Assembly (NCBI GenBank): GCA_937897875.1
Contig: CALCPD010000087.1
Coordinates: 1-42,440, forward strand
From: an uncultured Nitrosopumilaceae archaeon
GTDB lineage: Archaea; Thermoproteota; Nitrososphaeria; Nitrososphaerales; Nitrosopumilaceae
Length of the DNA: 42,440 bases
Direction of reading: 5' to 3'
This document shows, piece by piece, positions 1 through 42,440 of the stretch (positions are counted from its first letter, which is position 1; each line of letters starts with the position of its first letter). The position numbers were made by a program, and so were the translations under genes. The notes below the pieces were generated by a model. It was not told where the DNA came from. It ran no database searches and worked only from the letters and a program-made list of their open reading frames with translations.

Positions 1-1
1 A

Positions 2-166
2 CAAGGAAATGATTCAATGTTTACTGATTCAGTAGAAGTTGAAGTAGCAGATGGATTAGTAGTTCCAGAGTTTGGTACAATTGCAGCCATGATTCTAGCA
101 GTAGCAATTATCTCAATAGTTGCAATTTCTGCAAAATCAAGACTTAGCATCGTTCCAAGATACTAA
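2..166 (+). CDS. 3' end of a PEFG-CTERM surface/secreted protein (truncated by window start)
   Basis: Frame 2 reads ...VEVADGLVVPEFGTIAAMILAVAIISIVAISAKSRLSIVPRY*: PEFG motif, hydrophobic helix and basic tail, the typical thaumarchaeal archaeosortase sorting signal. Confidence 0.85.
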   Translation, partial: QGNDSMFTDSVEVEVADGLVVPEFGTIAAMILAVAIISIVAISAKSRLSIVPRY

Positions 167-300
167 AATTACAAAACTCCCAATCTATAGATTGGACCCC
201 TGAACAAAAAAATCAATTTTTCATTGAAACATTTGTTTGGGATGAAAATAATGTATACCTTGGAGCCCAAGGATCTTTAACACACATTGTGGTAAACTAG
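148..300 (+). pseudogene. Remnant of an extracellular (Ig-like) protein C-terminus, no start codon
   Basis: Open frame without ATG: ...QSIDWTPEQKNQFFIETFVWDENNVYLGAQGSLTHIVVN*, resembling the C-terminal 'W-T-P-E...ETFVW' strands of archaeal surface proteins. Confidence 0.4.
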
Positions 301-333
301 TAGATTTATTTTCAAAGAATTTTATATCAATAC

Positions 334-810
334 ATGTCAAAATTTTCTTTAATTGCTATGGGTGGAACTTTTGATATAATCCATCATGGACATATCACTT
401 TACTTTCTACTGCATTTGATATTTCTGAAAAAGTCATTATTGGATTAACTAGCGATGAGTTTGTACAAAAAAAAGGAAAAAACCCTCTTCACAAATATGA
501 TGAACGTCTCAAAAATTTAACATCCATTATTTTTAAAAAATTCCCTAATTCTTATTTTGAAATTAGTCAATTAAACAATGATTTTGGACCTGCAGTTTTT
601 GAAAAAGAAGTTCAGGCACTTGTTGTAAGTGATGAGACCAAAAATCAAGGAAATGTTTTGAATAAGTTAAGAACTGAAGGTAATCTTTCTCCTGTTGAAA
701 TAATTGTAGTTCCAATGACTTTAGCAAAAGATGGGAAAAGAATTTCTACAACTAGAATAAAAAATTCTGAAATTGATTCTGACGGAAACTTGCTACCAAT
801 TGACAAATAG
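334..810 (+). CDS. coaD: Phosphopantetheine adenylyltransferase (archaeal CoaD-type nucleotidyltransferase)
   Basis: MGGTFDIIHHGH (GTFD..H.GH) nucleotidyltransferase motif and C-terminal ISTTRI. Confidence 0.85.
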   Translation: MSKFSLIAMGGTFDIIHHGHITLLSTAFDISEKVIIGLTSDEFVQKKGKNPLHKYDERLKNLTSIIFKKFPNSYFEISQLNNDFGPAVFEKEVQALVVSDETKNQGNVLNKLRTEGNLSPVEIIVVPMTLAKDGKRISTTRIKNSEIDSDGNLLPIDK

Positions 811-862
811 CTTACAGTATTTTGAGTAATCTGAATAAAACAAAATTATTGTATGAAAATTT

Positions 863-1192
863 ATGACCATAATCAATCACATGATGAAAAAAATTGATAC
901 TGATGTATCAAATTTAAAACAAGGTCTCCAACCTCAAAATCTTTCATTTTGGTATGATAAAATTATCAAAGAAACAATTGAAATGGCACCGCCATGGCTT
1001 CAAGACAAAATCAAGGTCAACCAGGATCCTATTCTTCCAATGAAATTTAATTTAGATATTTCAAAGAGGGCAGTTAGATATTTCATGATTGTAGTTGATA
1101 ACAATTTAGATGATATGCCATATTCTACAAAACTATATTTTCTTAAAGTTCAAGAATTAATGTCTACAGAAATGGATAAATCTCTAGTTTGA
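863..1192 (+). CDS. Conserved hypothetical protein
   Basis: ORF with coding-like composition; no recognised motif. Confidence 0.65.
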   Translation: MTIINHMMKKIDTDVSNLKQGLQPQNLSFWYDKIIKETIEMAPPWLQDKIKVNQDPILPMKFNLDISKRAVRYFMIVVDNNLDDMPYSTKLYFLKVQELMSTEMDKSLV

Positions 1193-1265
1193 TATTTTTT
1201 TAAATTCTAGGCACAACTTAGAGATCTAAGTATCTATATCCAACAACTATCAAATTTATTATAAA

Positions 1266-1949
1266 ATGGACCTATACAGATCAAAACATTCTGATAAGAA
1301 ATACCCTAATTCTAATTCTTCCTCTAACGATAGACCATCTCGTTCTTTTAGAAATTCTAGAGATAATGACAGAGAAGACACAACTGTAACTTGTGCTGAT
1401 TGCGGTGATCAATGTACAGTTCCATTTGTTCCAAGAAGCAATAAACCAGTTTACTGTAGTGATTGCTTTAGACAATACAAACCAGATAATCCTGACAATG
1501 ACAGACCATCAAGAGACGACAGAGGTTCAAGATATTCAAGAGACGACAGAGGTTCAAGAAATTCTAGAGATAATTCTAGATCTAGGGGAAAAAGTGATAA
1601 AGTTTTGAGAAAACAAGAAAGTTTCTATTCTGGAGGTTCTGCTAAATTCAATGAATCATTACAGAAAAAATTATATGAAATTTTAGGTGGAAAAACCTGT
1701 TCTAGCTGTGGCTCTAATGATGAACGATCTTTAGGTATTTGTGACGAAAATAATAATCAGCTTTCAACTGAAACTAGACGTGGTAGTAAAGCTGCATCTT
1801 GGGGAAAATATATTTCTGCACCTGATATTGCCAAAAAGGAACTTAAAATATTCTGTTCAAATTGTAATGATTCTATTGAACCTGCCCCAAAACCACAAGA
1901 AGACCGTCCAAGAAACAAATCTAAAAGAAGTAAATATTTTCCTAGATGA
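1266..1949 (+). CDS. CxxC-x17-CxxC zinc-binding protein with Arg/Ser/Asp-rich linker
   Basis: CADC-x17-CSDC; RGSRYSRDDRGSRNSRD low-complexity linker; second CSSC...CSNC pair. Confidence 0.8.
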   Translation: MDLYRSKHSDKKYPNSNSSSNDRPSRSFRNSRDNDREDTTVTCADCGDQCTVPFVPRSNKPVYCSDCFRQYKPDNPDNDRPSRDDRGSRYSRDDRGSRNSRDNSRSRGKSDKVLRKQESFYSGGSAKFNESLQKKLYEILGGKTCSSCGSNDERSLGICDENNNQLSTETRRGSKAASWGKYISAPDIAKKELKIFCSNCNDSIEPAPKPQEDRPRNKSKRSKYFPR

Positions 1950-1957
1950 TCTTTAAC

Positions 1958-2239
1958 TTATTCCTTGATAATTTCAATAATTGATTTAATCATTTTTGTT
2001 GATACTAAACTATGTTCTTTGTCTATTACTGATTGTATAAAATCAGCAAATTTTTCTACATTCTCTTCATCTTTGAGTAAAACACTATGAGCTGATTTAT
2101 CTTTCAATGAAATAATCATTTCATTTTTTATGACGTTTACAATTCCTGTAATGTATGTCTCTTTATCTTCTTTAATGAAAATAAGACTCATTAATTTTTG
2201 AGCTTCATATTCATCATCACATGTAATATTGGCTTTCAT
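1958..2239 (-). CDS. Small conserved hypothetical protein (possibly divergent Pcc1-like)
   Basis: 4-nt ATGA overlap with upstream trpS; 93 aa; only weak Pcc1-like character. Confidence 0.6.
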   Translation of the reverse strand: MKANITCDDEYEAQKLMSLIFIKEDKETYITGIVNVIKNEMIISLKDKSAHSVLLKDEENVEKFADFIQSVIDKEHSLVSTKMIKSIIEIIKE

Positions 2240-3348
2240 TTATTTTCTAAAAGAAATTGTTCTATTTGCTGTTTTGCTTTTTCTCGTTTTTCTTGATGTG
2301 TTTTGAGAAATTCATTAATTTTTTCAATTAAAATTGCTTTTAGTTCTCCTGAAAGTAATTTTCCTGATTTATAATCTTCATAAATTTTCTTTAATTTACT
2401 ATCATCAGGCTCGAAAAATATTCTCAAATATTGGTATGATACATCAATATCTGGATTTCCTCCTAACTTTCTATGTTGTTCAATATCTGGTTGTCCTCCT
2501 GAAAATGCATATTTGTTAATTTTCTTTTTTACAACATCTGGTGTATCCGTTGTGTAAATTGTTCCTTTCTCTTCTGATGCTGACATTTTTCCACCAGGAC
2601 CTGTTAATGCGGGAATCATAATGTTATGAATTAATGCTGGTTTTTGTTTTCCAATTTTCTGTGCAATATCTCTTGTTAATCTAAAATGTGGATCTTGGTC
2701 TACCCCTAAAGGTATCAAAACTGGTTTGTCTTCTATAAAACATGGTGCTGATTGTAACGATGTGTAAAAAATCATTCCAATGTTTGTTTCATTAGTAAAT
2801 CCAAATGTTGCTTTTGTATTTGAAAAATTTATTTTTTTTGCAACTTGAGCTGCAATAGGATATAATGTTTGAATATTTTTTGTATTGATAATGATTTTTG
2901 TTTTTTCTGGATTGAAACCTAATGCTATAAAATCTAGAGCATTCTCATATGCAAATTTCTTAGTCTCTTCTAAAGTTAAATTCGTTTTTGAATAAAATTT
3001 TTCATCATCTGTTAATTGAAAATATAAATTCACATCAAATTTATCTTGTAACCATTTTGCAAATACCCACGGAACTAGATGTCCTATGTGCGTGTGACCT
3101 GATGGACCTCTTCCAGTATAAAGAAAAAATTCATTACCTTTTTCATAATCTTCTAAAATTCTATTCATTTCTCTGTGTGAGAAAAATATCCCTCTTCGGA
3201 GCATAAAATGGTCCTCATTTGTCATACTCTTAATTTTCTCAAGTAATTCTGGTGATATTTTTTGAGTCCCAAATTTTTCAATTAGTTTATCATAATCTAT
3301 ATCTCCCTCAACATGCCAAGGAGTTACAATGAATTCATCAGCTGACAT
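2236..3348 (-). CDS. trpS: Tryptophan--tRNA ligase (archaeal/eukaryotic type)
   Basis: Class I signatures GRGPSGHTHIGH and KMSAS; length and content match TrpRS. Confidence 0.95.
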   Translation of the reverse strand: MSADEFIVTPWHVEGDIDYDKLIEKFGTQKISPELLEKIKSMTNEDHFMLRRGIFFSHREMNRILEDYEKGNEFFLYTGRGPSGHTHIGHLVPWVFAKWLQDKFDVNLYFQLTDDEKFYSKTNLTLEETKKFAYENALDFIALGFNPEKTKIIINTKNIQTLYPIAAQVAKKINFSNTKATFGFTNETNIGMIFYTSLQSAPCFIEDKPVLIPLGVDQDPHFRLTRDIAQKIGKQKPALIHNIMIPALTGPGGKMSASEEKGTIYTTDTPDVVKKKINKYAFSGGQPDIEQHRKLGGNPDIDVSYQYLRIFFEPDDSKLKKIYEDYKSGKLLSGELKAILIEKINEFLKTHQEKREKAKQQIEQFLLENK

Positions 3349-3399
3349 TCAACATGACTTAGGTTAAGGTTTAAAAAGTCTTTTTCGATCTTTGATCTA

Positions 3400-4788
3400 T
3401 TGTCACAAGTTTTTCATGATATTGAAAAAAAAATCATTAATTCGCTAAAAGAAAATTCAATTCAGAGCCCTGAAACACTCGAAAAATCTACTCAACTCTC
3501 ACCAGATCAAGTTAGACGTGGAATTGAATGGTTAAAACTAAAGGATTTGGCTATTGTAGATGAATCAAAATCAAGTGTAATTAGTTTAGGTAAAAATGGT
3601 TTAGATTCTTTTGAAAAAGGATTACCTGAACGGAGATTGCTAAATTTAGTTAAAAATGGACCTAGGAAATTATCTGATTTACAAAAAGAATTAGGATTTG
3701 TTTTTGGCCCTGCAATGGGGTTATGTCGAAAAAATAATTGGATTGAAACTTCATCTGATGAAATTATTCTTAAAACAATTCCTTCTGTATTACCTGGTGA
3801 AAAAACTCTTCAACAAATTGGAAGTGGTAAATTATCTAAAGATAAACTTGATACAAATGATTTAAGTGAAATATTGAAACGTCCCGATTTTATAATTGAG
3901 GATGTACTTAAAAATAAAAAAATAAGCTTAACCACTTCCGCAAAATCTTTAGATATTTCAAATACTTCTGGGGCAATAGATGTTGAAGCTGAAGTTCCTG
4001 AAATTTTTGTTGCAAGAACACATCCATTAAAAGATACTATTGATGAAATTCGTGAAATTTTTGTCACATTAGGTTTTTCAGAAATACTTGGTAACATGAC
4101 TCAATCTAGTTTTTGGAATTTTGATGCTTTATTTACTCCACAAGATCACCCTGCAAGAGAATTACAGGATACTTTTTTCTTAGATGGGATTTCTGCTAAA
4201 AAAATTGCAACACCAGAACAAATTAACAAAGTTTCTAACTCTCATAAGAAAAATTGGCGATATCAATGGGATATCAATGAAGCCCGTAAAATGGTTTTAA
4301 GAACACATACTACTTGTGTAACGATTAAGCATTTAGCTGAAAATAAGCCTGATGAGGCACGAATTTTTTCATTGGGACGAGTTTTTAGAAATGAAAAAGT
4401 TAGTTACAAACATTTAGTTGAATTTAATCAAATTGAAGGTATTGTTGTTGGTAAGGATGCTAATTTAAGAAATTTGATGGGAATCCAAAGAGAATTCTAT
4501 AAACGAATTGGAATTACTAAAATTAAATTTTGGCCAACTTTTTTCCCATATACTGAACCCTCCCTTCAAACAATGGTTTACAATGAAAAATTAGGAAAAT
4601 GGATTGAGTTATTTGGAATGGGAATTTTTAGACCTGAAGTTACTAAACCTCTCGGAATCACTAAACCTGTTTTAGCATGGGGTGGTGGTATTGAGAGAAT
4701 TGCTATGTTAAAGTATGGTTTGGATGATGTAAGAGAATTCTACAATAATAATTTGGGATGGTTAAGGAGTAATACGAAATGCCAGTAA
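3400..4788 (+). CDS. pheS: Phenylalanine--tRNA ligase alpha subunit
   Basis: Class II core FRNEKVSYKHLVEFNQIEG, GWGGGIERI-type motif 3; TTG start. Confidence 0.95.
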   Translation: MSQVFHDIEKKIINSLKENSIQSPETLEKSTQLSPDQVRRGIEWLKLKDLAIVDESKSSVISLGKNGLDSFEKGLPERRLLNLVKNGPRKLSDLQKELGFVFGPAMGLCRKNNWIETSSDEIILKTIPSVLPGEKTLQQIGSGKLSKDKLDTNDLSEILKRPDFIIEDVLKNKKISLTTSAKSLDISNTSGAIDVEAEVPEIFVARTHPLKDTIDEIREIFVTLGFSEILGNMTQSSFWNFDALFTPQDHPARELQDTFFLDGISAKKIATPEQINKVSNSHKKNWRYQWDINEARKMVLRTHTTCVTIKHLAENKPDEARIFSLGRVFRNEKVSYKHLVEFNQIEGIVVGKDANLRNLMGIQREFYKRIGITKIKFWPTFFPYTEPSLQTMVYNEKLGKWIELFGMGIFRPEVTKPLGITKPVLAWGGGIERIAMLKYGLDDVREFYNNNLGWLRSNTKCQ

Positions 4789-6422
4789 TTGAATTATCTT
4801 TTTCCCGTCTCCAAAAATTAATTGGTAAGGTTTCTAAAAAACAAATTTCTGATTCATTACCATTTTTAGGATTAGATATAGAATCTGAGGATAAAGATCT
4901 TGTTAGAATTGAATATAGCCCAAACCGTCCAGACTATTCAACTGATTATGGAGTTGCACTGGGTTTACAAGGTTTGCTTGGAATTAAAACCGGTTCGGTA
5001 AAACTCACTATTAAAAAATCCAAGAATTATTCTATATCCGTAAAACCAACTGTCTCTAAAATTCGTCCATTTGTGACTGGAATCATTGCTAAAAATGGCA
5101 AAATTGATGATAAAACCATTAAACAATTAATGACTATGCAAGAGGATCTTCACTTTGGAATTGGTAGAAAACGGAAAAAATCTTCTATTGGAATACATGA
5201 TTTAGACAAAATTTCATTTCCTTTGATTTACACTACCACAACTAAAAATCATAAATTTATTCCGTTAAATTCTGAAAAAGAACTTTCAATTTCTGAAATC
5301 ATTGCTGATACTGAAACAGGTAAAGATTACGGTCATCTTTTAGGACAATCTTCTCAAGTACCCATAATTCTTGACACAAATCAAAAAACAGTTTCATTTC
5401 CTCCTATCATTAATGCTGCAGTAACTACTGTAACTACTAAAACAAAAAATCTCTTTGTGGAAGTTACTGGAATCAATAAAGATGATGCTGAGGATATGCT
5501 TTCAGTTGTGGCAACTATTTTACAAAGTGCTGGATTCAGCTTAGAACATATTCAAATTTCTGGAGCAAAGAACTCTTCACCTAAACTAAAAGAAAAAACA
5601 ATGATAGTTGATCCTTCTTTGATTAATCAAACTCTTGGATTAAATCTTAATACTTCAAAAATTATTTCTTCATTAAAAAAATCTAGATTAAATGCAATAT
5701 CTAAAGGAAAAAATATTGTTTGCACAATACCTGCATATAGATTTGATATTTTTGGTCCAATGGATTTAGTTGAAGAAGTTGCTTTAGGTTATGGAATTCA
5801 AAATTTTGAGCCAACAATGTCTCCTTCTCAAACTATTGGTCATACTAATCCCATCTCTCTTCAATTAAAATCTCTAAATCAAATAATAATTGGTTTGGGA
5901 TTTCTGGAAGCATTGAACTCAAGTTTGAGTAGTAAACGTGTTTTGTATGACATGACTAATAGAGATTCTAAAAAAATTATTTCAGTACTGGATTCAAAAA
6001 GCCAAGAACATACTATTTTACGTGATTCTATACTTCCTGGATTAGTTGAGAATCTTTCAAGAAATATTCATGAATCATATCCTCAAAAAATGTTTGAAAC
6101 TGGTAGTGTTTTTAATCTCCATGATCCTATATCTGAAAAAATTAATCTCGCTGTTATTAGTGCCCATAAAGATGCAAATTTTACTGAAATTAAATCTGTT
6201 TTACAAACTGCATTAAAAATTGGATTTGGAATACAAATTCAAACCAAGACTACCGTTAATTCTACTTTTCAAGATGGTCATTGTGCTAACATTATTTTCA
6301 ATGGGAATATTATTGGAATTATTGGAGAAATTGATTCTAAAATTATTGAAAATTATAAAATCCGCGTCCCTGTAGTTGGATTTGAAATATCTTTATCTAA
6401 TTCCATTCTCAAATCTCTTTAG
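4779..6422 (+). CDS. pheT: Phenylalanine--tRNA ligase beta subunit
   Basis: Overlaps pheS by 10 nt; IEYSPNRPDYSTDYG and B5 domain features. Confidence 0.95.
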   Translation: MPVIELSFSRLQKLIGKVSKKQISDSLPFLGLDIESEDKDLVRIEYSPNRPDYSTDYGVALGLQGLLGIKTGSVKLTIKKSKNYSISVKPTVSKIRPFVTGIIAKNGKIDDKTIKQLMTMQEDLHFGIGRKRKKSSIGIHDLDKISFPLIYTTTTKNHKFIPLNSEKELSISEIIADTETGKDYGHLLGQSSQVPIILDTNQKTVSFPPIINAAVTTVTTKTKNLFVEVTGINKDDAEDMLSVVATILQSAGFSLEHIQISGAKNSSPKLKEKTMIVDPSLINQTLGLNLNTSKIISSLKKSRLNAISKGKNIVCTIPAYRFDIFGPMDLVEEVALGYGIQNFEPTMSPSQTIGHTNPISLQLKSLNQIIIGLGFLEALNSSLSSKRVLYDMTNRDSKKIISVLDSKSQEHTILRDSILPGLVENLSRNIHESYPQKMFETGSVFNLHDPISEKINLAVISAHKDANFTEIKSVLQTALKIGFGIQIQTKTTVNSTFQDGHCANIIFNGNIIGIIGEIDSKIIENYKIRVPVVGFEISLSNSILKSL

Positions 6423-6653
6423 AATTGAAATTAAAATCAACATAATTCCTAATCCAAATAATATAATTCCAAATAAAAATTCAACAAGAATTTTTTGATA
6501 AATTTCTTTTTTATCATTTTCTAATATTTGGTAAATATCATTTTCTAAGTAATTAAAATATTCAATTTGAGGGTAATCAAAAACCATGATAAATGCACCT
6601 AAAATCATAATTATTAATCCCAGTAAAAATTTTTTTTGATTTCTAATTTCCAA
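6393..6653 (-). CDS. Small two-TM hypothetical membrane protein
   Basis: 86 aa with two hydrophobic helices; convergent 30-nt overlap with pheT. Confidence 0.55.
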   Translation of the reverse strand: MEIRNQKKFLLGLIIMILGAFIMVFDYPQIEYFNYLENDIYQILENDKKEIYQKILVEFLFGIILFGLGIMLILISILKRFENGIR

Positions 6654-6720
6654 GAATCCTTCACAAAATTTTATTTCTTTTTTAATAAATTTTTAATAGT
6701 TTTTAGTAGGTTTATCTGAT

Positions 6721-6900
6721 AATTAAACGCCCAAGAGCAGGCACACACACGGAATAGGATGACGCTGATCGTAATTGATACCAATGATTTCTAATTCACC
6801 CAGGTGTGCTACATTATGGGCAACCCCGGTTTCAGAACGTAATGAGGCGTATGGCTATGTCCAATGAAATTTTGCGAGTCAGAACCGGGGAACATTAAAT
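6721..6900. ncRNA. Candidate structured noncoding RNA, class and strand unassigned
   Basis: GC-rich island in an AT-rich intergenic region; nested pairs GCCCA(6729-6733)/TGGGC(6817-6821), GCACAC(6741-6746)/GTGTGC(6804-6809), then CCCCGGTT(6824-6831)/AACCGGGG(6883-6890); no ORF. Confidence 0.6.
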
Positions 6901-6943
6901 TCATTCAAAAACCATTAAACGTTAGTTAGAACAAAAATTTGTG

Positions 6944-7363
6944 ATGGTAAATTATTGGTTAGCAAAACAGGAACCCAGTGGACCTAGAGGATATAATTTT
7001 GAACAATTGAAAAAAGAAAAAACCACTGTTTGGGATGGTGTTCATAATAATTTAGCATTGAAACATATGAGAGAAATGAAATCTGGTGATTTAATTTTAT
7101 TTTATCACACTGGTGATGAAAGACAAGCAGTTGGAATTATGCAGGTTACTTCAAAACCATATTCCAATCCAAAAGAGGATGTTGAACGTTTTATTGTTGT
7201 TGATGTAAAATATAAAAAAACTTTGAAACGCCCAGTAACATTAACTGAAATAAAAAATAATAAAAAATTCAAAGAATGGGAACTTGTTAGAATTTCAAGA
7301 TTATCTGTGATGCCTGTTCCTAAAGATATTTGGGATGAAATTTTAAAAATTTCACAAGGCTAA
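6944..7363 (+). CDS. EVE domain-containing protein
   Basis: YWLAKQEPSGPRGYNFEQL..TVWDGVHNNLALKHMREMKSGDLILFYHTGDERQAVGIMQV, typical EVE domain; ATG at 6944 preferred over GTG at 6941. Confidence 0.9.
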   Translation: MVNYWLAKQEPSGPRGYNFEQLKKEKTTVWDGVHNNLALKHMREMKSGDLILFYHTGDERQAVGIMQVTSKPYSNPKEDVERFIVVDVKYKKTLKRPVTLTEIKNNKKFKEWELVRISRLSVMPVPKDIWDEILKISQG

Positions 7364-7405
7364 TCTAATCGCTTTATTGATATAGTAGAATTATCTTATT
7401 ATTGT

Positions 7406-7645
7406 ATGGCAACAGCTTATGTTTTAATAAACTGTGAACTAGGTTCTGAAGAAGCTATTATTGGGCAACTAAAGGGCTTAGAAGGTGTAAAAGAAGTTCA
7501 TGGAACTTTTGGTGCATACGATATTTTGGCCAAGATTGAATCTGATACCGTTGAAAAACTACGAGAAACAATTACCTGGAAAATCAGAAAAATTGAAAAG
7601 ATTCGTTCTACTCTTACCCTTATGGGTATTGAAGGCCAAACATAA
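7406..7645 (+). CDS. Lrp/AsnC ligand-binding (RAM) domain protein without HTH
   Basis: 79 aa AYVLINCELGSEEAIIGQLKGLEGVKEVHGTFGAYDILAKIE. Confidence 0.85.
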   Translation: MATAYVLINCELGSEEAIIGQLKGLEGVKEVHGTFGAYDILAKIESDTVEKLRETITWKIRKIEKIRSTLTLMGIEGQT

Positions 7646-7663
7646 ACACCCTTTTTTCTAAAT

Positions 7664-8230
7664 ATGATTCTGCATTTTATTTTTGTTGTAAAAGAAGAGG
7701 ATCTTGAAAAACGAAAGTTTGAGTTTGAATATGTCAAAAAGATGGCACAATTTTATAAAAATTGGATAAAAGAAAATTTTGGAATAGATTATGAAATTAA
7801 ATGTGATGAATTAATTACAAAACCTAGAAGTATTTTTCAAAAACTTGATACTCATACACTTGTTCGTGATCATGAACAACGTGGTAATGAGACCTATCAT
7901 TTCTATTTGACTCATTTTAAACCTCTTTGGACAGATTGTACTTGTGAAGGTTACCATTCTGAAAACTTTGGAATGATATTTTGGCAATCTCCAAAAGAAT
8001 CTGATGATGATTTATTTTTAGCGGAGAAAAATTGTACAACTGTTTCACATGAAATTGTTCATGAAATGTTGAGAATTAAAGGTCATAAAAAATACATTCA
8101 CGATGTTCATGATGTTTGGACAAAACATTTCTATGATCAATTAGAATTTCAACAATATGGAGAAGATTTTCAAATCACTGAAGGTAAACCTATGTTTTTA
8201 ACAATGGATATTACTAACTTTAAAAATTAA
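7664..8230 (+). CDS. Hypothetical protein with HExxH putative zinc-metallopeptidase motif
   Basis: TTVSHEIVHEMLRIKGHKKYIHDVHDVW. Confidence 0.65.
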   Translation: MILHFIFVVKEEDLEKRKFEFEYVKKMAQFYKNWIKENFGIDYEIKCDELITKPRSIFQKLDTHTLVRDHEQRGNETYHFYLTHFKPLWTDCTCEGYHSENFGMIFWQSPKESDDDLFLAEKNCTTVSHEIVHEMLRIKGHKKYIHDVHDVWTKHFYDQLEFQQYGEDFQITEGKPMFLTMDITNFKN

Positions 8231-8241
8231 TTTTAAAAATT

Positions 8242-8874
8242 TTAACATTTTGTAACTGAATAAATATTATTTTCAAAATTAGCTGTTTTGAAATCTAGTT
8301 TGTTCTCCGGGTCATTATCTCTGGACTTACTTAGATCTTTTAGTTCTACTAATGCATCTGTTCTAAAACCTACTGATGAACCATAAACTGCATCAGTTAA
8401 CATTGTTCCATGATCTCCCTTTTTGATATCATCCACCATATCATAAAATCGATTTGTTTCTTTTTTATTAACTGGATTGCCTGTTGCTTTATTATGTGCA
8501 ACTGAAATATACATTCCATTATTTTTTACTGCAACTAAAATTTTATGATTTTTACCTGATGCACCTGGTATGGTTTCATTTACTAATACTTCACATTTAT
8601 GATACATGCTTGATACATATGCAAAAAATCTGTATTGTGCATATTTGCCTGCATCATCTTCTTCACAATCTACGAAGACTTTGTGCAATAAATGCAATGC
8701 ATCATCATTCATACTTTGTAATCTATCGTCAATTCTTCCTCTTTCAAGTAATTCGGATTTACATTCTTTAGCAATTAAGACTAAGATGAAATCTGGTAAA
8801 TTATAATTTTTTAATGCAGCAACAAATGAACCTGCTTGTGACATTCCAAATTTTGGGAATCCTTTATTGACCAT
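8242..8874 (-). CDS. Conserved hypothetical protein
   Basis: 210-aa ORF with coding-like composition. Confidence 0.65.
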   Translation of the reverse strand: MVNKGFPKFGMSQAGSFVAALKNYNLPDFILVLIAKECKSELLERGRIDDRLQSMNDDALHLLHKVFVDCEEDDAGKYAQYRFFAYVSSMYHKCEVLVNETIPGASGKNHKILVAVKNNGMYISVAHNKATGNPVNKKETNRFYDMVDDIKKGDHGTMLTDAVYGSSVGFRTDALVELKDLSKSRDNDPENKLDFKTANFENNIYSVTKC

Positions 8875-9029
8875 ATTGAGGTTTCTCCTTACAAAATTTT
8901 GAATTTATTGACAACGCATTATAAAGCTGGGTTTGGCTTATAATTGTTGAGAATTAATGTGCCTATTTTCATATTTTTTTTAATTTTTAAATTGTAAATA
9001 TTAAATTCGGGTAGAATTTTCTTTATTTT

Positions 9030-11297
9030 ATGGAAATTGATACAACTCCTGAACTTGTTTCTAATGTTTATTTGAAATTAAAAGAAAATATTGCAAAGTT
9101 TAGAAATGTTGTGGATAGACCATTAACACTTACTGAAAAAATACTATCTGGTCATTTTAATGAAATTAACGAAAAAAATTTTTCAGGTGGAAAAGACTAT
9201 GTTTTCCTTAAACCTGATCGAGTTGCATTACAAGATGTAACTGGACAAATGGTTATGCTTCAATTTATGCAAGCCGAATTAAATCAAACATCCCTACCAA
9301 CAACTGTTCATTGTGATCATCTAATCCGTGCTGAAGTACAGGGTGATGTTGACATGAAAGTTTCATTAGATGAAAATAGTGAAGTTTTTAAATTTCTACA
9401 ATCAGCATGTGCAAAATATGGTTGTGGATTTTGGAAACCAGGTGCAGGAATTATTCATCAAGTAGTTCTTGAAAATTATGCATTTCCTGGTGGATTAATG
9501 ATTGGAACTGATTCACATACTCCAAACGCAGGTGGTCTTGGAATGATTGCCATTGGTGTTGGAGGTTTAGATGCTGCAGAAACTATGGCTGGTATGCCAT
9601 GGGAATTACTTTATCCAAAAAGAGTTGGTGTAAAATTAACTGGTAAATTAGATGGATGGACTGCACCTAAAGATATTATTTTAAAAGTTGCTGAAGAACT
9701 AACTGTTTCTGGTGGAACTAATGCTATTGTAGAATATTTTGGTCCTGGTACCAAATCCATTAGTTGCACTGGAAAAGCTACCATCACAAATATGGGCGCT
9801 GAAATTGGTGCAACCTGTTCTATATTTCCTTATGATGAAAGAATGGAAACTTATCTCAAGTATACTAATAGAAAAGAAATTGCAGAGCTTGCAAACCAAA
9901 ATAAAGAATTACTAGTTGCAGATCCTGAAGTTGAATCAAATCCTGAAAAATTCTTTGATAAAATAATTGAAATTAATTTGTCTACTTTAGAACCTCATAT
10001 TGTTGGACCTCATACACCCGATTTGGCAAGATCAATTTCTGAACTTGCAGATGATGTAACATCTAATGATTATGTGGATCCAATTTCTGTTGCATTAATT
10101 GGTAGTTGCACTAATTCATCTTATGAAGACATGTCTAGAGCAGCTAGCTTAGCTGAACAAGCTAAATCTAAAGGAATCAAATCAAAAATTCCACTACTTG
10201 TAACTCCTGGTTCTGAACAAATTAGAGGTACAATTGAGAGAGATGGTCAAATGGACTCTCTAAAAGAAATTGGTGCAACTGTATTGGCAAATGCATGCGG
10301 ACCATGTATTGGACAATGGAATAGACCGGAATTAGAAAAAAATGAAAAAAATTCTATTGTAACAACCTTTAACAGAAATTTTCCAGGACGAAATGATGGT
10401 CAAAGAACAACTCTTAATTTTATAGGAAGTCCTGAAATGATTATTGCATTAGCATTGGGTGGAAAATTATCTTTTAATCCCATGAAAGATGATCTTATTG
10501 CTGCAGATGGAACTAAATTCAAATTACAACCGCCATCAATTGCACCTGAAGTCCCTAAAGAAGGATTTAAGATACCTGATGGAATTTTTGTTGCTCCTCC
10601 TCCTGATTCTACTAATATTGAAGTTGTAATTGATTCTAACAGTAAACGTCTTCAACGTTTAGAACCTTTTACTAAATGGAATGGTGATGACTTTGTTGAA
10701 CTACCAATAATGGTTAAAGCAAAAGGAAAATGTACCACTGATCATATTTCTCCTGCTGGTGCATGGTTGTCTCTTAGAGGTCACTTGGATAATCTTAGTG
10801 ATAATATGTTGTTGGGAGCTGTAAATGCTTTTAATGATCAAGTTGGAAATGGGAAAAATATTTTAAATAATGAGATTGAACCTTTTTCAAAAATTGCTAG
10901 ACAGTATAAGCAACAAGGATTGAATTGGATAATTATTGGAGATAATAATTATGGTGAAGGTAGCAGTAGAGAACATGCTGCTATGACTCCTCGATATTTG
11001 GGATGTGTTGCAGTGATTACAAAAAGTTTAGCCAGAATACATGAAACAAATTTGAAGAAACAAGGTGTTTTAGCATTAACTTTCCATGAACCAAATGATT
11101 ATGAAAAAATCCTTGAAGATGATAAAATCAGTTTAATTAATTTAGATGATTTAGAACCTCAAAAACAAGTTACTTGTATCATTACTCATAATGATGGAAA
11201 TAAAGAAGAAATTCTATTAAATCATTCTTATAATGAATCTCAAATTCAATGGTTCAAACATGGTTCTGCATTAAATGTACTAAGAAATAAAAAATAA
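9030..11297 (+). CDS. acn: Aconitate hydratase (mitochondrial-type)
   Basis: LIGSCTNSSYEDMSRA, CGPCIGQW, GDNNYGEGSSREHAA; overall resembles mitochondrial aconitase. Confidence 0.93.
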   Translation: MEIDTTPELVSNVYLKLKENIAKFRNVVDRPLTLTEKILSGHFNEINEKNFSGGKDYVFLKPDRVALQDVTGQMVMLQFMQAELNQTSLPTTVHCDHLIRAEVQGDVDMKVSLDENSEVFKFLQSACAKYGCGFWKPGAGIIHQVVLENYAFPGGLMIGTDSHTPNAGGLGMIAIGVGGLDAAETMAGMPWELLYPKRVGVKLTGKLDGWTAPKDIILKVAEELTVSGGTNAIVEYFGPGTKSISCTGKATITNMGAEIGATCSIFPYDERMETYLKYTNRKEIAELANQNKELLVADPEVESNPEKFFDKIIEINLSTLEPHIVGPHTPDLARSISELADDVTSNDYVDPISVALIGSCTNSSYEDMSRAASLAEQAKSKGIKSKIPLLVTPGSEQIRGTIERDGQMDSLKEIGATVLANACGPCIGQWNRPELEKNEKNSIVTTFNRNFPGRNDGQRTTLNFIGSPEMIIALALGGKLSFNPMKDDLIAADGTKFKLQPPSIAPEVPKEGFKIPDGIFVAPPPDSTNIEVVIDSNSKRLQRLEPFTKWNGDDFVELPIMVKAKGKCTTDHISPAGAWLSLRGHLDNLSDNMLLGAVNAFNDQVGNGKNILNNEIEPFSKIARQYKQQGLNWIIIGDNNYGEGSSREHAAMTPRYLGCVAVITKSLARIHETNLKKQGVLALTFHEPNDYEKILEDDKISLINLDDLEPQKQVTCIITHNDGNKEEILLNHSYNESQIQWFKHGSALNVLRNKK

Positions 11298-11306
11298 TAT
11301 AAAAAA

Positions 11307-11380
11307 TGGGCCCGATCGGATTTGAACCGACGATCGATGGTTTTGGAGACCATCGCCCTACCAGGCTAGGCTACGAACCC
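11307..11380 (-). tRNA. tRNA-Trp (CCA)
   Basis: Reverse complement GGGTTCG...ATGGT-CTCCAAA-ACCAT...GGTTCAAATCC...CGGGCCC-A; 7-bp acceptor, anticodon CCA. Confidence 0.93.
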
Positions 11381-11468
11381 ACATGAATCAAAATTATTTG
11401 CTTGAATTTTAACTTACTTTAACCAAGATTTATTTGCAATAATCACTAATCTTCTATTGTAAAGCGAT

Positions 11469-12002
11469 ATGGCCAAACCAATCTACTTTCTATTAGGAGC
11501 AATTCCTGTAATTGCTGCATTATTACTTGCAGTTCCATTAATAACAAAAAATGAAATTCCAACATCTGCAGCAAATTCTTTTGATAAACTTGAAATTGAA
11601 TATACTAAACATCAATTAAAAAAAATATCTAATGGAATTGCTGAGAGAACTGGTTCACAAAAAACTGAAATTCTTTTAATCGAAAATGATGGAGAAATAA
11701 AATATACTTTAACTGAAAAAGGATATCCTCAACCTGATATCAAATCAAAAATTAATGAAAAAAAATTAAATAAAATTAAAGCTTTGATAAAGGAAACTGG
11801 TTTTATTGCTATAGAGCCTAATTCAATTTCTGTTTTAGAAAATGTAACTGATTACCAAAAATCTTCAGTTAAAATTACACTCAATGGACGTGTTAATCAA
11901 ATTCATTGGCCAGAATCTTCTGCAACCTCTGATTTTATTCCACCCATAATCACCATGGTTGAATCTGAATTGGATAAAATAATGTCTGAAATTAGTGAAT
12001 AG
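11469..12002 (+). CDS. Hypothetical protein with N-terminal membrane anchor
   Basis: N-terminal helix IYFLLGAIPVIAALLLAVPLI, extracellular-like remainder. Confidence 0.65.
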   Translation: MAKPIYFLLGAIPVIAALLLAVPLITKNEIPTSAANSFDKLEIEYTKHQLKKISNGIAERTGSQKTEILLIENDGEIKYTLTEKGYPQPDIKSKINEKKLNKIKALIKETGFIAIEPNSISVLENVTDYQKSSVKITLNGRVNQIHWPESSATSDFIPPIITMVESELDKIMSEISE

Positions 12003-12032
12003 GTACAAATAGGCTTGGGGAAAAATTAGAGT

Positions 12033-13001
12033 ATGTTACCTCTATCTGGTGAACGTGTTAATGCTAAAGGAATTATTTCTGAAAAATTAGACTCCCTTGA
12101 CACTATACGTGGTTCCAGTACCTTAAAGCGTGGTTTTGCTCATATGCAAAAGAATGGTGTTGTAATGGATGTTACAAATGTTGAACAAGCATTAATTGCT
12201 CAAGAAGCTGGTGCTGTTTCTGTAATGGTTTTAGATAAACTTCCATCTGAAGTTAGAAAAGCTGGTGGTGTTGCACGAACTGCAAGCATAAAAATTATTG
12301 AAGAAATTATGGACTCTGTTACTATACCTGTAATGGCTAAATGTAGAATTGGACATGTGAGTGAAGCATTAGTTTTACAAGAAACTGATGTTGACATGAT
12401 AGATGAATCTGAAGTTTTAACTCCTGCTGATGAGTTACGTCATATTTGGAAATGGGATCTTACAACACCTGTTGTTAATGGTGCAAGATCTTTGGCTGAA
12501 GCTTTGAGACGAATTGAAGAGGGTGCATCTATGATCAGAACAAAAGGTGAACCTGGAACTGGAAATGTTGCAGAAGCTATTACGCATATCAAAAAAGTTA
12601 ATGACGAATTAAGAACAATTAAATCAATTTATGATTCTGGTGACAATCAAGATTTAGTACGTATGGCAAGAGAATTCAAAGTATCATACGATATTGTAGA
12701 GCAAACTGCAAAACTTGGCAGATTACCTGTTGTAAATTTTGCAGCTGGTGGAATTGCAACACCAGCAGATGCAGCATATTTGATGTCACTTGGATGTGAT
12801 GGTATCTTTGTTGGGTCTGGAATTTTTAGTGCAGATGATGCACAACAAAGAGCTAATGCAATTGTTTTGGCCACTACTTTTTGGAATGAATCTGATAAAG
12901 TTAAAGAGGCACAAAAAATGATTGATGAAAGACAATCCATTCATGGTTTAGATGTTAAAACATTAGAGTTGCGTATGCAAGATCGTGGAGGTTCAGCATG
13001 A
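12033..13001 (+). CDS. pdxS: Pyridoxal 5'-phosphate synthase lyase subunit PdxS
   Basis: [43 protein letters not shown]...ARMARKCRIGH-type core; [27 protein letters not shown]. Confidence 0.97.
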
Positions 13002-13615
13002 GTCTTAATTTTGGAGTTTTATCAATACAAGGTGATGTCCTTGAAAATATTTTATCTGTAAAAGCTGCAATTGATGCATTAGACATTGATGGAACTGTTA
13101 CTAGTGTTAAAACCCCTGATGAAATTTCTAAAGTGGATGGTCTTGTAATCCCTGGCGGTGAAAGTACTACTATTGGACAACTATCTGTAGCTAATGGTTC
13201 ATTAAAGATTTTGAAAGAAAAAATTGAACAAGGAATGCCTGTTTTGGGAATTTGTGCAGGAATGATAATGTTATCTAAAACCGCACAAGATAAAGTAGTA
13301 GGAAAAATTGATCAACCTCTTTTAGATATCCTTGATATAAAATTAGAAAGAAATTCTTTTGGACGTCAACGGGAATCATTTGAATCTGATATTTCTTTAA
13401 ACTCTATTGGTATTCCTACATTTAATGGAGTTTTCATTAGAGCTCCATCAATTTCAGATGTAGGTTCTGATGTAGAAGTTTTATCAAAGTTTAATGAAAA
13501 AATTATTGCTGTTAAAAAAAATAATGTAATTGGAGTTGCTTTTCATCCAGAACTAACTAGCGATATTTCACTTCACAAATATTTTGTTAATCTTACAAAT
13601 ACTCTAAAAAATTAA
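12998..13615 (+). CDS. pdxT: Pyridoxal 5'-phosphate synthase glutaminase subunit PdxT
   Basis: [37 protein letters not shown]; 4-nt overlap with pdxS. Confidence 0.97.
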
Positions 13616-13711
13616 AATTCCATTATTACAAAATTTTATTTCATTAATGACTAATTGGCACTAGATTGTTAGTTTGTTACTAATTAAATATCATGAAACC
13701 TAAATTTTTAC

Positions 13712-14080
13712 ATGACAGAACAAACTACAACAGGCTCTATAGCACCATATTTTGAGCAGTTCTTTGAACAAATCAAAAATGTTCATCCAAAAATTGACAC
13801 TGAACTCTTAATTCGAGTTATGTTGTTTGAGATAAATTTGAAAAAATATGTTGGTCCAGATATACCTCATGTTCATCTTGATGTATCATATGAAAAAGGT
13901 GTAGACCTTCACATAAAACAAGAGGAAGCTAGAGATAAATTCCCAATAGAAATTTCTACAAACAAGTGGGGAGATGGAGTTATCTTTTCAGGTTTGATGG
14001 GAATAAGACATATTGAAAAAGTGTGTGCAGATCCACAAATTGTTAAAGTAACTGGTAATGCAACCCCAAGACATAACTAA
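13712..14080 (+). CDS. Conserved hypothetical protein
   Basis: 122-aa ORF; no recognised domain. Confidence 0.65.
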   Translation: MTEQTTTGSIAPYFEQFFEQIKNVHPKIDTELLIRVMLFEINLKKYVGPDIPHVHLDVSYEKGVDLHIKQEEARDKFPIEISTNKWGDGVIFSGLMGIRHIEKVCADPQIVKVTGNATPRHN

Positions 14081-14127
14081 TTTTTATTTTTATAATTATT
14101 AAAATAAAATTTTTTTATTTAAAATTA

Positions 14128-14691
14128 TTATTTAGAAAAATTAATGTCAATACGCATTACATCATTAATAATTTTTATAACTTTTTCAATTATTTTTGAA
14201 TCCGTTGTAAAGAACCCTCTAAATTTGTCATTACCCAGGTCTTCTGCAACTAAACCGAATGGTCCGTTCTCTCCTTTTGTAACTACAATCCACATTTTTT
14301 CAATGTTAGTATCTAGACAACTTAGAATTTCTGCTGTAGCTGGAACTGAGTCTGGTGGAATCAAAAATGGGTCGTCAAAACCTCCTATTACCCATGCATG
14401 AGGGATTTTTTTCAAAATTTCTGTATATCGTTTTTGCACATATTTGTATAATGCTTCAGTTTCAAATGTAGCTAGTAGTGGAACATAATTTTTTACTGCA
14501 TATGCTTCAATATCCATACTTAATTTGTAAAGATCCTCTCTTTTAGCCTCAAAATTAACAAATTCAGCCTTTGTAAAGTCTTCTAATGTTGATAATCCTG
14601 AATTGTTTGTTACATCCTTTAGTTCATCCTTTGGTAATTCTGGACATTGAATTTTTAATTCTTCTATGAAACTTTCATATTCGGTAGTCAA
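14128..14691 (-). CDS. Conserved hypothetical protein
   Basis: 187-aa ORF, coding-like; no recognised domain. Confidence 0.65.
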   Translation of the reverse strand: MTTEYESFIEELKIQCPELPKDELKDVTNNSGLSTLEDFTKAEFVNFEAKREDLYKLSMDIEAYAVKNYVPLLATFETEALYKYVQKRYTEILKKIPHAWVIGGFDDPFLIPPDSVPATAEILSCLDTNIEKMWIVVTKGENGPFGLVAEDLGNDKFRGFFTTDSKIIEKVIKIINDVMRIDINFSK

Positions 14692-14767
14692 TGTTAAAAA
14701 AATCTTTTTCAGCTATTATAATATTAATCTCATAATTTTCTAGTGCCAATTTAACTTACAATAATAT

Positions 14768-17086
14768 TTAATCCAATAAATTATGCATTGATTTCAAATC
14801 TTTTTTAAATGGTTCTAGTATTTTTGGAATTTCAATTTTTATTGAATCTTTTAATGACAAGTTTTGAGATTTTTTTTCATTCCAAACTTTGGAATTGAAT
14901 TCTGATATTTCTTTAGTGATATCTGTTTGTTCTTCTATATTTTCAACACTGACTTGTTTTTGTTGATGTATGCTTTCATTTGAATACAGTATTTTCCAAA
15001 GATGTTCTGTAATGAATGGTGTTATTGGAGCTAATAATTTTAAAATTGTTGCCAATGTTTTATGAAGTGTAAATATTGCACCATCCCTTTCTTCATCTGA
15101 GAAATCAATACCGTATGCTCTTGCTTTAACCATTTCAATATAATGTGCGGCAAATACATTCCATGTAAATTCCCTTATTGCAATTGCAGGAATAAAGAAA
15201 TTATATTCTTCATAACCTTTTTTGCATTCTTTTACTAATTTATCTAATTCTGATAAAATCCATTTATCTGAAGCATTTGGAATTCCTGAATCAATTACTG
15301 GAAAACTTGATAAAAATCTGGACACATTCCATAATTTACTTAAAAATTTCTTTGTTGATTCAATTTTTTGTTCATTACATCTAAAGTCATATCCGTGATT
15401 AATCTCACTTGCACTCCAAAATCTAAAAGTATCTGCGCCTAATTTTTCAATTACTGGTAATGGATCTATTGCATTTCCTTTACTTTTACTCATTTTCATT
15501 CCTTTTTCATCTAAACCATATCCCATGACCCAAGCTTCAGACCATGGTTTTTCCCCAGTTAATTCATCACATCTCAATAATGTGTAATACAACCATGTTC
15601 TCACAATATCCTTTGCTTGCGGTCTTATAGATACAGGATATACTTTCTTGAAGAATTCATCATCTCTGTTAAATTTACTAATGAATAATGGGGATACACT
15701 AGAATCCATCCATGTGTCAAACGTTCTTTCTTCACCAATAAACTCTGTAGATTTACATTTTGTACAATTAGTAATTGGACATTTTTCATTCCATGGTCTA
15801 TAATATTTTCCTGGTTCTGGAACGTGTGGTTCTGAACAATTTTTACAATACCAAATTGGGATTTCAGTACCATAAAATCTTCTTCTTGAAATTGGCCAAT
15901 CAATATTGATGGATTCCAACCAATTCATCAAAATTTGCTTATGCATGGTAGGATGAAATGTAATTTCTTTTCCAACTTCCTTCATTTTTCCAATTTTTTC
16001 TTTTTGTTTAAGATAATATTCTTCCATAGGAATAATTTCAATTGGAATTTTACTTCTTTCTGAAATTGGAGTTCTGTGAACAATATCTTCAATTTTTTCA
16101 ACAAATCCAGCAGTTTCTAAATCTTCAATAATTTTTGTTCTTGCTTGTTTTGGTTTTAATCCTGCATATTCCCCTGCAACATCAGTCATTCTTCCGTCTA
16201 ATCCAATTGCAACTATTTCTTCTAATTGTAATTCTCTAAATAACGCAACATCATTTTGATCACCATAACTACAAACCATTACTGCTCCTGAACCAAATTC
16301 TTCTTTGGCTGAGTGATGTGTTCTTAACTCTACTTCTGAATTTGTTATGGGGACAATTATTTTTTTACCAATATACTTTGAATACCTTTCATCTTCAGGA
16401 TTTACAATGATTGTTTTACATGCACAAAGTAATTCTGGTCGTGTACTTGCAATAATTATCTCTTGATCTGTATCTTTAATTTTAAATTTCATGTAAACAA
16501 GTTTTGTTTGTAAATCATCATAAATTATTTCAGCATCTGCAATAGTAGTTCCTGAAACCCAATCATAATTATTGGGTCTATTTGCAAGATAGACTTCTCC
16601 TTTTTTCCATAATTTAATGAATGTTGATTGTGTTAATGTTCTGTATTCTTCTGAATCTGTTCTATAGTAATTTGCAAAATCTCCACTAATTCCTAAATTT
16701 TTCATAATTAGTATCATCTCTGCTTCCAAATCGTCTAATGCATCTCTGCATAAGTTTAGAAATTCTCCTCGTTCTGTTTCTCTCATTCTAATTTTATGTT
16801 TTTTTTCAGTATAGAGTTCAACTGGTAATCCATTTCTATCAATTCCAATTGGAAAATACACATTTTTTCCAGCCATTCTTGCAGTACGTGCTATCATATC
16901 TATTTGTGAGTAGTGAGCTGCAGCACCAATATGCCATGGCCTACCTGATGGATATGGTGGTGGAGTATCTATTGTGAAATTATTTTCTTCAGGTGTAAAC
17001 TCATAAATTTTATTTTCTTCCCATTGTTTGAGAATATTCTTTTCTAGTTCTGGATTCCATGCTTTTTCTGATATTTTAGGTTCCAT
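14768..17086 (-). CDS. valS: Valine--tRNA ligase
   Basis: PPPYPSGRPWHIGAAAHYSQIDMIAR (HIGH-like) and KMSKSKGNAIDPL; 772 aa. Confidence 0.93.
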   Translation of the reverse strand: MEPKISEKAWNPELEKNILKQWEENKIYEFTPEENNFTIDTPPPYPSGRPWHIGAAAHYSQIDMIARTARMAGKNVYFPIGIDRNGLPVELYTEKKHKIRMRETERGEFLNLCRDALDDLEAEMILIMKNLGISGDFANYYRTDSEEYRTLTQSTFIKLWKKGEVYLANRPNNYDWVSGTTIADAEIIYDDLQTKLVYMKFKIKDTDQEIIIASTRPELLCACKTIIVNPEDERYSKYIGKKIIVPITNSEVELRTHHSAKEEFGSGAVMVCSYGDQNDVALFRELQLEEIVAIGLDGRMTDVAGEYAGLKPKQARTKIIEDLETAGFVEKIEDIVHRTPISERSKIPIEIIPMEEYYLKQKEKIGKMKEVGKEITFHPTMHKQILMNWLESINIDWPISRRRFYGTEIPIWYCKNCSEPHVPEPGKYYRPWNEKCPITNCTKCKSTEFIGEERTFDTWMDSSVSPLFISKFNRDDEFFKKVYPVSIRPQAKDIVRTWLYYTLLRCDELTGEKPWSEAWVMGYGLDEKGMKMSKSKGNAIDPLPVIEKLGADTFRFWSASEINHGYDFRCNEQKIESTKKFLSKLWNVSRFLSSFPVIDSGIPNASDKWILSELDKLVKECKKGYEEYNFFIPAIAIREFTWNVFAAHYIEMVKARAYGIDFSDEERDGAIFTLHKTLATILKLLAPITPFITEHLWKILYSNESIHQQKQVSVENIEEQTDITKEISEFNSKVWNEKKSQNLSLKDSIKIEIPKILEPFKKDLKSMHNLLD

Positions 17087-17089
17087 TTT

Positions 17090-17905
17090 TTACCTTTCAA
17101 TATTGGAAATTATGTGAGAACCTTTGTTGTATCCTTCATAAATGTAAACTCCTACTGCTTCAACATTTTCAGGCATTTTAGGAGCTAATAATTTAATAAT
17201 TTCACTTGAAAGATTTTCAACTGTAGCTTCACCTTCTAAGAGATATGTTGTATGTTTTGGAACTTGTAAATCAAACATTCCTTTTGGTCCATCAAAGCTA
17301 ATTTGATAATGAGTCTCATCTTCTTTTTTTAGATATTTCCTATTGATGAAAAATTTGTGATCAAATTCATTGATAACTTCCTTGATGATTTTTTTAGCTA
17401 TTCCAAAATCAACTAATAAATTATTTTTCATTTGACCAACAAGTTCTACCATTACAGATGAAGTGTGTCCGTGTAGGATTGAACATTTTTCAACTAATGG
17501 AAGTATATGTGCATAATCAAATGAAAATGATGCATCTTCTAAAAATATTGAACCTGTTTGTGGTGTTTTATCATAATATACTATATCTTGCAATTCTTTA
17601 ATTTGTGCAACATATTTTGCATGTCCAATTGCCATTATTTTTTCTTCAGGAAAATCTTCTTTGATTTGTTTGTATTTTTCAATATCTGCATCATTGTCTA
17701 TTACTTCGATAAATCCTTTAGCAGTTTTAAAATCAATTTTTACTTTTTCTCCATTTTTTAGTGTCATTTCATAGCTGTATTCGTATTCATTTTCTAAAAA
17801 TGTGAGCATTTGTGCTACTGTTAATTCTGTTCTTGTTTTAAGCAAATTTCCCTTTTTATCGATGTATTTGAAATCTGAATCTAAAATTGTAGGACTTGTA
17901 GCCAT
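17090..17905 (-). CDS. 6-pyruvoyl/6-carboxy-tetrahydropterin synthase family protein with extra N-terminal domain
   Basis: C-terminal FSFDYAHILPLVEKCSILHGHTSSVMVELVG...DFGIAKKIIKEVINEFDHKFF; about 125 aa additional N-terminus. Confidence 0.85.
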   Translation of the reverse strand: MATSPTILDSDFKYIDKKGNLLKTRTELTVAQMLTFLENEYEYSYEMTLKNGEKVKIDFKTAKGFIEVIDNDADIEKYKQIKEDFPEEKIMAIGHAKYVAQIKELQDIVYYDKTPQTGSIFLEDASFSFDYAHILPLVEKCSILHGHTSSVMVELVGQMKNNLLVDFGIAKKIIKEVINEFDHKFFINRKYLKKEDETHYQISFDGPKGMFDLQVPKHTTYLLEGEATVENLSSEIIKLLAPKMPENVEAVGVYIYEGYNKGSHIISNIER

Positions 17906-17974
17906 GTGAAGTTTTTTGCCTATGGATATAATATAAATTCTGTAATGACATGCCTGAGTACTATTTTTTTATCG

Positions 17975-18253
17975 TTAAATTAAAGAATTTAAAATTCTGG
18001 CAAGATTTACATCGTTATCTGTAATGCCACCTGCATCATGAGTTGTTAATTCTACTGTGATTCTATTATACACATTAAACCATTCTGGATGATGATTCAT
18101 TTTTTCAATTTCCATAGCAGCTCTAGTCATAAAACCAAATGCTTGATTGAAATCATTAAATTGAAATTCTTTGTGTAACTTATCCTTTTTAATGCTCCAT
18201 CCTGGCAAGTTTTTTAATTTCTCTTCTATGCTTGATTCTGATAATTTCATCAT
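17975..18253 (-). CDS. 4a-hydroxytetrahydrobiopterin dehydratase (PCD/DCoH)
   Basis: [70 protein letters not shown]. Confidence 0.95.
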
Positions 18254-18300
18254 ATTGGTTTATTGATATTGTTGAATTAAAAGATTGATAAATTCTATTT

Positions 18301-18855
18301 TTACCAAAGATTGCCCTGCATTTCTAAAATTAATTTAATATCTTTTGAAATAGTTTCTAATGTATCTAGATCATAATTTGTATTTGTAAAATCTATCGAC
18401 ATAAAAGTTGCACCTTCGAAATTTGCATGTCTTAAATTTACTCCACTTAGATTAGTATTTCTTAAATCTGCATTTCTTAAATCTGCATAAAATAAATCTG
18501 CTCCACTGATATTTGCATTTGTAAGATCTACCCCATACAAGTCTGTATCCCAAAGTTTTGCATTTTCAAGATTTGTATTTTGTAAATTGGCTCCTCTTAG
18601 TTTTACATTAAATAATATGGTATTGCTCAAATCTGCCCCACTCAAATCTGCCCCACTCAAATCTGCATTGTGTATGTCTCTATTTTTAAGATTAACTCCT
18701 TTCAAATTAGTATTTGATAAATTCCTTCCAATTAATTCTTCATAATCAAAATTAACTTTTGATAAATTCCTTTTTTTAAAAATATCTCCAGGCTCCATTA
18801 TTTCTCCGTAAAATGTTTCATTATTATGATGTTTATGACTATTTTCCCTATCCAC
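18301..18855 (-). CDS. Pentapeptide repeat protein
   Basis: Tandem A(D/N)LXX repeats: NADLSGADLSGADLSNTILFNVKLRGANLQNTNLENAKLWDTDL... Confidence 0.93.
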   Translation of the reverse strand: MDRENSHKHHNNETFYGEIMEPGDIFKKRNLSKVNFDYEELIGRNLSNTNLKGVNLKNRDIHNADLSGADLSGADLSNTILFNVKLRGANLQNTNLENAKLWDTDLYGVDLTNANISGADLFYADLRNADLRNTNLSGVNLRHANFEGATFMSIDFTNTNYDLDTLETISKDIKLILEMQGNLW

Positions 18856-18908
18856 ACATAGTTCATGGAAATATATGTAAAATTAATTCTATGATTTAAT
18901 GTGAGTTC

Positions 18909-19664
18909 ATGGATTTAATCAACCAAACATTGCTAGAAAATATAAAAAATTCTATTTCTGATGTTGTTCCAAAAAAGAAAATAGGCATTGCTTTTTCTGG
19001 TGGTGTAGATAGTACATTAGTTTCAAAAATATGTACTGATATGGGATTTGATGTTGTTTTACTAACTATAGGTTTTTCAGAATCACATGATATTCTATTT
19101 TCTAAAGAAGTTAATGAACACTTGAATTATTCTCACTATGTTTTAGAAATTGATCCTGAAACATTTCCTGAAATTACTTCAAATATACATAAAGTAATTG
19201 ATACTGATAATTTATCTTGGAATGAAAATTGTATTGCTTTCCATTATGTTTCAAAACTTGCAAAAAGTTTGAATCTTAATGTTGTTATTACTGGTAATGG
19301 TATTGATGAATTATTTTGTGGATATAATGCATATCGTGAAGCCTTTATCGGTGGTCAAACCAAAATTAATGAAGTAATGGATTCAAAATTAGAAAATGAA
19401 TTAAAAATGATGAAATCTGTAAATGTTGTTGCTTCAGAGTTTGATGTACAAATTCTACAACCACTACTATCTGCTAAATTTATTGAATATGCCAAAACTA
19501 TTCCTATTACTGAAAAAATTCATAGTTCTGATGATCTATATCGTAAGCATATCATACGTAAATTAGCTGGTGCTGTAGGTGTTCCTGAAATTTCTTGTAG
19601 TAAAAGAAAAAAAGCATTACAATATGGTTCTAAAATTCATAAATCTTTAATGAAAACTAGATGA
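18909..19664 (+). CDS. Asparagine synthetase-like ATP-pyrophosphatase domain protein (no glutaminase domain)
   Basis: IGIAFSGGVDSTLVSKI and VITGNGIDELFCGYNAYREAF. Confidence 0.8.
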   Translation: MDLINQTLLENIKNSISDVVPKKKIGIAFSGGVDSTLVSKICTDMGFDVVLLTIGFSESHDILFSKEVNEHLNYSHYVLEIDPETFPEITSNIHKVIDTDNLSWNENCIAFHYVSKLAKSLNLNVVITGNGIDELFCGYNAYREAFIGGQTKINEVMDSKLENELKMMKSVNVVASEFDVQILQPLLSAKFIEYAKTIPITEKIHSSDDLYRKHIIRKLAGAVGVPEISCSKRKKALQYGSKIHKSLMKTR

Positions 19665-21018
19665 ATTTTTTAATGGTTTTTTGAACTGATTTTTCTACAT
19701 TACTGATGATCTTTGGTGATGCTCCAAGATGTTTTTCTGGCGAAAAAATTGCATCGATTTCATTATTTGTTAATTTTGAAGAGAATGCTTTATCATTTTT
19801 AATTGCATCTTTGTACAACATTCCTTTGTCATTTGCCTCAAATGCAACTCTTTGTACATCTCTATATGCTACAAATCTTGGAATTCCTTTTTTGATTAGT
19901 GCTTCTAAAACAAATTCTGCAAAAATTTGTCCTTTTGTAATGTATAGATTGTCTACAATTCTCTTTTCATTTACCATCAAATTAGAAATAATTCTAGTCA
20001 TTGTTTCTAACATTTCATCAACTAAGATGGACACAGTTGGAATCACAAATCTTTCATTAGCTGAATTTGAAAGATCACGTTCATGCCATAATGGAATATT
20101 TTCAAAAGATAATGCAACTTGACTTCTCACTAATTTTGATAATGACGATACTCGTTCACTCTTTATTGGATTTCTTTTAACAGGAACTGCACTGCTTCCC
20201 ATTTGACCTTTTTTGAATTGTTCAGCTACCTCTCCTATTTCGGTTCTCTGTAAATTTCTAATTTCTATTGCAATTTTTTCTAATGTTGCACCAATTAATG
20301 CTAATTCAAATACATATTCTGCATATCTTTCTCTAGGTACAACTTGTGTTGTTACTTCTGCTGGGAATAATTTTAATCTCTTTGCGGCTCTTCGTTGCAC
20401 TTCTAATGACTTTGCACCCATTAGAGAACCAGTTCCAACAACTCCTAATGTTTTACAAATTAAAATTCTTTTTTTAATTTCTTCAATACGTTCTACATGT
20501 TTTGCCATTTCTGCTGCCCAATTAGCAAATTTTAATCCAAATGAAATGATGCTTGCATGTTGTCCATGAGTTCTACCTACTGCTGGTATCTTTGCATACT
20601 TTACAGATTTTTTTGCAAGAATTGATGCCATTTTTGCAACTTTTGGTTCAATAATTTGTAATGCATCTCTCATTTGCATGGAATTACTTGTATCAACTAA
20701 ATCATTACTTGTGAGTCCATAGTGAATCCATGGTCTTGCATTTTTAGAACATTTCTCACTTAGTGATTCTACTAATGCTGCTGTATCATGATCACTTTTT
20801 GCTTCTAATTGTTTAATTCTTTTTGCAGTAATTTTACCTGACATTGCAGCTCTGTGAATTTCTTTACCTATTGTTTTTGAAATAATTCCTATTTCACTTT
20901 GAGAAATTGCAGCAGCACCTTCAATTTCTAATTGATAATCAACTTTCTTTTGTTCACTAAAAATTTCCATCATTTCTTTGGTCCCGTAACGACCATTATC
21001 AATAGGTAAAATTGCCAA
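19657..21018 (-). CDS. purB: Adenylosuccinate lyase
   Basis: GQMGSSAVPVKRNPIKSE fumarase/lyase signature; GRTHGQHA. Confidence 0.95.
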   Translation of the reverse strand: MAILPIDNGRYGTKEMMEIFSEQKKVDYQLEIEGAAAISQSEIGIISKTIGKEIHRAAMSGKITAKRIKQLEAKSDHDTAALVESLSEKCSKNARPWIHYGLTSNDLVDTSNSMQMRDALQIIEPKVAKMASILAKKSVKYAKIPAVGRTHGQHASIISFGLKFANWAAEMAKHVERIEEIKKRILICKTLGVVGTGSLMGAKSLEVQRRAAKRLKLFPAEVTTQVVPRERYAEYVFELALIGATLEKIAIEIRNLQRTEIGEVAEQFKKGQMGSSAVPVKRNPIKSERVSSLSKLVRSQVALSFENIPLWHERDLSNSANERFVIPTVSILVDEMLETMTRIISNLMVNEKRIVDNLYITKGQIFAEFVLEALIKKGIPRFVAYRDVQRVAFEANDKGMLYKDAIKNDKAFSSKLTNNEIDAIFSPEKHLGASPKIISNVEKSVQKTIKKFI

Positions 21019-21101
21019 TAACTTGGTATTTGTATATTAGAAAATAAATCTACTTATTTTTTATGTATTTTTGCGATCATTATACGATTGATTTCATCTA
21101 T

Positions 21102-21257
21102 TCATTTTTGTTTAATTCCTGTATCTGATAATACCCACTCTAATGCTTTCAAATAACCTTGTTTGAAATTTTTCTCATCTATTGCCCAATCTGGATTTGC
21201 TCTTAATTCTGCAAGTAATTGATTTGCTTTTTGTGTAATTGTTGTTTTTTCTAACAT
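21102..21257 (-). CDS. Small hypothetical protein (51 aa), absent from the supplied ORF track
   Basis: MLEKTTITQKANQLLAELRANPDWAIDEKNFKQGYLKALEWVLSDTGIKQK*, helical protein-like composition in the purB-rtcB gap. Confidence 0.55.
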   Translation of the reverse strand: MLEKTTITQKANQLLAELRANPDWAIDEKNFKQGYLKALEWVLSDTGIKQK

Positions 21258-21347
21258 AATCTAATTTGAATTCTGATTGATTTAAAATTATTCTTAGAAT
21301 ACTTATGATGATTTAAATTGGATTGAAAGAAAATTCTACCGATACTT

Positions 21348-22796
21348 ATGTCCTCAGCAAATCCAAAGAAAATTGGAGAGAATCATTATCAAATTGATGC
21401 TGATTCAAATCTTGGAATGAAAGTTCCTGTTAGAATTTATGCAAATGAGGCATTACTCCAAAAAATGCTATCTGATAGGACTATTATGCAGGCTCGAAAT
21501 GTTGCCTCAATTCCTGGAATTGTTAGCCATAGTGTTGTTTTACCTGATGGTCATGAAGGATATGGATTTCCGGTAGGTGGAGTTGCAGCTATGGATGCTG
21601 AAGAAGGAATGATTAGTCCTGGCGGTGTTGGATACGATATCAATTGTGGAGTAAGATTACTTCGTTCAAATTTAAATGAACAAACAGTTCGTTCAAAATT
21701 AAAAGATCTAGTGAATGATTTATTCAGTTCTATTCCCTCTGGTGTTGGTTCTAAAGGTGCAGTTCGTTTAACAAATTCAGAACTTGATGAAGTTTTAGTC
21801 AACGGTGTTAATTGGGCTATTGAACATGGTTATGGTTCCCCAAATGATTCTGATGTTTGTGAAGAAAGTGGTAAAATACCAAATGCTGATCCAAACAAAG
21901 TTTCTGATAAGGCAAGAAAAAGAGGAGCCCCTCAACTAGGAAGTCTTGGTTCTGGAAATCATTTTCTTGAAATTCAAAAGGTTGCAGAAATACATGATGA
22001 GGAAGCAGCAAATAGAATGGGAATTAAAGAAGGTACAATTACAGTTTTAATTCATTGTGGTTCTAGAGGATTCGGTCATCAAGTTTGTAGTGATTATCTT
22101 CGAGTTGCAGAACAAGCTATGGAAAAATATAATATTAATTTGCCTGACCGAGAACTTGCTTGTGTACCAAATAATTCTGAAGAGGGTGAGTCGTATAGAA
22201 AAGCAATGTTTGCCGCATTAAATTTTGCATGGAGTAATAGACAAATGATTACTCATTGGACTCGGAAATCATTTGAACGCGTATTTGATCAAACCGAATC
22301 TGATTTAGATATGAATTTAGTTTATGATGTTGCGCATAATATTGCAAAAGTAGAAAAGCACAAAGTTGATGGTGAGGAAAGAAAATTAGTTGTTCATAGA
22401 AAAGGTGCAACACGAGCATTCCCTTCAAATCGTGCTGAAATTCCTTCTAAATACAGAGATTTAGGACAACCTGTGTTAGTTCCTGGTTCAATGGGAACTT
22501 CAAGTTGGATTTTATTAGGAAAATCCAATTCTATGGATCTGAGTTTTGGCTCTACTGCACATGGTGCGGGAAGAACTATGTCAAGATCAAAGGCTAGGAG
22601 AAATTTTACAGAAGAGAATGTGAAAAAATCTCTTAATGATAAGGGCATATTTATCAAAGCACTTACGCGTGATGGTGTTGTGGAAGAAACTCCTGAAGCT
22701 TACAAAGATGTTGATTCAGTAGTTAATGTATCTCATAATTTGGGAATTGCTACTAAAGTTGCAAAATTGGTTCCTATAGGAGTGATTAAAGGTTGA
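21348..22796 (+). CDS. rtcB: RNA-splicing ligase RtcB
   Basis: GGVGYDINCGVRLL, LGSGNHFLEIQ, HCGSRGFGHQV, MGTSSWIL, STAHGAGRTMSR; no intein. Confidence 0.97.
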   Translation: MSSANPKKIGENHYQIDADSNLGMKVPVRIYANEALLQKMLSDRTIMQARNVASIPGIVSHSVVLPDGHEGYGFPVGGVAAMDAEEGMISPGGVGYDINCGVRLLRSNLNEQTVRSKLKDLVNDLFSSIPSGVGSKGAVRLTNSELDEVLVNGVNWAIEHGYGSPNDSDVCEESGKIPNADPNKVSDKARKRGAPQLGSLGSGNHFLEIQKVAEIHDEEAANRMGIKEGTITVLIHCGSRGFGHQVCSDYLRVAEQAMEKYNINLPDRELACVPNNSEEGESYRKAMFAALNFAWSNRQMITHWTRKSFERVFDQTESDLDMNLVYDVAHNIAKVEKHKVDGEERKLVVHRKGATRAFPSNRAEIPSKYRDLGQPVLVPGSMGTSSWILLGKSNSMDLSFGSTAHGAGRTMSRSKARRNFTEENVKKSLNDKGIFIKALTRDGVVEETPEAYKDVDSVVNVSHNLGIATKVAKLVPIGVIKG

Positions 22797-23206
22797 GTGA
22801 CGATGATTCTGAACTTCAAAGATTACAGGCAAAACGTTTAGCTGAAATGCAAAAAAATATTTCTTCTAGAGAAACTGTTGATGAAAAACCAAAAACAACT
22901 GAAGAAAAAACTGTCAATCCTCGTGAGTCATTGATAAAACAATTAGGGTTTAGAGGATTAGAGGTTTTAACAAATGCTGAATCTCAATTTCCAAATGAAA
23001 CTAAAATGATAATTGATAAATTATATGAATTAATTAAAACCGGTGAAATCACTGAAGTGCTTGATGGTGGCAAACTATTGGGACTATTTCGTTCAATTGG
23101 ATTAAATGTAAAAATGGATACAAAAATTAACATTCAACAAGATGGAAAATTTGTTTCTTTAACTGATAAACTTAGCAATAAATCTGACAATGATGATGTA
23201 GAATGA
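22793..23206 (+). CDS. PDCD5-family DNA-binding protein
   Basis: DDSELQRLQAKRLAEMQKN N-terminus, then ESLIKQLGFRGLEVLTNAESQFPNETKMIIDKLYELIKTGEI...DGGKLLGLFRSI; TTG start. Confidence 0.75.
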   Translation: MSDDDSELQRLQAKRLAEMQKNISSRETVDEKPKTTEEKTVNPRESLIKQLGFRGLEVLTNAESQFPNETKMIIDKLYELIKTGEITEVLDGGKLLGLFRSIGLNVKMDTKINIQQDGKFVSLTDKLSNKSDNDDVE

Positions 23207-23514
23207 GTATTACTTTAGAAATTGGAACAAAAAATTATCTGGATGATTTACTTTGTATAAAAAAACATCTTTCCCATATGGAGAGTCTTTTGAATTGTTA
23301 TGCAAGTTATTCTGTTAGTGAACCATCTTCAAAATTTGGTTGGACATTTTTTAAATTAGAATTTAAATCTAATTTTCAAGCAAGTATATCTGAAAAATTT
23401 TCTGACATACTAGCAAAATATCAATTCAATGATGAAGCAGGAAAATTTACTAAATTTATGAGTGATTTTTTTGTTGCTCGAGGTTGTAATGTAAAAGTAA
23501 ACTCTGTTACCTAA
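23203..23514 (+). CDS. Hypothetical protein
   Basis: 103 aa, ATGA-type overlap with preceding gene suggests translational coupling. Confidence 0.65.
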
Positions 23515-24008
23515 ACTCTTCTTCCTCTTTTTCCACCTTTCTTTCTGGTGGTGTCATGAGGAATTGGTGTTACATCATCAATTCTTCCAATTTTAAATCC
23601 GCCTCTTGCTAATGCTCTGATTGCTGCTTGTGCACCTGGGCCTGGAACTCTTGAACCAACTCCCCCTACTGCACGAACTCTTATGTGAAAGCCTGTGAAT
23701 CCTTTAGTTCTTGTAGCTTCAACAACTGCATTTGCAGCTTTCATTGCAGCAAATGGTGATGATTCGTATCTATCTGCATTAACATGAATTCCACCAGAAC
23801 TGATGGCAACTGTTTCACCACCAGTAAGATCTGTCATGTGGATAATTGTATTATTATAACTACTGTAAATATGAGCAATTCCCCATTTTTCTGGGCCTTC
23901 TTTTTTGGTTTCTGGTTGATTTTTTGTCTCGACTACTGCCTCAGTTGTTTCTTCTTCGACTACTGCCTCAGTTGTTTCAACTGGTGCTTCTACTTCAGTT
24001 TCGGACAA
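23511..24008 (-). CDS. rps11: 30S ribosomal protein S11 (uS11) with acidic N-terminal extension
   Basis: [32 protein letters not shown]...[43 protein letters not shown]. Confidence 0.97.
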
Positions 24009-24122
24009 TGCTTACCAGATCTTAAAGGGTTTAAAAAACATTGATTTCGTTAAATTGTTTTGATTTGGTCACTTGGCATAAAATTCTTCATTATTCATAT
24101 ACTATAATTTATTGAATATTTC

Positions 24123-24446
24123 TTGATGGCTTCCATTATTTTGTTAGCAATTGTAGTTGCGGTTGCGGTTGCATTGTTAGGTTCTGTATTGATACAATCT
24201 GTTATACCGATCAATAATGTAATTTTATCACCATTAGAAAAAAAATGTCAAGAAATTGCAAATGAAGGATACAAAATTCATACACTTTATCCTACTTCAA
24301 ACCCTGATGAACTTTTAGAAGCTGATATGAAACGCTTGTTATACCTTGATAATATGTGGATAAAAGAATGTGTTTCGATTTTACCTGCTGAATCAATTAT
24401 TAATATTGTAAATAACGTTGAAAGAGAAATTTCTTACGGTGAATAA
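24123..24446 (+). CDS. Hypothetical protein with N-terminal TM helix
   Basis: MMASIILLAIVVAVAVALLGSVLI then soluble part. Confidence 0.65.
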   Translation: MMASIILLAIVVAVAVALLGSVLIQSVIPINNVILSPLEKKCQEIANEGYKIHTLYPTSNPDELLEADMKRLLYLDNMWIKECVSILPAESIINIVNNVEREISYGE

Positions 24447-25397
24447 TTATTTAAAATGTTTCCATCCTAAATCTTTGAGTATGGTTGTTTCTTCATTCTT
24501 CTTTAGATATACCCCTTTACCTGATGTTACATAACCAATTTCAATAATTGGGGTTTTCAATAATTTTGAGTTTTCAATTATTCTTTTTTTATGTTTTGGG
24601 GGTATGGTGAACACAAATTCATACTCTTCACCTCCATGAAATACTATTGAATTTAAATTCAAATTGTATTTTTTTATATAAATTTCTAAATCTTTGTTTA
24701 GTGGTATTTTATTTATGACAAATTTCTTTTTACTTTGTTTTGACATTTCATTTAAAGTAGTGGATAATCCATCACTTGAATCCATTGCTGATGTAAAATA
24801 TTTTTTATTTTTTAAACCATAATCAAGTCGTGGTTTTGGACTTGTTACTGATTTAAGAGATTTTTTTATTAAATAACTTCTTTTTTTACTGTTATTCAAC
24901 AGTATGTCTAATCCTACTGACGTATAACCAAATGGTCCTGTTGTAAATATCAAATCTCCTTTATTGGATCCTTTTCTAGTAACAATTTTGTTTGATTTTC
25001 CAAAAATACAAACGTTGAACACAATTTCTTTACCTTCATTTGTATCTCCACCAATTATTGAAATTTCATATTCTTTACATGCTTTCTTAAATCCATTTGC
25101 AATGCTGTCTATTTCTTTTTTTGAAATTGTTTTAGGTAAATTTATTGAAATAATTCCATATCTAGGTTTGACTCCTTTGGATGCAAAATCACTTACACAT
25201 GCAATTACACTTTTTCGTGCTGCATCTAATAATTTCATTTTTTGTGGAATATCCGTACTTTGCACCATTGTGTCTGTTTTTGCTATGATCTTTATTTTGC
25301 CTAAGGAAAATACTTCCACATCCTCTGAAATAAATTTTTTATTTCCTAATTTTGTTTGAAAAATACTGATTATTTCATTTTCACTTAACTTTGTCAT
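24447..25397 (-). CDS. thiL: Thiamine-monophosphate kinase
   Basis: KTDTMVQSTDIP, GGDTNEGKEIVFNV, MDSSDGLSTTL, HGGEEYEFVFT. Confidence 0.93.
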   Translation of the reverse strand: MTKLSENEIISIFQTKLGNKKFISEDVEVFSLGKIKIIAKTDTMVQSTDIPQKMKLLDAARKSVIACVSDFASKGVKPRYGIISINLPKTISKKEIDSIANGFKKACKEYEISIIGGDTNEGKEIVFNVCIFGKSNKIVTRKGSNKGDLIFTTGPFGYTSVGLDILLNNSKKRSYLIKKSLKSVTSPKPRLDYGLKNKKYFTSAMDSSDGLSTTLNEMSKQSKKKFVINKIPLNKDLEIYIKKYNLNLNSIVFHGGEEYEFVFTIPPKHKKRIIENSKLLKTPIIEIGYVTSGKGVYLKKNEETTILKDLGWKHFK

Positions 25398-26679
25398 AAT
25401 ATTCTTTTACCATTTCTGTTGTATTATTGATTATCTTTTTACATTTTTCTTTATTGTTTGATTCTCCAGAAATTCTAATGATATCCTCTGTATTTGATTT
25501 TCTAATTAAAATCCATGAATTTTCATCTATGATTGCTTTAATTCCATCACGTGTATCTACTTCTGAATATTTTTTCATCAAATCATTTTTTATATTTTCA
25601 ATAATTTTGTCATGATAATTTGAATTAACTTCAATTTTTTCTCTAATTTGAAAATAATTTTCCATATAGTTTAAAATTTCAGAAAATTTTGAATTTTTTA
25701 ACATGGATGATATTAAACCGCTTGTAAGAATACCTTCTCTACAATAATTAAATTCTGGTAAAATAAATCCTGCACTACTTCCTTCTCCCCCAGCTTGAGA
25801 ATTATTTTTTAACATTTCCTCAATTACATTTGCTTCTCCTACTTTTGATCTTACGACTGTTCCTCCTTTCTCTTTGATGAATTTTTCAATTGATACACTT
25901 GTGTCGATACTTAAGACAAATTTTTTGTATCCTAGTTCTAATGATTTTGCAATTCCTAAACCTAATGTTACATCTGGGGTTTGTTTTTTTCCTTTTTTAA
26001 CAACTACTAAGCGATCTCCATCTAGATCAAATGCAAATCCAATTTCTTTATTCTTTGATATGTTACTTAATTGAATTAATTCATCTGATGTAGGATCTGG
26101 ACCTCTTGAACTACTTGCCAGTTCTTGATTTATGACTTCAACATCACATCCAATATTTTTTAATAAATCTACTGCAAAATTCTTTGCTGCACCACCTCCG
26201 ATATCTACTGCAATTTTAGGGGAATTCTCTATATTACCTATAATTTTTCTTGCATCTTCGATGTATGTTGATTTTATTTTCTTTATATTGCCTATTTTTG
26301 ACTTTAAAATTTCTTGATGATTTATTATTTTAGGAAGTTCTTTTTCATTAATCCCTCTTCCATCCAAAATGAATTTCATCCCATTCCATTCTATTGGATT
26401 ATGTGAAGATGAAATCACAATACCTGCACCATATTTTCTTGATTCTCTAAAAACTACTGGCGTTGGTACCATTCCTAAATCAAAAACATCTATTCCGTTT
26501 TTCATTAGAACAGCACTAATTGTTTCTTGAATCATTTTTCCTGAAGGTCTTGTATCCCTCCCAACTACGCATTTTTGTGATTTAATTAATGATGAAAAAT
26601 TATTAGAAAATTCAATTATGTCTTTTAGATTGAGATCTTTGCCAAATATCCCTCTAATACCTGAAATTGTTTTTTTCAA
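25381..26679 (-). CDS. glmM: Phosphoglucosamine mutase / phosphomannomutase family
   Basis: SGIRGIFG, VVGRDTRPSG, GIVISSSHNPIEWNGMK, FAFDLDGDRLVVV; subtype not certain. Confidence 0.9.
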   Translation of the reverse strand: MKKTISGIRGIFGKDLNLKDIIEFSNNFSSLIKSQKCVVGRDTRPSGKMIQETISAVLMKNGIDVFDLGMVPTPVVFRESRKYGAGIVISSSHNPIEWNGMKFILDGRGINEKELPKIINHQEILKSKIGNIKKIKSTYIEDARKIIGNIENSPKIAVDIGGGAAKNFAVDLLKNIGCDVEVINQELASSSRGPDPTSDELIQLSNISKNKEIGFAFDLDGDRLVVVKKGKKQTPDVTLGLGIAKSLELGYKKFVLSIDTSVSIEKFIKEKGGTVVRSKVGEANVIEEMLKNNSQAGGEGSSAGFILPEFNYCREGILTSGLISSMLKNSKFSEILNYMENYFQIREKIEVNSNYHDKIIENIKNDLMKKYSEVDTRDGIKAIIDENSWILIRKSNTEDIIRISGESNNKEKCKKIINNTTEMVKEYYDKVK

Positions 26680-26732
26680 TTACCCAGAGTCGGAAAGGCT
26701 TTTTATTAACTCTGATGGATTTCTCTAATCGT

Positions 26733-26806
26733 GCCTTGGTAGCTCAGCCTGGTAGAGCACCTGATTCGTAATCAGTAGGTCGCGGGTTCAGATCCCGTTC
26801 AAGGCT
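26733..26806 (+). tRNA. tRNA-Thr (CGT)
   Basis: GCCTTGG-TAGCTCAGCCTGGTAGAGC-CTGAT-TCGTAA-TCAG...GGGTTCAGATCCC-TCAAGGC-T; anticodon CGT. Confidence 0.93.
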
Positions 26807-26854
26807 CTTTCATATTATATCAAATTTTTAAATTAATTAGGAAAAACTATTTTA

Positions 26855-26932
26855 TTATTCATCTAAGGTTTCAATATCTGTTTCTAACTCTTTACCTAAA
26901 CCTATCCACCATTGTTTTGTTTGTTCTGTCAT
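26855..26932 (-). CDS. Possible 25-aa microprotein
   Basis: MTEQTKQWWIGLGKELETDIETLDE*; short, composition only. Confidence 0.25.
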   Translation of the reverse strand: MTEQTKQWWIGLGKELETDIETLDE

Positions 26933-27019
26933 AATCCCTTTTACTTTTTTAAAATGCTCCTTAATAGATCTGTCGGTTCATAAATAATTCACCCCAGATA
27001 ATTTTTTGTCAAATTATTT

Positions 27020-27214
27020 CTATTCTAGTCCGGCTTGTTTCCTTTTCCTTTTTCTATACAATATTATGATAAGAGTTCCACCTGCACATCCCCAAAAGAG
27101 CGGTGTTAATCCATTTTCAATACCAAGTGGTATCAGAGTATCTAATGCCCCAACAAATCCTAAAATCATAATTGATACAAGTACTAATCCTATCATTTCT
27201 AGTAATTTTGCCAT
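27020..27214 (-). CDS. Small two-TM membrane protein
   Basis: 64 aa, ends PLFWGCAGGTLIIILYRKRKRKQ; resembles the divergent neighbour at 27276. Confidence 0.65.
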   Translation of the reverse strand: MAKLLEMIGLVLVSIMILGFVGALDTLIPLGIENGLTPLFWGCAGGTLIIILYRKRKRKQAGLE

Positions 27215-27275
27215 CTTTTTTCTATTCTATTCTCTAGAATCAAAAAGATATATGGTTTTGTAAAATGGGTAATGT

Positions 27276-27494
27276 ATGGACAAGTATCTTACAATTATTT
27301 TGATTTTTATGGTCGTGGGAATTCCAATTGCTTTTGTTTCTCCAACGACTGGAGAAATACGTGATCCGCCTCTCCTTCCATTATTTTATGGTTCTATAGG
27401 GGGCATTATCGTTATTTTGTTCTATAGTGGTTACAAAGATAAAAAGGAAAAACAAAAAGCTAATGCCAACAGAAAACGATCTAAAAAGAAATAG
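27276..27494 (+). CDS. Small two-TM membrane protein with basic tail
   Basis: 72 aa, PLFYGSIGGIIVILFYSGYKDKKEKQ...KRSKKK. Confidence 0.7.
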   Translation: MDKYLTIILIFMVVGIPIAFVSPTTGEIRDPPLLPLFYGSIGGIIVILFYSGYKDKKEKQKANANRKRSKKK

Positions 27495-27496
27495 AA

Positions 27497-27778
27497 TTAA
27501 AGTTCTAGTCCAAATGATTCTGCAATACTTGAAAAATTAACGTATGAATCTAAATATTGTCTTCCTTTAGAAGTAATGACAAAAGTATTTTTTCCATCAT
27601 ATTCAATTTTGTTTATCAGACCTGCTCCTGTCAAATTATCTAAAAATTTAGATAATCTTGAATGTGATAAATTTGCCTTTGTTAGAAGAGATGTAGTTTT
27701 GATACCTTCTTGACCTGATAATTGGGTAACAGTCAATAGATCTGCAACAATTTGCATGCTAGTTCTATAAGTTACCAT
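27497..27778 (-). CDS. Winged-helix transcriptional regulator
   Basis: TSLLTKANLSHSRLSKFLDNLTGAGLI...ITSKGRQYLDSY; paralog of 34648..34935. Confidence 0.85.
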   Translation of the reverse strand: MVTYRTSMQIVADLLTVTQLSGQEGIKTTSLLTKANLSHSRLSKFLDNLTGAGLINKIEYDGKNTFVITSKGRQYLDSYVNFSSIAESFGLEL

Positions 27779-27862
27779 GAAGTCTGTATCCTAAAACTCA
27801 GATATAAGGGTATAACCATAAATTCAGATCAGATAAATAAGCTTCAACTATATTTTGGTACA

Positions 27863-28447
27863 ATGTCATCCCAATCCCCAATTCCGTGGTTTGATGACTT
27901 TGTAGGTGTTGCATATCGATATTATGATCTTAGAATGAATGTTGTTCCATTAATTACTGATAGAAAACAATCTGCTTCACTGTGGCATGATTCAATTCAT
28001 TGGTGGGTAGATCCTTCAATTAAAATTAGATTTGTAGAGATGAAAAATGATTATTGGTTCATAATGGGTTCTGATTCCCAAAAACCTGACACTAATTTAG
28101 CTTTTTTTAAAATATTGCCAAAATCTGAACATTATGAGAGATTTAAAGCAGGACATGGTGGTGAAGCATATCTTCGATTAGGAGTATACACAAAAAAATC
28201 TCTAAGTGATGCAAAAAAAAGTGATTTGTGTACTTGTGGTCATGAAGCTCAAGATCATGATGAAGGTGATGATGATGTTTGTTTGTTTAATGATTGTAGT
28301 TGTAAGATTTTTTCAAGTTTCCAAGTCAATCTTTTAAAAAGGAAAAAAACAATTACAGATATTAAATTTTTAGAGGAAAAAGATGTAAAAGACGATCCTC
28401 TAGCTTGGAATTGTTTTACTGTCAATAAATACTCAAAAACAGAATAA
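27863..28447 (+). CDS. Hypothetical protein with C-terminal Cys/His cluster
   Basis: Internal ATG (MSSQSPIPWFDDF) avoids overlap with the divergent wHTH gene; CTCGHEAQDHDEGDDDVCLFNDCSC. Confidence 0.75.
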   Translation: MSSQSPIPWFDDFVGVAYRYYDLRMNVVPLITDRKQSASLWHDSIHWWVDPSIKIRFVEMKNDYWFIMGSDSQKPDTNLAFFKILPKSEHYERFKAGHGGEAYLRLGVYTKKSLSDAKKSDLCTCGHEAQDHDEGDDDVCLFNDCSCKIFSSFQVNLLKRKKTITDIKFLEEKDVKDDPLAWNCFTVNKYSKTE

Positions 28448-28449
28448 AA

Positions 28450-28617
28450 TTAATCTAAATCTTTGTTCACTCTAATATGATCTCCAGGATAATGCTCGTG
28501 AACTTGTTTTGAATAACATTTTCCACACATTACACCTTTGATGCCCCACTCTTCCATTGGATTGTATCGAAGTTGAATTTTTTCGTTACAAATTGTGCAT
28601 TTTTCTTTTGATCCCAA
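28450..28617 (-). CDS. Small CxxC/CxxC zinc-binding protein (55 aa), absent from the supplied ORF track
   Basis: LGSKEKCTICNEKIQLRYNPMEEWGIKGVMCGKCYSKQVHEHYPGDHIRVNKDLD*; two CxxC knuckles; TTG start assumed. Confidence 0.7.
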   Translation of the reverse strand: MGSKEKCTICNEKIQLRYNPMEEWGIKGVMCGKCYSKQVHEHYPGDHIRVNKDLD

Positions 28618-28713
28618 GATATTTTTTTGTATTTTTTATCGATATAAAAAACATGCTAGATTAATCCTAATTAAGAAAATTATGTTAAATAATACTTATT
28701 TCTGATGAAATCA

Positions 28714-28773
28714 GGTAGCTAGTTTAACCAATGTAAACCTCCTGCAAGATTTTTACTTGGTTAGACTACTGCC
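28714..28773. repeat. 60-nt imperfect inverted repeat (quasi-palindrome)
   Basis: GTTTAACCAATGTAAA (28722-28737) versus TTTACTTGGTTAGAC (28752-28766), with outer ends GGTAG...CTGCC. Confidence 0.75.
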
Positions 28774-28780
28774 TTTTCAA

Positions 28781-30532
28781 TTAAAATAAACTATTTGCTA
28801 TCTTTTTTAGAGCCATAATTTCGTCTTCTTCTTGTTTAATTTTCTTATCTATTACTCGAAGCATTGAATCATTCCAAACATGTTGGGAGAAAAAATTATG
28901 TTTTGTATTAGCTAATTCAATTTCATCATCCACTACAGTATCGTCTAGAAACTTTGTCACAATTACATCTGTAATTTTTAAAATTCTGTTATTTAATTTA
29001 AAACTATGAAATATTGGTTCTAATTTTCTTATATCTGATTTAAAATCTCCTTTAGATTCTAAAATTTTCTTATGTAGTATTCTGAAATAAACTGCTACAA
29101 AGAATAATGTCGCATATCTTTTTGTTTTATGTCCTCCTTGTTTTCCGTATTTCAATGATTTTTTTGCAAATTCTTTTACCAGATATGGATAAAGTATAAT
29201 CCTGTAATCATCTTTAAGATTTTCATTAAAAATTTGATCATACTTACTTCCTCGTGGAAGAAACTGGGATGGAGAACTGTATGACTCAGTTGGTCTCTGT
29301 TCAATACCTGCAACTAATGATTGAATTGCATCTTTGGCAACAATGACTTTTTTATGATTATCTGGTAAATAATTATTGTAAGCTGCATCTCCATTGTATT
29401 CTAATTGTTTGGATTTTGATTTTGTATCAAATGAACCTGCTTGAATTTCATAAAAATATCCACAATTTTTTAATTGTGATTTAATTGATTTGTGAAAATC
29501 CATTAACGAAACTAAATCTTTTCCTCTAACTGAATTTTGTGAATTTCTATATTTTGTAATATTGTTTTGTTCTTGTTCATCATCTGCTTTGATTATGGTT
29601 ACTGTCATCGATCCGTCCATATTTTTTGTTCTCTTTGAATGATCTAAAATTGAATTTGATGTTTGTGCACCGTTAACAATTTGTGGCGCAAAAAGCTCAA
29701 TCATATTTTCTCCTAGTTCTGTAAAATCACTAACTACTATTGTAATTCCATTATTATAAAAAAAGAATTTTCCTGGATTTGTTTGTAGAGTGTCTCTTAA
29801 TCCTTTGTTAACTGTAGTTTTAAATTGCATCCATTGTCTAATGTTTGATTCAAAGACATAGTCTCTGTTTTTACTTACAAAGTCTGTTAATTCACGTAGT
29901 TTTAAAATCCCTAAAATAGTATTTTCATGTCTAAGCATTCTTTCAAGTTTAATAGATGATTTTTTACCTGCTGCTGGTTTTTTTATTCTATCCCACAACC
30001 TTTGAATTATTTTTTCTTCATCTATGATTTCTACTAATTCATCTTCATAATCGACTTTTTGATTTGTAACATAACAGCATTTTATTTTCAAATTTTTTTC
30101 TTTAATTTTTGTAACAAGCTGAGCTAATTCTGGTCTCATTTTTGTTATATCTTTTGTGAGTAATCTCTTTGCATCCTCTTTGAATTTTGCAATTGCTTCA
30201 AGTGAATGTGATGTACCATATTTTGATTGAAATAATCTAACTGTATTATCTGAAAAATCTACTGGTAAATATGCATCAATTCCTAGATCATTTGCTCCAT
30301 CTACAATTGCATCCGCTGCATCATCTTCTGTAGCCTCAAAAACTCTTGTTAAAATCCATTGAAGAAAATTATTGCCTTTTTCTACTTCACTTTTTGAATC
30401 TTCAGCGTATTCCTGAATGTTTTCTCTAATATTTTCTGCAAATCCTTCTAGAGGTGGACTAGAATTTTTTTGTACTAATAGAGCCTGTGATCCTGGTATG
30501 TATTCTAATAGACCATTTGGATTTTGTGACAT
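28781..30532 (-). CDS. AIPR-family (abortive infection phage resistance-like) protein
   Basis: FFFYNNGITIVVSDF...IELFAPQIVNGAQTSNSI core; N-terminal GANDLGIDAYLPVDFSDNTVRLFQSKYG nuclease-like stretch. Confidence 0.85.
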   Translation of the reverse strand: MSQNPNGLLEYIPGSQALLVQKNSSPPLEGFAENIRENIQEYAEDSKSEVEKGNNFLQWILTRVFEATEDDAADAIVDGANDLGIDAYLPVDFSDNTVRLFQSKYGTSHSLEAIAKFKEDAKRLLTKDITKMRPELAQLVTKIKEKNLKIKCCYVTNQKVDYEDELVEIIDEEKIIQRLWDRIKKPAAGKKSSIKLERMLRHENTILGILKLRELTDFVSKNRDYVFESNIRQWMQFKTTVNKGLRDTLQTNPGKFFFYNNGITIVVSDFTELGENMIELFAPQIVNGAQTSNSILDHSKRTKNMDGSMTVTIIKADDEQEQNNITKYRNSQNSVRGKDLVSLMDFHKSIKSQLKNCGYFYEIQAGSFDTKSKSKQLEYNGDAAYNNYLPDNHKKVIVAKDAIQSLVAGIEQRPTESYSSPSQFLPRGSKYDQIFNENLKDDYRIILYPYLVKEFAKKSLKYGKQGGHKTKRYATLFFVAVYFRILHKKILESKGDFKSDIRKLEPIFHSFKLNNRILKITDVIVTKFLDDTVVDDEIELANTKHNFFSQHVWNDSMLRVIDKKIKQEEDEIMALKKIANSLF

Positions 30533-30605
30533 AGTTTTTGTAATGTATTATATATTTAGAGAATTAGGTAATTGTGTAATAACTTACTAATGGATGTAAA
30601 ATGAA

Positions 30606-31046
30606 TTGATAAAAAAAATAATCATAATAGCAATAATTTTGGGCGTATCTATTTCAATTATTGGGTTAACAGCAGAAGGTATAATTTTTGAAATATCAAA
30701 CCCTGACGAAACAAACCCTGAAGAAATTAATTTGCAAAATGATTTCCTCATTCCACCTGATGTTGTAATACCTATGAAAGTATCCCGCCCAGGATGTGAT
30801 ATTGAGGATATTTGCTATATCCCATCCAACATTGTTGTTGAAAAAGGAAAATCTGTTACATGGTTAAATGAAGATTCATCTTTTCATAGTGTAACTTCTG
30901 GATTTTATCCTGAACCTAGTGGACTTTTTGATAGTGGTCATTTAGATCCGTATCAGTCCTACACATTATCTTTTGATGAAATTGGTACATACGATTACTT
31001 TTGCACATTACACCCTTGGATGTTCGCTCAGGTAATTGTAAAATAA
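30606..31046 (+). CDS. Membrane-anchored plastocyanin-like cupredoxin
   Basis: N-terminal TM; VTWLNEDSSFHSVTSG and YDYFCTLHPWMFAQVIV type 1 Cu ligands (H, C-x2-H-x2-M); TTG start. Confidence 0.9.
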   Translation: MIKKIIIIAIILGVSISIIGLTAEGIIFEISNPDETNPEEINLQNDFLIPPDVVIPMKVSRPGCDIEDICYIPSNIVVEKGKSVTWLNEDSSFHSVTSGFYPEPSGLFDSGHLDPYQSYTLSFDEIGTYDYFCTLHPWMFAQVIVK

Positions 31047-31047
31047 A

Positions 31048-31119
31048 AGGTACCCGAGGGAGTCGAACCCCCTTGTATAAGCTTTGCAGGCTCACGCATA
31101 ACCGTTCTGCCAGAGTACC
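31048..31119 (-). tRNA. tRNA-Cys (GCA)
   Basis: Reverse complement GGTACTC...GCTTTGCAGGC region with anticodon GCA...GGTTCGACTCC...GGGTACC; 7-bp acceptor with one G-U. Confidence 0.92.
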
Positions 31120-31158
31120 GTTTTGAAAAACACGAAATGAACAATTAAACTCTTTAGA

Positions 31159-31380
31159 TTAGAATTTGTTAAATGATTTTGAAGCTAATTTTACATCTTC
31201 TCCTTTGATTGTTTTTCTACCTGCATGTGATGCCATATCTACTGCATTTTTTGCAATATTGTCTGCAACATCTTCTATTACTCTTCGTAATTCATCTGCT
31301 GATTCATCACTGACTCTTTCTGCCCCTGCTTTTTTTAAGATCCTATACATTGCAGATAGCCCTAGCTCTGATGATTTCAT
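31159..31380 (-). CDS. Archaeal histone
   Basis: MKSSELGLSAMYRILKKAGAERVSDESADELRRVIEDVADNIAKNAVDMASHAGRKTIKGEDVKLA. Confidence 0.95.
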   Translation of the reverse strand: MKSSELGLSAMYRILKKAGAERVSDESADELRRVIEDVADNIAKNAVDMASHAGRKTIKGEDVKLASKSFNKF

Positions 31381-31476
31381 AACATTTGTTTTAGTTTTTT
31401 GTGAAAAAACCTAATGAGTGAAAAAATATCACTAAGGAATCGATTTATACAGACTATATTGAGAATTAATTAGAAA

Positions 31477-32232
31477 ATGTCTTGGTCTTTTGATTCTCAT
31501 ATTCATTTATCTGATCCTGTATATTTTTCTGAAATTAATTTTATATTAGCTCAAATGGAATTTCTTAAACTTAAAGCATGTTGTGTTTCTATGAATGTTG
31601 AAAATTCTTTAGCAACTTTATCATTATCCAAAAAAAGTAATCTTGTTTTACCTTTTATTGGAATTCATCCTGAATGTGCAAATGATGATCTTGAAAAAAT
31701 TACTAATTTAATAGAATTAAACCAAAATAATATTTCAGGAATTGGTGAAATTGGATTAGATCCTACTTATTGTAAAAATAACGATGATACTAAAAGACAA
31801 ATTCAAGTTTTTGAATCATTACTTTCATCAGCTGAAAAATTTCATAAACCTGTATCCATTCATTCTAGAAAAAGTCTTGATGATGTTTTTGAAATTATGA
31901 CTTCATATGATACACAACATGCTTTGTTGCATTGGTTTGATGGAAGTAAAAAACAACTTCAGAAAGCAATGGATATGGGTTTCTTTGTATCTTTTGGCCC
32001 TGTAATGATTTATGCTAATGATAAACAGACTTTATTATCTAAAGCAGATGAGTCAAAAATACTTGTTGAGACTGATGGGCCTGTCAGATTTTCTCGATGT
32101 TTTGAAATGAAATATGCACAGATTAGCTTTATTCCCAGTGTCATTTTCAGTGCCTCAAAAATTCTTGAAAAAACATTTGATGATATGTCGTCCTTGCTAG
32201 AAGAAAATACAAAACGTTTTCTTGGAATATAG
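31477..32232 (+). CDS. TatD family metal-dependent hydrolase
   Basis: FDSHIHLSD, IGIHPE, GIGEIGLDPTY, PVSIHSR, LVETDGP. Confidence 0.92.
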   Translation: MSWSFDSHIHLSDPVYFSEINFILAQMEFLKLKACCVSMNVENSLATLSLSKKSNLVLPFIGIHPECANDDLEKITNLIELNQNNISGIGEIGLDPTYCKNNDDTKRQIQVFESLLSSAEKFHKPVSIHSRKSLDDVFEIMTSYDTQHALLHWFDGSKKQLQKAMDMGFFVSFGPVMIYANDKQTLLSKADESKILVETDGPVRFSRCFEMKYAQISFIPSVIFSASKILEKTFDDMSSLLEENTKRFLGI

Positions 32233-32262
32233 GTATAAAATACCCCCTTTGTTAATTCGTTC

Positions 32263-32619
32263 GTGGATAGGATAAAGCGTCTGTCATTTGAAGTATTGGC
32301 TGATCATAAATCTAAATTCGGTGAAGACTTTGTTGAAAATAAAAAAGCCTTAAACCAAGTTTCCATTGTCCGTTCTAAAGGTCTAAAAAATAAGGTTGCT
32401 GGTTACATTACAAGATTTATCAAAAAAGAAATTCGTGAAGAAAAATTCAAACAGGATAGAAGTAGTTATGATTCATCAAATACTGAAGAACAAGAATCTA
32501 CCTTAGATGTTACTGAATCTGAAGAAACTTCTGAAACAGTTGAAGAAATCACTCTAACAAATGATGAAGTTGAGACCATTGTCCCTAAAACTAAACCTGT
32601 TGAAGAAAAAACTGAATAA
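32263..32619 (+). CDS. rps17e: 30S ribosomal protein S17e (eS17) with acidic C-terminal extension
   Basis: IKRLSFEVLADHKSKFGEDFVENKKALNQVSIVRSKGLKNKVAGYITRFIKKE; GTG start. Confidence 0.88.
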   Translation: MDRIKRLSFEVLADHKSKFGEDFVENKKALNQVSIVRSKGLKNKVAGYITRFIKKEIREEKFKQDRSSYDSSNTEEQESTLDVTESEETSETVEEITLTNDEVETIVPKTKPVEEKTE

Positions 32620-32652
32620 TTAATTAATAATTCTAAAATCTAAATTGTAGAT

Positions 32653-33426
32653 ATGATTACTATAAAATTAATCGGTGGCGCCAAAAAATCTTTTAATTCT
32701 GATCAATTACAAATTGACAAATTTGATATTTCTGTAAATGAATTACTTCAATTATTATTAAAAACAAAACCTGAAAACACTTCTAAATTTGATGTTGAAA
32801 ATATCTTAATTGCCATTAATGGTTCCGATTCTTCTGCAATTAATGGAAAAAATACAATTGTACATGATGGTGACATTGTAAGTATTATTCCTGTAATTCA
32901 TGGTGGTTCCCCTAAAAAATTATTTTTTGACATAGACAAAAAACAAATACAGATATTGGAAATCCATGGCCAAAAAACAATTGATGTCAAATTTATTGAT
33001 GATTTAAGAATAAAATATCCAAAAATTAAATTTCAAGCTGTATCAAGTAAATTCATTCTTAATTTGTCTCATCTAAAAAAAATTCTATCAATTTCAATCA
33101 ATGCTGATAAAAATAATATTTTATTATCTAATAAAATTGAAACTGATATTTTAATGCGTTTTGCAATAACTTTACAAATTTCTAATGCAATTTCATCTGT
33201 TGGGATTAAACCTACTAGTAATTTTATTTTAATTGCTATTGGAAACAAAAAATCTTTTGCTTCTATCTATTCTGAATTATCTCCTTTATGTATAAATTTA
33301 TTTTTAAAAAATAATGATTTATTTCTAAAAAAACATTTCAATATTTCAAAAAAGCATATTGATACTGTATATTCTAAAACTCCACTGGAAGATATTTTGG
33401 TAGAAAAGGCTTCTATTCTAATCTGA
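32653..33426 (+). CDS. ThiS/MoaD-like ubiquitin-fold domain fused to Cgi121-like KEOPS subunit
   Basis: Residues 1-85 beta-grasp pattern ending DGDIVSIIPVIHGG; C-terminal half KIETDILMRFAITLQISNAISSVGIKPTSNFILIAIG...LEDILVEKASILI matches Cgi121. Confidence 0.8.
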   Translation: MITIKLIGGAKKSFNSDQLQIDKFDISVNELLQLLLKTKPENTSKFDVENILIAINGSDSSAINGKNTIVHDGDIVSIIPVIHGGSPKKLFFDIDKKQIQILEIHGQKTIDVKFIDDLRIKYPKIKFQAVSSKFILNLSHLKKILSISINADKNNILLSNKIETDILMRFAITLQISNAISSVGIKPTSNFILIAIGNKKSFASIYSELSPLCINLFLKNNDLFLKKHFNISKKHIDTVYSKTPLEDILVEKASILI

Positions 33427-33942
33427 CATACTGCGTTTAGTTTTTTCAATACTAAGTATATCTGAATTTTTTAATATTGAAATACCAGTAATAATACCTA
33501 ATATCTCAATTAAAATTATTTTATCTGGATGATCTAATGAAACTTTATTTTTTATTCCATTTGCAATTTTTGTAATTATTTCTTTACTTGAAATTTCAGA
33601 ATTTCTTTTTTCAATTAATATTCTGTATGATTCCTTTTCTTCAATTTGATTTTTTATGCTGGAAATCATTTTTTCAATTTCATCTATGTTTGTCTCAACA
33701 ACTTTTTGAATTGGTATTACTCTTAAACAATATCTGATACTCCATGGTTCATCTAGTAACATTTCTTTCATTTTTCTAACTACTTCAATTGGATCTAATT
33801 TTGTTTCAACCGTAATAATTCCCGACATATTGCTTACTGCAATTTTAACATCTGAATCCCCTAATTCCTCTAAAATATCTATTAGTTCATCCTCAGTGTC
33901 TCCTTCTAAATGTCTGGCGCACGTTATTATCAAATTCATCAT
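33418..33942 (-). CDS. THUMP domain-containing protein (Tan1-like)
   Basis: NLIITCARHLEGDTEDELIDILEELGD...SIRYCLRVIPIQKVVETNIDEI. Confidence 0.82.
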   Translation of the reverse strand: MMNLIITCARHLEGDTEDELIDILEELGDSDVKIAVSNMSGIITVETKLDPIEVVRKMKEMLLDEPWSIRYCLRVIPIQKVVETNIDEIEKMISSIKNQIEEKESYRILIEKRNSEISSKEIITKIANGIKNKVSLDHPDKIILIEILGIITGISILKNSDILSIEKTKRSMSD

Positions 33943-34532
33943 ATCATAATGTCCTCTGCTTTTAATGCCCCTTCTCTAATGATCTTAATTTTTTCATTCT
34001 CTATTTCAATTATTGTTGATTCTCCTTTACTTGTAATTGTTCCTCCATTTAGAAACACATCATAATTTTTAATATTTTTTATACATTCATCTGGATTTGT
34101 ATATGATGAATTTCCAGAAATATTTGCACTAGTTCCTACTAATAATTTACATTTTTCTAATAATTTTAAAGTACATTTAGAATCTGGAATTCTTACTGCA
34201 ATTTTATTTTGTAATTTTAATGACTCTTTTAATTTTTGATCTGTTAATGTTAAAATTAATGTTAGTGGACCTGGCCAATATTTTTTTATGATTTTTTCAG
34301 TAAATTTATCAATTATTGTGATTTCTTTTACAATGTCTAATGAATATGCTAATACTGGTAATGATTTTATTTTATCCCTTGATTTAATTTCATAGATTTT
34401 ATTTACTGAATTTACATTGTATGGATTACATCCTATACCATATACTGTATCTGTTGGAAATACTACCACCCCACCTTTTTCAATTATTTGAGATATTTTT
34501 TCAATACCGTCATTATCACAATTCACTTTCAA
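33939..34532 (-). CDS. Threonylcarbamoyl-AMP synthase (Sua5/YciO/YrdC family)
   Basis: GGVVVFPTDTVYGIGCNPYN...KSRDKIKSLPV...KYWPGPLTLIL...VGTSANISG. Confidence 0.95.
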   Translation of the reverse strand: MKVNCDNDGIEKISQIIEKGGVVVFPTDTVYGIGCNPYNVNSVNKIYEIKSRDKIKSLPVLAYSLDIVKEITIIDKFTEKIIKKYWPGPLTLILTLTDQKLKESLKLQNKIAVRIPDSKCTLKLLEKCKLLVGTSANISGNSSYTNPDECIKNIKNYDVFLNGGTITSKGESTIIEIENEKIKIIREGALKAEDIMI

Positions 34533-34647
34533 TGTATTTTATCTCAAACTTTTCTTTAATTATTATTTCTTTTAAGAATTTTTTTTAACTTAATCTATTA
34601 TGAGTAAGAAATATGTCTTGTACACCTAATTCTAATAAAGTAAAAAA

Positions 34648-34935
34648 TTAAATATTTAATCCAAAATTGTCTGCAAATTTTGTAAATGAATTATATGCTT
34701 GAAGAAATTCTCTACCTGATTGACTAATTTTATATCTGTTTGAACCTTGTGAATCAGCTTGTTCTAACAATCCTTGTGAAACCAGTGTTTTTAACAGTGT
34801 AGAAATTCTAGAATGTGAGATATTTGCTTTTCTAATTAGATAAGTTACTGTTGCTCCGTTTTCATCTTGAAGATCATCTCTAGTAGTTGATAGTATATCC
34901 CCAATAATTTTCATTTGTGTCCTATATTCTCCCAT
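34648..34935 (-). CDS. Winged-helix transcriptional regulator
   Basis: TYLIRKANISHSRISTLLKTLVSQGLLEQ...ISQSGREFLQAY; paralog of 27497..27778. Confidence 0.87.
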   Translation of the reverse strand: MGEYRTQMKIIGDILSTTRDDLQDENGATVTYLIRKANISHSRISTLLKTLVSQGLLEQADSQGSNRYKISQSGREFLQAYNSFTKFADNFGLNI

Positions 34936-35038
34936 TTTCTTAATTTTTTATTCTTAAATCCATATGAGAGGCAATTGATATTTTCGTATATACTAAAAAG
35001 ATAAAAGAATTTGACAACTCTGAATTTTTGAGCCTAGT

Positions 35039-35686
35039 TTAGATTTTATCTAAATCATCATCAAATTTTATCTTCTTTAATGGTACTTTACTCACTGGAA
35101 TGAATAGTGCAATAAGTCCTGAAATTTTGATAATCATTGATATTGGATATAATATTGATTCTGGAAATACAAAAGAATACCATCCCAAAAATTCCCCTAT
35201 TGCTAAAAGGGCTAACCCTATTGATACTGAGATTGCACCTTTGTTTTTATTATCTCTATATGATAACATTGTTTCAATTGCACCATATACTAGTAGAATA
35301 AATGAAATTGATCTAAAAATATGTTCTAGTTGAACAGTTGAAACTAAGAAGAATGGTAATATTCCTACTGATCTAAAGTAGTTTGATTTTGGAAAAAATG
35401 ATTTTATGCTGTGAGAAAATGCAATGAAAAAATATCCTATAGTTTGAATTATGATTCCTACTGTTTGAATACTCCTTTCTATGCTTCCTGATTTTATTAG
35501 AAAATCTTCCACCATGTATCCTGACCATATGACAAAAAATCCTAAACTAATTGAAACAAATGCAATTGTTAATCTAAATAATGTTGGACTGCCAGTATTT
35601 CTAAATCCAATATATGCCATAATTCCTATGGCAAGTCCTACTAAAAATCCAACAAGATTTAGTATATTTTCTAATAAAAATTCCAA
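35039..35686 (-). CDS. Multi-pass membrane protein, unknown function
   Basis: 215 aa with several hydrophobic helices. Confidence 0.75.
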   Translation of the reverse strand: MEFLLENILNLVGFLVGLAIGIMAYIGFRNTGSPTLFRLTIAFVSISLGFFVIWSGYMVEDFLIKSGSIERSIQTVGIIIQTIGYFFIAFSHSIKSFFPKSNYFRSVGILPFFLVSTVQLEHIFRSISFILLVYGAIETMLSYRDNKNKGAISVSIGLALLAIGEFLGWYSFVFPESILYPISMIIKISGLIALFIPVSKVPLKKIKFDDDLDKI

Positions 35687-35746
35687 TGGTGTTTAGTAAT
35701 TTTTCAAAGTAATTATTTTAATCTGATGAATCATTTTACTAAATTG

Positions 35747-35962
35747 TTAATCCCATTCATCTAATGAACCTGCAGTGTGACCTTCTGTACTACCACCTGA
35801 TGCATAATCTCCTAAAATATCTGAATATTTGGGCTGATTATGGGCTACAAATTTTACATATTCTCCATAACTCATATCTAAATCACATGACCCACATTTG
35901 ACTAATGAATAATCCATGGCCATTTCTGCATCCTCATTACATTTTGGACATTTAATCTTCAT
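35747..35962 (-). CDS. Small zinc-ribbon protein
   Basis: MKIKCPKCNEDAEMAMDYSLVKCGSCDLDMSYGEYVKF. Confidence 0.8.
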   Translation of the reverse strand: MKIKCPKCNEDAEMAMDYSLVKCGSCDLDMSYGEYVKFVAHNQPKYSDILGDYASGGSTEGHTAGSLDEWD

Positions 35963-36039
35963 AATCTATTTTATTGTTCATGAATTATTATTACTTTACA
36001 TCAAAAAAAGATAAAAGGAGTCATTTATTGCTGATTTCT

Positions 36040-36321
36040 ATGAGTCGTACTTGCACAAAGTGTAAAAATTCTATTCCTGATAATGAACAATTAGGACCTG
36101 TTAATGAAAAATACCCTACTTGTACTAAATGTTGGGCTGAATGGAAAGAATATCAAATTATGGTTATGAATGAAATGAAATTAGATATGTCCATGGCTGA
36201 TCATCGTAAATTATTAAAAAAACATGAAAAAATATTCGTAGGTGTATTGTCTGCTGAAGGAGAAATAATTGATTATACTGATGAAGATAATCGTAAGCCT
36301 GATGAACCACAAGTAAACTAA
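36040..36321 (+). CDS. YggX-like (Fe(2+)-trafficking family) protein with N-terminal CxxC pairs
   Basis: Internal ATG with AGGAG upstream; CWAEWKEYQIMVMNEMKLDMSMADHRKLLKKHEKIFVG resembles the YggX W-x2-W...NE.KL...HR..L pattern. Confidence 0.75.
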   Translation: MSRTCTKCKNSIPDNEQLGPVNEKYPTCTKCWAEWKEYQIMVMNEMKLDMSMADHRKLLKKHEKIFVGVLSAEGEIIDYTDEDNRKPDEPQVN

Positions 36322-36779
36322 ATTTTTAAATGAATTTTTGCATTATTTGGAATCATAATTAGGATTCTTTTTCTCTCTTGTTCATTTAGACTTCCAATTA
36401 TTTTTTGTATTGTTTTTGCTATCGTTTCTTTTTCATTTTCCTCTAATTGCAAAAACATTTCTAAAATTCCATCTAAATTAAATGCAATTAGTTTTTCTGG
36501 ATTCAATAATGATTGTTTAATGTATGCTAGAAACATTCCTTCTCTATGCTCTTCTGGTAAATTTGCTATAATTTTTAACCATGATTTAAACAATTTAGAA
36601 AAGTTCAGAAATGGAATAGTTGGACCTGCTTCTAAAGCATTGCATATGATTTCCTTTTTATCTAATTCTTCTTTTGAAAAGAATTCTACCATTCTTTTTT
36701 TTAAAATTGGTGTTCTTAGAAAATCTGGTAAACTTGCTAAATTTACTATGATATTACCTGCAAAATTATCTTCAGACAT
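36318..36779 (-). CDS. Conserved hypothetical protein
   Basis: 153-aa helical ORF. Confidence 0.65.
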   Translation of the reverse strand: MSEDNFAGNIIVNLASLPDFLRTPILKKRMVEFFSKEELDKKEIICNALEAGPTIPFLNFSKLFKSWLKIIANLPEEHREGMFLAYIKQSLLNPEKLIAFNLDGILEMFLQLEENEKETIAKTIQKIIGSLNEQERKRILIMIPNNAKIHLKI

Positions 36780-36847
36780 CGATCTGATTTAATTTTCCTT
36801 GAATATAAAATCATGTAGTAATACTTTAGCTTAAATAAACGAAATAG

Positions 36848-37861
36848 ATGTTTAAGATTATGACATCAACTGTTGTTGTTGGAGGATTTTTTGGGGATGA
36901 AGGTAAAGGAAAAATTATTTCATATTTGGCAATTAAAGATGATCCTAAAATTATAGTTCGTGGAGGTGCAGGTCCTAATGCTGGTCATACGATTATGGAT
37001 GGTGATAAAGTATACAAGGTAAGAATGCTCCCAAGTGGTTTTCTAAACAAAAATGCTAAAGTTATGATTGGACCTGGAGTTGTAATTAATCCTGAAGTTC
37101 TTGATAAGGAAATTCAAGATTTTGGTGCATCTGGTCGTGTTTTTATTGATAAACACTGTGGAGTAATCGAAGAATCTCATTTGATTAGGGATTCTAAAGG
37201 TGAATTAAAAGAAAAAATTGGTAGTACTGGTTCTGGAACTGGCCCTGCAAATTCTGATAGAGCAATGCGTGTTTTAAAAATGGCAAAAGATTTTGACTCC
37301 TTATCTTCTTTAATTACTGATGTTCCTAATGAGATTAATTCTGCATTAGATGCAAATCAAAATGTTCTAGTTGAAGGAACTCAAGGAACATTTCTTTCTT
37401 TATGGCATGGAACATATCCTTTTGTAACTTCTAAAGATGTAACTGCTTCTGGAATATGTGCTGATGTTGGTTTAGGCCCTACAAAAGTTGATGAAGTAAT
37501 TGTTGTTTTCAAATCTTATGTTACACGTGTTGGAACTGGTCCATTAGATAAAGAATTGTCTTTAGAGGATGCAGAAAAGAAAAACTGGTCTGAATTTGGA
37601 ACTGTAACTGGTCGTCAAAGACGTGCAGCTGACTTTGATTTTGATTTAGCTAGGCGTGCAATTATGCTTAATGGTGCAACACAAATTTCAATTACAAAAT
37701 TGGATGTACTTTTTACTGATTGTGCTGGAAAAACTTCTTACGATGAATTATCTAATGATGCTAAATCGTTTATCAAAAATATTGAAAAAGAATTAAACAC
37801 GCCTGTTACAATTATTGGAACTGGTCCTGCAATTAATGATGTTGTTGATAGAAGAAACTAG
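36848..37861 (+). CDS. purA: Adenylosuccinate synthetase
   Basis: VVGGFFGDEGKGKIISYLA, GGAGPNAGHT, GTQGTFLSLWHGTYPFVTSKDVTASG. Confidence 0.96.
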   Translation: MFKIMTSTVVVGGFFGDEGKGKIISYLAIKDDPKIIVRGGAGPNAGHTIMDGDKVYKVRMLPSGFLNKNAKVMIGPGVVINPEVLDKEIQDFGASGRVFIDKHCGVIEESHLIRDSKGELKEKIGSTGSGTGPANSDRAMRVLKMAKDFDSLSSLITDVPNEINSALDANQNVLVEGTQGTFLSLWHGTYPFVTSKDVTASGICADVGLGPTKVDEVIVVFKSYVTRVGTGPLDKELSLEDAEKKNWSEFGTVTGRQRRAADFDFDLARRAIMLNGATQISITKLDVLFTDCAGKTSYDELSNDAKSFIKNIEKELNTPVTIIGTGPAINDVVDRRN

Positions 37862-37910
37862 GCTCTTTCTTTTTGGATAAGTTTAATTTGATAATGTATT
37901 ACAATTCCTT

Positions 37911-38597
37911 GTGGACAAATTAGAAACTCCTGTTGTTGATAAATTACCTCGTTATATTCAAGTACATTCAACTTTAGAATTTACAAGATTAGTTTGTGCA
38001 CTTGAACGTGCACCTCGTGTATCTTTTTCTCATAATCATGATGGAAAAAAAATTCTGTCTGTACAAATGGATGTTTTAAAACAAAAACCCATTGTTTACT
38101 ATACTCCTTTAGAAAGTAATGGTGATTATCTTTGTTATGGACTAAAATCTGGAAAAGAAGAATCTGATATTGTTGACTCTACTTCTGACTCTAGTAAATT
38201 ATATTCTCCAATAATTCGAATTAAATCTCTTCCAAAAACACTACAACCTGGTAACGGAACTCTTGATAGATACCAACCTATTGAATTAGAAGATCTGTCT
38301 AGTCTTGCAAAACTCACATGGGGGTTTGATGATGTTCCTTTCCCTCTATTTCTATTTCCTCACAAAGATAAATGGCTTCTTGGAGTTTTTATGAATTTTA
38401 ATGATGAGGGAACATCTTACTTTTGTCATGTGGTTTTGAATAATGATCCTGGAAATCCATTCATTAAATTTTCTACCACCAATGGAATTGAACCAACTTT
38501 TGTTCAAAATCCATCTGAACATGGATATTCTTATATCAAAATAATAAAATTGAAGGATACTCATCCACTAGTTGATTATGGCCACCTTCAAAACTAG
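37911..38597 (+). CDS. Conserved hypothetical protein
   Basis: 228 aa, GTG start, coding-like composition. Confidence 0.65.
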   Translation: MDKLETPVVDKLPRYIQVHSTLEFTRLVCALERAPRVSFSHNHDGKKILSVQMDVLKQKPIVYYTPLESNGDYLCYGLKSGKEESDIVDSTSDSSKLYSPIIRIKSLPKTLQPGNGTLDRYQPIELEDLSSLAKLTWGFDDVPFPLFLFPHKDKWLLGVFMNFNDEGTSYFCHVVLNNDPGNPFIKFSTTNGIEPTFVQNPSEHGYSYIKIIKLKDTHPLVDYGHLQN

Positions 38598-39318
38598 ACT
38601 TTCTCAGGTTTCAAAAACCAATGGTAAGGTAATTCTTGCAAATGATTATGATTCTTCAGAAAAAAATTTACAAAATAAAACTATTCAAAATATTAAAAAA
38701 TTAAATCCATATCTTTGTGGAATTAAATTAAATTTTCATCTACTTCTTCCATTAAGTGCTAGAGAAATCATTAAAATCAATAAAACCGCACATGATTATG
38801 GATTACAAACTATTGCTGATATCAAATTAAATGATATTGGAAATACTAATCGTGTTACAACTGAACATTTATGGAATTTGGGTTTTGATGCAGTAATTGC
38901 AAACCCTATCATGGGATTAGATAGTTTAAAGAATTTAGTAAAATCATCCCACAAAGAAAAAAAGGGTGTGATTACTTTATGCCACATGAGTGCACCTGAG
39001 GCTAAATTGTCTTATGATATGGAAATTAAAATGGCTAAAAAGCAGCAATTATACCAATTATTTCTCAATTGGGCATTAACTGCAAAAGTTGATGGTATTG
39101 TTGTTGGCGCAACATTTCCAAAAATTATCCAATATTGTTCTAAACAAGCAGGAAAAAATCTAAGTATCTTTTCACCCGGTGTTGGTACTCAAGGTGGAAA
39201 TGCATCTGAAGTAATTTCATCTGGTACAAATTATCTTATTGTTGGTAGAACTATTTTAAATGCTAAAAATCCTGTTAGTGAAGCAAAAGAATTACATTTA
39301 CAAAGTATCGGAAAGTAG
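38578..39318 (+). CDS. pyrF: Orotidine 5'-phosphate decarboxylase
   Basis: GIKLNFHLLL, IADIKLNDIGNTN, VVGATFP, SPGVGTQGG, YLIVGRTI; ATG at 38578 preferred over TTG at 38572. Confidence 0.93.
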   Translation: MATFKTRLSQVSKTNGKVILANDYDSSEKNLQNKTIQNIKKLNPYLCGIKLNFHLLLPLSAREIIKINKTAHDYGLQTIADIKLNDIGNTNRVTTEHLWNLGFDAVIANPIMGLDSLKNLVKSSHKEKKGVITLCHMSAPEAKLSYDMEIKMAKKQQLYQLFLNWALTAKVDGIVVGATFPKIIQYCSKQAGKNLSIFSPGVGTQGGNASEVISSGTNYLIVGRTILNAKNPVSEAKELHLQSIGK

Positions 39319-39717
39319 TTTTTCTGCTTTTGTTAACACTGTTTTAGCATTATCAAATGTTGTTTTTTCCATTGATGAATTATAATCCATCCATGTATAC
39401 CCACTATGTTCATGTGATATTTTAACTTCTTTAGTTTTTGTTTCAGCTAAAAAGAACACCACTTTTTTCTGAACTAATTCTCCTTGATGTTTAAAATTGT
39501 ATTCAATCCATTCTTCAAAATTTTCTATAAATTTAATATCCGTAATACCTGTTTCTTCTTTTGCTTCTCTGATTGCTGTTTGATGAGTTGATTCCCCTTT
39601 TTCCATCTTACCTTTTACAAAATCCCAATGACCTGATGGATAATGCAACAGTAAAAATAATTTTTTTGATTCCTCTTTTCTAAATAGTACAATTCCTGCA
39701 GATGTTTCTTCTATCAT
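39298..39717 (-). CDS. NUDIX hydrolase
   Basis: KGKMEKGESTHQTAIREAKEETGI Nudix box. Confidence 0.93.
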   Translation of the reverse strand: MIEETSAGIVLFRKEESKKLFLLLHYPSGHWDFVKGKMEKGESTHQTAIREAKEETGITDIKFIENFEEWIEYNFKHQGELVQKKVVFFLAETKTKEVKISHEHSGYTWMDYNSSMEKTTFDNAKTVLTKAEKLLSDTL

Positions 39718-40505
39718 TTTCCTAACCTTCTTTTCCTTACTTGAAATGTTCTGATAGCTCTCATTAAATCAATCTTCCTAAATTCTGGCCAAAAAATATC
39801 CATAAAAACTAATTCACTGTAAACACTTTGCCACATTAAGAACCCACTTAATCTTTTTTCACCTGATGTTCGTAAAATCATATCTGGTTCGGATTGTGGT
39901 AAATGTGATGTATATAGATTTGATTCAATCTCTTTTTTTGTAATATCCTTTATTTCTAAATCTCCATCCTTAATTTTTTCTCCAATTTTTTTTACTGCAT
40001 CTACTAATTCATTTTGACCACCATAAGCTAATGCAATATTTAGAAAATGATTGTCATAGTTTTTTGTTACTTTATCTAACCGTGTTAATACTTCTTTGAT
40101 AGATTCTGGTAGTAATTCTATTCTACCAATTGCTTTAACTCTCATATTACATCTATGTATTCTAGGATCATTGTATAATTTTTCTAATCTTATTCGAATT
40201 AATTCGTAGAGATCATCTAGTTCACTATCTTTTCTATCTAAATTTTCTGCTGATAATGCATAAAGTGTTACAATTTTAATATTAAATTCTTCACACCAGT
40301 CAAGTAAATTTTCAACTGCATCAGCTCCTTTCCAATGTCCTTTTTTATTAATTTCTAAATGTCGTTTAGCCCATCTTCTATTTCCATCTAAAATTAATGC
40401 AATATGATTTGGAATATCTCCAGTCTTAATCTCACTTTCTAGTTTTTTACCATATATTTTGTATAGCCCTGATAACTGCAAAATTATATCTTTTATCTTA
40501 CTCAT
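39714..40505 (-). CDS. uppS: cis-Prenyltransferase (polyprenyl diphosphate synthase, UppS-like)
   Basis: HIALILDGNRRWAK, LYALSAENLDR, DMILRTSGEKRLSGFLMWQSVYSELVF. Confidence 0.95.
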   Translation of the reverse strand: MSKIKDIILQLSGLYKIYGKKLESEIKTGDIPNHIALILDGNRRWAKRHLEINKKGHWKGADAVENLLDWCEEFNIKIVTLYALSAENLDRKDSELDDLYELIRIRLEKLYNDPRIHRCNMRVKAIGRIELLPESIKEVLTRLDKVTKNYDNHFLNIALAYGGQNELVDAVKKIGEKIKDGDLEIKDITKKEIESNLYTSHLPQSEPDMILRTSGEKRLSGFLMWQSVYSELVFMDIFWPEFRKIDLMRAIRTFQVRKRRLGK

Positions 40506-40565
40506 TTCTCTTTGAACATTTATGGATGTTTGATGATATCAGTGTTTTTTAATTTTTTTTAAAAA

Positions 40566-41711
40566 TTAATCTGAAACCATTTCTTGTTCTTTTTGTTTCC
40601 TATATTTTTTAAACAGAATAGTGGCTGAGACTAAAGTTACTGCTAGTCCTCCTAATAATGGTGGAATTAATGTAAATGAACTTTCATCAAAAATCATTAT
40701 GTTGGTAAATTGTGCAATTATTGGATATAATGAAATTAATACAATTATTCTAAGAATGTCACTAATTTGTCTAGGAATTCCTCCTATCCAGTTACTTAGT
40801 AATGTTCCAGCAAATATTGCACCTAATCCAATCCATAAAATTGGTAATGATCCTCCAACAAATTGTCCTACTCCTATTTGATTTGACATACTCTCAATGA
40901 CTCCTCCATTTGATTCAATAATTTCTGGACTGATTGTACTAATTCCCGCTGGTACTGATGATAGAATCAATAACACTCCTGTAACCATTGTAAACATTCT
41001 GATAAAACCTGTCGGTGTAGGTTTAGACCAACTTGACCATGCTCTATCTACATCAAATGCTCTGATTAAAAATGCACCACCTAGAATACTTACAAGTACA
41101 GCAAATATTTCTGCAGTATATCCAAAAACAGTTGCAATTCCTCCGATTAACAAAAGAATTCCTGGAACTCCTAAAAAGAATTTTGAATATTTTGAATCAT
41201 ATGCTATCATTTTTAGATATTTTCCAAATACTGCATACGAATATTCTACACTTCTACTAACTTTCATTACCACTCTTTGAACAGATACTACTGGTAAGAC
41301 ATTTTGAATAACTGGTATCACACTTTCATCATCTTCTCCATCTGAAACAATTACTGCCCCATTTGCTTGAAATTTTTCTAATACTATTTTTGCTTCTAGT
41401 AGTATTTTTTCATCTGCTTGAACTCCTCTATTTTTAACTCCTGTGATAGTAGCTACTTCTACTTGGTAGCCTTTACTGATTAAATCTTCATATGTTTTAA
41501 TTGCTGCAAAAATTGAATTAGAATCTGCATCCTCTGGATCCTCTAATGCTAATCTTTGTGCTGCTTCAATACATGCATCTCTTCCTATTACTGGTGTACT
41601 AATTCCTGTTTTTTCACCTACATCATCATCCCTATCTACACAAATTACTACTAATTTGTTAGCTGTTGATTTACTAACATCTTTTTGTACTTTAGTAGAT
41701 CTTTGTGACAT
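40566..41711 (-). CDS. DUF373-family membrane protein
   Basis: VVICVDRDDDVGEKTGISTPVIGRDACIEAAQRLALEDPEDADSNSIFAAIKTYEDL followed by multiple TM helices. Confidence 0.85.
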   Translation of the reverse strand: MSQRSTKVQKDVSKSTANKLVVICVDRDDDVGEKTGISTPVIGRDACIEAAQRLALEDPEDADSNSIFAAIKTYEDLISKGYQVEVATITGVKNRGVQADEKILLEAKIVLEKFQANGAVIVSDGEDDESVIPVIQNVLPVVSVQRVVMKVSRSVEYSYAVFGKYLKMIAYDSKYSKFFLGVPGILLLIGGIATVFGYTAEIFAVLVSILGGAFLIRAFDVDRAWSSWSKPTPTGFIRMFTMVTGVLLILSSVPAGISTISPEIIESNGGVIESMSNQIGVGQFVGGSLPILWIGLGAIFAGTLLSNWIGGIPRQISDILRIIVLISLYPIIAQFTNIMIFDESSFTLIPPLLGGLAVTLVSATILFKKYRKQKEQEMVSD

Positions 41712-41782
41712 TATACTTCATACTACACAATTAGTTTTTAATGATTTCCAACAATTCTAGTTAGTAAAATTGGGTTTTGAGC

Positions 41783-42280
41783 CTAGGGTCTTAACTCATT
41801 TGATTTTTTAATATATTCTATAGATTCCACTTTAATGGATTCAATTCTATCAATTGTTTCTAAAATTTCTGCATCCAGACTTTCATTTTCAATTTGATTT
41901 GCTAAGACTTTAGTTTCCAGGATATACTCATTAAATTTTTTCATTCCATTCATGTAACTGATATAGCTTTCTTGCCATTGTTCTGATGGTTTTGAAGTGA
42001 CAAATTCACTAATTTGGGTAGTCACCTGTGATGATGTTACCTCTGTAATTGCAACGTAATCCATTGGTGAAATCTTTTCATTTCTAAGATTTTGATATTC
42101 AATATCTATTGATTCTTGTAAAACTTCATGGATATTTTTTGCTCCATCCAAATACCCTTCATAATCTGTTACTATGAAAGTTGTATCGTTATCTTGTGGT
42201 ATTACCCATAATAGAAAACTGGCGCCTGTAATTGCTGCTAAAATTATTGCTGTAATTGCAATTCCTTTTTTTGATGCCAT
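41783..42280 (-). CDS. Hypothetical protein with N-terminal TM anchor
   Basis: GIAITAIILAAITGASFLLWVI then helical extracytoplasmic-like domain. Confidence 0.65.
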   Translation of the reverse strand: MASKKGIAITAIILAAITGASFLLWVIPQDNDTTFIVTDYEGYLDGAKNIHEVLQESIDIEYQNLRNEKISPMDYVAITEVTSSQVTTQISEFVTSKPSEQWQESYISYMNGMKKFNEYILETKVLANQIENESLDAEILETIDRIESIKVESIEYIKKSNELRP

Positions 42281-42440
42281 TTTCTATTTTTAAGATAAAC
42301 TAGCTTATATTTGATAATTTTTTTCATAATTATAATTTATTTTAAAATTTTTCAAAAAATAACAATTTTAATTAATTTAATTTTATTTTTTTCCAAAAAA
42401 TCTTTCTTTTTATGAAATTTATTCTATTTTTAGTTTTTTT

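Follow-up and report, generated by a model that had tools for sequence, protein, structure and literature searches.

The window, i.e., the whole 42,440-nucleotide stretch of contig CALCPD010000087.1 from an uncultured Nitrosopumilaceae archaeon, carries on its plus strand (32,653–33,426) a gene in which a ubiquitin-like (Ubl) domain is fused to Cgi121, a subunit of the KEOPS complex. The gene opens with an ATG, a short distance after an in-frame stop, and encodes 257 residues plus a stop codon, the stop-to-stop frame being 260 aa. Residues 1–85 (32,653–32,907) constitute a Urm1/ThiS-type β-grasp domain with the C-terminal end IIPVIHGG, the last three residues of which form the internal His83-Gly84-Gly85 tail (HGG; 32,899–32,907). 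A short linker, SPKK (residues 86–89; 32,908–32,919), which varies from 2 to 7 residues among orthologues, leads into the Cgi121 domain (about residues 90–257; 32,920–33,423). On the same strand, the gene is preceded by a TatD-family DNase (31,477–32,232; profile match) and ribosomal protein S17e (32,263–32,619; PF00833, E = 3.7e-16). Two convergent minus-strand genes follow: a THUMP-domain protein (33,418–33,942; PF02926, E = 6.2e-8), whose 3′ end shares a nine-base overlap with that of the fusion gene, and Sua5/TsaC (33,939–34,532; TIGR00057, E = 1.6e-49), the threonylcarbamoyl-AMP synthase of the first step of t6A formation. The four neighbor assignments are also supported by synteny; the order histone-TatD-S17e-Ubl-Cgi121, facing THUMP-Sua5/TsaC, is conserved in the majority of the families compared.

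The original prediction, which placed a β-grasp Ubl in the N-terminal half and a Cgi121-like domain in the C-terminal half of this protein, with the Gly-Gly internal, is borne out by profile and structure searches alike. Residues 14–85 match Pfam ThiS (PF02597) above its curated cut-off (E = 1.4e-8, or 2.4e-9 when the half is searched in isolation), while the Pfam Urm1 match is weaker and below cut-off (E = 0.0024). The C-terminal half matches NCBIfam NF011465, “KEOPS complex subunit Cgi121” (E = 1e-42; 145.9 bits vs. a cut-off of 40), and barely exceeds the threshold of Pfam CGI-121 (PF08617; E = 8.9e-6; 26.3 vs. 25). An AlphaFold model computed from 91 related sequences comprises two domains, with a mean pLDDT of 93.8 and a pTM of 0.68; HGG is the only part with a pLDDT <50. 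Foldseek matched the N-terminal domain to Urm1/SAMP1 structures 2k9x, 2l52 and 3po0; the best matches of the C-terminal domain were Cgi121 in yeast, human and archaeal KEOPS (4ww7, 8up5, 7kjt), with a top E of about 1e-8.

The residues by which Cgi121 of Methanocaldococcus jannaschii contacts the tRNA CCA tail, namely Gln71, Ile72 and Gly80 together with Lys56 and Met60 (PMC7718258), are partially matched in the alignment: the first three correspond to Gln175, Ile176 and Gly184 of the fusion, of which Gln175 and Ile176 are invariant among 56 distinct fused proteins and Gly184 is found in 55, whereas the positions of Lys56 and Met60 are taken by Asn160 and Thr164. It should be noted that the protein, as encoded, lacks the C-terminal Gly-Gly of Urm1, ThiS and SAMP proteins. 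Gly85 is followed by 172 residues, and only cleavage would give it such a terminus.

The architecture itself is not new. The fusion is a comparative-genomic finding of 2010, when Makarova and Koonin reported it, apparently cotranscribed with S17, in all Thaumarchaea then sequenced (PMC2948915); the gene in the window, which shares the architecture, lineage and S17 neighbor, is a member of that set. The original prediction left undecided whether the fusion had been characterized: it had been published on comparative grounds, and no experimental characterization was found in the literature searched. The passages of the 2010 article that were consulted do not discuss the invariance of the internal Gly-Gly or the lack of free Ubls. 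Among the nearest solved Ubls is the Urm1 of Sulfolobales (4wwm), which has the HGG tail in common with the fusion and, according to Makarova and Koonin (PMC2948915), also an S17 neighbor. In contrast to the fusion, in which Cgi121 follows the Gly-Gly, Urm1 of Sulfolobus acidocaldarius (PMC4569737) and of S. islandicus (PMC12625751) is a free protein ending at that motif.

Relatives were sought in 400 genomes of the class and found in 341; f1 denotes the family of the window (the Nitrosopumilus family), and f2 onward the other families of the class. The nearest named relatives, from Nitrosopumilus, share 82% and 79% identity with the window. Conservation of the Gly-Gly, whose absence in orthologues would have counted against the original prediction, as would failure to detect either domain, proved to be complete: His83, Gly84 and Gly85 are unchanged in 56 of 56 distinct fused proteins, although pairwise identity in this set has a median of 50% and falls as low as 25%. 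Averaged over positions, the most common residue reaches a frequency of 1.0 in HGG, 0.69 in the remainder of the Ubl and 0.57 in the linker, the domains lying at 0.68–0.69. Since HGG is encoded by 20 synonymous codon combinations across 64 loci, some of which are repeat retrievals, the constraint acts on the protein. A constraint at the DNA level, such as the overlapping ATG or a Shine-Dalgarno sequence of the unfused form, is ruled out for fused genes by this free variation of codons. The residues past the Gly-Gly differ in kind and number among orthologues, and no downstream protease signature was seen in them, a point against processing at this site. Invariant yet disordered in the model, HGG looks like a recognition site rather than a packing element. 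In S. islandicus, the Urm1 substitution H81R leaves urmylation largely intact (PMC12625751); this tolerance suggests that the invariant histidine may do something else in ammonia-oxidizing archaea.

Comparison across the class indicates that the fusion derives from separate genes. It is nearly universal in f1, sporadic in f3 (G109, G132, G136) and absent from the other families compared, a distribution to be set beside the 2010 report of its presence in all Thaumarchaea then available (PMC2948915). Outside f1 and part of f3, Ubl and Cgi121 are separate same-strand genes, mostly adjacent and often overlapping, and in most of these families the Ubl gene lies directly 5′ of Cgi121. Ubl genes ending exactly in HGG-stop occur in f6, f7, f9, f10, f14, f18, f20, one f2 genome and several f3 genomes, and adjoin Cgi121 in f6, f7, f9, f10, f14 and part of f3. 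Unfused Ubls with 1–9 residues past the Gly-Gly are found in f2 genus g23, f5, f8, f12 and two f3 genera; in g23 (L063, L076, L081, L119), the Ubl ends in HGG-Cys-Ile/Leu or longer, a cysteine directly following the Gly-Gly in most cases. Several unfused families show an out-of-frame overlap between the HGG codons and the ATG of the gene that follows (cATGGAGGTTAA; CATGGAGGTTAA), so that a small indel can join the two genes. In a Cgi121 tree whose deepest branches are modestly supported, the f1 and f3 fusions form separate supported clades, with split relatives nested within that of f3, which argues that the fusion arose at least twice.

Cgi121 is not the only partner of this Ubl. In f15, it is fused to a phosphoribosyltransferase, which is followed by Cgi121 (L067:582-1439, G282); in f18, a free Ubl overlaps an unfused gene that resembles the phosphoribosyltransferase in sequence, again followed by Cgi121 (L073:1985-2825, G001). 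The Gly-Gly is retained across all fusion partners, i.e., Cgi121 (f1, f3), the phosphoribosyltransferase (f15) and, in f1–f3, the E1 enzyme. The E1 of f1 and most f3 genomes sits behind a second, N-terminally fused Ubl, whose AGG runs into E1; in most cases, the junction in f1–f3 reads AVAGG with S or A as the next residue.

The E1 enzyme family needs a free C-terminal glycine. E1 (PF00899) was found in 72 of 80 genomes and in all 23 closed f1 genomes tested. The recognized ThiS-type Ubls are internal in every Nitrosopumilus-family genome examined, being confined to Ubl-Cgi121 and Ubl-E1; searches of f1 with PF02597, TIGR01687 and PF09138 gave no clear free third Ubl, only a few short-frame matches at E ~0.02 or worse. 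It follows that a free Gly-Gly substrate for this E1 would have to be generated by a protease, and that f1 must either release at least one of the two Ubls or use an unrecognized substrate. Candidate proteases are at hand. JAMM genes are present in 78 of 80 genomes and in 43 of 43 f1 genomes, most of the latter having two. Of the two enzyme classes named in the original prediction, JAMM is represented in the genome of the window by two genes with an intact catalytic motif (HSHP...SxxD), the stronger of which has desampylase as its best NCBIfam match (E = 1e-13, below the cut-off of that family); E1, as general as it is in closed f1 genomes, is missing from this particular assembly (see below). 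Capped Gly-Gly motifs are associated with the stronger JAMM class in 7 of 7 capped vs. 4 of 9 free lineages (Fisher p = 0.034), a comparison that is only suggestive, with lineages classified by hand and kinship ignored, and which was therefore dropped as proof of processing. The JAMM proteases could also act on substrates other than Ubl fusions.

Taken together, these observations make it somewhat probable, in our opinion, that the fusion is a linear precursor, cut by a JAMM metalloprotease after Gly85 to release a Urm1-like modifier and Cgi121. The modifier would constitute the N-terminal half of a single translation product. Cleavage, presumably by a JAMM enzyme, would yield a Ubl with a free His-Gly-Gly, to be adenylated by the cell's E1, itself a Ubl-E1 fusion, and then used in conjugation or sulfur transfer; the other product, Cgi121, would enter KEOPS and bind the CCA tail of tRNA in t6A synthesis. 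That the invariant HGG is unstructured, forms the free C-terminus of unfused relatives and persists with three different partners suggests a functional terminus awaiting exposure. The original prediction had offered cleavage and a fixed scaffold as two options. The invariant disordered HGG, the HGG-stop of unfused relatives, the variety of partners, the lack of a recognized free Ubl and the presence of JAMM genes lean toward cleavage.

JAMM cleavage is the economical candidate and has a precedent in Caldiarchaeum subterraneum, where CsJAMM cuts SAMP precursors (PMC6043591), while Rpn11 exposes the Gly-Gly of pro-ubiquitin, which in its uncut form is unusable by the E1 of that organism (PMC5654768). 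The systems are alike in having residues past the Gly-Gly, which in the case of C. subterraneum ubiquitin have to be removed by JAMM/Rpn11 before E1 acts (PMC5654768, PMC6043591). They differ in that the extension of CsUb is a nine-residue peptide, whereas here a folded KEOPS subunit would have to be cut off.

Ubiquitin-ribosomal protein fusions, Ub-L40 and Ub-S27a, are known from eukaryotes. Like the present fusion, they place a Ubl ahead of a translation-related protein, with an internal Gly-Gly; since the Ubl family, the partner and the proteases are all different, this is an analogy only.

The main rival, still live although we consider it rather unlikely, is that the Ubl remains covalently attached and serves KEOPS in docking or regulation, HGG being an exposed binding tail or a hinge. 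Retention of the fusion almost throughout f1, together with the preserved tRNA-binding residues of Cgi121, is consistent with such a role, as is a pTM of the value obtained with two confident domains, which is as expected of a flexible two-domain protein. A functional tether would fit the genomic context just as well, given that the partner is itself part of KEOPS and that the gene faces TsaC and adjoins the TsaC/Sua5 and THUMP genes in most families compared. However, a hinge need not be His-Gly-Gly in every one of the fused proteins, and Ubl fusions to a phosphoribosyltransferase and to E1 likewise keep the Gly-Gly. Moreover, if neither Ubl is cut, a conserved E1 is left with no recognized ThiS-family substrate. 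It is improbable that the fusion is neutral, i.e., that an overlapping Ubl and downstream gene were joined by a small indel and the joint product merely tolerated; the overlap of the ATG with the HGG codons offers a ready route, fusions arose at least twice, and one f1 genome (G106) is apparently split by a frameshift, but this accounts for the origin of the fusion and not for the invariance of HGG thereafter, as an idle tail would drift. In G106 (L059/L127), the Ubl and Cgi121 overlap in different frames near an A-run, which may reflect a genuine split or an error in sequencing. Production of Cgi121 from an internal translation start was also considered and is not general, since 37 of 64 fused loci lack an in-frame ATG, GTG or TTG within 22 codons past the Gly-Gly.

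Cleavage of the precursor can be extended, more tentatively and at slightly less than even chances, to the whole system: the Nitrosopumilus family would have no free ThiS-type Ubl, both of its Ubls being N-terminal fusions with a conserved Gly-Gly, and JAMM proteolysis would be the gate that activates the modifier. If so, supply of the modifier would be coupled one-to-one to synthesis of KEOPS and E1 in these abundant ammonia oxidizers. What the present comparison adds to the known fusion is the invariance of HGG, the split-gene ancestry with at least two fusions and differing partners, and the exclusively internal position of the recognized Ubls in the Nitrosopumilus family. It turns the finding of 2010 into a testable question for an entire ammonia-oxidizing family, namely whether a protease frees the Ubl of Cgi121, that of E1 or both of them, or whether E1 has an unrecognized substrate; the answer bears on how Ubl precursors and tRNA-modification proteins came to be linked.

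The apparent lack of E1 in the genome of the window (G000), which has no PF00899 match, deserves comment, as the main E1 is likewise missing from six other f1 genomes that retain HGG. Loss of E1, which would leave HGG conserved in the absence of activation, was rejected. In G066, the gene order is hisF-hisI-thrC-[Ubl-E1]-S-layer-like gene (L114:3264-12519). None of the seven E1-less genomes contains a full-length thrC, G128 having just a piece of it at the end of a contig; hisF lies 0–1.3 kb from the contig end in G031, G084, G071 and G105 and about 1.6 kb from it in G128, and is absent from G000 and G126. The hisF-thrC-E1 region is absent from the assembly of the window, which is best explained by a recurrent contig break, and claims of gene loss for the thrC/Ubl-E1 region, which lies beside a large S-layer-like gene, need care in metagenome-assembled genomes. 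Two minor features of the window may be added: S17e (32,263–32,619) has an acidic C-terminal tail of ~50 residues, apparently little conserved among relatives, and the minus strand at 28,781–30,532 encodes a 583-residue AIPR protein of the abortive-infection type (PF10592, E = 4e-58; PADLOC AbiU, E = 4e-47).
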